Below, piece by piece: positions 1 to 64,000 of a DNA stretch of 64,000 bases. Source of the DNA: Paenibacillus alginolyticus DSM 5050 = NBRC 15375. Its GTDB lineage: Bacteria > Bacillota > Bacilli > Paenibacillales > NBRC-103111. How positions within the stretch are numbered: position 1 is the stretch's first letter; each line of letters begins with the position of its first letter. The stretch is taken from positions 62,001 to 126,000 of the forward strand of contig NZ_AUGY01000001.1 of assembly GCF_000422905.1 (NCBI RefSeq). Direction: 5' to 3'. Made by a program: the position numbers and the translations under genes. Under the pieces are notes generated by a model, which was not told where the DNA came from, ran no database searches, and saw only the letters and a program-made list of their open reading frames with translations.

Positions 1-349
1 CCAATAAAACCGTTGTCACGTTATCCAAGAGAGCTGAGCCAACTGCCGTTAATACGGATAATACGAGTAAAATACGCAAGGGATCTCCCTTCACAGCTTT
101 CGCGGCGCGAATGGCAACGAACTGAAAAACTCCTGTTTGATTCGTAATCCCTACGAGAATCATCATGCCAATAAGTAGAGTGATGGTCTCCCATTCGATA
201 TACTGTTGAAACACTTGGTGCACGTCTAGAATACCGGCAAATACCATGATCACAGCACCAAGTAAGGCGATGACCGCGCGATTGACTTTCTCAGAAATAA
301 TGAGCGCATACGTCACAATAAAAATAAGTAAGGCAATCCAAGTTAGCAT
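1..349 (-). CDS. SLC13/ArsB-NhaD-type ion permease, N-terminal part (runs off the window)
   Basis: Reading leftward from ATG at 349, about 116 residues are visible before the window edge. They start MLTWIALLIFIVTYALIIS and are strongly hydrophobic, with at least three membrane segments. The pattern (AVIALLGAVIMV, then ETITLLIGMMILVG, then LLDNVTTVLL) is that of the ion-transporter superfamily holding ArsB, NhaD and SLC13 carriers; the S-A-x-L-D-N-V-T-T stretch is typical of its first inverted repeat. A strong SD (GAGGAGG) precedes the start. The ion carried (arsenite, Na+/H+, dicarboxylate) cannot be told from this part. The leader upstream has its own terminator, so expression is probably attenuated. 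Confidence 0.8.
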   Translation of the reverse strand, partial: MLTWIALLIFIVTYALIISEKVNRAVIALLGAVIMVFAGILDVHQVFQQYIEWETITLLIGMMILVGITNQTGVFQFVAIRAAKAVKGDPLRILLVLSVLTAVGSALLDNVTTVLL

Positions 350-429
350 GTTTTCCTCCTCGCAGTAAGCTTTAGCTTGACTGACTTTGTAAGTAAAAAA
401 TAAGTTTTTAATCCAGGAGAACCCCAAAA

Positions 430-459
430 AACGCAAAAAGAAGCCTGCAGTGGCAGGCT
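430..459 (-). terminator. Intrinsic terminator inside the permease leader (possible riboswitch or attenuator)
   Basis: On the minus strand, AGCCTGC and GCAGGCT form a perfect 7-bp stem (459-442) with a four-base loop, followed by TTCTTTTTGCGTTTTTT. It lies about 30 nt after the predicted transcription start and about 80 nt before the ATG, so a transcript from the nearby promoter would stop here unless antitermination occurs. The RNA between start and hairpin includes CGG-AGAUCA-CCGG, which could be part of a small ligand-binding fold. Confidence 0.65.
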
Positions 460-491
460 CCTCCGGTGATCTCCGTATTGAATTATTTTTC

Positions 492-520
492 ATTATACGG
501 ACTGACTTCCGTTTTGTAAA
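492..520 (-). promoter_or_regulatory. SigmaA promoter for the leftward permease
   Basis: On the minus strand a -35 TTTACA (520-515) is separated by exactly 17 bp from a consensus -10 TATAAT (497-492). The start of transcription would be near 485, giving a leader of about 135 nt. Confidence 0.75.
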
Positions 521-535
521 TAAGAAGACTTGGAC

Positions 536-561
536 ATATCCCCATTCTGTAAGCATATACT
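536..561 (+). promoter_or_regulatory. Candidate sigmaE promoter of dacB
   Basis: ATATC (536-540), a 13-bp gap and CATATACT (554-561) fit the mother-cell sigmaE pattern (ATATT / CATACAAT). The same geometry occurs ahead of spoIVA in this window. dacB is sigmaE-controlled in B. subtilis. Confidence 0.5.
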
Positions 562-617
562 TGTACAAAGTTTTGTCTAGTTAAAAGGTACAAGTTCTTT
601 TGCGTAGGGGGAAAACG

Positions 618-1811
618 ATGAAGATAAAAGTCAGGTTTATCCTATTGTGGAGCGCGATCATTAGTTTACTGTGGGCGCCATTTGGACAAGTGGAGGCAGC
701 CCCGCCGAGCATCCGTACGAATGCTGTAGGTGCTTCCCTTATTGATGTGGAGTCAGGCCGTATCCTCTATAGTGAAAAAGGGGATACGCCTATGCGAATA
801 GCCAGCTTAACCAAAATCATGACCGCTATCATTGCGATTGAGCAAGGGAAATTGACGGATAAGGTCAAGGTTAGTAAAAATGCGTTCGGCAAAGAAGGTT
901 CCTCCATCTATTTAAAGCTTGGTGAAGAAATGCGTCTGCACGACATGCTGTACGGTCTCATGCTGCGCTCTGGAAATGATGCAGCTACCGCTATCGCCGA
1001 GCATATTGGAGGAAGTGTGGAAGGCTTCGTCTATTTGATGAATGAGAAGGCGAAGATGCTCGGTATGGATCATTCGCATTTCACCAATCCCTCTGGTCTC
1101 GATGAGGGAGAAGGTCATCGCGCTAGTCCGAACGATATGGCTAAGCTGACGGCTTATGCCCTGAAAAATACCGTATTTCAAGACATAGTTTCGACGAAAA
1201 TCAAGAAAGTACCGAACCCGAATGAAGCTTGGGATTACTCATGGCTTAACAAAAATAAGATGCTGTCTCTCTTCGAAGGTGCTGACGGGGTGAAAACAGG
1301 TTATACGAAGCTTGCCAAACGCTGCTTGGTCTCATCAGCCACCAGAAACGGTCAGCATCTAGCCGTTGTTACGCTCAATGATCCGGATGATTGGGGGGAT
1401 CATGCTCGGTTACTTCAATATGGCTTTAACAATTATCCGTTACAAACGATTGTTAAAAAGGGGGATGCCGTGGAGGGAACTCCTTGGGTTGCGGGGAGGA
1501 CGTTCTCCTATCCATTAGCTGAAGGTGAGGCAGCGCAGCTGACTCGTAAAGTAGCTCTAGTGGATCCTGCTTCTATGGAATACCGACTGGCAGAACGCGG
1601 GACGCTGCAATTTTCACTTAACCAGAAATTAATTCAAACCGTACCCATCTATGATTCAACAAGTCCGTTGCTGCAAACGACCAGTCAGTCTACTTTCTCC
1701 TTCAAAGAAGGTAAGGCGTATCAAGAAACATGGCTTTCACACTATGGTTATATTTGCAGATTACTAGTACAGAGCCTATTCACAGTCTCGGAATCACAAT
1801 GGGCGGATTAA
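618..1811 (+). CDS. dacB: Spore cortex D-alanyl-D-alanine carboxypeptidase (DacB/PBP5* type)
   Basis: A penicillin-binding DD-carboxypeptidase (peptidase S11) that trims peptidoglycan stem peptides; position before spmA/spmB points to the spore-cortex enzyme. The start is ATG 618 behind AGGGGG; an in-frame TTG at 600 lacks an SD. Of 397 residues, 1-27 are a signal peptide ending VEA. The three active-site motifs are intact: SLTK (Ser63, Lys66), SGN (118-120) and KTG (226-228). The C-terminal region (about 290-397) would be the usual beta-rich domain plus membrane-proximal tail. The last 30 residues (HYGYICRLLVQSLF...) look unusual for the family and could reflect a late frame change, but this cannot be shown here. 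Confidence 0.88.
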   Translation: MKIKVRFILLWSAIISLLWAPFGQVEAAPPSIRTNAVGASLIDVESGRILYSEKGDTPMRIASLTKIMTAIIAIEQGKLTDKVKVSKNAFGKEGSSIYLKLGEEMRLHDMLYGLMLRSGNDAATAIAEHIGGSVEGFVYLMNEKAKMLGMDHSHFTNPSGLDEGEGHRASPNDMAKLTAYALKNTVFQDIVSTKIKKVPNPNEAWDYSWLNKNKMLSLFEGADGVKTGYTKLAKRCLVSSATRNGQHLAVVTLNDPDDWGDHARLLQYGFNNYPLQTIVKKGDAVEGTPWVAGRTFSYPLAEGEAAQLTRKVALVDPASMEYRLAERGTLQFSLNQKLIQTVPIYDSTSPLLQTTSQSTFSFKEGKAYQETWLSHYGYICRLLVQSLFTVSESQWAD

Positions 1812-1830
1812 ACAGAACTTAATCTTAAAA

Positions 1831-1904
1831 TGCCTGTTTTGCTGAAGCAAAACTCAAGATTATGCTTACGATGCCAGTTTTGCTAAAGCAAAACTCTTAG
1901 GAGG
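1831..1904 (+). repeat. Two tandem hairpin repeat units ending in the spmA SD
   Basis: Two units share the core GTTTTGC-loop-GCAAAAC: stem 1836-1842/1847-1853 with loop TGAA, and stem 1876-1883/1888-1895 with loop TAAA. The second carries the flank TGCTTACGATGCC and is followed directly by TTAGGAGG, the spmA SD. The same flank-hairpin-SD order occurs before gpsA and before the small gene at 46682. Confidence 0.8.
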
Positions 1905-1913
1905 CCATTTGAT

Positions 1914-2513
1914 ATGGTGAATTGGATTTGGTTGTTTTTTATTGTCGCTGGGTTCGGCGTGGCAGCATTGAATGGAAACGTTGCAACTGTTACACAAGCA
2001 GCTTTTGATGGTGCTAAGAGTGGTGTAACGGTCTGCTTTGGATTAATTAGTGTGCTTGTCTTTTGGATGGGGATGATGCGGATAGCCGAAGATGCTGGTC
2101 TTCTTAATAAACTTGCGAGATTATTGCAGCCTGCGGTTCGGTTCTTATTTCCTAGTGTTCCTAAGAATCATCCGGCCATCGGTTATATCATGTCCAACAT
2201 GAGTGCCAATATCCTTGGGCTCGGGAACGCGGCCACTCCTATGGGAATTAAGGCGATGCAGGAGCTGCAAAAGTTGAATCCCGATAAAGACACGGCTAGC
2301 ACCGCTATGTGTACACTTTTAGCGCTTAACACTTCAAGCATTACACTTATTCCTACGACATTAATCGCCATTCGGATGAATTACAATTCTGTAAATCCTG
2401 CGGAAATCGTCGGCACCACTCTAATTGCTACTATCATTTCGACGGCCGCGGCTATTTTTGTGGATCGATGGTATCGAAGGTCACGCTCCCCCATCCCTCC
2501 TTTGAAAGGATGA
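1914..2513 (+). CDS. spmA: Spore maturation protein A
   Basis: A 199-residue polytopic membrane protein of the nucleoside-recognition (Gate) domain family that, with SpmB, is needed for full dehydration of the spore core in Bacillus. The sequence starts MVNWIWLFFIVAGFG and carries the family block GLGNAATPMGIKAMQEL around residues 100-117. ATG 1914 lies nine bases after AGGAGG. spmB begins 6 bp after the stop, so the pair is cotranscribed, and dacB lies upstream as in B. subtilis. The translation start region holds the hairpin repeat at 1831-1904. Confidence 0.93.
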   Translation: MVNWIWLFFIVAGFGVAALNGNVATVTQAAFDGAKSGVTVCFGLISVLVFWMGMMRIAEDAGLLNKLARLLQPAVRFLFPSVPKNHPAIGYIMSNMSANILGLGNAATPMGIKAMQELQKLNPDKDTASTAMCTLLALNTSSITLIPTTLIAIRMNYNSVNPAEIVGTTLIATIISTAAAIFVDRWYRRSRSPIPPLKG

Positions 2514-2519
2514 TTATGT

Positions 2520-3053
2520 ATGTATGCCTTCGTTTCGCTCATTTCTGCATGGGCAATCCCTATCATGATCGTCTTCATTCCTTTATACGCGGCCTATCGC
2601 AAGGTGCCGGTTTACGAATCGTTTGTTGACGGAGCTAAAGAGGGCTTTGATACAGCTATCAAAATCATTCCCCATCTAGTCGGTATGATGGTAGCCATAT
2701 CGGTTTTCCGTGCTTCCGGAGCGATGGATTTATTAATTGGCTGGATGCGTCCATTCTTTGAAAGCATCGGAGTTCCAACCGAAGTGCTGCCATTGGCCAT
2801 CCTGCGTCCGATAACTGGAGCGGGTTCGCTAGCTTTTACAACGGATCTTATCGAGCAGTTTGGCCCCGATTCTATGATTGGCCGCATCGCATCGACGGTT
2901 CAAGGAAGTACGGATACAACTTTATATGTGATAACGGTATATTTCGGCGCTATCGGCATTCGGAAGGCTGGTTATGCGCTAAAAGTAGGACTTATTTCTG
3001 ACCTTGTCGGCTTCGTTGCTTCCATCATCATTTGCTTTTTGGTATTCACTTAA
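2520..3053 (+). CDS. spmB: Spore maturation protein B
   Basis: A 177-residue membrane protein, partner of SpmA, also of the Gate-domain family. Hydrophobic segments run from residue 5 to the C-terminal SIIICFLVF. The conserved blocks RPITGAGSLAF (about 99-109) and GSTDTTLYVITVYFG (about 131-145) are those of the SpmB family. ATG 2520 follows GAAAGGA; an overlapping ATG at 2516 is in a different frame. It is tightly linked to spmA and closes the dacB-spmA-spmB group. Confidence 0.93.
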   Translation: MYAFVSLISAWAIPIMIVFIPLYAAYRKVPVYESFVDGAKEGFDTAIKIIPHLVGMMVAISVFRASGAMDLLIGWMRPFFESIGVPTEVLPLAILRPITGAGSLAFTTDLIEQFGPDSMIGRIASTVQGSTDTTLYVITVYFGAIGIRKAGYALKVGLISDLVGFVASIIICFLVFT

Positions 3054-3159
3054 ACGATTATTCCATCGTGTCTTGCAACCGATTAACAGTCTCAATATGT
3101 CTTCGCTCTTGAGATTTACATAGAACTCCGTTATCATTAGCTTGAGGTGAAAGCGGATC

Positions 3160-3906
3160 ATGGAAAGACTGCAAAAAGTATTAGCCGAAGCGGGTATCGC
3201 ATCCCGCCGGAAATGTGAAGAAATCATCCTAGCTGGACGTGTGCAGGTGAACGGCGAAGTCATCACTACGCTAGGTGTGAAAGTGAATACAGACGAGGAT
3301 GAAATTAAGGTCGATGGACGTACCATAGGTCAACAAAAGAAGATCTATGTCATTTTGAATAAGCCTAAGGGCGTTATTACAAGTGCTACGGACCCAGAGG
3401 GACGTAAAGTAGTTACGGACTTCTTGCCTGGGATTAGAGAACGCGTTTATCCAGTCGGACGATTGGATTATGATACGGAAGGGTTACTCCTTCTGACGAA
3501 TGACGGTGAATTTGCCCATTTACTCACGCATCCCAAACACCATGTGCCTAAAACTTATCAAGCCACTGTCAAAGGGGTACCGCACGGAACGTTATTAGAC
3601 AAGCTAAAAACGGGCATACAGTTAGAGGACGGCATGACGGCTCCTGCTGAGGTTGAATATGCGGATGTGAATATGGAGAAGAATGAGTCTATCGTCCAAA
3701 TTACGATCTACGAGGGCAGGAATCGACAAGTCAGACGTATGTTCGAGGCAATCAACTTTCCAGTGATCAAATTAAAACGAATTAAATTCGGTCCAATCTT
3801 TTTAACGGGCTTGCCAAGAGCCAAGTATCGTCACTTGACACCAAAAGAGGTTGAGGAGCTTAGGAACGAGGCTCTCAAGACACATAACGTTCAAAAAGGC
3901 CAATAA
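3160..3906 (+). CDS. rluB: Ribosomal large-subunit pseudouridine synthase B
   Basis: A 248-residue RsuA/RluB-family enzyme expected to convert a specific uridine of 23S rRNA to pseudouridine. An N-terminal S4 RNA-binding domain (about 1-60, MERLQKVLAEAGIASRRKCE) precedes the catalytic domain, with the motif GRLDYDTEGLLLLTNDG (catalytic Asp within GRLDYDTEG) and a later GRNRQVRRMFEA block. Start ATG 3160 is preceded by TGAGGTGA. In B. subtilis the homologue (ypuL) also lies just before resA. The stop codon is inside the terminator stem. Confidence 0.92.
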   Translation: MERLQKVLAEAGIASRRKCEEIILAGRVQVNGEVITTLGVKVNTDEDEIKVDGRTIGQQKKIYVILNKPKGVITSATDPEGRKVVTDFLPGIRERVYPVGRLDYDTEGLLLLTNDGEFAHLLTHPKHHVPKTYQATVKGVPHGTLLDKLKTGIQLEDGMTAPAEVEYADVNMEKNESIVQITIYEGRNRQVRRMFEAINFPVIKLKRIKFGPIFLTGLPRAKYRHLTPKEVEELRNEALKTHNVQKGQ

Positions 3907-3924
3907 GAATTGGCCTTCTTTTCG
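3896..3924 (+). terminator. Rho-independent terminator after rluB
   Basis: AAGGCCAAT (3896-3904) pairs perfectly with ATTGGCCTT (3909-3917), followed by CTTTT. The rluB stop codon overlaps the 5' arm. Confidence 0.85.
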
Positions 3925-3989
3925 TTATAATATAAGGTATAAACCTATGTGAAAAAACTAACATTGTTAAAAAGCGAAGGTGATTATAC

Positions 3990-4523
3990 GTGGGTCCAAA
4001 TAAGAAATGGGTACAGATTGGGATTTTTGCGATCGTGCTTATTATTGGCGTGTTTACCATTATTACGAATTTGTCGGCTTCTGACAGCAAGAAGTATCCC
4101 CAAACAGGTGATAAAGCGCCAAATTTCTCCTTAGTCGGATTAGATGGTAAAACGCATGAATTATCGGATTATAAAGGCAAACCAGTTTTGATTAATTTCT
4201 GGGGAACCTTTTGTCCGCCGTGCAAAGAAGAAATGCCTGCTCTCCAAAAGCAATATGATAAATGGAGCAAAGAAGGCGTGGTTTTCTTAGAGGTTAACGT
4301 TGATAAGAATAAAGTAACAGTTCAAAGCTTCATGGATCAGTATAAGTTGAATATGCCTGTGCTTCTAGATGCCAAAGAAGTCGTACGCAAACAGTATGGT
4401 GTCATGGACTATCCGACAACTTTCTTTATTGGAACAGACGGCAAAGTGAGCATCAAAAAAATCGGCCAGATGACTGAGACTTTTATCGATGAATCGATCG
4501 CTAAATTAGTTAACAAATCTTAA
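3990..4523 (+). CDS. resA: Thiol-disulfide oxidoreductase ResA
   Basis: A membrane-anchored thioredoxin-like protein (177 residues) that reduces apocytochrome c haem-binding cysteines on the outer face of the membrane. A single N-terminal anchor (about 8-26, IGIFAIVLIIGVFTII) is followed by the thioredoxin fold; the active site is CPPC in FWGTFCPPCKEEMP (about 70-83), with cis-Pro in DYPTTFFIG. GTG 3990 follows GAAGGTGA at good distance. It is the first gene of the resABCDE group, with a -10-like TATAAT at 3926-3931 but no clear -35. Confidence 0.93.
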   Translation: MGPNKKWVQIGIFAIVLIIGVFTIITNLSASDSKKYPQTGDKAPNFSLVGLDGKTHELSDYKGKPVLINFWGTFCPPCKEEMPALQKQYDKWSKEGVVFLEVNVDKNKVTVQSFMDQYKLNMPVLLDAKEVVRKQYGVMDYPTTFFIGTDGKVSIKKIGQMTETFIDESIAKLVNKS

Positions 4524-4558
4524 AATGAACGAATGCTTAAAGCTTTCAGGAGGTCATC

Positions 4559-6220
4559 ATGTTCTACAACACCAAATGCGATTGCGGGCATCAGAATCCC
4601 ACAGGCACTACGCTTTGTGAATCGTGTGGTAACCCGCTGATTGACACGGAGGGCAGAGATATACTCGAAATGCGATACGACGGTATGGCCCGTCGCTCTC
4701 AGAAATCGAATCCTTCTTTGCTGGATAAAGTCTGGAATTTCTTTTCCTCGGTTAAAATAGCGGTATGGATCATTATTTGGACGGTCGTCGCATCTGCCGT
4801 AGGCACTATTTTTCCGCAAGAAAATACGTTCTTAGATATGGATCCTGCCCAGTATTACTCGCAAAATTATGGTACACTGGGGACCATTTATCACTTTCTA
4901 GGATTCTCCCACACGTTTAGTTCATGGTGGTTCATCACGCTGCTATTTATGATTGGAACATCGCTAGTTATTTGTAGTTTGGATCGGGTGCTGCCGTTAT
5001 ATCGGGCGCTATCTAAGCAGCAAATTCGCAAGCACTTGAATTTTCTCACGAGACAGAAAGTGACACTTGTCACCGAACTGCCGCCCGGTACGGATGAGGA
5101 AGCATGGACCAATAAGCTTGGTGCGCTTCTGCGTAAGAAAAATTACCGTGTACATACAGATGGCACAGCGCTTCTAGCTGAGAAATACCGTTTTAGCCGC
5201 TGGGGGCCTTATATCAATCATATTGGTCTAATTATTTTTCTGATCGGTGTGTTAATGAGAAGCATTCCAGGCTGGCATATGGATGAGTACATGGGTATTC
5301 TGGAAGGGGAAACCAAGGCAATCCCGCACACTTCCTATTTCATCAAAAATGAAAAGTTCACGCTGGAGCTGTATGACGAGAAAGATTTGCCTGAAAGTAT
5401 TAAGGCTAAGGGGCAAATTGTCCCAAAAACCTATGAAACTAAGGCAGTTTTGTACCATTGTTCAGCGAATTGTGAGGATTCCTCCAAAGAACCGGTACTT
5501 ACCGAAGTGCATAAAGAAAACATCATCGTGAATCATCCACTAGATTACAAAGGACTTCAAGCTTATCAATTCGATTATAAATCTACACCAATGCTCATCT
5601 CCGTGAAGCCTACACTTAGCAATCCCGCAACAGGTGAGTCTTATGGAAGCTTTGAATTGCCGATGAATAATCCTAAGGATGAATATCAAGTGGGTCCTTA
5701 CAAGCTGACGCTGAAAGGGTATTTCCCCGAGTTTGGTCTTGAAAAGGGACAGCCCATCAGCAAGTCGAATGAGCCCAAAGCACCTGCATTTATATTTAGC
5801 ATCACAGGTCCCGATCTAGCAGCTAACGGTGTACCTTACTTGTACTTCCCAAGACAAATAGATAAAGAAACGTTCTCTCAAGATACAATTAACGGCCCAA
5901 TCAGCCAAAAGCTGAAGCTCGCTGTCGGCTCCATGGAAGGTGTTCAATTTGCTAATTATACGACCTATTTGAACATTCGCGTAGACAAGGCAATGCCCTA
6001 TATCTGGGTAGGATCTGCGATATTCATGATTGGTGTGATTATGGGCTTCTATTGGCAGCATCGCCGCATCTGGATTCGAATTGATAGCGGGAAGCTAACT
6101 TTGGGCGGTCATACGAATAAGAACTGGTTTGGCCTTCGAAATGAAGTAGCAGCAGCACTCAAGAAGAACGATATAGATGTTTCACCGAAATCATTAGATA
6201 TTGGAGGAGACCAGGGGTGA
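4559..6220 (+). CDS. resB: Cytochrome c biogenesis protein ResB
   Basis: The 553-residue Ccs1/ResB component of the system II haem-delivery complex. An N-terminal zinc-ribbon-like segment (Cys pairs in TKCDCGHQNP and LCESCGNP, residues 6-25) precedes membrane helices near 65-85, 120-140 and 220-240, a large extracytoplasmic region, and a last helix near 490-510 (YIWVGSAIFMIGVIMGFYW). This is the B. subtilis layout. ATG 4559 follows TCAGGAGG. resC overlaps its stop by 4 bp, so the two subunits are translationally coupled. Confidence 0.93.
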   Translation: MFYNTKCDCGHQNPTGTTLCESCGNPLIDTEGRDILEMRYDGMARRSQKSNPSLLDKVWNFFSSVKIAVWIIIWTVVASAVGTIFPQENTFLDMDPAQYYSQNYGTLGTIYHFLGFSHTFSSWWFITLLFMIGTSLVICSLDRVLPLYRALSKQQIRKHLNFLTRQKVTLVTELPPGTDEEAWTNKLGALLRKKNYRVHTDGTALLAEKYRFSRWGPYINHIGLIIFLIGVLMRSIPGWHMDEYMGILEGETKAIPHTSYFIKNEKFTLELYDEKDLPESIKAKGQIVPKTYETKAVLYHCSANCEDSSKEPVLTEVHKENIIVNHPLDYKGLQAYQFDYKSTPMLISVKPTLSNPATGESYGSFELPMNNPKDEYQVGPYKLTLKGYFPEFGLEKGQPISKSNEPKAPAFIFSITGPDLAANGVPYLYFPRQIDKETFSQDTINGPISQKLKLAVGSMEGVQFANYTTYLNIRVDKAMPYIWVGSAIFMIGVIMGFYWQHRRIWIRIDSGKLTLGGHTNKNWFGLRNEVAAALKKNDIDVSPKSLDIGGDQG

Positions 6221-7473
6221 ATGTTAACTCACTGAGCAGTACCTTTTTACTTATAGCTTTTTTCGTTTACCTCGTGGCATTTTTGTTGTTTGTCCTCTCG
6301 ATAACCGGCAGGAAATGGAGTAACCGGGATCCAGAACAACATACGAAGCGTTGGGGCTTCGTTGCTTTCATTGCTTCCGTAGTTGGATTTGCGTGCCATG
6401 TGACTTTCTTTTTTACCAGATGGGCGGAAGGTAATCATATCCCGACATCGAATATGTACGAATTCATGACCTTTCTAGGTATGATGATCATGTTTGCCTT
6501 CTTGATCGTGTATCTCATTTATCGCACGCCTGTCCTTGGTGTGTTCGCATTACCCATTGGCTTTATCATCATCGCATATGCATCTGTTTTCCCAAGTGAA
6601 GTACAACCCTTAATTCCGGCGTTGCAAAGTTACTGGCTTAAGATCCATGTAACTACAGCAGCTACAGGAGAAGCTTTCTTCGGAGTCGGCTTTGCCGGCG
6701 GACTGATGTATCTGCTCCGTGCTGTCGATTACAAAGGTACGTCCAAAGTGGATAAGCGAGAACAAAAAGGCGTGGAGCTTACGATCTTTTTCATTCTGAT
6801 GTTAATCGCCTTCATTGCTTCCATCTTTACTTTTAATGGTTCTGGCTATAAAGCCGTTTTCTCCAAAGAAGTTATCACAATCAATGCAGGCCAAGAAGAA
6901 ACGAGCATTCAGAAAGAAACTTATGTATTGCCTCCAATCGTGAAGCCTTATGATACAAAGCTCGAAGAAATGAAGCCATTCTTGGGCATGTCGGAACCTT
7001 TATTCACAGCTCCATCTTGGATGGAAGGTGCAAGTGCAGGGCGCAAGTTGAATACGGTCATTTGGTCGATACTTGGTGGACTTCTGCTCTATGGACTCGC
7101 ACGTGTTGTTGCACGTAAGCCGATTGGAGCAGCGATAGGACCCATCGTCAAAGGAATGGACCCGGAGGATCTGGATGAAATCAGCTATCGTGCCATTGCG
7201 ATCGGTTATCCGATTTTCACATTAGGCGCATTGATTTTTGCGATGATTTGGGCGCAAGAAGCATGGGGCCGTTTCTGGGGTTGGGATCCCAAAGAAGTTT
7301 GGGCCTTAATTACTTGGTTGTTCTACGCGGTGTTCTTGCATCTACGTCTCTCCAAGGGCTGGCAAGGCAAGAAATCTGCTTGGTTGACTGTAATTGGATT
7401 TATTGTTGTTATGTTTACTTTAGTTGGTGTGAACCTTGTCATTGCAGGTCTTCACTCCTATGCAGGTGTATAA
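6217..7473 (+). CDS. resC: Cytochrome c biogenesis protein ResC (CcsA)
   Basis: A 418-residue polytopic protein, the CcsA partner of ResB; the pair handles haem and ligates it to apocytochromes. The tryptophan-rich WWD-type motif WGRFWGWDPKEVWALITW (about 349-366) is present, and conserved histidines occur in the helices (KIHVTTA, FLHLRL, AGLHSYAGV). GTG 6217 overlaps the resB stop (GTGA). It is slightly longer than the B. subtilis protein because of a loop at about 215-260. Confidence 0.92.
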   Translation: MNVNSLSSTFLLIAFFVYLVAFLLFVLSITGRKWSNRDPEQHTKRWGFVAFIASVVGFACHVTFFFTRWAEGNHIPTSNMYEFMTFLGMMIMFAFLIVYLIYRTPVLGVFALPIGFIIIAYASVFPSEVQPLIPALQSYWLKIHVTTAATGEAFFGVGFAGGLMYLLRAVDYKGTSKVDKREQKGVELTIFFILMLIAFIASIFTFNGSGYKAVFSKEVITINAGQEETSIQKETYVLPPIVKPYDTKLEEMKPFLGMSEPLFTAPSWMEGASAGRKLNTVIWSILGGLLLYGLARVVARKPIGAAIGPIVKGMDPEDLDEISYRAIAIGYPIFTLGALIFAMIWAQEAWGRFWGWDPKEVWALITWLFYAVFLHLRLSKGWQGKKSAWLTVIGFIVVMFTLVGVNLVIAGLHSYAGV

Positions 7474-7510
7474 ATCATTCGAACTTAATTAGATAAGGAT
7501 GTGAAGCCGG

Positions 7511-8224
7511 GTGGAAATGAAAGCTAGCATACTCGTTGTTGATGATGAGGAACGCATTCGTCGACTACTCAGAATGTATTTGGAAAAAGAGGGCTATATC
7601 ATTGAAGAAGCAGAAGACGGTGAGACAGCGCTTCGGATGGCCACTGAAACGGACTATGACTTAGTGCTGCTCGATGTGATGCTGCCAGGTATTGATGGAA
7701 TTGAAGTTTGCGCACGGCTTCGACAAGTGAAGTCCACGCCTGTCATTATGTTGACCGCCAAAGGCGAAGAGACGAATCGAGTTAGCGGATTTGAAGTTGG
7801 TGCAGATGACTATGTCGTTAAACCGTTCTCTCCACGCGAAGTCATCTACCGGGTTAAAGCGATTCTGCGCCGTTCGTCGGCGACAGCGTACTTGTCCAAA
7901 GATGCGAGTTCGAGCAATAATATCGTATTTCCTAACCTAATTATCGAACACGATGCGCATCGTGTAACCGCAGGAGGCCAGGAAGTAGCATTGACTCCGA
8001 AGGAATATGAGCTGCTGCACTATTTGGCCGTTTCTCCGGATAAAGTGTTCTCTCGTGAGGAACTGCTCAAGGACGTTTGGAATTACGAATTTTTTGGAGA
8101 CCTACGTACCGTAGATACTCATGTAAAAAGACTCCGTGAAAAATTAAACAAAGTATCCCCGGATGCTGCGGCAATGATCACGACCGTATGGGGAGTAGGC
8201 TATAAGCTAGAGGTGCCCAAATAA
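7511..8224 (+). CDS. resD: Response regulator ResD
   Basis: An OmpR/PhoB-type regulator of 237 residues. The receiver domain (1-120) has the acidic pair DDEE, phosphoacceptor Asp in LVLLDVMLPG (about residue 55) and Lys in VVKPFSP (about 105). The winged-helix DNA-binding domain (about 140-235) ends GVGYKLE. In B. subtilis ResD drives respiration and anaerobic genes, including resABC. GTG 7511 and ATG 7517 are both possible starts. It lies 37 bp after resC and 1 bp before resE. Confidence 0.92.
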   Translation: MEMKASILVVDDEERIRRLLRMYLEKEGYIIEEAEDGETALRMATETDYDLVLLDVMLPGIDGIEVCARLRQVKSTPVIMLTAKGEETNRVSGFEVGADDYVVKPFSPREVIYRVKAILRRSSATAYLSKDASSSNNIVFPNLIIEHDAHRVTAGGQEVALTPKEYELLHYLAVSPDKVFSREELLKDVWNYEFFGDLRTVDTHVKRLREKLNKVSPDAAAMITTVWGVGYKLEVPK

Positions 8225-8225
8225 A

Positions 8226-10103
8226 GTGTTTATTTTCAGAAGTGTCGTAGGTAAGCTCTGGTTAACGATTATTGGCCTAGTTGGGGTTGTACTGCTCATA
8301 CTAGGTCTTTTTCTTGTTAATTACATGGAAAATTATTTCGCTCAAGCGAATGACCAAACAAAAACCCTGAAAAATGTGGCTGTTAAATTCTCGGAAGAAG
8401 CTTCGCATCACATGTTTGATGAGCAGTTTTATCAATTGAGCAATGAACTGCTAAGCTTCCAAGATGCTAAAATGCTGGTGATCTCCACGGATATGAAGGA
8501 AATGGTTACTCCTTCAACACAGGGAAGTAATTTAGCCACCTTCCATGTAACTGATTTTTTCACAGAAGCGGAGCTCCGACAAGTATTCGCAGGTCAGACG
8601 CAAGACAAACAAGTCAATATGACTGGCACGGGGCGAATTAAGGCAGGGGCTGAGTACCTTGTTGTTGCCGTACCATTAAGAAATCTTCAAGGCACCATCG
8701 TTGGTGCAACGCTTCTGTATCAATCTCTACAATCATTAGAAGCGACTCAATCCTATATGTTGAGATTGTTTATCTATGTATCCATAGTCGGCTTCCTTAT
8801 GACGACTTTCTTCGCGTTCTTCTTATTCTCTCGAATTACTAGACCGCTTCAGCAGTTGAAAAAAGCAGCCGATTTCATCACGATGGGGGAGTATGGTACC
8901 CGTGTTCCCATTCAGTCCAAGGATGAAATTGGCGAGCTGGCCAAAACGTTCAACCACATGGGTGAGAAGATGCAGGAAAGCATTCGAGCCCTTAGTCAGG
9001 AAAAAGAGCATTTATCCAGTATATTACGAAGCATGACCGATGCGGTCATTACACTCGATGCGAATGGATCTGTTATGCTGACCAATCCGCAAGGCGAGAA
9101 GATCGTACAAGAGTGGAGCAAGATTGAATGGTCAGAGGATGATGAGGAGACTAGGCGCTTCCGTAAACCGGATACAGCGCTCGGAGATTGGGGATTAATG
9201 AGCTACAGCAATCCTTACTCGATTCCAATTCCTGTGCCATTGATTCCGTTGTTTGAAGCGGTGGTGGACGAATCGTCTGAAGCAGCCACGAAGCTACACG
9301 TGCAAAACGGCGTGTGGTCCGTCGCGATGACGCCGTTGTACACGAGCGATCAGGTACGCGGCGCCGTGGCTGTGCTCCGTAATGTTACGGAGGAGGAACG
9401 CCTCGATAAGCTGCGCAAGGATTTCGTGGCGAACGTGTCGCACGAGCTGCGTACGCCGATCTCGATGCTGCAGGGCTACAGCGAAGCCCTGCTGGATGAC
9501 ATCCCCTCCACGCCCGAAGAGCGCGTGGAGCTGGTGCAGGTCATTCACGACGAGTCGCTCCGCATGGGGCGTCTCGTCCGTGACCTGCTCGATCTGGCGC
9601 GGATGGAAGCCGGCCATCTCGAGCTAGTCTACAGGGAGGTCGAATTTGACTCCCTGGTGAGACGCATGCACCGCAAATTCGCGGTGCTGGCCAAAGAGCG
9701 CGGCATCATGCTAAGCGCTGCACTGCCTGAAGAGCCCCTCATCCTCGCACGGGGGGATGAGGACCGGCTTGAGCAGGTGTTAACGAACCTGCTCGACAAT
9801 GCTTTTCGGCATACGGCCTCTGGGGCGCGTATTGCCATTAAGGCAGAGACCGCCGTCTACAAGGATCGGCCGGCGATCCGCATTGAGGTCTCCGACGAGG
9901 GGCAGGGGATTCCTGCCGACGACCTGCCGTTCATATTTGAACGCTTCTACAAGGCAGATAAAGCCCGAACGCGCGGTTCATCAGGTGGTACAGGGCTTGG
10001 ACTCGCCATCGTAAAAAATATCATAGATGCACATAACGGCAGTGTAACCGTACAAAGTACTTTGGGACAAGGAACAACCTTTACTTTACTTTTACCTTGT
10101 TAG
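8226..10103 (+). CDS. resE: Sensor histidine kinase ResE
   Basis: A 625-residue membrane sensor paired with ResD. Order of parts: first membrane helix (about 10-32), extracytoplasmic sensor region, second helix (about 180-203, YVSIVGFLMTTFFAFFLF), HAMP (about 203-255), PAS-like segment (about 265-385), then the DHp domain with phosphoacceptor His in ANVSHELRTP (about 405) and an HATPase domain with NLLDNAFRH, DEGQGIP and GGTGLGLAIV. GTG 8226 starts almost on the resD stop. From about 9290 to 9960 the third positions become strongly G/C while the flanks are AT-rich, so the kinase core differs in composition from the sensor part. Confidence 0.92.
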   Translation: MFIFRSVVGKLWLTIIGLVGVVLLILGLFLVNYMENYFAQANDQTKTLKNVAVKFSEEASHHMFDEQFYQLSNELLSFQDAKMLVISTDMKEMVTPSTQGSNLATFHVTDFFTEAELRQVFAGQTQDKQVNMTGTGRIKAGAEYLVVAVPLRNLQGTIVGATLLYQSLQSLEATQSYMLRLFIYVSIVGFLMTTFFAFFLFSRITRPLQQLKKAADFITMGEYGTRVPIQSKDEIGELAKTFNHMGEKMQESIRALSQEKEHLSSILRSMTDAVITLDANGSVMLTNPQGEKIVQEWSKIEWSEDDEETRRFRKPDTALGDWGLMSYSNPYSIPIPVPLIPLFEAVVDESSEAATKLHVQNGVWSVAMTPLYTSDQVRGAVAVLRNVTEEERLDKLRKDFVANVSHELRTPISMLQGYSEALLDDIPSTPEERVELVQVIHDESLRMGRLVRDLLDLARMEAGHLELVYREVEFDSLVRRMHRKFAVLAKERGIMLSAALPEEPLILARGDEDRLEQVLTNLLDNAFRHTASGARIAIKAETAVYKDRPAIRIEVSDEGQGIPADDLPFIFERFYKADKARTRGSSGGTGLGLAIVKNIIDAHNGSVTVQSTLGQGTTFTLLLPC

Positions 10104-10141
10104 CGTAAATAAGCTTTAAATAACGAAATTCGACAAAAAAG

Positions 10142-10180
10142 AGGCGTTTGCTGAGTAAACTCACAGCAAACGCCTTTAAT
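10142..10180. terminator. Bidirectional terminator between convergent resE and serA
   Basis: AGGCGTTTGCTG (10142-10153) pairs with CAGCAAACGCCT (10164-10175), with an inner GAGT/ACTC pairing. T-rich tracts occur on both sides: TTTAATTTTG rightward and CTCTTTTTTG on the minus strand. Confidence 0.88.
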
Positions 10181-10245
10181 TTTGTAGAATATTCAGACAA
10201 AATCTTGTTGTTCGTGAAACACTTTGTTACCTTATCGCGATTAGA

Positions 10246-11826
10246 TTATACCGTAAGGGCACGAACATTCACGATTTCGGCTTGCGTTGCAAGGTCAGCC
10301 AGTACTTCAGCAGGAGCAGACTTATCAATGGTTAGAACCATGATTGCCGAGCCGCCAATGACTTTACGTCCAACTTGCATCGTTGCGATGTTCACATTAT
10401 TGCTTCCAAGAAGCGTACCAACGCGGCCAATAATACCCGGTTTATCGTTGTGGGAAATCAATAACAGGTTACCTTCGGCAGCGAAATCAACCGGATATTG
10501 ATCGATACGAACGATTCGTTCACCGTAACCAGCTAGTAAAGTACCAGCAAGTGTTTTCTCTTCTTGCTTCGTTTTTACAGTAACGGTAACAAGATTTGTA
10601 AAGCTGTTGGCTGTGTTTGATGTTTGAACAACGATATTCACATCACGTGATTTAGCCAAGTGCATGGCATTCACGATATTAATCGATTCTAGTTGGTTCT
10701 CGAACACACCTTTTACGATGTAACGTGTTAATTGACTAGTATCGACGTCAATTAAATCACCCGCATAGTTCACAACGATTTCATAAACAGCGCCTTGTGC
10801 AATTTGACCAAGAATGGAGCCGATTTTTTCGCCGAGTCCAAAGTATGGTTGGAGTTTATTCAATACATTAGCTGGAACAGGCGGTAAGTTAACTGCATTT
10901 TTGAATGGTTCGTTGCGCAAGATATGAAGGACTTCTTCCGATACATCAATTGCTACGTTTTCTTGTGCTTCAATTGTTGAAGCACCAAGATGAGGGGTCA
11001 CAATGACTTTCGGATTGTTCAAGAATGGGTGATCCTTTTGTGGCGGCTCTACTTCGAATACGTCGAAAGCAGCTCCGGCTACAATTCCTTGTTCAATCGC
11101 TTCAACCATCGCCATCTCATCAATAATACCGCCGCGTGCACAGTTGATAAGACGCATACCTTTTTTCATAATATCGAATTGCGGTTTGGAGATCAGGTGG
11201 CGCGTTTCTGGTGTGAGTGGCGTATGAACCGTGATGAAATCTGCTTTAGCAACAATTTCATTCACTGTACCAAGCTTAACGCCAATTTTCTCAGCGCGTT
11301 CTTCCGTCAGGAAAGGGTCATACCCGATAACTTCCATTCCAAATACTTTGGCACGTTTGGCAACTTCGCTTCCGATACGTCCCATGCCGAGAATACCGAG
11401 CGTTTTGTTGCGAAGCTCAACACCGATGAATTTCCGATCCCATTCGCCGCCAACTGTTTTCTTGTATGCTTGAGGAATCATACGTGCAGTAGACATCATC
11501 ATGGCAAATGTAAGCTCACAAGTAGCAATCGTATTTCCGTCCGGTGCGTTAATAACGATAATACCGCGTTTTGTTGCTGCTTCCAAATCAATATTATCTA
11601 CACCAACACCAGCGCGGCCAATAACCTTAAGCTTCGTTCCGGCATTCATGATTTTCTCTGTAACTTTCGTTTGGCTGCGAACTAAAAGCGCGTCATAGTC
11701 GCCAATGATGGAAATGAGCTCATCTTCGGATAAACCAGATTGCTTAACCACTTCAACATCGGCTGCATCGTAAAGCATTTGAATTCCCATGTCACTAATT
11801 GGATCGGATACTAGAACTTTGTACAT
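10246..11826 (-). CDS. serA: D-3-phosphoglycerate dehydrogenase
   Basis: First committed enzyme of serine synthesis, oxidising 3-phosphoglycerate to phosphohydroxypyruvate with NAD+. The 526-residue protein is the long form: substrate domain, Rossmann core with [16 protein letters not shown] (about 147-162), catalytic Arg in [10 protein letters not shown], Glu in FEVEPP and His in TPHLGAST, then an intervening domain and a C-terminal ACT domain (about 455-526) for serine feedback. ATG 11826 follows GGAGGG. It is preceded by a T-box leader, so its expression should respond to uncharged tRNA. Confidence 0.95.
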
Positions 11827-11849
11827 AATTCGAACCCTCCTTAGAATAT

Positions 11850-12145
11850 GAACATAAAAAAACTCCCAACCCCTCAGGTACAGACACGTATGTCTGTAGC
11901 CAAAGGGACGAGAGATTGCTTTCGTGGTACCACCCTAGTTCGCTGCCCATTCACATGGGAAGCCTCAATTGGTCTTGCGACCTGGAACTGTAACGTGTTC
12001 CTATCCCGATTGCATCTACTTTATTTCAATGCAATAACTCTGGAGTGCTCCGCAAATGTTCGCTACCGATTCGCACCTACCATCGGTTCTCTGAAAGCTA
12101 CTTTACTTGCTTGGCTCCGTCAACGCTGTGCTGTGATATAGAATT
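11850..12145 (-). promoter_or_regulatory. T-box riboswitch of serA, predicted Ser (AGC) specifier
   Basis: On the minus strand the antiterminator T-box sequence AGGGTGGTACCACG lies at 11936-11923, followed by a terminator. Upstream are the stem I signatures (AAGTAAAGTAG, AGAGAACCGATGG, GGTGCGAATC). In the expected place on the 3' side of stem I the sequence is GCGGAGCACTCC; reading AGC (12049-12047), followed by A, gives a serine codon, fitting serA. The fold and specifier were assigned by eye. Uncharged tRNA-Ser would stabilise the antiterminator and allow serA transcription. Confidence 0.88.
11855..11914 (-). terminator. Terminator arm of the serA T-box
   Basis: On the minus strand an inner ACAGACA-TACG-TGTCTGT stem sits inside an outer pairing (CTC...GAGGGG...GGGAG) followed by seven T (11862-11856). 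It competes with the T-box antiterminator. Confidence 0.75.
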
Positions 12146-12151
12146 TTCATA

Positions 12152-12180
12152 AGATTAACATGCGTTTGAAATCGTGTCAA
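12152..12180 (-). promoter_or_regulatory. SigmaA promoter of the serA leader
   Basis: Minus strand: TTGACA (12180-12175), 17 bp, TAATCT (12157-12152). It places the transcript start near 12145, just ahead of stem I of the T-box. Confidence 0.75.
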
Positions 12181-12373
12181 TACATGTCGAATCAATTTCA
12201 CATGAAAGTCATAATTGAAATTTGAACGACTGATTTTCCAAAGCTTTTCGTTTATTTTATAGCAAGGACGCTTAGAAAGCAATGCTATTTGACTTGTCTT
12301 TTAGCCTGATTTTCGCTATTGTACTCGTTAAATAGATATTGCTCCTGCAGCAAGTAAGGAAGGAAGTGCCGTC

Positions 12374-12697
12374 ATCGACATAACGAGTATTTATCCTAAT
12401 AAATTCCTAGAAGCATTGGATCAACAGAAACTGAAAGACAGCATCATTATCGACGTAAGGGAACTACATGAATGGGAGTTTTATCATCTGGAGGAAGCAC
12501 AGCTTATCCCGATGCAGCAAATTCCACATCGGATGGGTGAACTGCCGGATGACCGGGATATTTATATCGTATGTGCACATGGTGTGCGCAGCTATCGCGT
12601 TGCTGAATATTTGTTGGCGAACGGTTTTGAGCGGGTCATTAATGTAGATGGTGGGATGGCAGCGGTCGCTATGCTTCGCGGATTCCAATATGATTAA
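12374..12697 (+). CDS. Single-domain rhodanese-like protein, start unclear
   Basis: A small rhodanese (sulfurtransferase) fold with IIDVRELHEWEFYHLEEA and the active-site loop IVCAHGVRSYRVAEYL, where the catalytic Cys sits at the start of CAHGVRS. Homology-like sequence (ITSIYPNKFLEALDQQ) begins well before the first usable in-frame start, TTG 12416. A strong SD (GGAAGG, 12358-12363) lies the right distance from in-frame GTC 12371 or ATC 12374, not from an ATG/GTG/TTG in this frame; GTG 12366 is in another frame and stops after five codons. Either a non-canonical start is used or one base is missing near 12366-12371. Sulfur substrate and partner are unknown. Confidence 0.75.
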   Translation: MDITSIYPNKFLEALDQQKLKDSIIIDVRELHEWEFYHLEEAQLIPMQQIPHRMGELPDDRDIYIVCAHGVRSYRVAEYLLANGFERVINVDGGMAAVAMLRGFQYD

Positions 12698-12701
12698 AAG
12701 A

Positions 12702-12731
12702 AAAAGCCGAGCGCATCCACGCCCGGCTTTT
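12702..12731. terminator. Bidirectional terminator, rhodanese gene / convergent unknown
   Basis: AAAAGCCG (12702-12709) pairs with CGGCTTTT (12724-12731); the A-rich 5' flank serves as the U-tract for the opposite strand. Confidence 0.82.
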
Positions 12732-12734
12732 GAT

Positions 12735-13655
12735 TCAATTTACATCTGAGAAAAATGGAAGCTGTGGAAGCAGCTCGTTGGCATACCACTTTGATTTCCC
12801 TTTGACAAAGTCTCCAGGTCGAACAGCATTTGTGCTTAGCAGCAGATCCATCGTTTGATTGATATCAGTTATGTTCATTTTCTTAGCTTGACCTGAGGCA
12901 ATGAATTCATCAATTCGAATCGTCAAATCCTGTGGATAAAAAGGGGCGAACGCTTTATTTTTAAGTAATTTTGCTGTTATGTAATGATTTTTGACGTTAA
13001 TGTTCATCGCACGCCATTGATCCAAATTGGCATTATTGTTTGGATCAAAATTCTCAATATCATGATCGATTGTGCCGTTCCAAGCAACGATGGAATCGAA
13101 ATAATTTTTCTGAGCTGTCAATGCTTGTGTTTTGGCTTCTAGGAAATAGGCGTCCTTCTGGATCGCATCGAGTAGTTGAGGACTCGTAAGTCCATTGGCC
13201 TTGGTCTGATAACTTTTTAACGTATCTGCAAAAAGCTTCAGGCTTTTGAGATAGCCTTGGTGAGACTGCACCAGCAGCGGTGATGAAGCAGGCATACTCT
13301 TTTTTTGCAACTCATTGTATTTCTCATCAGCGAGCTTGTACAACTCTTTAAGAACGGCAGAGGCATCGACTGTTGAGTTGCCTAATTCAATTTGACTCAT
13401 CAACTCAAACCATTTATTCTGAAATTCCCTAAAGGGCAAAAAGATGGTATGGTAATAAGATACGAGTACTTGTTGGTCGTAGGCTCCGATTTCCTGAACG
13501 ACAGCCTTGTCAGCGTGCAATATTTTATCGTATTTTTGATCTGATTTCTCCTGGCCGACTCTTAACCCATAGAAAAAAGCGCCAAGTATACAAACAAGCA
13601 TAAAGATAAACATGAGGGCGAATAAATAATCAGTGCGGGTTAGACGTTTATCCAT
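12735..13655 (-). CDS. Membrane-anchored extracytoplasmic protein of unknown function
   Basis: 306 residues, not recognised. One N-terminal membrane segment (about 11-33, FALMFIFMLVCILGAFFYG) is followed by a hydrophilic, mostly helical region rich in Lys, Gln and Leu with no cysteine pair or catalytic motif that I can see; this suggests a single-pass protein facing outside. The spacing of leucines hints at long helices. A good SD (AAGGAG) precedes ATG 13655. It is alone on the minus strand between a rhodanese and a CPBP protease, and shares a terminator with the rhodanese gene. No function can be inferred. Confidence 0.75.
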   Translation of the reverse strand: MDKRLTRTDYLFALMFIFMLVCILGAFFYGLRVGQEKSDQKYDKILHADKAVVQEIGAYDQQVLVSYYHTIFLPFREFQNKWFELMSQIELGNSTVDASAVLKELYKLADEKYNELQKKSMPASSPLLVQSHQGYLKSLKLFADTLKSYQTKANGLTSPQLLDAIQKDAYFLEAKTQALTAQKNYFDSIVAWNGTIDHDIENFDPNNNANLDQWRAMNINVKNHYITAKLLKNKAFAPFYPQDLTIRIDEFIASGQAKKMNITDINQTMDLLLSTNAVRPGDFVKGKSKWYANELLPQLPFFSDVN

Positions 13656-13746
13656 AATTAAAGCTCCTTATTCTCTCTTTTTCTTTTAACTTAGTATAGG
13701 GGAAATAGCTATAAAAGGGAATATGTGAGGAAATGAGGCTGCTTCC

Positions 13747-14355
13747 TTGAAAAAATTCGATTTTAAGAACATTCGCTTCGGAAAAGTTGATGTGAATGAA
13801 TTGAATGACCGAACATTATTACTTAATCTTTACATAACCCAGCTGCTTACGCTTATTATCGGTATTATCATCTTATTATTTCAGAGCAATCATAAGATTC
13901 TTTCCATGTTTACCATTCAAGGGAGCTGGAAGATTCTCATATGGGGAAGTTTGTTTGCTCTTCTTGTCCTGGGGATCGACGTTTTGATTTCTAGGTGGGT
14001 GCCCAAGGAAGTGTCAGACGATGGTGGAATTAATCAAATGTTATTCGGGAATCGACCTATATGGCATATAGCTTTGATTTCTCTCATCGTTGCAATCTGT
14101 GAAGAAGTGCTGTTTCGAGGAGCGATTCAGTATGCATGGGGTCCTTATTGGACGAGTATTTTGTTTGCAGCGATCCATATTCGCTATTTGCAGCATTGGT
14201 TAATGACAGGAATGGTTTTCAGTATAAGTTATGGTCTTGGGTGGATTTATCTTCAAACAGGGAGTTTGTGGACTCCGATAATTGCTCATTTTATAATTGA
14301 TTTAGTAATGGGCTGTATACTTCGGTTCAGCAAGGAGGAAGAGCAGGGCACATGA
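13747..14355 (+). CDS. CPBP-family intramembrane metalloprotease
   Basis: 202 residues with several membrane helices. The CPBP (Abi/CAAX-like) motifs are clear: EE-x3-R in ICEEVLFRGAIQ (about 118-129), F-x3-H in LFAAIHIRY (about 138-146) and the late His in TPIIAHFIID (about 178-187). These residues form the metal-dependent active site in type II CAAX protease relatives. In Bacillota such proteins process peptides or help clear cleaved membrane proteins; the substrate here is unknown. TTG 13747 follows a GAGG. The next gene overlaps its stop by 4 bp. Confidence 0.85.
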   Translation: MKKFDFKNIRFGKVDVNELNDRTLLLNLYITQLLTLIIGIIILLFQSNHKILSMFTIQGSWKILIWGSLFALLVLGIDVLISRWVPKEVSDDGGINQMLFGNRPIWHIALISLIVAICEEVLFRGAIQYAWGPYWTSILFAAIHIRYLQHWLMTGMVFSISYGLGWIYLQTGSLWTPIIAHFIIDLVMGCILRFSKEEEQGT

Positions 14356-14555
14356 GTGTAGGGGAAAGATCGCCTTTACGGTCTGATCGGAGGCCAATAG
14401 AGATAGAGGAAGACGATACGTACTTACCGCCGCGTAATGCTGTGCATCCCTCTGAACAGGGGAAGTGGACGCGTATATTCTATCTTACTTTATTGTGGTT
14501 ATTCATTATTCTGGTGGTTAGTTTAACGGTTTGGGGCATTAAATATTATTCGTAA
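14352..14555 (+). CDS. Small single-pass membrane protein, unknown
   Basis: 67 residues: an acidic, proline-containing N-terminal half (IEIEEDDTYLPP) and one C-terminal membrane helix (about 43-64, FYLTLLWLFIILVVSLTVWG). Its ATG overlaps the stop of the CPBP protease gene (ATGA), and an SD-like AGGAGG lies inside that gene, so the two are probably co-translated. It may be a partner or substrate of the protease, but this rests only on position. Confidence 0.65.
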   Translation: MSVGERSPLRSDRRPIEIEEDDTYLPPRNAVHPSEQGKWTRIFYLTLLWLFIILVVSLTVWGIKYYS

Positions 14556-14670
14556 GGCGACTAAAATATAACAATCAACCTAAGTTGTGTAAAAGAAGTG
14601 GAGAAGCTATGATAGATTCATAGTTTTTTTCATTTTTTCACAGTTTCTTTTAACAGGAGGATGCAGCGTT

Positions 14671-16326
14671 ATGAAGGGGAACCACAAAGTAAGATGGATT
14701 TTTAACGTAAAAATAATTGCAATTATATTTGTATTATGTTCAAGTATCTTTTGGTCAGCGAAACCATCGTATGCACTGTCTTATGGAACATTGTCTTATC
14801 CGCAAGGCGATGTTGGACTCTTACGTCCAGATATTGGAGTAACGCTTGAGCTAAGTGAAGGGAAAACGCCGGAAAGCTATCATTTTTACCTAAACGATAA
14901 AGAATTAAATGTTAGCTATGATCCCGTTTCGGTCAAATTTGTTTATCGCCCTACAGCTGATTTGCTGCCTGGGAACTATTCTGCACGTTTAGTTTTGTCT
15001 TTCAATGGCTATCAACCTATAACTATTAATTGGAAATTTAATGTGATAAAAGGAGCGGTCTCCTTATCATCTGAAACGACCAAAGAGCAGGAGGATGGAC
15101 TTCAAGCGATCAATGATTATCGGGCTAAATTAGGGCTTTCGAAGGTCAAATTCAGTAGTGCTTTGAATACAGCAGCCCAGAAGCATGCGCAGTATTTATC
15201 TCAAAATAAAATCGATCCTATTCGGACGTCGGTTTCTTTGCATGATGAGGACCCAGCGCTTCCTGGTTATATCGGGAAGTCATTAAGAGAGCGGGTACAA
15301 TTCATCGGGTACTCGCGTTCAAGCAGTGAGGATGTAGCTTATAATCGGGTTTCCTTAGTTGAAGCTATAGATAGTTTATTTGATGCTCCTTATCATCGTT
15401 CGCCTTTCATGGTGCCAGGACTCGTTGAAATAGGTGTGTTTAAAGATGGTGATTATCATGTTATCGAATTTGGTTTCTCAGATGGGATTGCACCAGAACT
15501 AGTCGTTTCTCCAGGAAATAATGATGTGTATGTGCCAACCATTTTCGATGGTCATGAGACTCCGGATCCAATTCGCTTGCATACAGGAGCTGAATATCCA
15601 GTCGGCTATCCGATCATGGCTTCCTTAAACGGTCCAGGGGTGAAGAAAGTAAGTTTGGTTGAGGCGGAATTAAAAGATGAGAGCGGAAATGCCGTATCAC
15701 TACTGAAAAATGAGCCGGGTAAAGATGATCATCTGGATACCGAAGTGATTGTTATGCCTTCGAAACCACTAGAATTGGATACAACCTATAAAGCCAAAAT
15801 CAAATTGACAGCAATCATGGAAGATGGAAGCACAAGACCTTATTCGAAAGAATGGACATTCCGCACGGAACCTCGGGTTGGAGTTGGTGTGCTTAAACTT
15901 CATAAGGATGCTGTTGCTTACACGTTGCAAATGGCTAATTTCGGGCTAAATCGCAATCACTTGGTTTCATTTGGATTAAATGAGGACAAGTATCTACTTG
16001 ATTTAATCCCTTATCCAATGAAGCAAAAGCCATATATTCAAGATGGGACTTCATATCTTTACATTAGAGACCTTGCCGCGGCACTTGGTGCAACAGTTGA
16101 GTGGGACGATAGCCAGAAAGCTGCTGTTTACAAAAAGAAAGACAAGACAATTATCTTTTATACGAACCGCAATGCGTATAGTTTGAATGGTGTAGAGTAT
16201 AAGACAGAATCTGCTGCAAAGCTCATTCATGAAACAACGATGATACCGGTGCGGCTGCTTTCTGAAACTCTTGGAGCGAAAGTGACCTATGAGGAAAGTA
16301 CAAGAACAGTGAATATTAGTTATTAA
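14671..16326 (+). CDS. Secreted CAP-domain protein with C-terminal copper-amine-oxidase-N-like domain
   Basis: 551 residues. A signal peptide (about 1-35, ending PSYA) is followed by an Ig-like segment (about 40-130), a CAP/SCP-like domain (about 145-270; NDYRAKLGLSKVKFSSALN, AAQKHAQYLSQ, VEIGVF), a second beta-rich Ig-like segment ending in KEWTFRTEP, and a C-terminal copper-amine-oxidase N-type domain (about 440-551) with YLYIRDLAAALGATVEWDD and MIPVRLLSETLGAKVTY. That last module is common in Paenibacillus surface proteins and probably binds the wall or other proteins. ATG 14671 follows ACAGGAGG. A role at the cell surface or spore coat is likely but not shown. Confidence 0.85.
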   Translation: MKGNHKVRWIFNVKIIAIIFVLCSSIFWSAKPSYALSYGTLSYPQGDVGLLRPDIGVTLELSEGKTPESYHFYLNDKELNVSYDPVSVKFVYRPTADLLPGNYSARLVLSFNGYQPITINWKFNVIKGAVSLSSETTKEQEDGLQAINDYRAKLGLSKVKFSSALNTAAQKHAQYLSQNKIDPIRTSVSLHDEDPALPGYIGKSLRERVQFIGYSRSSSEDVAYNRVSLVEAIDSLFDAPYHRSPFMVPGLVEIGVFKDGDYHVIEFGFSDGIAPELVVSPGNNDVYVPTIFDGHETPDPIRLHTGAEYPVGYPIMASLNGPGVKKVSLVEAELKDESGNAVSLLKNEPGKDDHLDTEVIVMPSKPLELDTTYKAKIKLTAIMEDGSTRPYSKEWTFRTEPRVGVGVLKLHKDAVAYTLQMANFGLNRNHLVSFGLNEDKYLLDLIPYPMKQKPYIQDGTSYLYIRDLAAALGATVEWDDSQKAAVYKKKDKTIIFYTNRNAYSLNGVEYKTESAAKLIHETTMIPVRLLSETLGAKVTYEESTRTVNISY

Positions 16327-16333
16327 TTAAAAT

Positions 16334-16384
16334 AGAGCCTTGCAAAGCCGACATCTGATGTGTAGGCACTGCAAGGCTCTTTTA
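16334..16384. terminator. Terminator between convergent CAP protein and deacetylase genes
   Basis: AGAGCCTTGCA (16334-16344) pairs perfectly with TGCAAGGCTCT (16370-16380), followed by TTTTAT; a T-rich flank on the other strand makes it likely bidirectional. Confidence 0.87.
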
Positions 16385-17224
16385 TCATTTCATTTCAAGC
16401 TCAATGGCATTCGGATCTACGAAGGAATATCCCTTTTCCTCGAGTTGGGTAAGAAGTGTGTCTAGGGCCTTCACTGTCCAAGGCAGCTCGTGCATCAAAA
16501 TATTACTGCCGTCATGCAATTGTTTCATCACGTTTTCGATCACTTTACCGGAATCGTTATTTTTATTGGTCATATCCCAGTCTAATGAACCGTTGGACCA
16601 TGTCATATAAAGCATCTTATTGTCTTTCACTTTGGTTTTCAAATAGTCATTGCCCGAACCATAAGGAGGTCTGAAAAAAACAGGCGATTGTCCAGTTAAT
16701 TCTTTTACTATTTTTTGGACATCATCCACTTGCTGGTCAATCTTTTCATTCGTCATGCTTTTCAAGTTATCGTGGTCCCAGGCATGATTGCCAATGATAT
16801 TCCCGCTGCTATAAAGGAGTTTGACAAGTTCGGGCTTTTGTTTGATACGGTATCCATTCAAGAAGAAGATTGCCTTGGCATTATGTTTTTTTAGGATGTC
16901 GATTAATGCCTGGTTCATGGCTTGTTCCTTCGGACCGTCATCAAAGGTTAAAAGTACGATCTTTTTGTTTCCAGTGGGATCGTTTGGCACAATATCATAG
17001 TTTTTATTCATATGATATGTTTTTTTTACAACTTCAGGAGCTGGTGTTGACGCTGTTGGAGTTGGAGTTGAAACGGGTGTCGCTGTAGGTGTTGGACTCG
17101 GTGAAATGGTGGCGACAGTTGCTGGTGTAGAGCTAGTTGTTGCGGCGGGACTTGTTTGGTTTGCACTGCAGGCAGCTAATAAGATCATGACACTCATCAT
17201 TAGTACACTGGCTTTTTTGTTCAT
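16385..17224 (-). CDS. Lipoprotein polysaccharide deacetylase (NodB domain)
   Basis: 279 residues. A lipoprotein signal with lipobox LLAAC (Cys19) is followed by a Ser/Thr/Pro-rich linker (about 24-64, many TPTPTAS-like units) and a carbohydrate-esterase-4 domain. Catalytic and metal motifs are intact: TFDDGP, NHAWDHDNL (two His ligands) and RPPYGSG, with a late LMHE. It should remove acetyl groups from peptidoglycan or another N-acetylated polysaccharide at the outer membrane face. ATG 17224 is preceded by GGAGAACGAAGG. It is transcribed alone. Confidence 0.88.
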   Translation of the reverse strand: MNKKASVLMMSVMILLAACSANQTSPAATTSSTPATVATISPSPTPTATPVSTPTPTASTPAPEVVKKTYHMNKNYDIVPNDPTGNKKIVLLTFDDGPKEQAMNQALIDILKKHNAKAIFFLNGYRIKQKPELVKLLYSSGNIIGNHAWDHDNLKSMTNEKIDQQVDDVQKIVKELTGQSPVFFRPPYGSGNDYLKTKVKDNKMLYMTWSNGSLDWDMTNKNNDSGKVIENVMKQLHDGSNILMHELPWTVKALDTLLTQLEEKGYSFVDPNAIELEMK

Positions 17225-17391
17225 TATCCTTCGTTCTCCTCAGGTCATTATACTTGTAGGTCCATTCCTATAGTACCACATTTCACAGATAACATATCTC
17301 CTTTGTTTTCCTCTCACCCTTAACGTATGCCCTCTTAGAAACTCGCACAACCTATGAAGGATTCATACTACTTGACATGGAGGGAGACCCA

Positions 17392-17703
17392 ATGAAGATA
17401 GGTACATTTTTGCTCGGCGGTATTGCTGGTGCGGCGGCGGTTATATATCTCAATCGTAAAAGTAAATCCATGTTGTTCTCAGCTTTCAGTTCGTCCAGTG
17501 AATCGATGGGTAAAGTTGTTGATAAAGCAAAGGACTCGTTGGTGAACAAATCATTTGGAAATTCGTCAGCCAAAAGTTTCTCGACTTCAAACTCGAATGG
17601 CCTGAATCAAGTGGAAAAAATAGTGAAAGAAGATCCTCATTTGAAAGCAACAGTCAATGAAATCATGCGTGAAAATAAAGAAAGTTCATCAACTATCCAA
17701 TGA
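17392..17703 (+). CDS. Small membrane-anchored protein (YtxH-like)
   Basis: 103 residues from ATG 17392, chosen because GGAGGGAG (17379-17386) is its SD; the in-frame ATG at 17377 precedes that SD. One glycine/alanine-rich N-terminal membrane segment (about 3-18, GTFLLGGIAGAAAVIYL) is followed by basic and serine-rich low-complexity sequence. This resembles YtxH-like general-stress proteins in architecture only; function unknown. A terminator follows directly. Confidence 0.7.
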   Translation: MKIGTFLLGGIAGAAAVIYLNRKSKSMLFSAFSSSSESMGKVVDKAKDSLVNKSFGNSSAKSFSTSNSNGLNQVEKIVKEDPHLKATVNEIMRENKESSSTIQ

Positions 17704-17714
17704 ACATACGTATG

Positions 17715-17760
17715 AAGCACAGTCCGGCATACCCAAGGTGCCGGCTGTGCTTTTCTTTTT
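17715..17760 (+). terminator. Terminator after the small membrane protein gene
   Basis: AAGCACAG (17715-17722) pairs with CTGTGCTT (17745-17752), with an inner CCGGCA/TGCCGG stem, followed by TTCTTTTT. Confidence 0.87.
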
Positions 17761-17769
17761 ATACATAAC

Positions 17770-17798
17770 TTGCGCGTGCAATTGCACGCAATTAATGT
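17770..17798 (+). promoter_or_regulatory. mecA promoter with a 16-bp perfect palindrome in the spacer
   Basis: A -35-like TTGCGC (17770-17775) and a -10-like TAATGT (17793-17798) are 17 bp apart. Between them, GCGTGCAATTGCACGC (17774-17789) is a perfect 16-bp palindrome. A protein bound there would cover the promoter, so it looks like a repressor operator. I do not recognise the regulator. Confidence 0.5.
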
Positions 17799-17807
17799 TA
17801 ACATGAT

Positions 17808-17870
17808 AGGTGAAAACGAAAGAAGGATGCATGTCCATTTTCGTTCTCAAAGGTTCACCTTTTTCTTTTT
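17808..17870 (+). terminator. Terminator-like hairpin in the mecA leader
   Basis: AGGTGAA (17808-17814) pairs with TTCACCT (17854-17860) and AACGAAA (17815-17821) with TTTCGTT (17839-17845), with one bulge, followed by TTTTCTTTTTTT. It lies about 80 nt before the mecA SD and a few bases after the predicted transcription start, so it looks like an attenuator. Confidence 0.6.
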
Positions 17871-17950
17871 TTATCATATTCTGTTTTAATAAGATTACCA
17901 TGCTTTCGATGCAAGCTTTCCAGTCGGAAGGCTCAAAGGAGGATCCTATC

Positions 17951-18556
17951 ATGAAAATAGAACGCTTAAGTCAGGATAAGATACGGATTTTCCTAACATT
18001 CGATGACTTAACTGAACGCGGAATTCAAAAGGACGACATGTGGAGAGAAATTCCCAAAGTACACGAATTATTTAGTGAAATGATGGATCAAGCCTATTCC
18101 GAGCTCGGATTTGACCCGTCCGGCCCGCTTGCTGTTGAGGTGTTTGCACTTCCAGCACAAGGAATGGTCGTTATTGTGACCAGAGGGAAGCTTGATTTGT
18201 ATGCAAACTCAGATGCATATGACGATCACGAAGCTGAAGAAGTGTACGAAATGGAAGTAACGCTAGAACAAAGCGATTTAGTCTCCTATGCTTTCCGTGA
18301 TTTTGAAGACCTGGTGCGTGTATCCAAAGTAATTAATCCCCTTCTCATGGAAGGCGGTACCCTTTATTCCTACAAAGGGAAATATATTTTACAGCTCGAG
18401 CCTGTTGACCTCGAAGAAACGAAATATCAAGCGTTAATTGCAGTCTTATCTGAATTCGGCGAAGCCGCTTCCGTTACGCAAGCAGTGCTTGAAGAGTATG
18501 GGAAGACAATCATTGCAGATGATGCCGTTAAGGTGCTCTGCCGTCATTTCAAATAA
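17951..18556 (+). CDS. mecA: Adaptor protein MecA
   Basis: 201 residues. MecA recruits substrates such as ComK to the ClpC unfoldase and helps ClpC assemble. The N-terminal substrate-binding half starts MKIERLSQDKIRIFLTFDD, the family signature; the ClpC-binding half is about 110-201, after an acidic linker (YDDHEAEEVYEME). Start ATG 17951 is chosen for its SD AAAGGAGGA; a longer reading from 17810 would run through the hydrophobic leader that holds the terminator-like hairpin. It is slightly shorter than in B. subtilis. Confidence 0.92.
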   Translation: MKIERLSQDKIRIFLTFDDLTERGIQKDDMWREIPKVHELFSEMMDQAYSELGFDPSGPLAVEVFALPAQGMVVIVTRGKLDLYANSDAYDDHEAEEVYEMEVTLEQSDLVSYAFRDFEDLVRVSKVINPLLMEGGTLYSYKGKYILQLEPVDLEETKYQALIAVLSEFGEAASVTQAVLEEYGKTIIADDAVKVLCRHFK

Positions 18557-18588
18557 GGCCATCTTCCTTACTTTTTGATGAAGAATGA

Positions 18589-18634
18589 AACAAGCATTTC
18601 CAAAAACGATTGTTTTTGCAGATGCTTGTTTTGT
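18589..18634 (+). terminator. Terminator after mecA
   Basis: AACAAGCAT (18589-18597) pairs with ATGCTTGTT (18622-18630), with inner A-rich/T-rich pairing, then TTGTT. Confidence 0.75.
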
Positions 18635-18688
18635 TGGTTAATCGTGATTATTTATTAACGTGGCGAGTAGATAGCGGGGGAGTCCTAG

Positions 18689-20191
18689 ATGACTAGCATA
18701 GATCGCAAACGGCTGGCGCCTACTCTGGCTGCTGTTGATTTGGACGGGTTATTGACCTATTACCAAAAACAGCTCCGTGAGGAGGCTTATTTCTATTTAC
18801 AAAAAAGAGGAATAACGGAAGAAACGGTATTACAGTACCGTATTGGCTTTGAAATTGGCAAGATAGGATTCTATGTTGATCAGAATCAGCTAGGTGATTA
18901 CTTCGAGCATAGGGTTATTGTTCCAATTCGGAACTATGACGGCGAAATTGTCGACTTAATCGGACGCTCGATTGACAATAGAGAACCGAAATATAAACCT
19001 TTGTATGGTTTAGATCAGTATCTCTTTAATTACTCAGCACTTGAAGATACAGATGAAGTAGTTCTTTGTAACGGGATATTCGATGTCCTGACATTATCTC
19101 AGGCCAAAATGCCAGCTGTTTGTGTTCCTGATAACGGTATGTTTAAAGAACAACATTTATCACTATTTGCTGGTAAACGGGTTTATATTTGTATGGGGAA
19201 TGACGAGACCGGAAGAAGGGATTCTACACGAATAGAAGCCTTATTCAGGGAACAGGGCAATGAGACATTTATCATAAATTTGCCTGAAACCATTCGGGAT
19301 ATTAACGATTTGTTCATAAGAGCTCAGAATCCTGTTGAGACATTTCTCGCTATAGTTAATAAAACCGTTGAGGAAACAATGCTGGCCCCTGTAGCTCCAG
19401 ATATCAAAAATAGCACCGTTTATTTAGAAGAATATATGAAACGCTTCCGCGGTCAAGTCGCTAGTATTCGCACTGGCTTTGCCAAGCTGGATCTGTTACT
19501 TTTCGGCGGCTTTGGGAATGGCTTGTATTTACTGGCAGGTTCAGGCTCCATTGGCAAGAGCATGCTGCTTAAACAAATGGCTGATGAACTTGCTTTTCAG
19601 CAGAACCCAGTCATTTTTGTATCATGGGACATGACGAATTTCGAACTTTGGGCACGAAGCATTGCAAGGATTATTGGTATAGCTCCACAGAAAGTACTTG
19701 GGGGCAAAGTTGATCCCGAACAGGTAGCAGAAGCGAACAAGCAGTATGTGAAAATTAGTAAAATGCTTTGGATGCTTGAGTGTTCGATAGATACAACGCT
19801 TGATCAAGTTGCTGCTTCTATTGAACGGATTGCTGCTGTTGTCGGCAAAGAACCTGTTATTTTCATTGATCACTTGCAGCGAATTCCTGCAGCTAAAGGG
19901 GCAACACCGCTAACTTGGGAGCAGCAGCAGGCTGCGATCGCCTATACGCTTAAACAATGGTCCAGAGAATGGAATTGTCCTATTATCGCAGCTACAGCTC
20001 TAGAGCTTGGCCAAGACAACGTGCCCGACAATGTGCAAGCTTCGGCTGATGTAGTCATGATTATGCAGCCTAATGAAACAGAAGAGGACCAACCGCAGTC
20101 GATATCGCTTGTATTGAAGAAGAATCGAAATGGTACAATAGGGAATATCCCACTCATTTTCCACAATGATTGTGCATTGTTTACGGAGTAA
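18689..20191 (+). CDS. TOPRIM-DnaB helicase fusion (primase-helicase-like), TOPRIM site degenerate
   Basis: 500 residues. The N-terminal part resembles the DnaG core (RVIVPIRNYDGEIVDLIGRS, 75-94) followed by a TOPRIM domain (about 122-190). The C-terminal part is a DnaB-type RecA ATPase: Walker A GSGSIGKS (284-291), Walker B IFID (Asp394) and the KNRNG block (478-482). There is no DnaG zinc finger. In the TOPRIM, the catalytic Glu is Asn128 (VVLCNGIFD) and the first Asp of DxD is Gly170 (GND), so primer synthesis is unlikely while helicase motifs look intact. The layout resembles T7 gp4/Twinkle. ATG 18689 follows GGGGGAG. It stands alone between mecA and prsW without phage genes. Its role is unknown; repair or replication restart are possible. 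Confidence 0.82.
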   Translation: MTSIDRKRLAPTLAAVDLDGLLTYYQKQLREEAYFYLQKRGITEETVLQYRIGFEIGKIGFYVDQNQLGDYFEHRVIVPIRNYDGEIVDLIGRSIDNREPKYKPLYGLDQYLFNYSALEDTDEVVLCNGIFDVLTLSQAKMPAVCVPDNGMFKEQHLSLFAGKRVYICMGNDETGRRDSTRIEALFREQGNETFIINLPETIRDINDLFIRAQNPVETFLAIVNKTVEETMLAPVAPDIKNSTVYLEEYMKRFRGQVASIRTGFAKLDLLLFGGFGNGLYLLAGSGSIGKSMLLKQMADELAFQQNPVIFVSWDMTNFELWARSIARIIGIAPQKVLGGKVDPEQVAEANKQYVKISKMLWMLECSIDTTLDQVAASIERIAAVVGKEPVIFIDHLQRIPAAKGATPLTWEQQQAAIAYTLKQWSREWNCPIIAATALELGQDNVPDNVQASADVVMIMQPNETEEDQPQSISLVLKKNRNGTIGNIPLIFHNDCALFTE

Positions 20192-20297
20192 GACATAGAA
20201 AAGTCATCCGAAAATGACTATAATGGTCATATTACGTATGGAATCGGGAATGGCTTTGTTATTCTATAAGGTAGTGAACAAAAAGGGGGAGCTGCAA

Positions 20298-20993
20298 TTG
20301 CAAATTCTGCCGATCATTATGGCAGCCATAGCGCCAGGTCTCTCATTGCTAACGTACTTTTATTTGAAGGACCGATACGAAACGGAACCGATTCATCTAG
20401 TTATTCGAATGTTTTTGTTCGGTGTTCTGCTTGTATACCCTACAATGGTACTGCAGAATTCGTTGATTGAAGAGTTTGGAAAGGGGACGTTTTTCTCGGC
20501 CTTTTTCCTATCTGGTGGCATTGAAGAGTTTATGAAATGGTTTATCCTCTATCATTTGATCTTTAGGCATGAAGCCTTTGATGAACCTTATGACGGAATT
20601 GTGTACGCAGTAGCCGTAAGCTTAGGTTATGCGACTTTGGAAAATATCATTTATGCTTTCCTTAATGCCTCATCTTTCTCTGCACTGATGATTCGCGCTC
20701 TATTGCCTGTTTCAGCGCATGCTTTGTTCGGTGTCATGATGGGTTACTATTTGGGTAAGGCTAAATTCATTCCGCACAAAGCGCGAAGGTATCTATGGAT
20801 GTCCTTGCTGCTGCCTATTTTGTGGCATGGATTGTTTGATTATATTTTGCTTTTATTCAAAACGAACTGGATTTGGATCATGATTCCAGTCATGTCTTTT
20901 CTATGGATTCGTACGATTTGGCGGGTTGATCGTGCTAATGCTCATTCCCCATTACGCATCGCGACAGCCGAAGAGAAGATTAAAGTGAGCTAA
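20298..20993 (+). CDS. prsW: PrsW-family intramembrane metalloprotease
   Basis: 231 residues from TTG 20298, chosen for GGGGGAG (20285-20291) six bases upstream; a longer reading from 20214 has no SD. A polytopic membrane protein with the family motifs GGIEEFMKWFI (EE pair), YDGIVYAVAVSLGYATLENIIY and ALLPVSAHALFGVMMG. In B. subtilis PrsW makes the first cut in the anti-sigma factor RsiW. The start resembles the family (MAAIAPGLSLLTYFYLKDRY). An ECF sigma/anti-sigma pair lies at 59834 in the window, but linkage is not shown. ypeB follows two genes later, with no sleB between. Confidence 0.9.
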   Translation: MQILPIIMAAIAPGLSLLTYFYLKDRYETEPIHLVIRMFLFGVLLVYPTMVLQNSLIEEFGKGTFFSAFFLSGGIEEFMKWFILYHLIFRHEAFDEPYDGIVYAVAVSLGYATLENIIYAFLNASSFSALMIRALLPVSAHALFGVMMGYYLGKAKFIPHKARRYLWMSLLLPILWHGLFDYILLLFKTNWIWIMIPVMSFLWIRTIWRVDRANAHSPLRIATAEEKIKVS

Positions 20994-21063
20994 AATAGGT
21001 CATAATGGACTGTATAGATGGCGATTCCAAGCTGTAAGCTTCGGAACGACCGGGAGGGTGTAC

Positions 21064-21219
21064 ATGTCCACGACAAGAGTCAAAGTAAAGATCCGCTGCC
21101 GATTATGCGGTGAAAAGTTTGTGCTGATAGGCAAAAAAGAAAAAGGGAAAATTGAAACGGGATTCCGTCAATGCATTTGCAGCAATCAGCAAGACTTTGA
21201 AGTAGAGACCGAAGATTAG
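21064..21219 (+). CDS. Small zinc-ribbon-like protein
   Basis: 51 residues: MSTTRVKVKIRCRLCGEK..., with CRLCG and a later CICSN forming a likely four-cysteine metal site (Cys at 12, 15, 39, 41), and many lysines. GGGAGG (21052-21057) sits before ATG 21064. It occupies the place that sleB has between prsW and ypeB in B. subtilis. Unknown function; nucleic-acid binding is possible for such a basic ribbon. Confidence 0.72.
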   Translation: MSTTRVKVKIRCRLCGEKFVLIGKKEKGKIETGFRQCICSNQQDFEVETED

Positions 21220-21221
21220 CG

Positions 21222-21252
21222 GGGGCCATTCTTTTAAGAATTGGCCTCTTTT
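21222..21252 (+). terminator. Terminator after the zinc-ribbon gene
   Basis: GGGGGCCATTCTT and AAGAATTGGCCTC form a stem with a TTTTA-type loop, followed by TTTTTG. Confidence 0.82.
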
Positions 21253-21327
21253 TGTTGTCAATCTTGTATAAACCTGTCTCCCCACGTAAAAACTAAGCGC
21301 AAGTTTGGGTACGAAAGGAGCAGTCGC

Positions 21328-22701
21328 GTGTATAAAAGATTAAGTATTGTTATGTTTCCCTTCCTCTTGCTTGCCTTGATTGGTGCTTCAGTGTGGGGAT
21401 ATTTGGAACATCAAGAGAAGAATACGATTTTGATCAAAGCAGAAAATCAGTATCAACGTGCGTTCCATGATCTTTCTTTCCATGTGGATAAGCTTCATAC
21501 TGAGCTTGGAAATACGTTGGCTGTTAACGCAACCTCAGAGCCTTCCTACCGAAAGGGATTGGTGAATGTATGGCGGCTAACGAGCCAAGCGCAAAGCGAT
21601 ATTACGCAGCTGCCGCTAACCCTGCTGCCATTTAATAAAACGGAAGATTTCTTAGCAAATATGGCTAATTTCTCTTACCGAATGTCCGTACGCGACATGA
21701 CGAAGCAGCCTCTAAATGAGCAAGAAATAAAAACGTTGAGCGCTCTTTACGATCATTCCTCGGAGATAACAAAGGAAATACGCGGTGTTCAGGATAAGGT
21801 ATTGTCCAAAAACCTGCGATGGATGGACGTCGAGGTCGCCCTAGCTTCTAAAAATGAACCACATGATAATGCGATCATTGATGGCTTTTCAACCGTTGAC
21901 AAAAAAGTTGGAGCCTACGAGGAGCTAAACTGGGGACCAGGAAATTTAAGCATATTTTCCAAAAATGATGTTAGTGCCTTGTCAGGAAATGATATGACGG
22001 CTGATCAAATTAAACAAAAAGCAGCGCAATTTCTGGGAGTCAATGATACAGCCAATATGAAAGTAATTGAGAATGGCGGCAGCTCGCCAGAATATCAAAG
22101 CTTTAGCGTTGTAGTTCCAGGTGGAGACGGCAGTGAAAATGATATTCAGATGGATTTCACAAAAAAAGGCGGTCACCTCATTTATTTTATGAAGCCACGA
22201 ACCGTTAAAGAATCCAAGTTTGATCTTAGACAAGCGCGAGATATTGCTAATGAGTTCTTAGATCAACACGAATATAAAGATATGAGCGCAGTAAGCTATG
22301 ATCAATATCAAAATATCGCTAACATTATTTTCGCTAAACGAGAAAAGGATGTTACGATTTATCCTCAGCAGGCTAGTATTAAAGTAGCTTTGGACACCCT
22401 TGAAGTCATTGGTGTGCAGGCCACCGACTATATATATGGTCAAAAACAGCGAACAGTTGGTCAGCCTAAAATGACTGCAGCCGAAGCGCGAAAGCAGCTT
22501 AACCCGAAAATGGAAGTAACTGGGGAGTCTTTGGCGATCATTAAAAATGAATTAGACGAAGAAGTGCTTTGTCATGAATTTATCGGGAAGATGAACAACA
22601 ATATTTATCGTGTCTATATGAATAGTGAGAATGGCACGCAAGAGAAAATTGAAACCATACGCCCTGAACAGGCAGAAGCAGCTGCTGCTGCGAAGAAATA
22701 A
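21328..22701 (+). CDS. ypeB: Germination protein YpeB
   Basis: 457 residues from GTG 21328 (SD GAAAGGAG). An N-terminal membrane segment (about 8-28) is followed by a helical YpeB_N domain and by PepSY-type repeats in the C-terminal half. In Bacillus YpeB localises and protects the cortex-lytic enzyme SleB in the spore. Length is close to the B. subtilis protein. The next gene in B. subtilis order (ypfA/motI) follows here as well, but sleB itself is missing from the position just upstream. Confidence 0.92.
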   Translation: MYKRLSIVMFPFLLLALIGASVWGYLEHQEKNTILIKAENQYQRAFHDLSFHVDKLHTELGNTLAVNATSEPSYRKGLVNVWRLTSQAQSDITQLPLTLLPFNKTEDFLANMANFSYRMSVRDMTKQPLNEQEIKTLSALYDHSSEITKEIRGVQDKVLSKNLRWMDVEVALASKNEPHDNAIIDGFSTVDKKVGAYEELNWGPGNLSIFSKNDVSALSGNDMTADQIKQKAAQFLGVNDTANMKVIENGGSSPEYQSFSVVVPGGDGSENDIQMDFTKKGGHLIYFMKPRTVKESKFDLRQARDIANEFLDQHEYKDMSAVSYDQYQNIANIIFAKREKDVTIYPQQASIKVALDTLEVIGVQATDYIYGQKQRTVGQPKMTAAEARKQLNPKMEVTGESLAIIKNELDEEVLCHEFIGKMNNNIYRVYMNSENGTQEKIETIRPEQAEAAAAAKK

Positions 22702-22708
22702 TCATAGA

Positions 22709-22743
22709 GAAGAAGCGGGTTCAATCCTAGCTTCTTTTTTTTT
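22709..22743 (+). terminator. Terminator after ypeB
   Basis: AAGAAGC (22710-22716) pairs with GCTTCTT (22730-22736), followed by a run of T. Confidence 0.82.
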
Positions 22744-22805
22744 GCTATCATAATTAATAGAGCATTGGTATAATTAGGACATATTACGTCTCGGAGGTGC
22801 AGAAA

Positions 22806-23459
22806 TTGCTTCCTAAAGTCAACCAGATCTTACATATGCAAGTGAACAGCATCGACGATGAAGAGTCCAAAATTGAATACAAGTCAAGAATTGCTGACGT
22901 GACGGATCATGTGATCGCCATTGAGCTCCCGCTGAATGAGAAAACAGGCCGACTCAAGAAGCTTTATCAAGGTGATGAATTAAGCACGTTCTTTTTAGGT
23001 CAAGGCGGAGTGAAGCACTACTTCACAACTTCCGTTACTGGTTTTAGAGAAGACGTGATTCGCTTAGTGGAACTGCGTAAACCAGAGCCTGAAGCCATTA
23101 CGCAAGTTCAACGCAGAAGTTTTCTAAGGGTACTGGCGGAACTTGAAATTGCCGTTAAATTGTCAGATCAAATTCAATTCATTGGCGTGACGGAAGATGT
23201 CGGCGGCGGCGGGATTTCGTTTATTTGTGAAGGACATATCCCAATCGGAATGAATGCCATTATCTCATGTTGGGTTCTTGTTCCATTCAAGAATGGTAAT
23301 ATTGAGCATATTCCGTTTACTGGCGAGGTTGTCCGCGTTAAACAGCTCGAGTCTGGCAAGCAATTGGCTATGATCAGATTTACGGATATAGCCGATCGTG
23401 AACGTCAGAAACTAATTCGCTTTTGCTTTGAGAGACAAATGGATTTCCGTAAACGATAA
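22806..23459 (+). CDS. PilZ-domain c-di-GMP-binding protein (MotI/YpfA type)
   Basis: 217 residues from TTG 22806; GTG 22797 overlaps the SD (CGGAGG). An N-terminal YcgR-like domain (about 1-95) is followed by PilZ (about 100-215) with the arginine motif QRRSFLRV and the second motif DVGGGGISF. The usual D/N-x-S-x-x-G has Gly instead of Ser here. In B. subtilis the homologue, MotI, acts as a flagellar clutch when bound to c-di-GMP. Order after ypeB matches B. subtilis. Confidence 0.87.
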   Translation: MLPKVNQILHMQVNSIDDEESKIEYKSRIADVTDHVIAIELPLNEKTGRLKKLYQGDELSTFFLGQGGVKHYFTTSVTGFREDVIRLVELRKPEPEAITQVQRRSFLRVLAELEIAVKLSDQIQFIGVTEDVGGGGISFICEGHIPIGMNAIISCWVLVPFKNGNIEHIPFTGEVVRVKQLESGKQLAMIRFTDIADRERQKLIRFCFERQMDFRKR

Positions 23460-23527
23460 CGCATGAGATTTCACCTGCATGGGCATACTACCAAGCAATA
23501 TGTCAATGTGAGCAGGTGGGGCATCTC

Positions 23528-23752
23528 ATGTCAAGGGATCGGGAAAATAAGTCATACGAGCAGCTGTTTATCCTCTTTTCTGCAAAGGTAGAGAAGGTGA
23601 TCATTCGGACAACGCTCGTATTTTTCGTTTTACTTATATGTGTTCAGGCGATGCTTCAAATTCCCTACATACGTAAGCATTTTACACGTGTTGAACCCCT
23701 AGAGGGCAAGCCCTATATTTGGCCTCAAAATGGGAAGGGAGAGCGCACTTAG
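23528..23752 (+). CDS. ypfB: Small single-pass membrane protein (YpfB/DUF5359-like)
   Basis: 74 residues from ATG 23528 behind GCAGGTGGGG; an upstream in-frame GTG (23516) lies within that SD. A charged N-terminus is followed by one membrane helix (about 24-45, RTTLVFFVLLICVQAMLQIP) and a short tail. It holds the ypfB position between the PilZ gene and cmk. Function unknown. Confidence 0.72.
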   Translation: MSRDRENKSYEQLFILFSAKVEKVIIRTTLVFFVLLICVQAMLQIPYIRKHFTRVEPLEGKPYIWPQNGKGERT

Positions 23753-23787
23753 GCATATCTAAACGTAATCAAATATACGTCCAAGTT

Positions 23788-23816
23788 TTGCATATGCCTT
23801 TTTAATGTGCTATAAT
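23788..23816 (+). promoter_or_regulatory. SigmaA promoter upstream of cmk
   Basis: TTGCAT (23788-23793), 17 bp, TATAAT (23811-23816). Transcription would start near 23823, only a few bases before a terminator-like hairpin. Confidence 0.7.
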
Positions 23817-23827
23817 TTCAATTAATT

Positions 23828-23850
23828 AGCAGGCAGTGCCTGCTTTTTTG
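23828..23850 (+). terminator. Terminator hairpin between ypfB and cmk
   Basis: AGCAGGC (23828-23834), loop AGT, GCCTGCT (23838-23844), then TTTTTTG. It may end the ypeB-ypfB transcript, or act as an attenuator for the promoter directly upstream. Confidence 0.83.
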
Positions 23851-23891
23851 TTCGTAAGGTACTGTGAGGTATTGTTGGGAGGAACAGCAGC

Positions 23892-24575
23892 TTGGAAAAG
23901 TTCAATATTGCCATTGATGGTCCTGCTGGAGCCGGTAAAAGCACCATTGCGCGGCTAGTTGCTAGGGCACTTGGTTTCGTTTACGTGGATACAGGAGCCA
24001 TGTATCGGGCAGTAACGTGGAAAGTACAACAAGAAGGGCTGCTACCTGATCAAGAACTAGAAGTGGCTGCCTTGGCGAATCGCATGCAGATTGAGCTCAT
24101 TCCTCGCGAGGAAGGACAACAGGTTATCGTTGACGGCGTCGATGTGACCAAAGAAATCCGAACGACAGCCATAACGGATCATGTTTCCCAAATCGCTAGC
24201 TACGGAGCTATACGCCAGCTCCTGGTAACACTTCAGAAGCAAATGGCCATAACCAAAGGCGTAGTCATGGATGGCCGCGATATCGGCACTCATGTTATGC
24301 CGGATGCTGAAATCAAAGTATTTCTGACAGCTAGCGTAAAGGAAAGAGCAGAGCGTCGATTCAAAGAGATGCAAAATAGCGGGACTTGCACCCTAACGCT
24401 CTCTGAACTTGAACAGGACATTGCCCGACGCGATCAACTGGACCAGGATAGAGAGATCTCACCGCTTAGACGAGCTCATGATGCTGTTCTAATGGACAGT
24501 ACTTCAATGACCATTGAAGAAGTTGTGGACGAAATCCTTGGGCTTTGCAAAGACAAAGTCGGAGGTGGCAAATAA
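23892..24575 (+). CDS. cmk: Cytidylate kinase
   Basis: 227 residues. Phosphorylates CMP and dCMP with ATP. P-loop IDGPAGAGKSTIARLV (about 7-22), the DTGAMYRAVTW block, and DGRDIGTHVMPDA are diagnostic. TTG 23892 follows GGGAGGAA. The plsC start lies 1 bp after its stop; the cmk-plsC-rpsA order is the one usual in Bacillota. Confidence 0.95.
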   Translation: MEKFNIAIDGPAGAGKSTIARLVARALGFVYVDTGAMYRAVTWKVQQEGLLPDQELEVAALANRMQIELIPREEGQQVIVDGVDVTKEIRTTAITDHVSQIASYGAIRQLLVTLQKQMAITKGVVMDGRDIGTHVMPDAEIKVFLTASVKERAERRFKEMQNSGTCTLTLSELEQDIARRDQLDQDREISPLRRAHDAVLMDSTSMTIEEVVDEILGLCKDKVGGGK

Positions 24576-24576
24576 G

Positions 24577-25158
24577 ATGCTTTATCGCATCGGCAGGGCT
24601 TTATTTCGTTTTGTTTTTACTTTGTTTTTCCGCATGCGGGCTTTAGGTATGGAGAATGTTCCTACACACGGAGCGGTTGTGCTTTGCGGGAATCATACCA
24701 GTTTGCTAGATCCGCCATTGTTAGGAACTCCGCTTAAGCGTATGGTTCATTTCATGGCAAAGGCAGAACTGTTTGATATCCCTGTGCTGGGTTCCATTAT
24801 TTCTAAAGTAGGCGCTTTTCCTGTAAAACGCGGTGGCGTTAGCAGAGAATCGATCCGACTTGCGGTACAATTGCTTCGCGATGGTAATATGTTGGGTGTT
24901 TTCCCAGAAGGATCGCGAAACAATGCAGGAGGGATGGGCAAGAAGGGCGCAGCCAGTCTTGCACTTAAATCTGGAGCTACCGTAGTTCCTGTGGCTATTA
25001 TTGGCAATTATTCCTTATTCCGCCGCATGACAATTGTATATGGAAAACCGCTTGACCTAAGTGCTTATGCAGGAGCAAGCTCTGAAGATTTGGAGCAAGC
25101 AACAGAAGCCATTATGAAAGAAATTCGCCGATTACATACTGCTTATAGCAAAGGTTAA
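24577..25158 (+). CDS. plsC: 1-acyl-sn-glycerol-3-phosphate acyltransferase
   Basis: 193 residues from ATG 24577 (SD GGAGGTGG inside the end of cmk). Transfers an acyl group to lysophosphatidic acid to make phosphatidic acid. The HX4D motif NHTSLLDPP and the FPEGSRN motif are intact, with an N-terminal hydrophobic segment. A longer in-frame reading would overlap cmk by 60 bp without a better SD. plsY, the enzyme of the preceding acylation step, lies at 31020. Confidence 0.92.
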   Translation: MLYRIGRALFRFVFTLFFRMRALGMENVPTHGAVVLCGNHTSLLDPPLLGTPLKRMVHFMAKAELFDIPVLGSIISKVGAFPVKRGGVSRESIRLAVQLLRDGNMLGVFPEGSRNNAGGMGKKGAASLALKSGATVVPVAIIGNYSLFRRMTIVYGKPLDLSAYAGASSEDLEQATEAIMKEIRRLHTAYSKG

Positions 25159-25222
25159 CAAGGATGTATGGAATCGAAAGCTTGGAATTATACTATCTTT
25201 AATGCGAATGGTAGTTATTGTT

Positions 25223-25251
25223 TTGTTTGAAACAGAGTAGAAGCTTACAAT
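25223..25251 (+). promoter_or_regulatory. Candidate sigmaA promoter of rpsA
   Basis: TTGTTT (25223-25228), 17 bp, TACAAT (25246-25251), about 60 bp before the start codon. Confidence 0.55.
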
Positions 25252-25309
25252 ACTGCTTTGTGACTTATAAATTATTTATTGTTGGTTGTAATAAGAGGAG
25301 GCTAATCTC

Positions 25310-26614
25310 ATGTCAGATGAAGTAAAAGTTGAAGATCAAACGCAAGAAGTACAAGAAGCACAAGAAACAGCCGTATCGCAAGCAGAAGCTGAGCACGCTC
25401 TTAACAACGTTGCTGTGCTGAAGAAAGGCGCTACCGTTAAAGGCAAAATCGTTAAGGTAGACGCAGATCAAGCCTTCGTGGATATCGGTTACAAATACGA
25501 TGGTGTTATCCCAGTTCGCGAACTTTCTTCCGATGCAGAAGCAACTTTGCTTGGACAAGAAGTTGAATTGAAAGTTGTGTCAATCAACGATGCGAAAGAA
25601 ACATTGGTTCTTTCCAAACGTGTTGTTGACAACAGCAAAGTATGGGAGTCACTGCAAGGCCAGCTGGATAGCAAAGAAATCATTGAAGCTACTGTAGCTG
25701 AAGTTGTAAAAGGTGGCCTTGTTGTGGATATCGGCGTACGTGGATTCGTACCTGCTTCCATGGTTGAGCGTCAATTCGTTGAAGATTTCTCCGCTTACAA
25801 AGGCCGCACATTGCGTCTTCGTGTAAAAGAAATCGATCGCGAGAAAAACAAAGTCATTCTTTCCCAAAAAGATGTTCTGGATGAAGAGTTCGAAGCTAAC
25901 AAAAAGCAAATCATCGAAGGACTTCAAGTGGGTCAAGTACTGGAAGGTACTGTTCAACGCTTGACACAATTTGGTGCGTTTATTGATATCGGTGGTATCG
26001 ACGGACTTGTACACATTTCCGAGCTGGCTTGGCACCATGTAGAACAAGCTTCTGACGTAGTTAAAGAAGGCGATAAAGTAAAGGTGCAAATCCTTAAGCT
26101 TGATCCTTCCAATGATAAAATCAGCTTGAGCATCAAAGCTACACAAGCAGGCCCATGGGCGAGTGTGGAGAATGAATTCAAAGCAGGCGATATCGTAACA
26201 GGTACAGTGAAACGTCTTGCAGCTTTCGGCGCATTCGTTGAAGTGGCTCCTGGTGTTGAAGGTCTTGTGCATATTTCCCAAATTGCCCACCGTCACATCG
26301 GTACTCCGCACGAAGTATTGAAAGAAGGCCAAGAAGTTCAAGTGAAAATCTTGGAAATCAATACGGCTGAGAAACGCGTTAGCTTAAGCATTAAAGATAC
26401 AGAGGAAGCTCCTGAAGCTCCAGCTGGTGCAGCCGCTCCGTCTGCTTCTAAACCAGACAGAGAAAGACAACCAAGAGGCGATCGTGACCGCGGAAACAGC
26501 GCAAGTCACCAAAAAGAGATTGCTGGCAATGAGAACGTGTCCTTGAGCAATCAAGGTCTGTCCATGACTCTTGGCGAGCGTTTTGGCGATAAACTTGCTA
26601 AATTCAAAAAGTAA
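25310..26614 (+). CDS. rpsA: S1-domain ribosomal protein (RpsA/YpfD type)
   Basis: 434 residues with four S1 RNA-binding repeats: about 34-105, 120-190, 205-275 and 290-362. Each shows the G-x-V-x-x(4)-G-A-F/L-V-D-I/V pattern (for example GTVQRLTQFGAFIDIGG). An acidic N-terminus (MSDEVKVEDQTQEVQEAQE) and a basic low-complexity segment (SKPDRERQPRGDRDRGN) flank the repeats. It is longer than B. subtilis YpfD through this tail. Codon use is clean and highly biased, as in a strongly expressed gene. ATG 25310 follows AAGAGGAGG. Confidence 0.92.
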   Translation: MSDEVKVEDQTQEVQEAQETAVSQAEAEHALNNVAVLKKGATVKGKIVKVDADQAFVDIGYKYDGVIPVRELSSDAEATLLGQEVELKVVSINDAKETLVLSKRVVDNSKVWESLQGQLDSKEIIEATVAEVVKGGLVVDIGVRGFVPASMVERQFVEDFSAYKGRTLRLRVKEIDREKNKVILSQKDVLDEEFEANKKQIIEGLQVGQVLEGTVQRLTQFGAFIDIGGIDGLVHISELAWHHVEQASDVVKEGDKVKVQILKLDPSNDKISLSIKATQAGPWASVENEFKAGDIVTGTVKRLAAFGAFVEVAPGVEGLVHISQIAHRHIGTPHEVLKEGQEVQVKILEINTAEKRVSLSIKDTEEAPEAPAGAAAPSASKPDRERQPRGDRDRGNSASHQKEIAGNENVSLSNQGLSMTLGERFGDKLAKFKK

Positions 26615-26643
26615 ATGATACGACGCTTAGGGGGACCATAAGA

Positions 26644-27702
26644 ATGCGCATCTCACGCAAAATGGAGCATGTCCATTACGCGCTGGAGCTTGGTCAATCA
26701 CGGCAGCAAGGGCTGTCGGATATCAAGCTTGTGCATAACTGTCTGCCTGAGACTTCGACGGATCATATAGCATTAACTACAGAAATCGGCGATCTCTTTA
26801 TGAGTTCGCCGATTTTAATTAATGCAATGACGGGCGGCGCTCAGGAGACGGAAAGCATAAACCGCGAATTAGCCATCTTGGCAAGGGAAAAGGGCATGGC
26901 TATGGCCGTTGGCTCCCAGATGTCTGCAATTAAAAACAGCGAGGTTGCATCGAGCTATCAAGTTGTTCGCCGCGAAAATCCCAAAGGGATTGTGTTCGCG
27001 AATTTAGGCAGTGAGGCGACCATCGAGCAAGCGCTCCGGGCTGTTGATATGATTGAAGCGAATGCGCTTCAAATTCATTTGAATGTCATGCAGGAGTTAA
27101 TTATGCCCGAAGGAGATCGCAGCTTTGTGGGCATGTTAAGCCGCATTGAAGCGATTGTTCGGCATGTACAGGTACCTGTCATCGTGAAGGAAGTTGGCTT
27201 TGGTATCCTGAAGGATAACGCCAAACAATTACAGAACATTGGCGTCCGCTTTTTGGATGTCGGCGGCTCGGGCGGCACGAATTTCGCCGCCATTGAGAAT
27301 GCAAGACGTCCAGCGGCTTTGGAATGGTTGAACGATTGGGGCACTCCAACCAGCATCGCCTTGCTAGAAGCACTCTCCGTTTATCCGCGAGGCGGAGTTA
27401 TTGCTTCTGGCGGTATTACGAACGCTTTGGAAGCGGCCAAAGCATTAACACTTGGCGCATCAGCGGTTGGCATGGCAGGCGCTTTCCTAAGGGTTTTGCG
27501 CAGCGAGGGTGTCGATGCGCTCCATCATTTTGCTGATGAACTTCATCAAGGACTTATTCTTATTATGACAGCGCTAGGCGCTAATACGATTCAGGCATTA
27601 GGGAATTGTCCTGTAGTCATCATGGGTAAAACGGCAGAATGGTGCCGTGCAAGAGGGATTAACTTAACTTCATATGCAGAAAGAGCCAATTGGAGTAAAT
27701 AA
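26644..27702 (+). CDS. fni: Type 2 isopentenyl-diphosphate delta-isomerase
   Basis: 352 residues; FMN-dependent interconversion of IPP and DMAPP, the start of the prenyl chains used by HepS/HepT. Motifs: INAMTGGAQET (FMN site), AVGSQMSAIK, LQIHLNVMQELIMPEGDR, VIVKEVGFG, GGSGGTNFAAIEN and SGGITNALEAAKAL. It is a TIM-barrel enzyme of usual length. ATG 26644 follows TAGGGGG. It sits after rpsA as in B. subtilis. Confidence 0.94.
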   Translation: MRISRKMEHVHYALELGQSRQQGLSDIKLVHNCLPETSTDHIALTTEIGDLFMSSPILINAMTGGAQETESINRELAILAREKGMAMAVGSQMSAIKNSEVASSYQVVRRENPKGIVFANLGSEATIEQALRAVDMIEANALQIHLNVMQELIMPEGDRSFVGMLSRIEAIVRHVQVPVIVKEVGFGILKDNAKQLQNIGVRFLDVGGSGGTNFAAIENARRPAALEWLNDWGTPTSIALLEALSVYPRGGVIASGGITNALEAAKALTLGASAVGMAGAFLRVLRSEGVDALHHFADELHQGLILIMTALGANTIQALGNCPVVIMGKTAEWCRARGINLTSYAERANWSK

Positions 27703-27832
27703 TCGAAATATTGCCATACTATAGATCAGGCGGTGCTTCCCCTCGTTTAGTTGGAGTGGAAGCCTGAAGATCCGCAGGCAGATCGGTGGCATACGTCACC
27801 TGATCGCCTATGCATGGTAGGGTGGTCCGATT

Positions 27833-28459
27833 ATGAATGCCGGTTATTTGTCTCTAATTCTCCTTTGTATCACGTTGATCTTATTCGCCAGCGGATGGAA
27901 AGAACTGTACATCAGAAGTATATCGCACAAAGGCATGCTTCTTTTTTTTGTCTCATGGATTGTCTTTTCCAGGTTTACCGTAACGATCCAGCATGTTCAA
28001 GTGGGGCTCGTTTATGTCTGGGTTCTGATCATCAGTCTGGGTATTCTCTATAAGACACAAGGATTCATACATAAGCTTCATTTACTTTCTATCGGCCTAC
28101 TATTAGGTTCCCTTCATTTCTTGTTGCAGCAGCTGCTTGAGATGGATCCCATACTCATTGTTCGTAACTCGGAGTGGGATACGGCTTTATTGCTTGCCGT
28201 TGTAGTTCTCGTTTTACAGCGCAGTGCATGGGAGCAGATCGCGGCACTCTCAATTGGCTACTTACTAGGCGACATGTATCAGGCGGGAATTCATCCAGTT
28301 GATGGCTACCATCACGTCGGCAAGGCAACTTTTCAAGACCAATGGTGGCTATCCGTTTTTGCGGCAAGAACAATGACCATCATTCTTCAATCCGCTTATA
28401 ACGGCTGCCGAAATATCATTCGCAACTGGATGGACCGAAGAGGAGGCTGGAAGAAGTAA
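27833..28459 (+). CDS. yphA: YphA-like polytopic membrane protein
   Basis: 208 residues with about six membrane helices and a charged C-terminus (RNIIRNWMDRRGGWKK). It is identified mainly by place (after fni, before the YIEGIA gene, as yphA in B. subtilis) and hydrophobic layout. ATG 27833 follows TAGGGTGG. Its TAA overlaps the ATG of the next gene (TAATG). In the 130 bp before it, GCTTCC...GGAAGC can form a hairpin (about 27728-27767). Confidence 0.65.
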   Translation: MNAGYLSLILLCITLILFASGWKELYIRSISHKGMLLFFVSWIVFSRFTVTIQHVQVGLVYVWVLIISLGILYKTQGFIHKLHLLSIGLLLGSLHFLLQQLLEMDPILIVRNSEWDTALLLAVVVLVLQRSAWEQIAALSIGYLLGDMYQAGIHPVDGYHHVGKATFQDQWWLSVFAARTMTIILQSAYNGCRNIIRNWMDRRGGWKK

Positions 28460-29364
28460 TGGATTGGTTTTATTCGCATCGTTATACGATCGGAATCGTT
28501 GTAGGTGTTATTTTTGGCATTTTGGCACGTCTGAATATGCTGAGAACGGACTACAGGCAATATCCGACCTATCCGCATGGTAAGATTATACATATTTCAC
28601 TGGGTGTCATCGCAGCAGGACTAGGAGCCGTGGCTGTTCCTGCTTTGCTGGACAAAAATTATACGGCGGTCACTTTCTTATCGCTAGCCGCCCAACAATT
28701 TCGTGATGTGCGTAATATGGAAAGACAAAGTCTATCCAAGATCGATGAATTAGAGTTAGTTCCAAGAGGAGCGGCATATATTGAAGGGATAGCGATGGTG
28801 TTTGAGGGAAGAAATTATCTGGTTATTTTCTCAGCATTTCTTGCTTCTTTATTCAGTATTTTGTTTGCTTGGTATTGGGGGATCGTTGCCGGGATTGTAT
28901 CCATTTGGATTGCTAACTACTTTAAATCAGGTAACAATTTAGCGAAAGTTGCAGACATTGAACCTGCCGATATTCGGATGGATGGCCCGGACCTTTACGT
29001 CGGTTCGGTATATATAATGAACGTTGGACTCGCAGACAATCGTGACCTAATACTTGAACACGGGCTTGGCTTCTTAATCAAACCCAAAAATCGCAATTCT
29101 CGCGTAACGTTAGCTCATTTAGGGCAAAGACAAGCTATTCTTCATGATATTTCAACCTTGTTTGGTGCTTATCGTGATGAAGGTGAGCCTTCTTTGCGGC
29201 CGATGGCTAAGCTGGATTTGAATACTGGCACATTAGCCGTTCTGCTCCTCCTGCAGGAGAAAGATGCTGAGAAAACGTTAATCGCTCTTCATCGGGTACC
29301 CGTGTTGGAAAGTGCTGTTCGTATGCCGTCCGAAGCGGGTGTAAACAAAAAGAAGGAGGCCTAA
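28459..29364 (+). CDS. YIEGIA-domain membrane protein (YphB/SeaA-like)
   Basis: 301 residues. The family-naming motif appears as AAYIEGIAMVFEGRNYLV (about 98-115). N-terminal and mid membrane helices (residues 5-25, 45-65, 115-150) precede a soluble C-terminal domain. It is followed at once by the small gene expected to encode its partner, and both occur in spore formers. The homologue in B. subtilis is tied to the spore envelope; exact activity is not known to me. Confidence 0.8.
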   Translation: MDWFYSHRYTIGIVVGVIFGILARLNMLRTDYRQYPTYPHGKIIHISLGVIAAGLGAVAVPALLDKNYTAVTFLSLAAQQFRDVRNMERQSLSKIDELELVPRGAAYIEGIAMVFEGRNYLVIFSAFLASLFSILFAWYWGIVAGIVSIWIANYFKSGNNLAKVADIEPADIRMDGPDLYVGSVYIMNVGLADNRDLILEHGLGFLIKPKNRNSRVTLAHLGQRQAILHDISTLFGAYRDEGEPSLRPMAKLDLNTGTLAVLLLLQEKDAEKTLIALHRVPVLESAVRMPSEAGVNKKKEA

Positions 29365-29370
29365 ATCAGG

Positions 29371-29550
29371 ATGTCGCAAATCCTAGCTATTGTAACCTTG
29401 ACGAAGGAACGAATAGGTGGAGGTGCTCCAATCTTCGTTGTGGATAAGGAAGACGACCTCCAAAAAGTCTCTTTCTCTCTAGAAAAGATATTGGATGCTA
29501 ATGCTCACGATTTGAAAAATGGCACGATGATTCTGGTCAAGCATACCTGA
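29371..29550 (+). CDS. Capping-complex-type subunit for YIEGIA protein
   Basis: 59 residues, MSQILAIVTLTKERIGGGAP..., ending GTMILVKHT. The size, the ILAIVTL...GGGAPIF pattern and position directly after the YIEGIA gene fit the small partner annotated with that family. SD GAAGGAGG overlaps the end of the previous gene. No cysteines or membrane segment are present. Confidence 0.75.
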   Translation: MSQILAIVTLTKERIGGGAPIFVVDKEDDLQKVSFSLEKILDANAHDLKNGTMILVKHT

Positions 29551-29680
29551 AATAGTTGGTATGCCCGCATGATTCGTGCGGAGTCTCAAATGAGATTAGC
29601 CAAGTCGTGTCTTTTTTGTTATGATGTAAGTTGCGTATTTTTCCATGGCTGATCATGGAATTCGAAGGAGTGAATGAGTA

Positions 29681-31006
29681 GTGGCTAGACCTGTACTTGC
29701 AATTGTAGGCCGACCCAATGTCGGCAAGTCCACCATTTTCAATCGGATCGTAGGCGATCGGCTTGCGATTGTGGAAGATAAACCGGGTGTTACACGTGAT
29801 CGATTATACGGCGTAGGTGAATGGCTCAATACGTCATTCAGTGTCATTGATACAGGCGGTATTGAAATTGATGGGGAGGATGCGATCCTCAAATCTGTTC
29901 GTATTCAAGCGGAGCTTGCTATTGAAGAGGCGGATGTCATTGTTTTTATGGTGGATGCCAAAGCGGGTGTAACACCTTCAGATGAAGAAGTTGCCCAATT
30001 GTTATTCCGTTCCAAAAAACCGATCGTACTTGCTGTTAACAAAGTAGATAACCTTGCGCGTCAAGATGATATTTATGAGTTTTATTCTTTAGGCTTCGGC
30101 GATCCAGTCGGGATTTCAGGTTCCCACGGTATCGGGATCGGTGATTTACTTGAAGTCGTTTGCAACTTGTTTCCTGATAAAAAAGACGATGAATACGGCG
30201 AAGAGGTCATTAAATTTGCCCTAATCGGACGACCGAATGTCGGGAAATCTTCGATGACGAATGCCATTCTTGGAGAAGAACGGGTCATCGTTAGTGATGT
30301 GGCGGGAACAACGCGCGATGCCATCGATACGCCATTTGAACGGGATGGACAAAAGTTTGTTATTATTGATACGGCGGGAATGCGTAAAAGAGGCAAGGTC
30401 TACGAGAACACGGAGAAATATAGCGTCATGCGTGCCATGAAAGCGATTGAGCGTGCTGATGTTGTACTCGTCGTTATCGATGGTCAAGAGGGTATTATCG
30501 ATCAGGACAAGCATATTGCCGGATATGCGCATGAAGCAGGAAAAGCGATCGTGATTGTCGTAAATAAATGGGACATCGTCGATAAAGACGATAAAACGAT
30601 GCAGCATTTTACGCAAACCATTCGTGATCATTTCTTGTTCTTAAGCTACGCTCCAATTGTTTTTGTTTCAGCCAAAACGACGCAGCGCTTGCACAAGCTG
30701 TTGCCTGTTATTGTTCAGGTTGCCGAGAATCATTCCCTGCGCGTACAAACACATCTGCTTAATGATGTTGTTTCGGATGCAGTAGCCTACAATCCGCCTC
30801 CTACGGATAAAGGCAAACGCCTGCGTATTAACTATGTGACACAAGTTGCTGTTAAGCCTCCTGTCTTTGTGCTCTTCGTGAATGAGCCTGAGCTCATGCA
30901 CTTTTCATATGAACGGTACTTGGATAACAAGATTCGTGCTGCCTTCGGATTTGAAGGAACACCGATTCGTATCTTAAGCCGTAGGAAATCATCGGACAAA
31001 GAATAG
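29681..31006 (+). CDS. der: GTPase Der (EngA), ribosome assembly
   Basis: 441 residues with two tandem G domains and a C-terminal KH-like domain, needed for 50S subunit assembly. G1 motifs GRPNVGKST (first) and GRPNVGKSS (second), G3 DTGGIE and DTAGMR, and G4 NKVD and NKWD are all present. GTG 29681 follows GAAGGAG. A TTCCATG/CATGGAA inverted repeat (about 29641-29660) lies just before the SD. The der-plsY-gpsA order is close to B. subtilis. Confidence 0.96.
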
Positions 31007-31019
31007 GAGATGTTGTGCA

Positions 31020-31622
31020 TTGCTTTCGATAATAACAATTGTAGCGGGTTATTTATTAGGCTCCATAAGCTTTAGTTATTTATTCGGAAAATGGTTCAAA
31101 GGCATTGATATCCGTAAGCATGGGAGTGGCAATGCGGGGGCGACAAATACGCTTCGTGTTCTGGGTAAGGGGCCTGCCATTTTAGTTCTCTTGCTGGATG
31201 CCTTAAAAGGAGTTGCTGCCGTGTGGATTGGAACATGGGCAGCTCCTGGACCTGATGACATCTGGATACGTGTATTATGTGGACTCGCTGCCATCGTCGG
31301 GCATAATTGGCCGGTTTACTTCGGCTTCCAAGGCGGTAAAGGTATCGCGACAACCATCGGCGTTATGGCAACACTCTGCTTCATACCAACGTTAATTGCT
31401 GGTTTAACAGCAATCGTCATCATTGCGGTCACCAGATTCGTATCGCTCGGTTCCCTTATTCTAACAGCACTTTTACCTTTCCTTATTTGGGGGATGGATC
31501 GACCTTTGCCTATCTTGTGGATTAGCATTTTGCTGTGTGCGTTTGCCTTTATGCGTCATCGTACGAATATTGTGAAGCTCATTCAAGGTAAAGAGAACAA
31601 GCTAGGTCAGAAGAGGGCATAG
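31020..31622 (+). CDS. plsY: Glycerol-3-phosphate acyltransferase PlsY
   Basis: 200 residues, polytopic. Transfers acyl from acyl-phosphate to glycerol-3-phosphate. Motifs GSISFSYLFGKWFKGIDIRKHGSGNAGATN (split over helix 1 and loop; catalytic SGN region) and GGKGIATTIGV are diagnostic. TTG 31020 follows AGGAGA. The 164-bp gap after it is filled by the repeat array before gpsA, which makes the substrate glycerol-3-phosphate. Confidence 0.94.
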   Translation: MLSIITIVAGYLLGSISFSYLFGKWFKGIDIRKHGSGNAGATNTLRVLGKGPAILVLLLDALKGVAAVWIGTWAAPGPDDIWIRVLCGLAAIVGHNWPVYFGFQGGKGIATTIGVMATLCFIPTLIAGLTAIVIIAVTRFVSLGSLILTALLPFLIWGMDRPLPILWISILLCAFAFMRHRTNIVKLIQGKENKLGQKRA

Positions 31623-31631
31623 CTAATCTCG

Positions 31632-31779
31632 TGATGCCAGTTTCTATGAAATCTCAATAATGCTTACGAAGCCAGTTTTGCTAAAGCAAAACTCAGTAAC
31701 GCTTACGAAGTAAGTTTTCTCACGAAAACTCAGTTAATGCTTACGAAGCCAGTTTTGCTAAAGCAAAACTTTTAGGAGG
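31632..31779 (+). repeat. Array of three or four hairpin repeat units ending in the gpsA SD
   Basis: Three clear units share (A)TGCTTACGAAGCC plus a hairpin; a degenerate fourth comes first. Stems: 31674-31681/31686-31693 (AGTTTTGC/GCAAAACT, loop TAAA), 31713-31719/31724-31730 (AGTTTTC/GAAAACT, loop TCAC) and 31751-31758/31763-31770 (AGTTTTGC/GCAAAACT, loop TAAA). The last runs directly into TTTAGGAGG, the gpsA SD. The middle unit changes both stem sides together, so pairing is conserved. Confidence 0.85.
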
Positions 31780-31786
31780 AGTAACC

Positions 31787-32830
31787 TTGTCAAACAAAGT
31801 ATCGGTCCTAGTAGCAGGAAGTTGGGGGACGGCACTTGCCTCGGTACTGGCGGATAATGGGAAGCAAGTGCTTTTATGGTCTCGTAATGAGGATCAGGTT
31901 ATAGAAATAAATGAAAAGCATCGTAACAGCCGCTTTCTTCAAGATGTGGAGCTATCGCCGCTCATTGTAGCGACTAACTCGCTGCAGGAGGCGGTAGAAG
32001 ATGCTGATGCGATCATCATGGTCGTGCCTTCAACCGGAATGCGCGAGGTAGCATCACGTATGCGTCCTTTTTTGAAGAAGGATGCATTAATCATTCACGC
32101 GACCAAGGGCTTTGAAATAGGGACGTTAAAGAGAATGACTGAAGTTCTTGCCGATGAGCTTCCTGACATGGATGCCAAGCGGCTTGTTGTCCTTTCCGGT
32201 CCAAGTCATGCAGAGGAAGTTATTCGCAAATACCCGACGACTGTCGTTGTCGCGGCCCAAGACTTGGGAGCGGCTGAAGCTGCACAGGATTTACTGATTA
32301 ACTCCTACTTCCGTGTGTATACGAATCCAGATGTTACAGGCGTAGAGGTTGGGGGAGCGCTGAAGAACATCATTGGTCTAGGCGCTGGTTTGACAGATGG
32401 TCTAGGATTTGGTGATAATGCGAAGGCTGCTCTTGTAACGAGAGGCCTAGCCGAGATTGCACGTTTGGGTACCGCAATGGGAGCCAATCCACTTACATTT
32501 GCGGGCTTAGCGGGGATTGGCGATCTGATTGCGACTTGTACGAGTCAACATAGCAGGAATTGGCGTGCCGGCAATAAGTTAGCGAAGGGAATACCCTTGG
32601 ACGACGTGCTCAGAGAGATGGGAATGGTCGTAGAAGGCGTGAAAACAACGAAAGCTGCTTATGAGTTGTGCCGCAGATTTGATGTAACCATGCCAATTAC
32701 AGATGAGTTATACAACGTTCTCTTCGATGGGAAGTCCCCTCAGCTAGCTGCACAAGATCTGATGGGGCGCGTCAGAACCCATGAGATCGAAGAAGTTGCC
32801 AGCGAATCAGCAACAAATGTGTTGAAGTAG
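31787..32830 (+). CDS. gpsA: Glycerol-3-phosphate dehydrogenase [NAD(P)+]
   Basis: 347 residues. Reduces dihydroxyacetone phosphate to sn-glycerol-3-phosphate for phospholipids. N-terminal Rossmann motif with a changed glycine pattern (VLVAGSWGTALASVLADNG; usually GxGxWG), then catalytic Lys in GALKNIIGLGAGLTDGL, and GLAGIGDLIATCTSQHSRN. TTG 31787 follows AGGAGG with a spacing of 7. plsY, the consumer of its product, lies just upstream. Confidence 0.95.
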   Translation: MSNKVSVLVAGSWGTALASVLADNGKQVLLWSRNEDQVIEINEKHRNSRFLQDVELSPLIVATNSLQEAVEDADAIIMVVPSTGMREVASRMRPFLKKDALIIHATKGFEIGTLKRMTEVLADELPDMDAKRLVVLSGPSHAEEVIRKYPTTVVVAAQDLGAAEAAQDLLINSYFRVYTNPDVTGVEVGGALKNIIGLGAGLTDGLGFGDNAKAALVTRGLAEIARLGTAMGANPLTFAGLAGIGDLIATCTSQHSRNWRAGNKLAKGIPLDDVLREMGMVVEGVKTTKAAYELCRRFDVTMPITDELYNVLFDGKSPQLAAQDLMGRVRTHEIEEVASESATNVLK

Positions 32831-32833
32831 CCT

Positions 32834-32863
32834 ACACCACTTCCTTTCCGCATTCATACTATA
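32834..32863 (+). promoter_or_regulatory. Candidate sigmaK promoter of spoVIF
   Basis: CATACTATA (32855-32863) fits the sigmaK -10 (CATA-N3-TA), with ACACC at about 32834-32838 in the -35 position. The B. subtilis gene is expressed late in the mother cell, which fits. Confidence 0.4.
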
Positions 32864-32907
32864 CCTTAGAAGATCCAGTCATCCAAAGGTATAGGGAGGC
32901 GGCACAT

Positions 32908-33189
32908 TTGTCGAATAAGGATATCTCGAAAGACGTATTAAATGTGGTGAAAAAGAAAACAGGTAAATCCGTTACATCCAAAGATATTGAAAAAATAGCC
33001 AGTGGTGTGACACCTTCTACCCTGCAAAGTGAAACTCAACTTCGCCAACTCATCAAACAAGTTTCTAGTTTAGTGAACGTGAAGGTATCTGAAGAGACCA
33101 TCAATGATATCGTTCAGGCGGTCAAAAGCAGTAAACTGGATTCCAATAATATGCAGCAATTAATGAACATGATGATGGGTAAGAAATAA
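32908..33189 (+). CDS. spoVIF: Stage VI sporulation protein F
   Basis: 93 residues, small and charged: KKKTGKSVTSKDIEKIASG, then QLRQLIKQVSSLVNVKVSEETINDIVQAV, and a Met/Asn-rich tail. The K-K-T-G-K and R-x-L-I-K-x-V pattern matches SpoVIF (YjcC), needed for proper coat assembly in B. subtilis. TTG 32908 follows AGGGAGG. Single-gene unit closed by a strong terminator. Confidence 0.78.
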   Translation: MSNKDISKDVLNVVKKKTGKSVTSKDIEKIASGVTPSTLQSETQLRQLIKQVSSLVNVKVSEETINDIVQAVKSSKLDSNNMQQLMNMMMGKK

Positions 33190-33229
33190 AAAGCATGAAG
33201 GGGAAATCGTTCCCCTTTATGCTTTTTTT
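33188..33229 (+). terminator. Terminator after spoVIF
   Basis: A long perfect stem, AAAGCAT...GGGGAA with TTCCCC...ATGCTTT, loop ATCG, followed by seven T. Confidence 0.92.
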
Positions 33230-33292
33230 CTCATCCTATGCTATACTTACTGGTGATCAATTTGAATGTTTCATACATAAGGAGTTAAGATT

Positions 33293-33472
33293 ATGTCAAG
33301 TTTAGACAAAATGTGGGCTTCATTCGTGGCGATCGGACTCATGGTAGTCGCGTCATTATTAATTTCTTACGCAAGAACTCGAACCTCAGGAGCTCTACGT
33401 GTTGTGTTATCCGTAATTGCTTTTTTCCTATTTATTCCGATTTTACTTTACATGCTGCTATCTTTGTTTTAG
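33293..33472 (+). CDS. DUF2768-type small membrane protein (YphE-like)
   Basis: 59 residues: two membrane helices (about 10-25, VAIGLMVVASLLISY, and 36-58, VVLSVIAFFLFIPILLYMLL) joined by a short basic loop (RTRTSG). AAGGAG precedes ATG 33293. It matches the small yphE gene near gpsA and spoIVA in B. subtilis by size, layout and place. Function unknown. Confidence 0.75.
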   Translation: MSSLDKMWASFVAIGLMVVASLLISYARTRTSGALRVVLSVIAFFLFIPILLYMLLSLF

Positions 33473-33493
33473 CAACCTGGAGGCGAGATATCG

Positions 33494-33787
33494 ATGTTAG
33501 AATTGAAAACACGCAAAACTCAGAAAACGATAGAGCCGGTTACCGGATTAACGATTCTAGACCACGCGCTCAAAGAAGATTTAGATTGGGGATTTTCCTG
33601 TACACGGGGTACTTGCGCCAGATGCCGTTGTTATGTTGCTTCTGGCCGCGAACTGTTGTCATTGCCTTCGGATGAAGAAGAGAGCCGTTTGGAGCCTGAG
33701 GAGATCGAGCAGGGCTACCGGTTAGCTTGCCAGTCTATAGTGAAGCAATCCGGTCATATTTCCGTTACGCATAAGCCTTATTTCTAA
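33494..33787 (+). CDS. [2Fe-2S] ferredoxin-like protein 1
   Basis: 97 residues. Plant-type ferredoxin pattern: Cys36-x4-Cys41-x2-Cys44 (SCTRGTCARCRC, with an extra Cys46) and distal Cys79 (YRLACQ). Should carry one electron; partner unknown. ATG 33494 follows TGGAGGCG. A second, different ferredoxin lies 650 bp downstream, with a nucleotidyltransferase-like gene between them. Confidence 0.85.
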   Translation: MLELKTRKTQKTIEPVTGLTILDHALKEDLDWGFSCTRGTCARCRCYVASGRELLSLPSDEEESRLEPEEIEQGYRLACQSIVKQSGHISVTHKPYF

Positions 33788-33814
33788 AATTTCTGCCTGA
33801 AAGGTGTGGGCATC

Positions 33815-34402
33815 TTGGTCCTGCTGGAGCCGTTACTCCCAACGATTACAACCATCCATACACACTTATTGAAAGTTCCAGACGTACGATGGCTCATCGG
33901 TGGAAGCTGCGGACTGCTTTTTCAAAACGTAGATATTGGAAGAAGTCCAAGAGATCTGGACATTTATGTTGATGACAGCGATGTAATTGCTGTACATACT
34001 TCTTTATTAGAATATTCGGTGGATGCACCGATTTATAGTGAAACCCCCATTTATGCTTCAATCCTAAGTCATTATCATATCGGTGGAAATGCTGTGGAAG
34101 TCGTTGGTGATTTCAGGGTGAATGCTCTGCATTCTTCTTACCAAGTGGAAGCCTCTTATCTATGGGAGAATCATAGCCATTCGGTCATGATCGACGAACA
34201 GGAAGTTAAAATGATGCCATTAGCCCATGAACTCCTCTTTAATTTACTTCGCAATCGTCCTGATCGCTATGAAGCTATAGCCAGAACGATGAAAGCTTTT
34301 CCAGAGATGCATATGCAGGCGCTAAGTGATTTAATGCAAAGAAATCACTGGGGAAGCGAGTTGGAGCGGAAATTAGAGCAGTTGATAGATTCAAGCAATT
34401 AG
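33815..34402 (+). CDS. Nucleotidyltransferase-fold protein
   Basis: 195 residues from TTG 33815 (SD GAAAGGTG; an in-frame GTG at 33806 sits on that SD). The segment WLIGGSCGLLFQ...SPRDLDIYVDD has the GGS-x(n)-R-D-x-D-I pattern of the polymerase-beta nucleotidyltransferase superfamily: two acidic residues in DLDIYVD and a third further on (EVVGDFRV). It resembles stand-alone DUF/MNT-like enzymes that act on small molecules or tRNA-like substrates; target unknown. It lies between two ferredoxin genes with short gaps, so all three probably form one operon. Confidence 0.72.
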   Translation: MVLLEPLLPTITTIHTHLLKVPDVRWLIGGSCGLLFQNVDIGRSPRDLDIYVDDSDVIAVHTSLLEYSVDAPIYSETPIYASILSHYHIGGNAVEVVGDFRVNALHSSYQVEASYLWENHSHSVMIDEQEVKMMPLAHELLFNLLRNRPDRYEAIARTMKAFPEMHMQALSDLMQRNHWGSELERKLEQLIDSSN

Positions 34403-34433
34403 CAGGAAGATAGCCTATCAGAAGGTGGACGCG

Positions 34434-34781
34434 ATGAATGGATCAGAAGTACATTTTTGGCCCGATAACAAAAAAATAAGTGTTCGAGCGGGAACGACCT
34501 TGCTGGATGCAGGGCGCAAAGCTAAGGTTCACATACGTACCCGTTGTGATGGCAAGGCGGCTTGTCTTATGTGTAAGGTCAAGGTTGATGATCCTAGCGG
34601 CCTGGCACCTATGAATGTCAATGAACGGTTAAAGCTAGGTACTCAGGCTGATGAGGGCTTTCGACTTGCATGTCAAGCACGTGTGATTGGCTCTGTGCAG
34701 GTTACGGTGCCTGAAGATCCTCTTAAGGCTGCCATACGTGCCCAACTTGCGAGGCAAGCGGAGGAAGACGATTTATTTTAG
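34434..34781 (+). CDS. [2Fe-2S] ferredoxin-like protein 2
   Basis: 115 residues from ATG 34434 (SD AGAAGG 34420-34425). Cys38-x5-Cys44-x2-Cys47 (RCDGKAACLMC) and Cys80 (RLACQ) are the cluster ligands. The spacing of the first two cysteines differs from the upstream ferredoxin, so it is not a recent duplicate. A charged tail (AIRAQLARQAEEDDLF) follows the domain. Partner enzyme unknown. Confidence 0.85.
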   Translation: MNGSEVHFWPDNKKISVRAGTTLLDAGRKAKVHIRTRCDGKAACLMCKVKVDDPSGLAPMNVNERLKLGTQADEGFRLACQARVIGSVQVTVPEDPLKAAIRAQLARQAEEDDLF

Positions 34782-34804
34782 ATAAAAGATAGGATGATTA
34801 TGTC

Positions 34805-35554
34805 GTGAAAATAGCTCGAAGCCTTTTACCTGGCAGTTGGGCAGGTATCATACTTAGTATAGTCTTGCTGCTCAGTGGTTGTGCTTATCCTAAGGAAATG
34901 CGCAAAGAGAATCAAATTAACCCGGCTGAGTTCATTACCGTTGTTCAGCAGGCCATAGATCTCTACCACGAGAAGAACGGCGTTCTACCGATCAAGAATA
35001 GTGAGATGACAACACCCCTCTATGAGAAATATGTGATTGATTTTGGCAAATTGAAAAAAACGAATCTGTTGAGCACCGTTCCGGCAAACGCGTTCGAAAG
35101 CGGCGGCATTTTTATCTATGTGCTGGTCGATGTGGAAACAAAGCCATTGGTGAAGTTGATGGATATATCCGCTTATCAAAGTGTGGAGGACGTCCAGAAG
35201 AAGATCAATGATTACAAGGTAAAGCATGAGGGTAACCTGCCTCCGGGGATTGCTATTAATGAAGCTTTTGACTATGTAGATTTTGATAAGCTAGGCATGA
35301 AATCTCCCGAGATCAAGTCCGTTTACAATCGCAAAAATTTCATATCCTATTTGGTAAACAAGCAAACGGGTGATGTATCGATTGATTATGCGATGGACAT
35401 GATGCAGCTTATCCAAAGCAATTCGTTAGTAAGCTCTTTGAAGTCAGATCAGGATTTGCGAGAGATTCTCGTAAATAAAACTTATTTCGTGCCTATACGA
35501 AGCAATCCGTATTTATGGCAAAATAATCAGCCCATGCCGCAGAATAAACAATAG
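34805..35554 (+). CDS. Lipoprotein, YphF-like
   Basis: 249 residues with a lipoprotein signal (IILSIVLLLSGC, lipid-modified Cys near residue 26). The mature part is predicted globular, extracytoplasmic, with no catalytic motif I recognise. Position just before spoIVA matches yphF of B. subtilis. GTG 34805 follows AGGATG. A strong terminator closes the group. Confidence 0.75.
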   Translation: MKIARSLLPGSWAGIILSIVLLLSGCAYPKEMRKENQINPAEFITVVQQAIDLYHEKNGVLPIKNSEMTTPLYEKYVIDFGKLKKTNLLSTVPANAFESGGIFIYVLVDVETKPLVKLMDISAYQSVEDVQKKINDYKVKHEGNLPPGIAINEAFDYVDFDKLGMKSPEIKSVYNRKNFISYLVNKQTGDVSIDYAMDMMQLIQSNSLVSSLKSDQDLREILVNKTYFVPIRSNPYLWQNNQPMPQNKQ

Positions 35555-35559
35555 ACGCA

Positions 35560-35590
35560 ACCTCTTACAGAAATCTGTAAGAGGTTTTTT
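35560..35590 (+). terminator. Terminator after the YphF-like gene
   Basis: CCTCTTACAGA and TCTGTAAGAGG form a perfect stem with loop AA, then TTTTTTT. Confidence 0.9.
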
Positions 35591-35743
35591 TAGATTTTCA
35601 GAATAACCGATACAAGTCAATCATATATTTTCTCAATGTGGTGAGACTTTGATCTAGCGTCAAGTTCCCCTAAATATGGTTCTATAAAGAAAGCCGTATG
35701 TGCTTCATAAAATATGAGCGTCAAAAAAAAGATTATACGCATC

Positions 35744-35773
35744 TATCATATTTCTATCGAAAGTACATATATT
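35744..35773 (+). promoter_or_regulatory. SigmaE promoter of spoIVA
   Basis: ATCATATT (35745-35752), 13 bp, CATATATT (35766-35773) matches the sigmaE consensus closely. It lies about 85 bp before the spoIVA start; spoIVA is a sigmaE gene in B. subtilis. The rest of 35593-35744 is AT-rich with no gene seen. Confidence 0.75.
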
Positions 35774-35858
35774 TCTTACTAGTCCAAATGAATGTACGAG
35801 TAGTCAATTGTTACCGTCACAAAAGTCAGTTGACGACCAAACTGTAGGAGGGATTCTC

Positions 35859-37337
35859 TTGGAGAAAGTGGATATCTTTAAGGACATTGCAGAACGAACG
35901 GGAGGGGACATTTACCTGGGGGTTGTTGGAGCGGTCCGGACAGGAAAATCAACCTTTATTAAGCGTTTTGTGGAATCTGTAGTGCTTCCTAACATTCAAA
36001 GTGAAGCGGATAGGATCCGGGCTACCGATGAACTCCCGCAGAGCGCTGCTGGCCGCACGATTATGACAACGGAGCCGAAATTCGTACCGAATACGGCGGT
36101 CCAAATTTCGGTGGCCGAAGGGCTGAATGTGAATGTTCGCCTTGTTGATTGTGTAGGTTACGCAGTCGATGGCGCCAAAGGCTATGAAGACGAGAACGGA
36201 CCGCGGATGATTAATACACCTTGGTTCGATGAACCGATTCCATTCCAGGAAGCAGCTGAAATCGGAACTCGCAAGGTCATTCAGGAGCATTCGACACTCG
36301 GTGTTGTTGTAACTACCGATGGTACGATTTCTGATATTCCGAGGTCTTCGTACGTGTTGGCAGAAGAAAGAGTCATTAATGAGCTGAAAGAAGTAGGCAA
36401 ACCTTTCATTGTCATCATTAACTCACAGAAACCAAATAGTGAGCCTGCGCTTGAGCTGCGCAGCGAGCTGCAAAGCCGCTATGACGTCCCTGTTGTGACA
36501 ATGAGTGTAGCAAGCGCAGGCGAAGAGGAAATGGTCTCTGTGCTGCGTGAAGTGCTTTATGAGTTCCCAGTTCATGAAGTGAACGTGAACTTACCAAGCT
36601 GGGTGATGGTTCTTGACGAGAATCATTGGCTGCGGACTCAATTCGAAGCTTCCGTACGTGATACGGTTCAAGATATTAGACGCCTTCGCGACGTTGATCG
36701 TGTCGTTAGTCAATTCGGCGATTATGAGTTCATTGATAAAGCCGCTTTGGCCGGACTTAATATGGGGCAGGGTGTAGCGGAGATTGACTTGTTTGCGCCT
36801 GATGAGCTATACGACCGCATTCTGGTTGAAGTTGTCGGGGTAGAAATTCGCGGCAAAGATCATCTGCTTCAGCTCATGCAGGATTTCACGCATGCGAAAC
36901 GAGAATATGATCAATTCGCTGAGGCGCTTGAGATGGTGAAAACGACAGGCTACGGCATAGCGCCTCCGACGCTCGCTGAGATGGCTTTGGATGAGCCGGA
37001 GTTAATACGTCAAGGATCTAGGTTCGGTGTCCGTTTACGGGCTACAGCGCCGTCTATTCATATGATTCGTGTGGATGTAGAGTCGGAGTTCTCACCGATT
37101 ATCGGTACGGAGAAGCAAAGCGAAGAACTTGTCCGCTATCTCATGCAAGATTTCGAAGACAATCCGCTTAAAATATGGGAGTCCGATATATTCGGAAGAT
37201 CGCTTCATTCAATTGTTCGCGAGGGGATTCAAGGGAAGCTTGCCCAGATGCCGGACAATGCGCGTTATAAACTGCAAGAGACGCTTGGCCGAATTATTAA
37301 CGAAGGATCTGGCGGTTTAATTGCTATAATTTTGTAA
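35859..37337 (+). CDS. spoIVA: Stage IV sporulation protein A, spore coat ATPase
   Basis: 492 residues from TTG 35859 (SD TAGGAGGG), the same length as in B. subtilis; a longer reading to 35808 has no SD. SpoIVA hydrolyses ATP and polymerises on the forespore to form the coat base. The start LEKVDIFKDIAERTGGDIYL, the P-loop VVGAVRTGKSTFIKRF and the C-terminal LGRIINEGSGGLIAIIL are those of the family. Single gene with its own sigmaE promoter. Confidence 0.96.
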   Translation: MEKVDIFKDIAERTGGDIYLGVVGAVRTGKSTFIKRFVESVVLPNIQSEADRIRATDELPQSAAGRTIMTTEPKFVPNTAVQISVAEGLNVNVRLVDCVGYAVDGAKGYEDENGPRMINTPWFDEPIPFQEAAEIGTRKVIQEHSTLGVVVTTDGTISDIPRSSYVLAEERVINELKEVGKPFIVIINSQKPNSEPALELRSELQSRYDVPVVTMSVASAGEEEMVSVLREVLYEFPVHEVNVNLPSWVMVLDENHWLRTQFEASVRDTVQDIRRLRDVDRVVSQFGDYEFIDKAALAGLNMGQGVAEIDLFAPDELYDRILVEVVGVEIRGKDHLLQLMQDFTHAKREYDQFAEALEMVKTTGYGIAPPTLAEMALDEPELIRQGSRFGVRLRATAPSIHMIRVDVESEFSPIIGTEKQSEELVRYLMQDFEDNPLKIWESDIFGRSLHSIVREGIQGKLAQMPDNARYKLQETLGRIINEGSGGLIAIIL

Positions 37338-37345
37338 ATATGTAG

Positions 37346-37380
37346 ACAAAAAACACTCAAAAGAGTGTTTTTTGTCGTTT
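37346..37380 (+). terminator. Terminator after spoIVA
   Basis: ACAAAAAACACTC (37346-37358), loop AAAA, GAGTGTTTTTTGT (37363-37375), perfect 13-bp stem; AT-rich on both sides. Confidence 0.85.
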
Positions 37381-37583
37381 AATAGCAAAAATACCCACAT
37401 AATTTGGTAAACGATACTTGAAATTGCTGTCGGAGTGTATTACTATAAATTTATTCGTCTGCTTTCGAAGTTCATTTTTACTAAGAAAATCAACGATTTT
37501 TCATTGGATAATGTATATTTTCTGAAGAAACGGTGAAAACAGGAAGTAACGGAAGTGAGAAATCTTGGGGGGAGGTGAATGGC

Positions 37584-37856
37584 ATGAATAAATCTGAATT
37601 GATTAACAAGGTTGCTGAAACCTCTGAGCTTTCCAAGAAAGATGCAACTAAAGCAGTTGATGCTGTTTTTGATGCAATTTCCGAAGCGCTGCAAGGCGGG
37701 GATAAAGTACAACTAGTTGGATTCGGTAACTTTGAAGTTCGTGAACGTTCTGCTCGTAAAGGACGTAATCCACAGACTGGTGATGAGATCGAAATTCCAG
37801 CAAGCAAAATTCCAGCTTTCAAACCTGGTAAAGCACTTAAAGATGGCATTCAATAA
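37584..37856 (+). CDS. hbs: DNA-binding protein HU
   Basis: 90 residues from ATG 37584 (SD GGGGGGAGGTG). HU-family histone-like protein that bends and compacts [15 protein letters not shown], the [20 protein letters not shown] beta arm and [16 protein letters not shown] are canonical. A longer reading from 37533 is not supported by an SD. It follows spoIVA as in B. subtilis. The 200 bp upstream are AT-rich with TATAAA near 37444, but no clean promoter. Confidence 0.96.
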
Positions 37857-37888
37857 TCGCGTTTTACATACTATTGAACGTTATATAA

Positions 37889-37930
37889 CAACAAAGCCGT
37901 GACCGCTAATAGCTGTCGCGGCTTTGTTTA
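37889..37930 (+). terminator. Terminator after hbs
   Basis: AACAAAGCCG...CGGCTTTGTT stem (37889-37898 with 37918-37927), with an inner GACCGCTAATAGCTGTC segment, then TTA-rich sequence. Confidence 0.82.
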
Positions 37931-38010
37931 TTGCTAATAGAAAATGCCTTTACAATTCCAAAATCTCCTACTATAATTACAAAAGTGAATAAGTAAACTT
38001 AAGCTACAAA

Positions 38011-38084
38011 CGGGGTATGGCGCAGCCTGGTAGCGCGCACCCTTGGGGTGGGTGAGGTCGCACGTTCGAATCGTGTTACTCCGA
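38011..38084 (+). tRNA. tRNA-Pro, anticodon GGG
   Basis: A 74-nt cloverleaf. Acceptor CGGGGTA (38011-38017) pairs with TACTCCG (38077-38083, one G-U) plus discriminator A. D arm GCGC...GCGC, anticodon stem CACCC/GGGTG with loop TTGGGGT giving anticodon GGG (38045-38047), T arm with GTTCGAATC. CCA is not encoded. It reads proline codons CCC/CCU and stands alone between hbs and a PAP2 gene. Confidence 0.95.
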
Positions 38085-38089
38085 TTATG

Positions 38090-38122
38090 AAAAAGACATC
38101 GAAAGTCCGATGTCTTTTTCTC
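38090..38122 (+). terminator. Terminator after tRNA-Pro
   Basis: AAAAAGACATCG (38090-38101) and CGATGTCTTTTT (38108-38119), perfect 12-bp stem. Confidence 0.9.
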
Positions 38123-38180
38123 ATGAAGAGACTTGTTCCAAAACAGATAGAACTTCTTAGAAGATGTAGGGGGAACGGTC

Positions 38181-39107
38181 TTGAATAAGTTGAAACTGAA
38201 CGCGCTCGTGAAATCGCAAGATTGGACGATGTTTGGCATTATCGCTTCTATTTTCTTGGTTTGGCGCATCGGTACGGTTGGGAATTGGAGTAAGGAATGT
38301 TGGATCCTGCTGTTAATTTGTTTGCTAGGTATCCGCAAAGACCAAGTTGATGTGGATTGGAAACGATTCTTCCTTTTTGGTATTCCTTTACTAGGCGTAT
38401 TTTATTACTTTTACGGGACGGGAAATGGTTTCTGGTGGAGAATCGCCAATTGGATGTTTGAAAATAACCGCCATCCTTGGCATTGGGATGCGTATATGAA
38501 CGCAATTCCGTTGAATACGGGCGGATGGGCGAGATGGATTGCATCCCCTTTTCTAGATAAAGCGATGGTTTGGATTTATAACTACGGCTTTGTCTTATCT
38601 TTGTGGATCTGCATTGTGCGGAGCTTCTGGACACGCAGTATTAAAAAAATGCTTTCTTATGCCTTATCCGGCCACATGCTGCAATTCCCACTTATTTTGC
38701 CCTTTTACAATTTAATTTTGCTGCATGAAGTTTGGTATGTGAATAAGCAGCCTGACTTATTGTACCGTGTTTTTACGGATGAAAACTCTTTACTTGTGGC
38801 TACGATGAACTGTTTCCCTAGTATGCATACTTCCATCTCTTTTGCTATGCTTCTTCTCGCCCTGCGAGAAAAGGACCGTATATTCAAAACGATGATGGTC
38901 ACCTACTGCGCGGCAATCATTTTCTCAACCTTGTACTTACAAATTCATTGGCTGATCGATGTATTCGCAGGTATGTTATTTGCATTTGGCACGGTCAAGC
39001 TATCTGATTTACTCATACGGATAGGATCCAAGAACATGCTGCCAACGACATTTAAGAAATTTTACCAAAAGGGAACGAAAGCTGCCTCCAACGAGATAAC
39101 AATTTAA
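38181..39107 (+). CDS. PAP2-superfamily membrane phosphatase or phosphotransferase
   Basis: 308 residues, about seven membrane helices. The PAP2 motifs are NCFPSMHTSISFAM (PSxHT, catalytic His) and LQIHWLIDVFAG (His and Asp of motif 3). The first PAP2 motif (KxxxxxxRP) is not clear, which, with the NCFPSMHTS form, resembles the inositol-phosphorylceramide-synthase-like subgroup. Likely acts on a lipid phosphate at the outer face of the membrane. TTG 38181 follows TAGGGGG. It stands where folE lies beside mtrB in B. subtilis. Confidence 0.82.
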   Translation: MNKLKLNALVKSQDWTMFGIIASIFLVWRIGTVGNWSKECWILLLICLLGIRKDQVDVDWKRFFLFGIPLLGVFYYFYGTGNGFWWRIANWMFENNRHPWHWDAYMNAIPLNTGGWARWIASPFLDKAMVWIYNYGFVLSLWICIVRSFWTRSIKKMLSYALSGHMLQFPLILPFYNLILLHEVWYVNKQPDLLYRVFTDENSLLVATMNCFPSMHTSISFAMLLLALREKDRIFKTMMVTYCAAIIFSTLYLQIHWLIDVFAGMLFAFGTVKLSDLLIRIGSKNMLPTTFKKFYQKGTKAASNEITI

Positions 39108-39185
39108 GGCCGGTTGACTTCCCGATACCTTTTTTGGCATCATGAAGATTAGGATTGTAGTTTAGGGCAAGAACGGAGGATGGAA

Positions 39186-39434
39186 ATGGATCAACCGAAT
39201 AAATCGAATAACCCGAATACGAATGGCAATGAATATTTCGTTATTAAAGCCAAGGATAATGGTGTACATGTTATCGGGCTAACCCGTGGTCAAGATACTC
39301 GCTTTCATCATACAGAAAAGCTGGACAAGGGCGAAGTTATGATTGCTCAGTTCACGGAGCATACATCCGCAGTAAAGGTTAGAGGCAAGGCAATTATCAT
39401 GACCAAGTACGGTACGATTGACACAGAAGAATAA
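39186..39434 (+). CDS. mtrB: trp RNA-binding attenuation protein TRAP
   Basis: 82 residues from ATG 39186; ATG 39180 abuts the SD (CGGAGG). TRAP forms an 11-subunit ring that, with tryptophan, binds 11 (G/U)AG triplets in RNA. The core is very close to B. subtilis Mtr[43 protein letters not shown]. The RNA-contacting Lys in EKLDK and the Lys and Arg of KVRG are kept. The N-terminus is a little longer and Asn-rich. Its target leader lies ahead of trpE at 49731. Confidence 0.95.
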
Positions 39435-39447
39435 TTTATAATTGTTA

Positions 39448-39473
39448 AAGCAGGCATAGCCTGCTTTTTTTCT
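39448..39473 (+). terminator. Terminator after mtrB
   Basis: AAGCAGGC, loop ATA, GCCTGCTT followed by TTTTT. mtrB is thus cut off from hepS, unlike a single gerC-type unit. Confidence 0.88.
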
Positions 39474-39557
39474 TTGTAGAATGATGTATAGGGCTTGGAA
39501 CTACCGAATGCTTAGTTAACTCGTTTGGTGCTTGCAAAGTGTAGGAGGTGCTTGTTC

Positions 39558-40091
39558 ATGAAATGGTCGATGCGTATTGTGTTGACGTTAGGTCTATCTA
39601 TTATAATAGTCGTCTGTCTATCTCTACTTCCGAAGATGGATCGTTCCTCAGGGTTAGGTTCGCCTTATAATTGGTCAAGCAATCGTGCAGGGGAGCTAAC
39701 AAATAATAATATGGTAGATTTACTGGTGCAAGTCCCACTTCACCTGCGGATTCGCAAAGTTGAGCTGAGCAACTCCCGCATGTCCCTTGATTTGAGCTTA
39801 CCGAAAAACGCGGATTCTGCTGCCGTCTATCGAGATTTGTACACAATCGCACAAACCATGATCACGAAAACGAAAAATGTCAATCAAATATGGGTTCGTG
39901 TCATCGATTATTCGGGCGTTACAGATTCAACATCTACACAGCTTGTGCTGGCTATGGTTGCAGAGCGCGAATATGGGAAAGATATGGAGAAGAACGCGAA
40001 TGAACTCAGCCTTATTCAACTTGAACAGCAATTACAAAACCGTTTTCGTATCACATACACCTCTAAATGGCAGCAAAGATATCCCTTATAA
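39558..40091 (+). CDS. Membrane-anchored protein of unknown function
   Basis: 177 residues from ATG 39558 (SD GTAGGAGGTG; an in-frame TTG at 39525 is upstream of it). One N-terminal membrane helix (about 7-25, VLTLGLSIIIVVCLSLL), then a mixed domain with the segment LSNSRMSLDLSL. Not recognised. It lies between mtrB and hepS, and could be read into the hepS operon since no terminator separates them. Confidence 0.7.
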   Translation: MKWSMRIVLTLGLSIIIVVCLSLLPKMDRSSGLGSPYNWSSNRAGELTNNNMVDLLVQVPLHLRIRKVELSNSRMSLDLSLPKNADSAAVYRDLYTIAQTMITKTKNVNQIWVRVIDYSGVTDSTSTQLVLAMVAEREYGKDMEKNANELSLIQLEQQLQNRFRITYTSKWQQRYPL

Positions 40092-40187
40092 TTAAATGTG
40101 CTTCTATTTACGTGTTATGATATAATGACTTGAATTGAGCATGTTTTGAACATAAATGATTTGGCACACGGTTACGGAGGCTTTTGC

Positions 40188-41054
40188 ATGAATTCTTATC
40201 GGATCCCAGAGATCGCTAAGCAATACACAGAGTATGATATGATTCAAAATCACACAGACTTGCCCGATTTTCCGGAGCTTCGCACACGTCTGTTGTTTGC
40301 ATTCTTGAACGGAAACAGTAAGTTCAGTTCTTCAAGCGAGTTGTATACGCTAGCTACGTCGCTTGTTCAACTAGCGCTCGATACCCATGATTTGGTTACA
40401 GCATCTAATGATGTCAAAGAGAAAAAGGCAGCAAGATCTAGGCAATTAAAAGTTCTTGCAGGGGATTATTTCAGTTCCCGCTTTTATAATCTCCTTGCAC
40501 AGGCAGGCCAGATCGAGATGATTAAACAGTTGTCGAATGCAATCTGTGAAGTCAACCGGCTCAAAATGAATATCTACATGAAAATGAAGCAATTGAAATT
40601 GACGGCAGAAGATTACATCCACCTAACCGTGGAAATTAAATCTCAGCTGTTTTTGTCTTTCTCTGACTTTATGACTGAGGTGTATGATCAAGCATGGCCG
40701 GATATTCTGAGAAGCTATGCCAAGTGTGAGGTTATTTTTGAAGAAATTTTCCGCGTAGAATCTGCGGCGAATTTCAGGGACAGCTGGGGATTCTGGCACA
40801 TTCTTCAGCATGGTACGAAGGAAGAACGGAAGCAACTGCATGCGGATGAATCCGATCAAACTAGACTTCGTACACTCATTCATAAATATAATATTACTTC
40901 GCAGCTTTATCAGATGCTGGACTCCCACACCAAGCAGTTGCAGTCCAAAGTACAGCAACTTGAATCGGATAAACTAATAAGTGAACTGTTTCACATTGGG
41001 GAGCCGTTTCTTCGATTCTCAGCGAAGCAGCCCAAAGTGCTAGAAGAAATTTGA
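40188..41054 (+). CDS. hepS: Heptaprenyl diphosphate synthase component 1
   Basis: 288 residues from ATG 40188 (SD ACGGAGG). The small, non-catalytic subunit of the two-part prenyl synthase that makes the menaquinone side chain; the catalytic subunit HepT is at 44153. All-helical, no DDxxD motif, with the family segment RSRQLKVLAGDYFSSRFYNLLAQAG (around residues 88-112), where GDYFSS is typical. Begins the hepS-menG-ubiA-ubiX-mqnA-hepT operon, all with short gaps or overlaps. Confidence 0.88.
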   Translation: MNSYRIPEIAKQYTEYDMIQNHTDLPDFPELRTRLLFAFLNGNSKFSSSSELYTLATSLVQLALDTHDLVTASNDVKEKKAARSRQLKVLAGDYFSSRFYNLLAQAGQIEMIKQLSNAICEVNRLKMNIYMKMKQLKLTAEDYIHLTVEIKSQLFLSFSDFMTEVYDQAWPDILRSYAKCEVIFEEIFRVESAANFRDSWGFWHILQHGTKEERKQLHADESDQTRLRTLIHKYNITSQLYQMLDSHTKQLQSKVQQLESDKLISELFHIGEPFLRFSAKQPKVLEEI

Positions 41055-41066
41055 GGTGACATCCAG

Positions 41067-41822
41067 ATGAATATGACAAAAACAAATAGCAAAACGAATA
41101 CGACCAAAACCAAAGAAGAGTTCGTTCACTCAGTCTTTGAAAGTATTGCACCCAAATATGATCTTATGAACAGTATCCTAAGCTTTCGTAGGCATAAAGC
41201 ATGGCGTAAATTCACAATGAAGAAGATGAACGTTCAGCCGGGGGAGACAGCTATTGACCTGTGCTGCGGCACATGCGACTGGACGATCAGTCTTGCTCAG
41301 GCAAGTGGAAGCGGTAAAATGGTTGGGCTGGATTTTAGCCAAAACATGCTGGATTACGGTGCAGAGAAAATCAAGCAGCTTCACTTGGATCAGCAGATTG
41401 AGCTCATTCAAGGCAATGCGATGAGTCTTCCGTTTGACGACAACACGTTTGATTATGCAACGATCGGATTTGCTCTTCGTAATGTACCCGATTTGGAGCA
41501 GGTCATCCGTGAAATGCAGCGTGTCGTTAAGCCCGGAGGGCTAGTTGTGTCTCTAGAGCTCTCCAAACCAACTTGGCAGCCGTTCAAGTCCATTTATTAT
41601 TTTTATTTTCAACGCGTACTGCCATTTTTGGGCAAACTAATTGTAAAGAAGTACGAACAGTACAAATGGCTGCCGGAATCATTGATCCATTTTCCAGACC
41701 ATAAACAGTTAGCCGCTATTTTTACGAAACAAGGATTGGAGCATGTAGAGGCGTACCCATTAACAGGTGGGGTTGCTGCCTTGCATATAGGTACTAAGGG
41801 GAAAACGAAATCAGGAGTGTAG
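41067..41822 (+). CDS. menG: Demethylmenaquinone methyltransferase
   Basis: 251 residues. SAM-dependent last step of menaquinone synthesis. Signature blocks: FESIAPKYDLMNSILSF, IDLCCGTCDWTISLA (SAM site), DFSQNMLDYG, NAMSLPFDDNTFD and GFALRNV. Start ATG 41067 follows GAGGTGA; the second in-frame ATG at 41073 is also possible. Lies between hepS and the prenyltransferase gene. The B. subtilis gerC order is hepS-menG-hepT; here three genes are inserted before hepT. Confidence 0.94.
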   Translation: MNMTKTNSKTNTTKTKEEFVHSVFESIAPKYDLMNSILSFRRHKAWRKFTMKKMNVQPGETAIDLCCGTCDWTISLAQASGSGKMVGLDFSQNMLDYGAEKIKQLHLDQQIELIQGNAMSLPFDDNTFDYATIGFALRNVPDLEQVIREMQRVVKPGGLVVSLELSKPTWQPFKSIYYFYFQRVLPFLGKLIVKKYEQYKWLPESLIHFPDHKQLAAIFTKQGLEHVEAYPLTGGVAALHIGTKGKTKSGV

Positions 41823-41828
41823 TCAGCT

Positions 41829-42704
41829 ATGTTTACTAAATTGAAAATATTTTTGGAAATGATTAAATTTGAGCACAGTGTGTTTGCCTTGCCTTTTGCC
41901 TTCATGGGAGCCATTCTAGGCTCAGTCGTATTAAATGGACATCTGCCTAGCTGGGCCCAGATCGGTTGGATTACGCTTGCGATGGTTGGAGCGAGAACTG
42001 CAGCGATGGCCTTGAATCGTGTGATTGATAAAGCCATTGATAAAAGAAATCCAAGGACGGAGAATCGAGCCATACCCGCGGGGCTTATCTCCATTCAACA
42101 GGTTATTATTTATATCATTATCTCGTTTGCGATGCTTTTCTGGGCGACCTCTAATTTAAGCTCTTTATCCATGAAACTGCTGCCAATTGCAGTGTTTTTT
42201 CTTGTCTTTTACTCGTACACCAAAAGGTTTACATGGACTTGTCACTTTGTCTTAGGTTTGACCTTAGGATTAGCTCCACTTGGAGGCTGGGTTGCCGTAA
42301 CCGGTCAATTTACATGGTCTTCGATTATTTTCTACTTGACAGTAGTATGTTGGAGCGCAGGTTTCGATTTGATTTATGCTTGTCAAGATGCCGAGTTTGA
42401 TCGGAATGAAGGTCTTCATTCCTTACCAAGCCGATTCGGGATTAAGGCTGCCTTGAATACCGCTCGTGTCCTACATGTTCTTACTGCTGTTGGTCTAGTC
42501 ACATTGTTTTTCATTACACACTTGAGTTGGTTCTATTTAATTGGACTTATTATCGCTTATTTTATTTTGTACAAAGAACATCGACTTGTCTCACCGCAAG
42601 ACTTGTCCAAATTGAACACAGCATTTTTCACGATGAACGGTGTACTGAGCTTAGTGATGTTTGCCTTCACCTTACTTGATGTGCTAGTGAGTCAGCATTC
42701 ATGA
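41829..42704 (+). CDS. mqnP: UbiA-type prenyltransferase, probable MqnP of the futalosine route
   Basis: 291 residues, polytopic. Aspartate-rich motifs of the UbiA family: NRVIDKAIDKRNPRTENRAI (first) and DLIYACQDAEFDRNEGLHS (second). Attaches a prenyl chain to an aromatic acid. As mqnA follows two genes on and no men genes other than menG are present, the likely substrate is the 1,4-dihydroxy-6-naphthoate of the futalosine pathway. The alternative, 4-hydroxybenzoate, would fit ubiquinone, which Bacillota do not make. It overlaps ubiX by 4 bp. Confidence 0.82.
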   Translation: MFTKLKIFLEMIKFEHSVFALPFAFMGAILGSVVLNGHLPSWAQIGWITLAMVGARTAAMALNRVIDKAIDKRNPRTENRAIPAGLISIQQVIIYIIISFAMLFWATSNLSSLSMKLLPIAVFFLVFYSYTKRFTWTCHFVLGLTLGLAPLGGWVAVTGQFTWSSIIFYLTVVCWSAGFDLIYACQDAEFDRNEGLHSLPSRFGIKAALNTARVLHVLTAVGLVTLFFITHLSWFYLIGLIIAYFILYKEHRLVSPQDLSKLNTAFFTMNGVLSLVMFAFTLLDVLVSQHS

Positions 42705-43312
42705 GCGGCAATTGGGTAGTAGGGATTACTGGAGCTAGTGGTGCTATCTATGGGGTGCGGCTCAGCCAAGTACTGCTGGATCAAGGCTTAAATGTTCATC
42801 TAATCGTTACGGATGCAGGCTGGAGAGTATTGCATGACGAATTGGATTGGAACGCAGGCAAACGCCAAGAAATGCTGCAGGAACATTTTGGCGGCCGCGC
42901 AGGCTCTTTTGACTATCATCCAATTGCTGATATTGGGGCAACCGTGGCAAGTGGTTCTTTTCGGACCAAGGGCATGGTTGTGATTCCTTGCTCAATGGGA
43001 ACTTTATCAGGGATCGCTCATGGTTCATCTGATAATTTATTGGAGCGAACAGCGGATGTCATGCTCAAAGAAGGAAGAAAATTAATCCTGGTTCCAAGGG
43101 AAACGCCATTGCACGCCATACATTTGGAGAACATGCTAACCTTGTCAAGAATGGGGGTACGCATGCTCCCGGCAATGCCGGCCTTTTATAATCGTCCGTG
43201 TTCTATCGATGAAATGGTCGATTTTTTGGTGGGTAAAGTGCTGGATAGCATGGACATTGAACATTCCTTATACAGAAGATGGGGAGATAACAATGAGCAA
43301 CCTAGACCCTAA
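42701..43312 (+). CDS. ubiX: UbiX-type flavin prenyltransferase
   Basis: 203 residues. Makes prenylated FMN, the cofactor of UbiD-type decarboxylases. Motifs: GITGASGAIYGVRL (FMN site), PCSMGTLSGIAHG, and LVPRETPLHAIHLENMLTLS. In futalosine-type menaquinone synthesis a UbiD homologue is needed; none is in this window. Start ATG 42701 overlaps the upstream stop; mqnA starts 20 bp before its end. Confidence 0.9.
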   Translation: MSGNWVVGITGASGAIYGVRLSQVLLDQGLNVHLIVTDAGWRVLHDELDWNAGKRQEMLQEHFGGRAGSFDYHPIADIGATVASGSFRTKGMVVIPCSMGTLSGIAHGSSDNLLERTADVMLKEGRKLILVPRETPLHAIHLENMLTLSRMGVRMLPAMPAFYNRPCSIDEMVDFLVGKVLDSMDIEHSLYRRWGDNNEQPRP

Positions 43313-44156
43313 ACTACGAATTGGCCGGATTAATTATACGAACGTTTGGCCGATCTACTATTACTTTCCCGAACTTATGAAGAGCTCTGAGGTCGACATT
43401 ATTGAACAAGTCCCAACATCCCTTAATCAAGAAATGGCTGCTGGTAACATCGACATGGGGCCCATTTCTTCCTTTGCTTACGGAGAATCCTTTGAAAATT
43501 ACATGTTGTATCCGGATCTTTCCGTTAGCGCCTATGGAGAAGTGAATTCCATTTTATTGTTCCATGAAAAGCCGTTACGTGAAATTGCGAATGGACATAT
43601 TGTGTTGCCTACAACCTCAGCTACATCAGTGAATTTACTCAAAATCATTCTCCAAAAATTCTATAATGGGAACCCGACATATGAATATGCGAAACCTAAT
43701 TTAGAAAAGATGATGGAAAAAGCAGATGGGGCTTTATTGATCGGAGACGATGCGATTAAAGAGAGTTGGCACAATCAAACGTATATGATTACAGATCTTG
43801 GGCAAGAATGGGCCAAATGGACGGGACAATGGATGTCATTTGCCGTATGGGCGATTCGAAGAGAGACAACCGAGAAGTATCCGGAATTAGTAGCAGCTGC
43901 TTTTGAGGCTTTCATGGCAAGTAAAGCCAAAGCACACAAAAATCCGGAAGAAATGATCCGCGAAGCACAAAGTACAGTTGGTGGGACATCGCAGTATTGG
44001 CATCATTATTTTCATACGCTATGTTATGATTTTGCATCGGAACAATGGGAAGGACTTGCTACGTATTACAAGTACTGTTATGAGCTTGGTTTCCTGCCGA
44101 AGCCGGTAAGTATTGGTTTATGGTCAGAGAAAATGAACGCACGGGTGACAGAATGA
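43293..44156 (+). CDS. mqnA: Chorismate dehydratase MqnA
   Basis: 287 residues from ATG 43293 (SD GGGGAG inside ubiX). First enzyme of the futalosine pathway: chorismate to 3-enolpyruvyl-benzoate. Starts LRIGRINYTNVWPIYYYF, then PTSLNQEMAAGNIDMGPISSFAYG and ALLIGDDAI, patterns typical of MqnA, a periplasmic-binding-protein fold without a signal peptide. Its substrate is made by aroC in the same window. It overlaps hepT start (ATGA). Confidence 0.88.
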   Translation: MSNLDPKLRIGRINYTNVWPIYYYFPELMKSSEVDIIEQVPTSLNQEMAAGNIDMGPISSFAYGESFENYMLYPDLSVSAYGEVNSILLFHEKPLREIANGHIVLPTTSATSVNLLKIILQKFYNGNPTYEYAKPNLEKMMEKADGALLIGDDAIKESWHNQTYMITDLGQEWAKWTGQWMSFAVWAIRRETTEKYPELVAAAFEAFMASKAKAHKNPEEMIREAQSTVGGTSQYWHHYFHTLCYDFASEQWEGLATYYKYCYELGFLPKPVSIGLWSEKMNARVTE

Positions 44157-45130
44157 AAAATCTAATGGAAATCTATACAAGAAAGAAAAAGGATATAGCT
44201 GCAATTGAAAAAGAGCTCGAGGAAAGCGTGTATACAGATCATGCGATGCTGCGAGAAACCTCTATGCATTTACTGAAAGCGGGAGGAAAGCGGATTCGCC
44301 CCGTCTTTGTTCTGCTTTCAGGCGAGTTTGGGAGCTATCATCTCCAAACGATGAAGCATGTCGCGGTACCGCTCGAGCTCATACATATGGCATCGCTTGT
44401 TCATGATGATGTGATTGACGATGCAAACACAAGACGCGGACAATTGACCGTCCGATCCAAGTGGGATAATCGGATTGCCATGTTCACGGGTGATTTTATT
44501 TTTGCCAAAGCTTTAGGGGTCATTACTCAAATTCATAAGCCGGCAGTCCATCAAATTATGTCTAAGGCCATTGTAGAGATGTCAATTGGGGAAATGGAGC
44601 AAATTCGTTTCTTTTTCCACTCAGAGCAAAGCATTCGAGATTACCTATTACGGATTAGACGTAAAACGGCACTACTTATTGCCATTTCATGCCAATTAGG
44701 GGCCATGGCAGCTGATGCACCTGATTGGATAAGCAGCAAGCTGTATGCTTTTGGATATAACGTAGGTATGGCGTTTCAAATACGGGATGATATTCTGGAT
44801 TTAATTGGCACGGAAAAGCAAATAGGGAAACCGCCGGGCAGCGATGTCAAACAAGGAAACATAACGATTCCAGTTCTGCTTGCCATGCAGGACGAATCCT
44901 TGAAGCCGCTCATTTTATCAGAACTAGACCGTATACATAAGCTGGATGGACAAACCGATGTCACTCAATTCTTGGATATGATCCGTGGTAGTGAAGGCAT
45001 TGATAAAGCAGATTTGTTGTCTCAGAAGTATATTGATAAGGCCATTGCTTCTCTGGACAAACTGCCAAATGTTCAAGCTAAGAAAGATCTCATTGAAATT
45101 GCACATTTTATCGGAAATCGTTCTTATTAA
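44153..45130 (+). CDS. hepT: Heptaprenyl diphosphate synthase component 2
   Basis: 325 residues from ATG 44153, overlapping the mqnA stop. The catalytic polyprenyl synthase subunit. First DDxxD motif in LVHDDVIDDANTRRG (about 84-98), second in FQIRDDILDLIG (about 212-223). GGKRIRP near the N-terminus binds IPP. Needs HepS for activity. Length normal. The product is the side chain for menaquinone. Confidence 0.92.
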   Translation: MKNLMEIYTRKKKDIAAIEKELEESVYTDHAMLRETSMHLLKAGGKRIRPVFVLLSGEFGSYHLQTMKHVAVPLELIHMASLVHDDVIDDANTRRGQLTVRSKWDNRIAMFTGDFIFAKALGVITQIHKPAVHQIMSKAIVEMSIGEMEQIRFFFHSEQSIRDYLLRIRRKTALLIAISCQLGAMAADAPDWISSKLYAFGYNVGMAFQIRDDILDLIGTEKQIGKPPGSDVKQGNITIPVLLAMQDESLKPLILSELDRIHKLDGQTDVTQFLDMIRGSEGIDKADLLSQKYIDKAIASLDKLPNVQAKKDLIEIAHFIGNRSY

Positions 45131-45146
45131 TGGATTGTTCTTCGAT

Positions 45147-45175
45147 TTGAGAAAAGCTGACAAAAAGTGTAAACT
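45147..45175 (+). promoter_or_regulatory. Candidate sigmaA promoter of ndk
   Basis: TTGAGA (45147-45152), 17 bp, TAAACT (45170-45175). About 80 bp before the start. Confidence 0.5.
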
Positions 45176-45254
45176 AGTGGAGAATACATAGATTGAACCA
45201 AGAGTAAGTTTATGCAGATGTTTCTTACGGAAACTATAAGGAGGAAGTCCTTAC

Positions 45255-45698
45255 ATGGAAAAAACATTCTTGATGGTTAAACCGGATGGCGTACAGCGCG
45301 GCCTTGTAGGCGAAATTGTAAAACGCTTTGAACAGAAGGGCTTTCAATTAATCGGCAGCAAGCTAACGGTTATTTCGAGAGAGCAAGCCGAACTTCACTA
45401 TGCGGAGCATAAAGGTAAAGATTTTTTCGAAAGACTTGTGACATTTATTACGTCAGGACCTGTATTCGCGATGGTGTGGCAAGGTGAACAAGTCATTGCT
45501 TTATCCCGCACGATGATTGGGAAAACGAATTCTCTTGAAGCTGCTCCGGGAACTATACGTGGTGATTATGCTGTACATACGCATTTAAATCTCATTCATG
45601 GTTCGGATTCACCTGAGAGCGCTGAGCGCGAAATTAGCAATTTCTTTAAATCGGACGAGCTTTTTGAATACAGTAAAGTCATTCAACAATGGATCTAG
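45255..45698 (+). CDS. ndk: Nucleoside diphosphate kinase
   Basis: 147 residues. Moves the gamma phosphate among nucleoside triphosphates. [15 protein letters not shown] start, active-site His in [19 protein letters not shown] 45255 follows ATAAGGAGG. A short hairpin (GTTTC-TTAC-GGAAAC, about 45219-45234) lies just before the SD, similar in place to the repeats at spmA and gpsA. Same place after hepT as in B. subtilis. Confidence 0.96.
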
Positions 45699-45710
45699 TT
45701 CGACCAATCA

Positions 45711-45750
45711 AGGAACCTGACATCATAACGGATGCGGGTTCTTTTTTTTG
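45711..45750 (+). terminator. Terminator after ndk
   Basis: GGAACCTGACATC pairs imperfectly with GGATGCGGGTTC, followed by TTTTTTTTG. Confidence 0.82.
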
Positions 45751-45824
45751 TCGTATTATAAAGGATATTGGCATTTGCTTACAGAATGTATGTTAACAGA
45801 AATTGACCAAGGTGGGTGGACAGC

Positions 45825-46607
45825 ATGGAAGATCAAGATTTTTTGTTATTTATTAAAAAAGTAAAAGAACACACGTCCATTGATCTTGCTCTTTATAAAG
45901 AAGCGCAAATGAAAAGACGTTTAACAACTCTACGGATGAAGCGTGGTTATAATACGTTTGTCGCTTTTTTTGATGCGATGATGAAGGATAAAGAACTATT
46001 CTATGAATTTCTGGATCGTATGACGATTAATGTTTCTGAGTTCTGGCGGAATCCGAATCGTTGGGAGCTCGTTGAGCAGAAATTTATACCCGAGATGTTG
46101 AAGAAGAACAGACGCTTGAAGGTATGGAGTGCGGCTTGTTCAACAGGGGAAGAGCCTTATACGCTAGCGATGATACTGGCAGAACAGGGGGCGCTTAATG
46201 AGGTCCATCTACATGCGACGGATATTGATGATGGCGCCTTGGAAAAAGCACGCAAAGCGATCTACCTCGATCGTTCATTGCGAGATGTGCCTGAGAAGTA
46301 TGCAAAGAAATATTTCCGACAAGAACAAATGATGTATCATATTACGGACGATCTTAAAAAATCTATTAAATTTCAAAAGCAAAACCTGCTTGTCGATACA
46401 TTTGATACGGGATATGATCTCATCGTTTGCCGTAATGTCATCATTTATTTCACGGAAGAAGCAAAGCATGTCCTGTATCAGAAATTTTCAAAAGCGCTGA
46501 AACCTGGCGGTTTATTGTTCGTTGGGTCTACAGAGCAAATATTCTCTCCAGGGCAATATGATCTTGAACCCGCAGACACTTTCTTTTATCGCAAAAAGGG
46601 TGTATAA
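45825..46607 (+). CDS. cheR: Chemotaxis protein methyltransferase CheR
   Basis: 260 residues from ATG 45825 (SD AAGGTGGG; GTG 45816 overlaps it). Methylates glutamates on chemoreceptors with SAM. N-terminal helical domain (1-70, KRRLTTLRMKRGYNTF), SAM site VWSAACSTGEEPYTLAM, and VCRNVIIYF. Position after ndk matches B. subtilis. No other chemotaxis gene is nearby. Confidence 0.94.
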   Translation: MEDQDFLLFIKKVKEHTSIDLALYKEAQMKRRLTTLRMKRGYNTFVAFFDAMMKDKELFYEFLDRMTINVSEFWRNPNRWELVEQKFIPEMLKKNRRLKVWSAACSTGEEPYTLAMILAEQGALNEVHLHATDIDDGALEKARKAIYLDRSLRDVPEKYAKKYFRQEQMMYHITDDLKKSIKFQKQNLLVDTFDTGYDLIVCRNVIIYFTEEAKHVLYQKFSKALKPGGLLFVGSTEQIFSPGQYDLEPADTFFYRKKGV

Positions 46608-46628
46608 GTTCTTCCATAAATTCCAATA

Positions 46629-46676
46629 CTAAGATGTACGATGCAAGTTATTGCTAAGGCAATATCTCTTAGGAGG
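46629..46676 (+). repeat. Hairpin repeat unit before the small HTH-like gene
   Basis: AAGATGTACGATGCA followed by AGTTATTGC (46646-46654), loop TAAG, GCAATATCT (46659-46667), then CTTAGGAGG. Eight of nine stem positions pair although the stem sequence differs from the spmA and gpsA copies (GTTTTGC to GTTATTGC), so both arms changed together. Confidence 0.75.
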
Positions 46677-46681
46677 CAATT

Positions 46682-46846
46682 ATGGACAAACGCAAAGTGA
46701 TTACTGCTTATCGCAGGGGAATGATCTCCATTCAGGAATGTGCGCAGATTTTGGGTGTGGACTCGTCACAGATCGTGGGTCTCATGAATGATCCACAGCT
46801 CTCCGAACTCCCAAGAGTCGTCCAAAAGCAGCCTATGCACGGGTAA
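46682..46846 (+). CDS. Small HTH-like protein
   Basis: 54 residues: MDKRKVITAYRRGMISIQEC..., with the segment AYRRGMISIQECAQILGVD resembling a helix-turn-helix (helix, turn at G, second helix with A-x-I-L-G-V-D). The SD AGGAGG at 46671-46676 is well placed. It may be a sigma- or anti-sigma-like accessory, or simply a DNA-binding peptide; not recognised. A terminator lies after it. Confidence 0.68.
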   Translation: MDKRKVITAYRRGMISIQECAQILGVDSSQIVGLMNDPQLSELPRVVQKQPMHG

Positions 46847-46869
46847 TCTTTGCTCATGACTAGATGTAG

Positions 46870-46918
46870 ACACGCTCTCGCTAAGGGGATTCTCCCTTAC
46901 GTGCGAAGCGTGTTTTTG
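46870..46918 (+). terminator. Terminator after the small HTH-like gene
   Basis: ACACGC (46870-46875) with GCGTGT (46908-46913), an inner TCGC/GCGA stem and a GGGGATTCTCCC-type loop, then TTTTG. Confidence 0.75.
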
Positions 46919-46929
46919 CGTTTGTGCTG

Positions 46930-46958
46930 TTGCCAAACCCGAGTACCTATACTATAAT
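46930..46958 (+). promoter_or_regulatory. SigmaA promoter of the aroC-aroB-aroH group
   Basis: TTGCCA (46930-46935), 17 bp, TATAAT (46953-46958). The leader is about 105 nt and ends in a repeat-like hairpin ahead of the SD. Confidence 0.72.
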
Positions 46959-47019
46959 GACAAAAGATAATCGCGCGTCAAAGCGCTAAAGTGTTTAATG
47001 AAAGCAACAACTCAAAAGT

Positions 47020-47064
47020 GTATGCTTACGAAGCTTGTGATGCTTCGCAAAACTCATAGGGGGT
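47020..47064 (+). repeat. Degenerate hairpin repeat unit before aroC
   Basis: TATGCTTACGAAGC matches the flank of the gpsA units, and GCAAAACTCATAGGGGG matches their 3' end with the SD. Here CGAAGC (47029-47034) can pair with GCTTCG (47042-47047) instead of the usual stem. Confidence 0.6.
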
Positions 47065-47072
47065 AATAGATT

Positions 47073-48236
47073 GTGAGATATTTAACAGCAGGTGAAACGC
47101 ACGGCCCGCAGCTGACTGCGATTATTGAAGGGTTTCCAAGCAATGTAACTCTAAACTTTGAGGATTTGAACTTCCAATTACATAGACGTCAAAAAGGCTA
47201 TGGCCGCGGTCGTCGGATGCAGATTGAGAAAGATACAGCAACCATTGCAGGCGGAGTACGCCATGGCAAAACCACAGGAGCTCCAATCGCGCTTGTTGTA
47301 GTTAATAACGACTGGAAGCATTGGACAACGGTAATGGGAATTGAGCCGGTAGAAGAGGATAATGAAGGCAAGCGTCGTGTAAACCGTCCTCGTCCAGGAC
47401 ATGCGGATTTAAACGGCGGCCTCAAATATAATCAAAAAGATTTGCGCAACATTCTTGAGCGTTCAAGCGCGCGTGAAACAACGATGCGTGTAGCAACTGG
47501 CGCTGTAGCACGCCAATTGTTGGCTGAGTTCGGCATTAAAGTAGCAGGCCAAGTTATCCGTATCGGTGATGTAGAAGTAGAGCGTCAAGAGCTTCCAGTC
47601 GATGAACTTATTCGCATTACAGAAGAATCTCCGGTACGCGTAGTTGATAAAGAGGCTGAAGCCAAAATGATCGCCGCAATCGACGCAGCCAAGGAAGATG
47701 GAGATACACTCGGCGGGATCGTTGAAGTTATCATTGAAGGCGTTCCTGTAGGACTTGGCAGCCATGTGCAATGGGATCGTAAGCTGGATGGTAAAATCGC
47801 GCAAGCGGTTCTTTCTATTCAAGCCTTCAAAGGTGTTGAATTCGGAATCGGCTTCGAAGCTGCAGAGCGTAGAGGCTCCAATGTTCATGACGAAATTTTA
47901 TACACAAAAGAGGATGGCTTTAGTCGCAGAACGAATCGCGCAGGCGGCTTCGAGGGCGGTATGACAACGGGTGAGCAAATCATCGTGCGCGGTGTCATGA
48001 AACCCATCTCGACTCTTTATAAACCGCTGCAAAGCGTAGATATTGATACGAAGGAAGTATTCACAGCTCAAGTGGAGCGTTCGGACACTTGTGCGGTCCC
48101 AGCTGCAGGAGTAATTATGGAGAATGTAATTGCTTGGGAAGTAGCAAATGCTTTCTTGGACAAATTTGGAGGAGACTCCCTCGAGGAAATTCGTGCGAAC
48201 TTAAGCAATTTCTTAGCCCAAGTGGAGAGCTACTAA
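47073..48236 (+). CDS. aroC: Chorismate synthase
   Basis: 387 residues (aroF in B. subtilis naming). FMN-dependent last step of the shikimate pathway. Starts [20 protein letters not shown]; family blocks [28 protein letters not shown] and [12 protein letters not shown] are present. GTG 47073 follows AGGGGG. aroB begins 1 bp after its stop. Its product feeds trpE, aroH and mqnA in this window. Confidence 0.96.
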
Positions 48237-48237
48237 T

Positions 48238-49332
48238 ATGAGAGAGCTCACCGTAGATCTTGGAGAACGGTCTTATCCTATTTATATCGGCCAAGGCATT
48301 CTTAACGATATCACGGCTCTGTTTGACCGGGCGAAGCTTAGCCGCAAGTCGCCGCTACTCGTTGTCACCGATGAATCGGTGGCTGCGCTGCACCTGGAGC
48401 GCGTCATGACGCTGCTCCGTGAGGGCGGCTTCGCCGCCACGGCCTGCGTCGTGCCCGCAGGCGAAACCACCAAATCCCTCGCGCAGCTCGAGGGAATTGT
48501 CACCGCCGCCCTCCAAGCGGGCCTCGATCGCAGTTCTGCGATCGTCGCCCTTGGAGGAGGCGTGGTCGGCGATCTCGCCGGCTTCGCTGCGGCGAGCTTC
48601 ATGCGCGGGATCCGCTTCGCGCAGATCCCGACAACGATCCTTGCCCACGACAGTTCCGTCGGCGGCAAGGTCGCGGTTAACCATCCGATGGCGAAGAACA
48701 TCATCGGGGCGTTCCACCAGCCCGAGCTCGTTCTCTTCGACATCGACTTGCTGCTAACATTGCCGCCCCGCGAGGTGAAAGCGGGCCTCTCGGAAGTAAT
48801 CAAGCATGGCTTGATCTGGGATGCTGCATTCACGCAGTGGTGCGACAACAATGCGGAGAAGCTGCTTGCCTTAGATCCGGAAGCGCTCAGTTATGCGCTT
48901 TACATAGGTTGTAAAGTCAAGTCTATCGTTGTTTCTCAAGATGAGCGTGAGAATGATTTGCGTGCCATTTTGAATCTCGGTCATACGATTGGTCACGCCT
49001 TGGAAGCAGTCGCTGGTTATGGCGAGCTGCTGCATGGTGAAGCGATAGCAATCGGTATGGTGGGGGCTGCAAAATTAGCTCAGCAGTTCGGTTATTCCGA
49101 GGACATCCACATGGTGACGAAGGCGATTTTCGAGAAATTTGGATTGCCCGTCAGCATTCCGTCTCATTTGGATACGGATAGCATCATGAGCGCGATGATG
49201 CATGATAAGAAATTCAAAGAAGGCACAATGGTCTACATCATCCCAACGGAGATCGGCAAAGTAGAAATCCGTAAGGATGTCACGGTAGAACAAGTCAGAC
49301 AAATTGTTGAGCTTTTAAAAGGGGAGAGTTAG
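48238..49332 (+). CDS. aroB: 3-dehydroquinate synthase
   Basis: 364 residues. NAD+ and metal-dependent second step of the shikimate pathway. GGGVVGDLAGFAAASFMRG (NAD site), PTTILAHDSSVGGKVAVNH and the metal-binding His in NLGHTIGHALE and HGEAIAIG are present. From about 48320 to 48790 the sequence is strongly GC-rich, while both ends are average for the window. Confidence 0.95.
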   Translation: MRELTVDLGERSYPIYIGQGILNDITALFDRAKLSRKSPLLVVTDESVAALHLERVMTLLREGGFAATACVVPAGETTKSLAQLEGIVTAALQAGLDRSSAIVALGGGVVGDLAGFAAASFMRGIRFAQIPTTILAHDSSVGGKVAVNHPMAKNIIGAFHQPELVLFDIDLLLTLPPREVKAGLSEVIKHGLIWDAAFTQWCDNNAEKLLALDPEALSYALYIGCKVKSIVVSQDERENDLRAILNLGHTIGHALEAVAGYGELLHGEAIAIGMVGAAKLAQQFGYSEDIHMVTKAIFEKFGLPVSIPSHLDTDSIMSAMMHDKKFKEGTMVYIIPTEIGKVEIRKDVTVEQVRQIVELLKGES

Positions 49333-49335
49333 CCG

Positions 49336-49722
49336 ATGTTCTTAAGGGGAATTCGTGGAGCGACGACGGTTGAACACAATGAGGCTCAGGAGATTTTAAC
49401 CGCTACCAGTGAACTGCTTGCAGCAATTGTAGATGCGAATGATTTTCGACCTGAAGATATTTGTTCCGTTTTCATTACAGTAACAGAAGATATTACGGCA
49501 ACATTCCCTGCCCGTGCGATCCGCACGATGGTAGGTTGGGAATTAGTCCCATTAATGTGTTCACTGGAAGTACCGGTTGAGAACGCATTGCCCAAATGTA
49601 TCCGTTTTATGGTGCAGGTTAACACAACCAAAAGCCAAGCTGAGATCAACCATATTTACTTGAAGGAAGCTAAGGCGCTACGACCTGATATTGTTAAATT
49701 GACAAATGAAGCAACACGGTAG
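49336..49722 (+). CDS. aroH: Chorismate mutase (AroH type)
   Basis: 128 residues, the trimeric monofunctional type that turns chorismate into prephenate. Start MFLRGIRGATTVEHNEAQEI; Arg of RGIRGA, Arg90-type residue in ENALPKCIRFMVQVNT. ATG 49336 follows GGGGAG. It closes the aro group; the trp leader promoter lies inside its last codons (TTGACA 49699). Confidence 0.94.
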   Translation: MFLRGIRGATTVEHNEAQEILTATSELLAAIVDANDFRPEDICSVFITVTEDITATFPARAIRTMVGWELVPLMCSLEVPVENALPKCIRFMVQVNTTKSQAEINHIYLKEAKALRPDIVKLTNEATR

Positions 49723-49728
49723 TATAGT
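49699..49728 (+). promoter_or_regulatory. SigmaA promoter of the trp operon
   Basis: TTGACA (49699-49704), 18 bp, TATAGT (49723-49728). The start of transcription would be near 49735. It overlaps the 3' end of aroH. Confidence 0.75.
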
Positions 49729-49733
49729 GTGAG

Positions 49734-49796
49734 TAGATGAGTTTAGGTAAGTAGAGAAGCATTTAGTCGAGTAGAGCTTAGCCCAGTTGAGATGAG
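49734..49796 (+). promoter_or_regulatory. TRAP-binding site in the trp leader
   Basis: (G/T)AG triplets occur at a strict 5-nt period, starting at 49734, 49739, 49744, then AAG 49749, GAG 49754, (one gap), TAG 49764, GAG 49769, GAG 49774, TAG 49779, CAG 49784, GAG 49789 and GAG 49794. This is the pattern TRAP binds. GTAGAG at 49751-49756 and 49771-49776 is complementary to CTCTAC in the terminator arm, giving an antiterminator that TRAP binding would block. Confidence 0.88.
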
Positions 49797-49917
49797 AAAA
49801 GGTAACATAGGTTTGTGTGAAGATAAGAGCGACTCTATTCGAGGGCGTCTGTTTGTTCATACATAGCCATGGCTTCTTTTTTCATATTCCATTGAACTTC
49901 TACTTTAACTAAAGTCA

Positions 49918-49943
49918 ACCTCTACTTCGGTAGAGGTTTTTTT
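49918..49943 (+). terminator. Attenuator terminator of the trp operon
   Basis: ACCTCTAC (49918-49925), loop TTCG, GTAGAGGT (49930-49937), then TTTTTT. It lies about 120 nt after the TRAP site, a longer gap than in B. subtilis; the gap (49797-49917) holds no gene. Confidence 0.9.
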
Positions 49944-50011
49944 GTCATTCGAATAGAGCTTTCTGCACCACTGAGATCGACGAGTCGCACAAGCTGAGAG
50001 GGGATGTTTCC

Positions 50012-51559
50012 ATGTATACACCTGAAATTCAAGAAGTTATTCGTTTGGCCAAAAATTATAATCTCATTCCTGTCGTACGTCATTTGTTAGCAGATACTGA
50101 AACCCCGATACGTGTATTTCAACATCTTTACCAAGAACCGCGTGCCTTCCTCTTAGAAAGTGTTGAGGGCGGAGTGAAATGGGCTCGATATTCCTTTATC
50201 GGCAGCGATCCCTTCTTGATGATTAAGGCGAAGCATGGGAAGACCATGGTTGAAACACAAACCGAGAATAAGGTTTTAGACGAGAAACCAATCGATGTGT
50301 TGAAAGCCTATCTAAGATCCTACTCCAGTCCTCAGCTTGCGGACTTGCCGCGTTTTACAGGCGGTGCTGTCGGATTTTTCGGATACGATTTGCTTCAGTA
50401 CTACGAAAATCTCCCTGCTCATCAAATTGATGATTTACAAATGAATGATATTCAATTCATGTTCTGCGATCAAGTCATTGTGTTCGATCATTTCAAACAG
50501 CAGATCAAAGTGATTGCCAATGTGCATGTTCAACCTTTTGCTACGGATGCTGAGATTGTAAAAGCGTATCATGCGACTTGTGAGAAAATCGATGCCACCA
50601 TCGAGAAGATTAAGCGTCCGCTTGGGTCCGATACGATGACTCACAATCCGATTGTGTCTGAACCGGATCTCGGCGAAATTCGATCCAACATAACGAAAGA
50701 AAAGTATATCGCCAACGTGAATAAAGCGAAGGAATACATCAGAGCCGGTGATATTTTCCAAGTCGTGTTGTCGCAGCGTTTTGAAATGGAAACGAATGTT
50801 TCACCATTGCAAGTGTATCGAGTACTGCGTACGATGAATCCTTCGCCCTATATGTACGTGCTCAAAATGGATGATGAAGTCGTCGTTGGCACATCGCCGG
50901 AGCTGTTGGTTCGCGTTGAAGAAGAGAAAGTAGAGACGCGCCCAATTGCGGGTACAAGACCTAGAGGAAAGACACCAGAAGAAGACCTTGCCCTGGAAAA
51001 AGAATTGCTCGCAGATGAGAAAGAACGCGCTGAACACTTGATGTTGGTGGACTTAGGTCGCAATGACATCGGGCGTGTATCGGAATTCGGAACTGTGAAG
51101 TGCGATACTTTCATGGACATTGAACGGTATTCACACGTCATGCATATCGTTTCAAACGTTTCTGGTAAAATTGCAAAAGACAAAGATTTCTTCGATGCTT
51201 TTCTTTCCTGTATGCCTGCAGGGACGGTGTCTGGAGCGCCGAAGCTGAGAGCGATGGAGATTATTGCTGAGCTGGAGCCAGAATCTCGCGGTGCTTATGC
51301 CGGAGCGATTGGTTACTTAGGATTTTCGGGGAATTTGGACACTTGCATTACGATCCGTACGATTATTTTCAAAAAAGGCAAAGCCTACGTGCAAGCCGGA
51401 GCCGGTATTGTATGGGATTCAGTTCCTGAAAGTGAATACCAAGAGACGGTTAATAAAGCGACAGCTTTGCTCAAATCAATTCGGATGGCAGAGGCCATGT
51501 TCAGCCCTGAGCCTAGACCAGTTAGCGATATAAACAAAGATTATTTTGTTAACTCTTAA
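50012..51559 (+). CDS. trpE: Anthranilate synthase component I
   Basis: 515 residues. Converts chorismate to anthranilate with ammonia from a glutamine amidotransferase. Family blocks: YSFIGSDPF at the Trp-binding end, PSPYMYVLKMDDEVVVGTSPELLVRVE, PIAGTRPRG, LVDLGRNDIGRV, and GAPKLRAMEIIAELEP. ATG 50012 follows GAGAGGGG. No trpG follows in the operon, so the amidotransferase subunit (perhaps shared with folate synthesis) must be elsewhere. Confidence 0.96.
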   Translation: MYTPEIQEVIRLAKNYNLIPVVRHLLADTETPIRVFQHLYQEPRAFLLESVEGGVKWARYSFIGSDPFLMIKAKHGKTMVETQTENKVLDEKPIDVLKAYLRSYSSPQLADLPRFTGGAVGFFGYDLLQYYENLPAHQIDDLQMNDIQFMFCDQVIVFDHFKQQIKVIANVHVQPFATDAEIVKAYHATCEKIDATIEKIKRPLGSDTMTHNPIVSEPDLGEIRSNITKEKYIANVNKAKEYIRAGDIFQVVLSQRFEMETNVSPLQVYRVLRTMNPSPYMYVLKMDDEVVVGTSPELLVRVEEEKVETRPIAGTRPRGKTPEEDLALEKELLADEKERAEHLMLVDLGRNDIGRVSEFGTVKCDTFMDIERYSHVMHIVSNVSGKIAKDKDFFDAFLSCMPAGTVSGAPKLRAMEIIAELEPESRGAYAGAIGYLGFSGNLDTCITIRTIIFKKGKAYVQAGAGIVWDSVPESEYQETVNKATALLKSIRMAEAMFSPEPRPVSDINKDYFVNS

Positions 51560-51586
51560 GGGAGAGAAGGAGAGGAGACTCTAGTC

Positions 51587-52627
51587 ATGAGTGGACTTAT
51601 TCATATACAGCAAGCGCTCGGGAAAGTCGTTAGCGGTAGTCATTTGTCGCGTGAGGAAGCGCGCGGCGTCATGTCAGAAATCATGGATGGTGCTGCGACT
51701 CAGGCTCAAATCGGCAGTCTGCTTACCGCACTTCGAATCAAAGGAGAGACGCTGGAGGAGATTACGGGCTTCGCTGAAGCGATGCGGAGCAAAGCGGTTC
51801 AGGTCAATGTACGCCAGAATGATCTGCTGGATACATGCGGGACTGGCGGAGATGGCGCAGAGACGTTCAATATCTCCACAACGGCAGCGATCGTTGCATC
51901 TGCTGGGGGGATTCGCGTAGCGAAACATGGCAATCGGGCGATGTCGAGCAAAAGCGGAAGCGCAGACGTCCTAGAAGCTCTTGGTGTGAAGATTACGTTA
52001 AGCGGAGAGCAAGCGGCTAAATGCTTAGACAGAACAGGCATCTGCTTCATGTTTGCCCAGGCGTACCATCAATCCATGAAGCATGTAGCGGCACCTCGGC
52101 GTGAGCTAGGCTTCAGAACCGTATTCAACTTGCTGGGGCCTTTAACCAATCCAGCGGGCGCTGACCGTCAAGTGCTTGGTGTATTCGACAGCACGAAGAC
52201 TGAGCTAATTGCGCAAGCGCTGCAAGCCCTTGGACTGAAACGAGCTTTGGTCGTAGCAAGCGAGGATGGCTTGGATGAGTTCAGCATATCAGCACCTACG
52301 AAAGTAACGGAACTGAAAGCTGACACCATTCGTACTTATCTCATTACTCCGGATGAACTTGGCTTACGCTCACATAGTATCAAAGACGTAGCGGGTGGAG
52401 ATGCGATATTAAACGCTGAAATCATTCGTCATATTTTTGCTGGCGAGAAGGGACCTTACCGCGATATCGTACTTGCAAATGCTGCAGCCTGCTTCTATGT
52501 GACTGGCCAAGTCGGAACCCTTCAACAGGGTGTGAAATTAGCGGCCGACGTCATTGATTCCGGTCGTGCGGAACAAAAATTGAATGAATTAATCCAATAT
52601 ACAGGAGAACTTTGCCATGTTTCTTGA
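51587..52627 (+). CDS. trpD: Anthranilate phosphoribosyltransferase
   Basis: 346 residues. Joins anthranilate and PRPP. DTCGTGGDGAETFNISTTAA (PRPP site), KHGNRAMSSKSGSADVLEALG and RTVFNLLGPLTNPA are diagnostic. Separate gene, not fused to trpG. GAGAGGAG precedes the ATG. It overlaps trpC by 11 bp. Confidence 0.96.
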   Translation: MSGLIHIQQALGKVVSGSHLSREEARGVMSEIMDGAATQAQIGSLLTALRIKGETLEEITGFAEAMRSKAVQVNVRQNDLLDTCGTGGDGAETFNISTTAAIVASAGGIRVAKHGNRAMSSKSGSADVLEALGVKITLSGEQAAKCLDRTGICFMFAQAYHQSMKHVAAPRRELGFRTVFNLLGPLTNPAGADRQVLGVFDSTKTELIAQALQALGLKRALVVASEDGLDEFSISAPTKVTELKADTIRTYLITPDELGLRSHSIKDVAGGDAILNAEIIRHIFAGEKGPYRDIVLANAAACFYVTGQVGTLQQGVKLAADVIDSGRAEQKLNELIQYTGELCHVS

Positions 52628-53414
52628 TAAAATTGTTGCCACTAAGCGGGTAGAGGTTGAAGCGATGAGCAGCTTTTCAATCAAGGATGCTGAGAGGTTA
52701 ATCTCGGACATGCCTCCTTGTTTAGGCTTTGAACAAGCGTTAACTACACGGAAAAACCGTGCAATGGGTTTAATTGCAGAGGTGAAGAAGGCCTCCCCGT
52801 CCAAAGGATTGATTCGCGATGATTTTGAACCGGTTCTTCTAGCGGAAGCCTATGAAAGGGCTGGCGCAGATTGTATCTCCGTTCTCACGGATGTGGACTA
52901 CTTCCAAGGCAGTAATGAGTACCTGAAAGCTGTTCGTAAGGCTGTGAATGTGCCATTGCTTCGTAAGGATTTCACCATTGATCCGAAGCAAATTTATGAA
53001 GCGCGTTTGATTGGCGCTGATGCTATCCTGCTGATTGCAGCCATTTTAACGACAGATCAAATGAAGCAGTATCTGAAGCTAGCAAGTGATCTTGGTCTAG
53101 ATGCACTCGTTGAGGTCCATGATCGTGAAGAGCTTGAACGTGCACTGGAACTGAATACACAATTGATAGGTATCAACAATCGGAATTTGAAAACATTTGT
53201 TACCGACTTAGGCACAACGGAGGAACTGATTCAATTCATTCCCTCAGGGAAAACTGTCGTCAGTGAAAGTGGCATTTCTACGGTCAAAGATATGACTTAT
53301 TTACAGCAAGTGGGTGCTCAAGCCGTTTTAATCGGTGAGCACTTCATGCGACAACCTATTGTTGAGCAGGCCGTTCATGATCTGATGGGTACGAGGGTTC
53401 AAAAGGCGAAGTAG
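52617..53414 (+). CDS. trpC: Indole-3-glycerol phosphate synthase
   Basis: 265 residues, TIM barrel. LDKIVATKRVEVE start, then IAEVKKASPSKGLI, SVLTDVDYFQGS, LLRKDFTIDPKQIYEARLIGADAILLI, and GINNRNLKTF. Acts after TrpF in the pathway. Start ATG 52617 lies inside trpD with SD AGGAGAA. Confidence 0.96.
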   Translation: MFLDKIVATKRVEVEAMSSFSIKDAERLISDMPPCLGFEQALTTRKNRAMGLIAEVKKASPSKGLIRDDFEPVLLAEAYERAGADCISVLTDVDYFQGSNEYLKAVRKAVNVPLLRKDFTIDPKQIYEARLIGADAILLIAAILTTDQMKQYLKLASDLGLDALVEVHDREELERALELNTQLIGINNRNLKTFVTDLGTTEELIQFIPSGKTVVSESGISTVKDMTYLQQVGAQAVLIGEHFMRQPIVEQAVHDLMGTRVQKAK

Positions 53415-53438
53415 TTGAAGGAGAAAGAGGCGAATTTG

Positions 53439-54137
53439 ATGGCTGTGGGGACGGTTCCAACGGTAAAAATTTGTGGACTTCAAAGCGTTGAAGTGTTAAA
53501 ATCAATCGTGCATTTGCCGATAGATCATATCGGTTTAGTTTTCGCACCGAGCAAGCGGCAAGTCACGGCAGAGAAGGCTGCAGAACTGATTTCTTTTTTG
53601 AAATCAGAAGAGGCAAATGGTGTGTTTGTCCCACTAACTGTAGGGGTATTCGTGAATCCGAGCAAGGAGGATTTAACGGACATTCTGGAGGTGGCTCCAC
53701 TTGATGTCGTCCAGTTACATAGTCAGGAAACACCTGACTTTTGCCGATGGGTTCGAGAACATTTACAGGTGCAAGTATTCAAGTCCGTTTCGATTTCCAA
53801 AACAGAAAATAAAGTCCCTGATTTAGAGGATGTAGCCGCGCAGCTGGACCCTTATATTGGGACTGTCGATGCTGTTTTATTGGATACGTTCGACCCTGTA
53901 TATGGGGGAGGATCAGGCAAAACCTTTGCTTGGGACTGCATTCCTGTTTATCAGGAGTGGGCGCGTTCAGCAGGAGTAGCGCTGCTTGTAGCAGGCGGAC
54001 TACAACCTGATAATGTTGATCAACTAGTAACAGCCTATTACCCCGATGGCGTAGATGTTTCCAGCGGCGTTGAGACCGATGGCGTAAAAGATATAGCCAA
54101 AATTACAGCATTTGTGGAAAGGGTGACTCGAAAGTGA
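53439..54137 (+). CDS. trpF: Phosphoribosylanthranilate isomerase
   Basis: 232 residues from ATG 53439 (SD AAAGAGG); a TTG at 53415 directly after the trpC stop lies before that SD. TIM barrel: [60 protein letters not shown] and [10 protein letters not shown]. Overlaps trpB by 4 bp (GTGA). Confidence 0.94.
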
Positions 54138-55330
54138 CGCAAGTACCTGACCAGCACGGCAGATTCGGCAAGTTCGGCGGCCGTTATGTTCCCGAGACGT
54201 TGATGAATGCTCTGATTGAGCTTGAAGAAGCTTATGAACAATATAAAAATGATCCTGAATTTATTGCCGAGGTGCGCTACCTACAAAAACAATATTCTGG
54301 CCGGCCAACACCGCTTTATTATGCAGAGCGACTTTCTGAGCTTTTGGGCGGAGCCAAAATTTATTTGAAGCGTGAGGATTTGAATCATACAGGTGCTCAC
54401 AAAATTAATAACACCATCGGGCAAGCGGTTCTCGCTAAACGAATGGGTAAGAAGAAGATTATTGCGGAAACTGGAGCTGGGCAGCACGGTGTTGCATCAG
54501 CAACGGTTGCTGCTCTAATGGGATTTGAGTGTAAAGTATTCATGGGCGAGGAAGACACGAAGCGTCAGCAGTTAAATGTTTTCCGGATGAAATTGCTTGG
54601 CTCTGATGTCATACCTGTTACGTCTGGCACACGTACGCTGAAAGATGCTTGTAATGAAACGCTTCGTTACTGGGTTAGCAACGTTCAGGATACTTATTAT
54701 ATCCTAGGGTCCGTTACAGGACCGCATCCTTATCCCATGATGGTACGTGATTTCCAACGTGTCATTGGCGATGAGTCACGTGAGCAAATCCTTGAAACCG
54801 AAGGCCGATTGCCTGATGCTGTCATTGCTTGCGTAGGCGGAGGCAGTAACGCCATGGGTATTTTCTACCCGTTCGTCCAAGACGAATCAGTGAAACTGAT
54901 TGGCGTGGAAGCGGCTGGCCACGGTATTCATACCGAAGAACATGCTGCAACAATGACCAAGGGAACTCCAGGTGTTTTCCAAGGTTCTCTTAGCTATTTG
55001 CTGCAGGATGAGTATGGTCAAGTTCTGCCGGCACATTCCATCTCAGCAGGCTTGGATTATCCTGGGATTGGACCGGAGCATTCCTACCTCAAAGACATCG
55101 AGCGAGCAACGTATTATCCAATCACGGATCAGGAAGCACTAGACGCGCTTCAACTGCTTAGTCGCACGGAAGGAATCATTCCAGCCTTAGAGAGTGCACA
55201 TGCCATTGCTCAAACGGTTAAAATAGCTCCTACCATGTCCAAGGATGAAATTATTATCGTAAATCTTTCCGGACGCGGCGATAAAGATGTTGAGTCCATC
55301 ATGAGCTATCTCGACACGGGGAGGGAATAA
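54134..55330 (+). CDS. trpB: Tryptophan synthase beta chain
   Basis: 398 residues, PLP enzyme that joins indole and serine. [17 protein letters not shown] start, PLP Lys in [24 protein letters not shown], and the phosphate-binding [10 protein letters not shown]. TrpB1-type length. GTG 54134 overlaps the trpF stop. Serine comes from the serA route at 10246. Confidence 0.96.
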
Positions 55331-55333
55331 GCG

Positions 55334-56149
55334 ATGAATCGTATTGATAGTCGATTTGCCGAGCTCAAAGAGCGCGGAGAAACAGCGATGATTCCTTTCT
55401 TGACCATCGGTGATCCTTCCCTAGAAGCATCCCTTGAGCTTATTCTTGAAATGGAACGTGCAGGTGCCGACTTGATCGAGTTAGGTGTACCTTATTCCGA
55501 TCCTTTAGCTGACGGTCCTGTGATTCAACGTTCCTCTGAACGTGCTTTACAGCGCAAAATTTCCATTTTTGATGTCATGGACGTCGCTCTTCAGGCAAGA
55601 AGCAGAGGTTCTAAGCTGCCTTTTATTCTTTTTACGTATTATAATCCAGTGTTACAGATTGGACTGGATCGTATTTTCAAAGCGATGCAGGAGAATGAAA
55701 TCAGCGGCATCATTATTCCTGATCTTCCGTTGGAGGAAGACAGTGAGACAAGAGCGATTGCTGAAGCAAATGGGATTCATCTTATCCCGCTGGTTGCGCC
55801 AACATCCAATGAGCGCGTTAAGCGAATTGCAGCTGGAGCTCGCGGATTCGTCTACTGTGTGTCTTCATTAGGTGTAACAGGCGAGCGCGCCGAATTCTTC
55901 GGAGGCATTGAGGAATTCCTTGCAACCGTACGGGAAGCAGCCAGTGTTCCGATTGTCGTCGGCTTTGGTATTTCGAATCGTGAGCAAGTTAAGCGCTTTG
56001 AGAGTCTTTGTGACGGTGTCGTAGTAGGCAGTGCGATTGTACGAACGATTGAGAACGTACTGCCTCATCTTGAGGCTGATGCTGCACATCCGGAAGGACT
56101 CTTGCAAATTCGTAACTTTGTGGGACAATTAAAACGTTCGGATAACTAA
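55334..56149 (+). CDS. trpA: Tryptophan synthase alpha chain
   Basis: 271 residues, TIM barrel that cleaves indole-3-glycerol phosphate. MIPFLTIGDPSLEAS, catalytic Glu in DLIELGVPYSDPLADGPVIQ, and GFVYCVSSLGVTG are diagnostic. Starts 3 bp after trpB (SD GGGAG within the end of trpB). Confidence 0.96.
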   Translation: MNRIDSRFAELKERGETAMIPFLTIGDPSLEASLELILEMERAGADLIELGVPYSDPLADGPVIQRSSERALQRKISIFDVMDVALQARSRGSKLPFILFTYYNPVLQIGLDRIFKAMQENEISGIIIPDLPLEEDSETRAIAEANGIHLIPLVAPTSNERVKRIAAGARGFVYCVSSLGVTGERAEFFGGIEEFLATVREAASVPIVVGFGISNREQVKRFESLCDGVVVGSAIVRTIENVLPHLEADAAHPEGLLQIRNFVGQLKRSDN

Positions 56150-56166
56150 TTGACGAGGTGACTATC

Positions 56167-57267
56167 ATGAAACCGAAACAAACGATTGTACATTTACCTG
56201 TCTATCAACCAGGTAAGCCTATTGAAGAAGTGAAACGTGAGCTAGGTTTGACAGAAGTGATTAAGCTGGCATCGAACGAAAACCCTTTCGGCTCCTCGCC
56301 CAAAGTAAAAGCAGCGATAGAAGCGGAATTATCCAACATCAGCTTGTATCCTGATGGGGGAGCTGTTCAATTGACAGAAGCGGTTGCTGAATCCCTTGGC
56401 GTGGCAACGAATCAGCTTATTTTTGGCGCAGGCTCTGATGAAGTTATTCTGATGCTGGCGCGGGCTTTCCTTGTTCAAGGTGACGAATCCGTTATGGCTT
56501 CACACACGTTCCCTCAGTACAAGCATAACTGTGAAATCGAAGGGGCTGTGTCCATTGAGGTTCCTTTGAAAGAAGGAACACATGATTTGGATGGCATGCT
56601 TGCTGCCATTACGGAACGTACGAAAATCGTTTGGATTTGTAACCCGAACAATCCGACAGGGACGATGAATACCGATGCGGAGATTAAGGCGTTTTTGGCC
56701 AAAGTTCCAGATCATGTTATCGTCGTTCTAGACGAAGCTTACTGTGAGTACAACACGACAGGGGAATTCCCGGACAGCATAGAATTAATTGGTCAATACC
56801 GCAATGTCATAGCGCTGCGTACTTTCTCGAAAATTTATGGGTTGGCTTCTCTGCGAATTGGTTACGGGATCGGACATCCAGATGTTATTCGATCCATTAA
56901 TCAAGTGCGGGAACCTTTTAACACGACCAGATTTGCTCAAGCCGCTGCGCTTGCCGCAATTAAAGATCAAGATTTTATCCAAAGTTGCCGAGAAGCAAAC
57001 ACGGCTGGCTTACAATACTTAACAGAAGAGTTCAACAAGATGGGTCTTCAAGCATTTCCGGCACATGGTAACTTCATCATGGTGAATGTTGGCAAGCCAG
57101 CTGCGGATGTATTTAATGGTTTGCTGCGCAGAGGTATCATCATTCGCGGAGGTCACATGTTGGGCTTTCCAACGTCGCTTCGCGTTACAATCGGTTCGCG
57201 CGAGCAGAATGAGAAAATCATTGCGGCTTTAACGAAAGTGCTAGCTGAGGTTGCAGTTCAGGCCTAA
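56167..57267 (+). CDS. hisC: Histidinol-phosphate / aromatic aminotransferase
   Basis: 366 residues from ATG 56167 (SD ACGAGGTG; GTG 56158 overlaps it). Class II PLP aminotransferase: SNENPFGSSPKVKAAI, ICNPNNPTGT, LDEAYCEY, PLP Lys in TFSKIYGLASLRIGYG. Between trpA and tyrA as in B. subtilis, where the enzyme serves histidine, tyrosine and phenylalanine synthesis. Confidence 0.94.
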   Translation: MKPKQTIVHLPVYQPGKPIEEVKRELGLTEVIKLASNENPFGSSPKVKAAIEAELSNISLYPDGGAVQLTEAVAESLGVATNQLIFGAGSDEVILMLARAFLVQGDESVMASHTFPQYKHNCEIEGAVSIEVPLKEGTHDLDGMLAAITERTKIVWICNPNNPTGTMNTDAEIKAFLAKVPDHVIVVLDEAYCEYNTTGEFPDSIELIGQYRNVIALRTFSKIYGLASLRIGYGIGHPDVIRSINQVREPFNTTRFAQAAALAAIKDQDFIQSCREANTAGLQYLTEEFNKMGLQAFPAHGNFIMVNVGKPAADVFNGLLRRGIIIRGGHMLGFPTSLRVTIGSREQNEKIIAALTKVLAEVAVQA

Positions 57268-57291
57268 TTTAAATCATAAAGGTTGATTTCA

Positions 57292-58380
57292 TTGACGAAA
57301 ATTGCGATATTCGGTGTAGGGCTGATCGGTGGATCACTCGCCCTATGCTATAAAGGAAAACCAGGATTTACAGTCGTCGGTCACTCACCGAATCCGAAAT
57401 CAGTTGAAAAACTTCTGAAACGGAATGTTGTTGATACGGCTACAACGAGTATGGCTGAAGCGGTAGAAGGAGCGGACTACATTTTTCTTTGCGTGCCAGT
57501 AGGTATGTTAGAGGAATATGTCCAACAGCTCGTGCAGCTCCCTCTGAAAGATGGTTGTATCATTACAGATGTCGGTAGTACTAAAGCTTCAATCACGGAG
57601 AGTGCAGCATCCTTTGTCAAGGAAAACGTCTATTTTATCGGCGGTCACCCCATGGCAGGCTCCGAACGTCATGGGGTGGAGGCAGCTTCCTCGCACCTGT
57701 TCGAAAATGCGTTCTATGTCCTGACACCGGCAGAGGGTACACCGCAAGCTGAGGTTGATCGTCTGACGGAGCTGCTGAGGAAGACCAAGGCGCAAATTGT
57801 TCAAGTAGGTGCCCGCGAACACGATGACATCGTAGGTGCAATCAGCCATTTACCGCATATTATTGCGGTTGCCTTGGTAAATCAAGTAAGAGGCTATAAC
57901 GAAACGAATCCGTTGTATCAAAATTTGGCTGCAGGCGGCTTCAGGGATATCACGCGTATCGCTTCCAGTGAACCGATGATTTGGCGCGATATTCTTGTTA
58001 ACAATAAAGACGTCTTGCTTAAACTGCTCAAGGATTGGAATCTAGAAATGTCTCGCTTTATTAAGCTGCTGGAACAAAGTGACGGCGAAGGGATCGCTGA
58101 ACAATTCCGTTCTGCAGGTGAGTTCCGGAGTCAATTGCCTGAACGCAGAAAAGGGATGATCACGTCCTTATTCGATATTTATGTAGATATTCCAGATCAT
58201 CCTGGCATCATCGGCCAAATTACCACCTTACTTGGTAACGCTAAAATAAATTTAAGCAACATTCAAATTATTGAAAGCCGTGAAGATGTTCCCGGTGTAC
58301 TCAGACTTTCATTTCGAAATCAGGAAGACGCCGATCGGGCATCTGGGCTGCTCAGTGGTCCTTACGCTGTGCATGTATAA
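57292..58380 (+). CDS. tyrA: Prephenate dehydrogenase
   Basis: 362 residues from TTG 57292 (SD AAAGG 57278-57282; TTG 57283 is too close to it). NAD-binding IAIFGVGLIGGSLAL, catalytic His in GGHPMAGSERHG, ISHLPHIIAVAL, and a C-terminal ACT domain (about 290-362, DHPGIIGQITTLLGN). In B. subtilis aroE follows tyrA; here a terminator and an unrelated gene follow. Confidence 0.95.
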   Translation: MTKIAIFGVGLIGGSLALCYKGKPGFTVVGHSPNPKSVEKLLKRNVVDTATTSMAEAVEGADYIFLCVPVGMLEEYVQQLVQLPLKDGCIITDVGSTKASITESAASFVKENVYFIGGHPMAGSERHGVEAASSHLFENAFYVLTPAEGTPQAEVDRLTELLRKTKAQIVQVGAREHDDIVGAISHLPHIIAVALVNQVRGYNETNPLYQNLAAGGFRDITRIASSEPMIWRDILVNNKDVLLKLLKDWNLEMSRFIKLLEQSDGEGIAEQFRSAGEFRSQLPERRKGMITSLFDIYVDIPDHPGIIGQITTLLGNAKINLSNIQIIESREDVPGVLRLSFRNQEDADRASGLLSGPYAVHV

Positions 58381-58398
58381 CGCTCATCGTTTTATCAT

Positions 58399-58470
58399 AA
58401 ATAAGCTGTTTTCTTTCCTTTTTTGCACAATTCGAAAAGAGGAAGGGAGCAGCTTATTTTATTTTTATTA
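58399..58470 (+). terminator. Terminator after tyrA, end of the trp supraoperon
   Basis: AAATAAGCTG (58399-58408) pairs with CAGCTTATTT (58450-58459); an inner CTTTCCTTTTTT / AAAAGAGGAAGG pairing extends it. TATTTTTATT follows. Confidence 0.82.
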
Positions 58471-58545
58471 ATAGATTCTCAAAGAAAAAGCTTCGTGATA
58501 TAATGACAATCTATTCATATATATATTACTTGTGGGGCGAACGTG

Positions 58546-59409
58546 ATGAAAATTCAATTGTTATGGAAAAGTATGCTTATTTTGTTAATCGCTTTCATGA
58601 ATTTCTTACCATCTTTAGTTCGAGCCAACGATGTTGTTTATTCAAATGAAGTTGTTGTTCTGGTTTATCACCATATCGATGATCAAGTACAGGGCTCCGT
58701 GACGATTTCGACAACGCTGTTCGAAAAGCAGTTGGAAGCTATGCAGCGGAAAGGCTACCATTTCATTAGCATGGATGAGTTTAAAAGCTTTAAGTCAGAG
58801 GGGACGGCAATTCCCGACAATGCGGTACTTGTAACGTTTGATGATGGCTACAAAAGCTTCTATACCAATGCTTTCCCGATACTCAAAAAGATGAAAATAC
58901 CTGCTGTGAATTTCGTTATTACCAAAGATATGGACAACCCGGGTGGAACACTGTTACCTTCTTTGTCTAGAGAAGAGATTAAGAAGATGAGAAAAGAATT
59001 TGCTGGTATTGATTTTCAATGTCATTCGGATGCTCTGCATGCGATGAACAATGGCAAGCCTCTGTTAACCAACAAACTAACACAAAACGGTATAACAGAA
59101 ACAGACGATGAATTCAAACAAAGAATCCTGAACGATACCCGTACAGGCCTTGCTAAACTCATTGAAGTGAATGGCTCAAAATCCGTCGATTCCTATGCGT
59201 ATCCTTTCGGAAGCTATGATGATCATACGATTACATATCTTCAGGAAGCAGGAGTTAAGTTTGCCTTTACAACTAAATCAGGTATAACTATGAAGGATAC
59301 GGATCCTATGCAAATCCCACGTATCAATGCAGGCAGTCCTTTCATTCGTCCACATTCCATAAACAATTTGATTAAACAAGCCAAGAGGCATCAAATACAA
59401 CCCATTTAA
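58546..59409 (+). CDS. Secreted polysaccharide deacetylase (NodB/PgaB-like)
   Basis: 287 residues from ATG 58546 (GTG 58543 also possible). Signal peptide (about 1-28, ending VRA), then a carbohydrate-esterase-4 domain: VLVYHHIDD, VLVTFDDGYKSFYTNAFPILKKM, a His pair in FQCHSDALHAM (changed from the usual H-S/T-x3-H), and YAYPFGSYDDHTI. Removes acetyl groups from a surface polysaccharide. Unlike the lipoprotein at 16385, it has no lipobox. The long gap after it holds the candidate small RNA. Confidence 0.86.
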   Translation: MKIQLLWKSMLILLIAFMNFLPSLVRANDVVYSNEVVVLVYHHIDDQVQGSVTISTTLFEKQLEAMQRKGYHFISMDEFKSFKSEGTAIPDNAVLVTFDDGYKSFYTNAFPILKKMKIPAVNFVITKDMDNPGGTLLPSLSREEIKKMRKEFAGIDFQCHSDALHAMNNGKPLLTNKLTQNGITETDDEFKQRILNDTRTGLAKLIEVNGSKSVDSYAYPFGSYDDHTITYLQEAGVKFAFTTKSGITMKDTDPMQIPRINAGSPFIRPHSINNLIKQAKRHQIQPI

Positions 59410-59426
59410 TCTTAATAAAATGAGTT

Positions 59427-59440
59427 GGTAAACGTTTTCA
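59427..59440 (+). promoter_or_regulatory. cre-like catabolite control site
   Basis: GGTAAACGTTTTCA matches the cre consensus TGWAARCGYTWNCW at 13 of 14 positions. It ends 9 bp before the -35 of the perfect promoter at 59450, a position where CcpA can activate. Confidence 0.45.
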
Positions 59441-59449
59441 AAATAAGTA

Positions 59450-59478
59450 TTGACAGAATGAAACCGTATACATATAAT
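59450..59478 (+). promoter_or_regulatory. Perfect-consensus sigmaA promoter of a candidate small RNA
   Basis: TTGACA (59450-59455), exactly 17 bp, TATAAT (59473-59478). No mismatch in either hexamer. No coding gene starts before the terminator about 60 bp downstream. Confidence 0.85.
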
Positions 59479-59484
59479 AAAAGT

Positions 59485-59560
59485 ACAGTATGGTTTCTCT
59501 CCACTCCTATCCGATAATCGCACCATAAGTGCAACCGCCGATTCGGCGGTTTTTTTTTGT
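59485..59560 (+). ncRNA. Candidate small RNA of about 75 nt
   Basis: The transcript from the promoter at 59450 would start near 59485 and stop in the T run after the hairpin at 59533-59551. The unpaired part holds a pyrimidine-rich stretch (TTTCTCTCCACTCCTATCC), which could pair with purine-rich ribosome binding sites. No start codon plus SD is present inside. It might instead be an attenuated leader of the sigma-factor operon 270 bp further on. Confidence 0.55.
59533..59559 (+). terminator. Terminator of the candidate small RNA
   Basis: AACCGCC (59533-59539), loop GATTC, GGCGGTT (59545-59551), then eight more T. Confidence 0.92.
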
Positions 59561-59643
59561 GTTTATGTACCATATTTTTCTGATTTTATTATATAATGGG
59601 AAGGACAGTTTGTTGTGTGCATCTGACACACTGCAAATTGAAC

Positions 59644-59677
59644 TTTATCGAACAATTTGTCGAAACTAGCAGGAATT
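59644..59677 (+). promoter_or_regulatory. Tandem Spo0A-box-like sites and sigmaH-like -35
   Basis: TTTGTCGAA (59656-59664) is a perfect 0A box core (TGTCGAA). TTTATCGAA (59644-59652) is a one-mismatch copy 12 bp before it. AGGAATTT (59670-59677) resembles a sigmaH -35, but a well-spaced -10 was not found. The rest of 59561-59833 has no gene. Confidence 0.4.
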
Positions 59678-59761
59678 TCGTGATGAATCAAGAAGGTTTT
59701 ATAGGCTCATATTTTATTCGTACATAAATTCATAATTCTTTTACAAATAACCGCAACTTTT

Positions 59762-59801
59762 CACTCCAGCTGCAGTACAACATGTATGAGCAGTTGGAGT
59801 G
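59762..59801 (+). promoter_or_regulatory. Strong non-terminator hairpin before the sigma factor gene
   Basis: CACTCCAGCTGC (59762-59773) pairs with GCAGTTGGAGTG (59790-59801), 12 pairs with one G-U, no T run. It ends about 16 bp before the AGGAGG SD, so it may affect translation or RNA stability, or serve as a protein-binding site. Confidence 0.55.
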
Positions 59802-59833
59802 GTACCCGGGATCGATAGGAGGGCCGCCACGTA

Positions 59834-60415
59834 ATGACCGATTCCCAATTGATCAGAGAAATCAAGGATGGAAATGTTCAGATTTACAATGAACTTATGC
59901 GTCGTTACGAGCGTAAAATCCTTGCATTTATTTTTCATATGTTAAAGAATACGCAGATGGAAGCCATCGCTGAAGATCTGTGTAACGAAACTTTTTATAA
60001 AGCGTATCGCAGTTTGCATTCATTCCGAGAAATCGAGGCATCCTTTTCAACCTGGTTGTACACCATTGCCCGAAATACGGTTCTGAGTGAGCTGCGCAAA
60101 AATAAAAGCGTACAAGTATCGCTGGAACAAAGTGGTCTGACGCCACATGCATCCTTTGATGCCATGCCAGAGCAAGCTATGCTGCGTAATGAGAAAGTGA
60201 CTATGGTTCGCGAAGCTATTAATAGTTTACCAGAGAAACAACGATCGGCCTTGATCCTTAGAGAATACGATCAGATGGATTATCAGGAAATCGCGAACAT
60301 TTTAGGTCAAACAGTGAGCTCAGTGAAGTCACTCTTGTTTAGAGCAAGGGCATCCGTTAAATTACAACTGGATCCTTATTTCAGTGAACCGATATTCGAA
60401 GAATCGAAGGGATGA
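59834..60415 (+). CDS. ECF-type RNA polymerase sigma factor
   Basis: 193 residues. Region 2 (about 10-80: YNELMRRYERKILAFIF, EDLCNETFYKAYRSL, SFSTWLYTIARN) and region 4 (about 130-180: LPEKQRSALILREYDQMDYQEIANILGQTVSSVKSLLFRAR) are joined by a short linker; there is no region 1 or 3. ATG 59834 follows AGGAGG. The downstream gene encodes a zinc-finger anti-sigma factor, 6 bp away. The pair resembles SigW/RsiW in layout, but the regulon is unknown. No classic ECF autoregulatory promoter (AAC...CGT) was found upstream. Confidence 0.9.
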   Translation: MTDSQLIREIKDGNVQIYNELMRRYERKILAFIFHMLKNTQMEAIAEDLCNETFYKAYRSLHSFREIEASFSTWLYTIARNTVLSELRKNKSVQVSLEQSGLTPHASFDAMPEQAMLRNEKVTMVREAINSLPEKQRSALILREYDQMDYQEIANILGQTVSSVKSLLFRARASVKLQLDPYFSEPIFEESKG

Positions 60416-60421
60416 AAGAGC

Positions 60422-61051
60422 ATGAAATGTAGTGAGATCCAGGAATTATTTGGAGTATATTGGGATTTGCCGAATGATGACCTGCGTCGTGCCGCGGTAG
60501 ATGAGCATATTTTAACTTGTGCCGAATGTGCAGAAGAATTTCAAATATGGGAAGAAAGTACGATACTCATTCGTACTGCAGCGATCGAGAGTGAGCTGCC
60601 TGATTATGAGCCAATGGTTTCGGGTAAGGTTATGAATCGGATATACGGAAATGAGTCATGGCGAATTCCAGTTTCTGAACGTATGTATGCCATCTCTTAC
60701 ACGCTTAGACGGAATCTTACCGCAGTTATTTCTTTTTGTTTAGCCTTATTCGTTTTCAGCTTCTTATTTGCAATTGTGTATGATGGAACGCCACAATCTT
60801 CAATAGCAACGGCGGATAATTCTTTGTTTGATCTCCAAGCGCCGCAAGCCTTGAAGAGCAGCGGTACGGAATCGATGAATGGCCATAAGATGGGAGACGC
60901 GGTAGCGAGTCTGAATCCTAGTTTCATGGAACCTTTACGCTTCCACGTTGGACCTATTCACTCTTATCCACATTATTTACTGGTTGTTTCGATACTAGGT
61001 CTAATTGCAACAATTATTATTATGAATTGGTTGTCACGAACAAAAGCATAA
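60422..61051 (+). CDS. Zinc-finger anti-sigma factor, membrane-bound
   Basis: 209 residues. N-terminal zinc-binding anti-sigma (ZAS) motif: His of DEHILTCAECAEE with Cys-x2-Cys (H-x3-C-x2-C, about 28-35). A membrane helix (about 100-120, AVISFCLALFVFSFLFAIVY), an extracytoplasmic part and a second helix near the C-terminus (LLVVSILGLIATIIIMNWL). Should hold the upstream ECF factor at the membrane. A membrane protease such as PrsW (20298) could release it, by analogy with RsiW; not shown. Its stop overlaps the terminator. Confidence 0.88.
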   Translation: MKCSEIQELFGVYWDLPNDDLRRAAVDEHILTCAECAEEFQIWEESTILIRTAAIESELPDYEPMVSGKVMNRIYGNESWRIPVSERMYAISYTLRRNLTAVISFCLALFVFSFLFAIVYDGTPQSSIATADNSLFDLQAPQALKSSGTESMNGHKMGDAVASLNPSFMEPLRFHVGPIHSYPHYLLVVSILGLIATIIIMNWLSRTKA

Positions 61052-61077
61052 TGCTCCTATAGGAGCATTTTTTATTT
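61051..61077 (+). terminator. Terminator after the sigma / anti-sigma operon
   Basis: ATGCTCC (61051-61057), loop TATA, GGAGCAT (61062-61068), then TTTTTTATTTT. Confidence 0.88.
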
Positions 61078-61102
61078 TATGGACATGTGGAGGGGCAAGC
61101 AA

Positions 61103-61684
61103 ATGACAACAATCGGATTCATACGTCATGGGAGTACAGAATGGAATCGTCTTGGTAAGCTTCAAGGGCAGCTAGATACGGATTTGACGGAAGAAGGCAG
61201 ACAACAGGCTCGGTTACTTGGACTAAGATTAGCTAAAGAAACCTGGGATGGCATTATTAGCAGTGATTTGACGAGAGCAAGAGAAACTGCGCAAATTGTT
61301 TCGGATCTATCGGGAATACCTTTAATACGCACGGACAAGAGGCTAAGGGAGCGTAAATATGGACAGGTCGAAGGAACTACCATTGCGGAAAGAGAAGAGC
61401 GTTGGGGGCCTAATTGGAAGCTTCAGGAACTAGGTCAAGAGTCGGATGATGAACTATGGAAACGATGGATAGAGCTTGAAGCAGAATTGATTCAGGCCTA
61501 TCCGAAGGGGAAAATATTATTAATTTCGCATGGTGGTTTCATCGTGCAGATTCTTAGAGTGCTTCGCATGGATAGTGAAGACTTTCTACAGAATACATCA
61601 CTGACCATTCTACTGCGTCAAGATGAAGGCTGGGAGCTTCAATTATATAACTGTTTAACTCACTTACAATCTATAACTGAATAA
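61103..61684 (+). CDS. Histidine phosphatase (phosphoglycerate-mutase-like)
   Basis: 193 residues from ATG 61103 (SD GGAGGGG; an earlier ATG at 61079 precedes it). Phosphohistidine motif FIRHGSTEWNRLGKLQG, then SSDLTRARETAQI, RERKYGQVEGTTI (catalytic Glu region) and the second His in LLISHGGFI. Broad-specificity phosphatase or cobalamin-type (CobC-like) activity is possible; no cobalamin genes nearby. Confidence 0.85.
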   Translation: MTTIGFIRHGSTEWNRLGKLQGQLDTDLTEEGRQQARLLGLRLAKETWDGIISSDLTRARETAQIVSDLSGIPLIRTDKRLRERKYGQVEGTTIAEREERWGPNWKLQELGQESDDELWKRWIELEAELIQAYPKGKILLISHGGFIVQILRVLRMDSEDFLQNTSLTILLRQDEGWELQLYNCLTHLQSITE

Positions 61685-61691
61685 TGACTAT

Positions 61692-61730
61692 AAAACATGA
61701 CTTTTTTGAAAGAGTCATGTTTTTTATTTC
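61692..61730 (+). terminator. Terminator after the histidine phosphatase gene
   Basis: AAAACATGACT (61692-61702) and AGTCATGTTTT (61713-61723), then TTATTTC. Confidence 0.88.
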
Positions 61731-61813
61731 GATTGGAATATTTTTGGTGAAAAATCCCATAATGGTTACTAGAAACCTCGGAGCTGAAAGCTTCGCTAAA
61801 TGGGGGATGTAGG

Positions 61814-62974
61814 ATGGAAATGAACCTAGCGGATATGCTCAGTTATGCCGATATCCATGAATTAGGCCGAATTGCTCATACCTACGAGTGTGAGTGTAAT
61901 GGTCATTCGAAGAATGAATTGATTCAATCGATTTTGAGCACGGCGCTGCGCAGAGAGATTTTCGAGAAGCATATTCAAGGTCTAGCCTTAGAGGATATTC
62001 GTTTCTTGAATTCACTGCTTTTCGATCCTCGCAATGCTTTCAGTATTGAAGAACTTATCGCTAGAGTTCAACAATCACGATTTCAGAAGGAGAACTCAGA
62101 GGATTGGAATCCTCGGGATATGATCATTAAATTCAAGAAACTTGGATGGTTGTTTAACGGCTATTCCCAGCAAACGAAGTTTTTATTTCATGTCCCGCAA
62201 GATCTGAAGCGTAGATTCAGTGATGTTCTAACAGGTCAGTTCAAACAAAGCCTGAAAACAACTAGCGAACCCAATGTATATCGTGATGAGCAACTCCTTA
62301 TCGTTGATGACATCTATCATTTCTTGACGTTCATCTCTCAAGAACAGGAACTATCGCTCACTGCTGAAGGTTCAATGTACAAAAGACAGCTTCAACAAAT
62401 TCTCAATCGTTTATCGGTTCAAGAAGAGATGGTAACCAAAGGGACATGGAGATTCGGCTATGGCCGCATGTTTAAAGAGTATCCGAACCGTTTTTCTTTC
62501 ATCTATGATTATTGCTTTTACAGGCAACTGATTAGTGAGCACTCACAAACACTTCGATTAACAGAAGATGGAAAAGAGCGGCTGATAGAAGGCAGGAAAG
62601 AAAACCTATCAGATGTGTATAAGTTCTGGCTGCGCCTTTATAAAAACCCGATTCCGAATGTTCAGACCATTGCAGCCTGGATTGATCGTCTAGGCGGGCA
62701 ATGGGTGACCATGGCATCTCTAGCTGAGGTGCTTTGCAAGCTTGTTAAACCCTTCTATTATGATACTTCTGAATCGATAGTGGAACAGCGTATTCTACAA
62801 ATGATGATGCATTTGGGCTTGATTCGGATCGGGGAAGATCAGGAGTATGGAGCTGTAATTCAAGTCACCAAGCTTGGTACGAAAGTCATTCAAGGAACCT
62901 TTGTTGCTGAAGAAGATAAAGTCGTCCTCTTTCTGGATAAAGAAAGCAGACTGTTCAAAGAAGATGTCAAATAG
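61814..62974 (+). CDS. DNA-binding-like protein with winged-helix segments, unknown
   Basis: 386 residues. The N-terminal part (about 1-60, NLADMLSYADIHELGRIAH, then GHSKNELIQSILST) resembles the SAP-like/helical start of proteins related to the XPB/Ssl2 helicase N-terminal family, without any helicase motif. Several winged-helix-like stretches follow (LRLTEDGKERL, VTKLGTKVIQG), each ending in a small T-x-x-G-x-x-x-I/L wing. No Walker A. Probably nucleic-acid binding; function unknown. ATG 61814 follows AATGGGGG. Confidence 0.65.
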   Translation: MEMNLADMLSYADIHELGRIAHTYECECNGHSKNELIQSILSTALRREIFEKHIQGLALEDIRFLNSLLFDPRNAFSIEELIARVQQSRFQKENSEDWNPRDMIIKFKKLGWLFNGYSQQTKFLFHVPQDLKRRFSDVLTGQFKQSLKTTSEPNVYRDEQLLIVDDIYHFLTFISQEQELSLTAEGSMYKRQLQQILNRLSVQEEMVTKGTWRFGYGRMFKEYPNRFSFIYDYCFYRQLISEHSQTLRLTEDGKERLIEGRKENLSDVYKFWLRLYKNPIPNVQTIAAWIDRLGGQWVTMASLAEVLCKLVKPFYYDTSESIVEQRILQMMMHLGLIRIGEDQEYGAVIQVTKLGTKVIQGTFVAEEDKVVLFLDKESRLFKEDVK

Positions 62975-63152
62975 ATAGGTAAAGACACATTCCTAGTGAA
63001 TCGGGCGATTGAATGAAGCGGTAATGTACCGAGTGAATATGATGGAGTAGGGGCATACAAAAGGGATTGGCATACACCAAGAAACAGACTTGCATGTTTT
63101 TGCGAAAAAGAAGCTCCTGACAAACCGCGGACAACATTTGGAGGTAGGTCTC

Positions 63153-63341
63153 ATGGGAAAAATGAATGTATCTAACGATGCGCTGCTGGCACTTTTCGCG
63201 GAAATGGTTTGGGATAATGCCATACGCAAATATAAAGAAGAAAATCTCTATATAGAGATTGACCGCGCTTTAGCCAAGGGAGACCAAACTACGTTCCTAG
63301 CTCTTACATCTGAGCTTAAAACGTTACAATCATTGGGTTAA
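63153..63341 (+). CDS. IDEAL-domain small protein
   Basis: 62 residues from ATG 63153 (SD TTTGGAGGTAGG). The C-terminal half, LYIEIDRALAKGDQTTFLALTSEL, fits the IDEAL domain (I-D-x-A-L then D-x-x-x-F). In B. subtilis IDEAL domains occur in YpiB and related small proteins close to this region. Function unknown. A longer upstream reading from 63090 lacks an SD. Confidence 0.78.
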   Translation: MGKMNVSNDALLALFAEMVWDNAIRKYKEENLYIEIDRALAKGDQTTFLALTSELKTLQSLG

Positions 63342-63375
63342 TTATTTATGTGGTGGCAGCGATAAACACGTAAAA

Positions 63376-63412
63376 GAAAGGCATGTGAATCTATTTCACG
63401 TGTCTTTTTTGC
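63376..63412 (+). terminator. Terminator after the IDEAL-domain gene
   Basis: AAAGGCATGTGAA pairs with TTCACGTGTCTTT (with G-T and one mismatch), loop TCTAT, then TTTT. Confidence 0.8.
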
Positions 63413-63549
63413 TGCTTATCGGGTGAAAAAAGAACTAATTCGACGACTCGCGCGTCCATTTAAAGAGCATTATAGAGTCAATTTCATAATTCCAAACCCT
63501 TATTTAATTATGAAACTTACTCTTACATCCAAACATAAGGAGACTACGA

Positions 63550-64000
63550 ATGAAAAAAATGATAAAAAATTACCGAATTCGAAAGATCATGCTACCCGTT
63601 CTTATGATCACAGGGCTAATTCTAGGAGCTGCATCTGTTTATGCAGCTATTTTATATAACAAGTTGAATCAGACGTTGGATCACATTGCTGCGCCTGAAG
63701 CCGCTACAACATCAAACTTAAATGGCGAAAGTAGGGTGCCTGTAACACAAGCAACCAATCCCATAGAGAAGCCGTTAACTTTCCTCCTAACGGCAATAGA
63801 TGAACGAGAAGGTAATGAAGGCTCGTTGAATACAGATGTCATGATGCTCTTCCGCATTGATCCGAAAACGCATCAAGGAACTGTGGTATCCATACCTAGG
63901 GATCTGGAGATTGAAGCTGATAAGTCGGGATTAGACGGATCTCACAAAGCTAATTATTTCTATGCGTATTATTACAATAAAAATAGAGACACAGCCCTAT
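63550..64000 (+). CDS. LytR-CpsA-Psr (LCP) family protein, N-terminal part
   Basis: About 150 residues are visible before the window ends. A cytoplasmic tail, one membrane helix (about 14-36, LPVLMITGLILGAASVYAAI), a linker, and the start of the LCP domain: TFLLTAIDEREGNEGSLNTDVMMLFRIDP and VVSIPRDLE. LCP enzymes move teichoic acid or other polymers onto peptidoglycan. Two usual positions differ: A for G in the first motif (LLTAIDER) and N for R before TD (SLNTD). AAGGAG precedes ATG 63550. Confidence 0.83.
   Translation, partial: MKKMIKNYRIRKIMLPVLMITGLILGAASVYAAILYNKLNQTLDHIAAPEAATTSNLNGESRVPVTQATNPIEKPLTFLLTAIDEREGNEGSLNTDVMMLFRIDPKTHQGTVVSIPRDLEIEADKSGLDGSHKANYFYAYYYNKNRDTAL

Follow-up and report, generated by a model that had tools for sequence, protein, structure and literature searches.

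A short RNA hairpin unit stands, alone or in tandem, directly ahead of the Shine-Dalgarno (SD) sequences of many genes in the source genome. Each unit joins a conserved motif to a hairpin, lies nearly always in the sense orientation, keeps its pairing through compensated changes, grows into tandem arrays, and is gained and lost among relatives. We tentatively read it as a spreading hairpin module, which may separate the SD from upstream RNA and shield the downstream cistron from 5' decay, and we give this mechanism somewhat less than an even chance. If true, the same short RNA hairpin has been repeatedly installed before scores of unrelated genes, each time at the ribosome-binding site, being kept by compensatory change at some genes (rpmJ) and gained or lost at others. 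This opens two questions, namely by what means an element of 35 nt locates SDs, and whether portable 5' hairpins separate Firmicutes operon genes from their neighbors. Natural, graded leader parts (1 to 11 copies) would also become available for expression work in Paenibacillus.

The gpsA array and the pairing of the unit

The gap between plsY and gpsA holds three tandem units of 32-34 nt each, with one decayed unit ahead of them (Table 1). The sequence-only reading had described three clear units and a degenerate one in this place, and its hairpin letters are those found, namely AGTTTTGC-TAAA-GCAAAACT in the first and third units and AGTTTTC-TCAC-GAAAACT in the second. The copies stand in register at 31658, 31697, and 31735, with a spacing of 39 and 38. 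That reading had the last hairpin directly joined to the SD, which is not so, as the hairpin ends at 31770 and is followed by TTT and then by AGGAGG at 31774-31779. When the whole array is folded, unit 1 pairs with unit 3 (z -2.7), and the identical units of the array may pair with each other over a long range.

Table 1. Units and associated features in the window, the whole 64-kb stretch of DNA analyzed. R1 is the covariance model built from 14 units with the SD excluded; the sequence of unit 1 is inside its training alignment (A2) and that of unit 2 is outside it.
Feature	Position	Strand	Basis or remark
Two units, the first diverged, ahead of ORF 1914; SD at 1899	1821..1895	+	R1 matches
Unit ahead of mecA (start 17951)	17900..17933	+	R1 match
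plsY, upstream cistron	31020..31622	+	TIGR00023
Decayed first unit of the gpsA array (GTGATGCCAGTTTCTATGAAATCT)	about 31631..31654	+	by reading; better-kept counterparts in G003, G015, G042
Unit 1: 12-nt motif and 8-bp hairpin	31660..31693	+	R1, 60.6 bits
Unit 2: 7-bp hairpin, different top	31699..31730	+	R1, 35.9 bits
Unit 3 (terminal), sequence identical to unit 1	31737..31770	+	R1, 60.6 bits
SD (AGGAGG) of gpsA, 3 nt past the hairpin	31774..31779	+	present also in unit-less relatives
gpsA (NAD(P)H-dependent glycerol-3-phosphate dehydrogenase), TTG start	31787..32830	+	NCBIfam NF000941
Degenerate unit ahead of ndk	45209..45235	+	by reading
Diverged unit ahead of ORF 46682	46634..46667	+	R1, 22 bits
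Degenerate unit ahead of aroC	47022..47054	+	R1, 16.5 bits

The unit reads A-TGCTTACGA[A/T]G, followed by 2-3 variable letters and a hairpin that in most cases has 7-8 bp and a 3-4 nt loop. The base of the hairpin, AG[T/C]TTT/AAA[A/G]CT, is conserved, and its top varies with compensation; conservation is stricter in the motif than in the stem top. Among 71 units of this genome (66 distinct), 98.4% of the pair cells are standard and four of the eight pairs have changed on both sides. Any of five measures of pairing is reached by at most 2 of 500 shuffles, and in slid versions no more than 64% of the cells pair, in an alignment that was fitted to the model and in which pairing is therefore favored.

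Independent evidence for the pairing comes from rpmJ. A unit is found at the SD (E<0.01) in 17 of 30 rpmJ leaders, from families f1, f2, and f10 with several of the 17 from one genus; the 30 loci are the best of 116 genomes with a match, ranked by the protein match alone. Of the other 13 loci, G019 carries its unit farther up, three match weakly, and the rest show none at that place. Fifteen rpmJ hairpins were compared, one per genome, comprising 13 from model-matched loci (one of them weak), that of G039, which has no match, and that of G068 from L385. No fewer than 14 of the 15 are paired at each position of the stem, and 12 of 13 at the eighth, for hairpins that were picked by eye, with a bias towards paired arms. 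Position 7 of the stem appears as A-T, T-A, G-C, C-G, and T-G, while position 3 appears as T-A, A-T, C-G, G-C, and T-G, with one mismatch. Template-switch repair of palindromes could also be a source of agreeing arms, but it leaves unexplained the placement at the SD of one gene, rpmJ, across several families.

Within the motif, 47 of the 58 units that have T at position 10 carry C at position 12, as against 42 of 129 otherwise (Fisher p 6e-10, a value overstated by the relatedness of the sequences). This association is compatible with a small stem (GCTT-ACG-AAGC or GC..GC). Several other readings of the unit were tried and set aside. A mini-ORF is not supported, as unit length (30-35 nt) and linkers vary, so that no reading frame is kept, and the first letters are ATG, AAG, ACG, and others. 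The motif does not appear to sequester the SD, the unit being, by reading, without a complement to AGGAGG. The 16S rRNA presumably holds the complement of TTACGA, which we judge to be a chance 6-mer. The idea of species-specific stem types was dropped, with three alike units of G021 belonging to one array.

Placement in the window and the source genome

The pattern GCTTACGAAG, allowing up to one mismatch, gives 11 matches in the window, three of them in the gpsA array, against 3.4 expected, and none of 100 shuffles reaches 11. The sequence-only reading held that the same block occurs before spmA and, changed, before other genes, and this is confirmed by the copies at ORF 1914, mecA, ORF 46682, aroC, and ndk. 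The product of ORF 1914 has a Pfam Gate domain, consistent with SpmA. The mecA unit persists in G016, G003, G002, and G006, its stem showing a wobble change and its loop further changes, making at least five genomes. Units are also found at the ORF 46682 site in G003, G015, G001, and G021, for an ORF of 54 aa to which no protein family was matched, and the ndk site in G023 has three units. The window also holds a T-box leader at 11901-12132 on the minus strand (RF00230, 111 bits), its sole Rfam match at gathering score.

The whole genome was searched with R1, with 150 candidates scored, so that the counts are lower bounds. Matches with E above 0.12 were omitted, many of them being the palindrome read backwards and some perhaps real. 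At least 112 units at no fewer than 80 sites were recovered (E up to 0.12), with one unit at 57 sites, two at 15, three at 7, and four at 1. In 73 of the 80 sites, a script finds an SD core 2-5 nt past the hairpin, and then a start codon with an open frame (ATG 59, GTG 10, TTG 4). This placement is seen although R1 contained no SD. Genome-wide, GCTTACGAAG-N0-6-AGTTT is matched 31 times, as against 0 for the reversed control pattern. A frame on the same strand ends within 50 nt before the first unit, or overlaps it, at 37 of the 80 sites, and within 150 nt at 52. The genes behind the units look mixed, including housekeeping, transport, and spore genes (starts read by eye). The earlier proposal of a repeat family that is tied to ribosome-binding sites, nearly always sense, and covarying in its arms is thus borne out in this genome, where units are not equally common far from starts or in reverse; a single site, C45:17545, is read as lying antisense to its genes, themselves read as ribosomal-protein genes.

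The sites that do not fit are varied. By reading, C45:12533 (rpmJ) and C82:6727 have degenerate units next, with an SD behind those. The distance at C1:41863 is 16 nt, C45:40737 lies in what looks like the rplA leader and has a more distant SD, C123:7863 has CTAAGGAG with no frame found, and C24:16049 has three units and no SD. A wider script scan of 141 loci, 80 of which had been chosen by a pattern that includes the SD, gives 252 unit-like matches, with 123 adjacent to an SD, 94 followed by another unit, and 35 with neither. By reading, most of these 35 may be hairpins extended into the SD, or chance matches. In the same scan the distance from hairpin to SD is 3 nt in 91 of 125 cases. AGGAGG is found at 58 of the 73 unit genes and at 6 of 47 other window ORFs, a contrast that is given no weight here, since those 47 starts are unverified. 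Near the SDs of 230 frames with an SD and a start lie 35 perfect stems of at least 7 bp, and 19 of these stems are units by reading, in stretches that were partly chosen for holding units.

Distribution and turnover across the order

A second covariance model, R2, was built from the 71 units. It has matches in all 25 genomes of the genus that were searched, from at least 6 to at least 152 each (150 candidates scored per genome), and in 5 of 15 other genomes of the order. Under stricter filters, it has matches in 91 of 119 genomes sampled from the order, covering 21 of 34 genera. In a phylum sample it has matches in 3 of 119 genomes, all three from this order. The family is restricted to the Paenibacillales in the samples searched. 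Named hosts of a unit with an SD, in at least 115 stretches, are Paenibacillus for most of the 80 loci listed, as well as Gordonibacillus and unclassified Bacilli.

The form and the placement of the unit differ between lineages. In G101, all 20 fetched sites, which are among its best matches, are adjacent to an SD by reading, and the unit at L411 adjoins the SD. Two arrays before a gene start in this genome (L399 and L400) have 11 and 8 units, with a period of 42 nt and mostly 41 nt, respectively, and represent a natural VNTR in a leader. G033, from another family, has many long-loop units, with about 25 extra nt in the loop, mostly 2-4 nt from the SD; among 28 of its sites, an SD and a frame are found in 19 by script and in 4 more by reading, with 1 doubtful and 4 having none. 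In one long-loop unit of this genome (L106, around 1500), the motif could, by reading, also pair with TGCTTCGTAA inside the loop, giving possible alternative structures. G025, also from another family, has 15 sites (one weaker match left out), of which 3 are at an SD, 7 in rRNA operons, and 5 elsewhere. Its SD sites belong, by reading, to valS, rpmJ, and an hpf-like gene, the valS unit standing behind a terminator-like sequence that has no Rfam T-box match. The rRNA copies lie 5 nt before a 5S rRNA match (L085, L110, L204), 32 nt after the 23S rRNA (L128), or are placed in rRNA operons by reading or by a 5S neighbor (L119, L122, L125). G025 has units identical in sequence to a unit of the source genome. 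In G039, the hairpin is without an SD at all 9 loci, which lie inside larger intergenic repeats. Such larger repeats holding a unit-like hairpin occur, around 1500, in L115, L118, L121, L124, L127, L130, and L133 of G039 and in L111, L120, and L132 of G033. By reading, they contain neighboring inverted repeats whose letters differ between copies, and they are possibly a separate structured mobile element.

The gpsA leaders of 30 genomes of the genus were compared by reading. Units are present in the source genome and six close relatives, 2-3 each, differing in their stems and decay. G040 has half a unit, G004 and G009 a 3' remnant, and G020 and perhaps G017 a diverged unit, with none recognized in the rest; among close relatives the copy number is 0 to 3. 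Leaders lacking the unit still have the gpsA SD in position, as seen in G006, G023, and G008. The der leader is conserved and unit-less in nine of 11 genomes, and in the other two, G021 and G017, a unit with differing letters and stems stands between GAAT and AGGAGTG, with no target duplication visible at either insertion. Judged from these leaders, der is a gain of a unit beside a pre-existing SD. The SD is not part of the unit, because unit-less relatives retain it (gpsA, der) and the inner units of arrays have none, so the earlier suggestion that the unit carries a ribosome-binding site fails. The der gene also has a short inverted repeat of its own, CCATGGCTGATCATGG, at 29643-29658 of the window, just 5' of its SD, which is found also in relatives that have no unit there.

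On the sequence comparisons, sites and copy number turn over fast, through gain, arrays of 11, deletions, and remnants. Since close relatives differ in whether an orthologous site (gpsA, der) has the unit, evolution can dispense with it at a given gene. Some genes recur between genomes of different genera. Four of 18 unit genes of G101 are among the 76 of the source genome, with 0.2-0.3 expected (binomial P 0.7e-4 to 3e-4, assuming 6000 or 4000 genes). The genes in common are 3 of 22 for G033 (galU, a LysM protein, and atpC, not counting two weak partial matches of one transporter) and 1 of 3 for G025 (rpmJ). Either the sites at these genes were kept, or the same genes were hit again.

Known systems and possible roles

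Palindromes of the REP/BIME kind are short, extragenic, and present in many copies, with no fixed orientation to genes. The units are likewise short extragenic palindromes in many copies, but nearly always sense and upstream of an SD. No REP-type (Y1) transposase is linked to them, the genome having one Y1 match, with a TnpB-like neighbor by reading and no unit in its 3.3-kb locus, and a Y1/IS605 mover was accordingly rejected for this genome. RiboJ-type synthetic insulators place a hairpin directly before the SD and separate it from upstream RNA; the units differ in being natural and tandemly repeated, with no ribozyme seen. An intrinsic terminator, GC-rich and with a T run behind it, was rejected because no T run follows the AT-rich stem, which at 73 of 80 sites is followed by 2-5 nt and the SD. 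No Rfam match at gathering score covers a unit in the window or in 13 unit-bearing loci, and the sub-threshold matches at the gpsA array are to unrelated families. In the literature searched, with most subscription papers and preprints outside it, there is no name or description of the element. The motif letters gave unrelated titles among the matches of paper texts listed, and the main texts of the ncRNA surveys consulted contain no word starting with 'paenibacill'.

The nearest known kind is the MIRU, described, in the portions of the sources consulted, as short tandem direct repeats at translation starts, variable in copy number and apparently mobile (PMC12548453, PMC2734929). The units likewise form tandem direct repeats (2-4 units at 23 of the 80 sites), are intercistronic (52 sites within 150 nt of a same-strand stop), and are co-oriented with the operon (73 sites sense and SD-adjacent). 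A MIRU, as described there, inserts at the start codon and brings an ORF coupled to the gene, whereas the units vary in length, keep no frame, are defined by an RNA hairpin, and end before the SD, with no ORF overlapping the next start codon. The 5' stabilizer leaders and strong SDs of Bacillus mRNAs (ermC, atpE, cryIIIA) may be similar in that a message starts with RNA structure, a strong SD, or both, according to the part of the source that was seen (PMC3997798). Those are single-gene leaders, whereas the units form a single repeat family, fixed in motif and spacing, that is found at many genes and grows in tandem. At 73 of 80 sites the hairpin adjoins the SD of what may be the head of a message.

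One rival reading is a MIRU-like mobile repeat without host benefit, inserting just 5' of the SD as a harmless place, where the gene keeps its own SD. This is a possible explanation, though a doubtful one, and the boundary reading does not exclude it. It is consistent with the insertions at der between a conserved leader and the SD in two genomes and their absence from nine others, the variable copy number at gpsA, the long arrays of G101, and the identical units in G025, as well as with the insertion of apparently mobile MIRUs at start codons, in the passages available (PMC12548453). Compensatory change at rpmJ across families argues against it, as do the gene sets in common between genomes, unless the same genes were hit again, and the failure of the Y1 transposase search to find a mover. 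That only 7 of 80 sites lie away from an SD may also speak against it, depending on how many harmless sites exist. The strictness of the motif relative to the stem top, with the association between positions 10 and 12 hinting at a recognized or folded motif, would suit a binding site for a putative Paenibacillales RNA-binding protein or sRNA that controls the translation of a large regulon, with tandem units raising affinity. We consider this rather unlikely, given the mixed downstream genes (by reading) and a p-value overstated by related sequences. We take the unit to resemble a boxA-like TGCTT followed by a hairpin, and copies occur in the rRNA operons of G025, but a nut/boxA-like antitermination or other transcription-level signal is very improbable, as it gives no reason for the narrow distance to the SD and the G025 rRNA copies are seen after the 23S and not in a leader.

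The boundary reading is ranked first because a hairpin that ends 3 nt ahead of an SD would suit stabilization as known from B. subtilis, and the rRNA-spacer copies of G025 are also at places of RNA processing. It draws as well on the SD-adjacent placement of 73 of 80 sites, on the compensated pairing at rpmJ, on the genes in common between genera, and on the 52 of 80 sites that begin close behind a same-strand stop or overlap it. In B. subtilis, long downstream stretches can be stabilized by a bound protein, a ribosome-binding site, or a hairpin close to the 5' end, and mapped RNase Y sites lie near secondary structure, as stated in the part of the text consulted (PMC3997798). In most of the genomes looked at closely, the terminal unit stops about 3 nt before an already-existing SD; in the proposed mechanism, its hairpin would act on the mRNA as a boundary. 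Upstream RNA would be prevented from pairing with the SD, and the hairpin and a strong SD together could shield the downstream message from 5'-to-3' decay after an upstream cleavage. The operon gene would thereby be expressed with less dependence on the preceding sequence, and new or tandem copies at SDs would persist as helpful while others decay. A broader version, with only a limited chance of being right, is that a repeat landing directly before SDs has been taken over across much of the order as a translation-initiation or mRNA-boundary module, with a putative factor of its own for the TGCTTACGA motif, and thus as a mobile, tandemly tunable 5' leader coupling genome spread to expression.

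Several findings count against the boundary reading. A conserved 12-nt motif is more than a plain barrier requires, orthologous units are gained and lost among close relatives, non-unit hairpins also precede SDs, and 7 of 80 source-genome sites do not fit. Only 3 of 15 sites in G025 and none of 9 loci in G039 are at an SD, and the 7 rRNA-operon sites of G025 speak against a purely SD-bound role. The folding of 73 leaders speaks in its favor, as the median energy to free the SD is 3.00 kcal/mol for the native leader, 3.58 with the last unit shuffled, and 3.33 with it removed. The native leader is cheaper than the shuffled one in 54 of 73 cases and than the unit-removed one in 46 of 73, a predicted gain in SD accessibility that is consistent, though its small size weighs against the reading.
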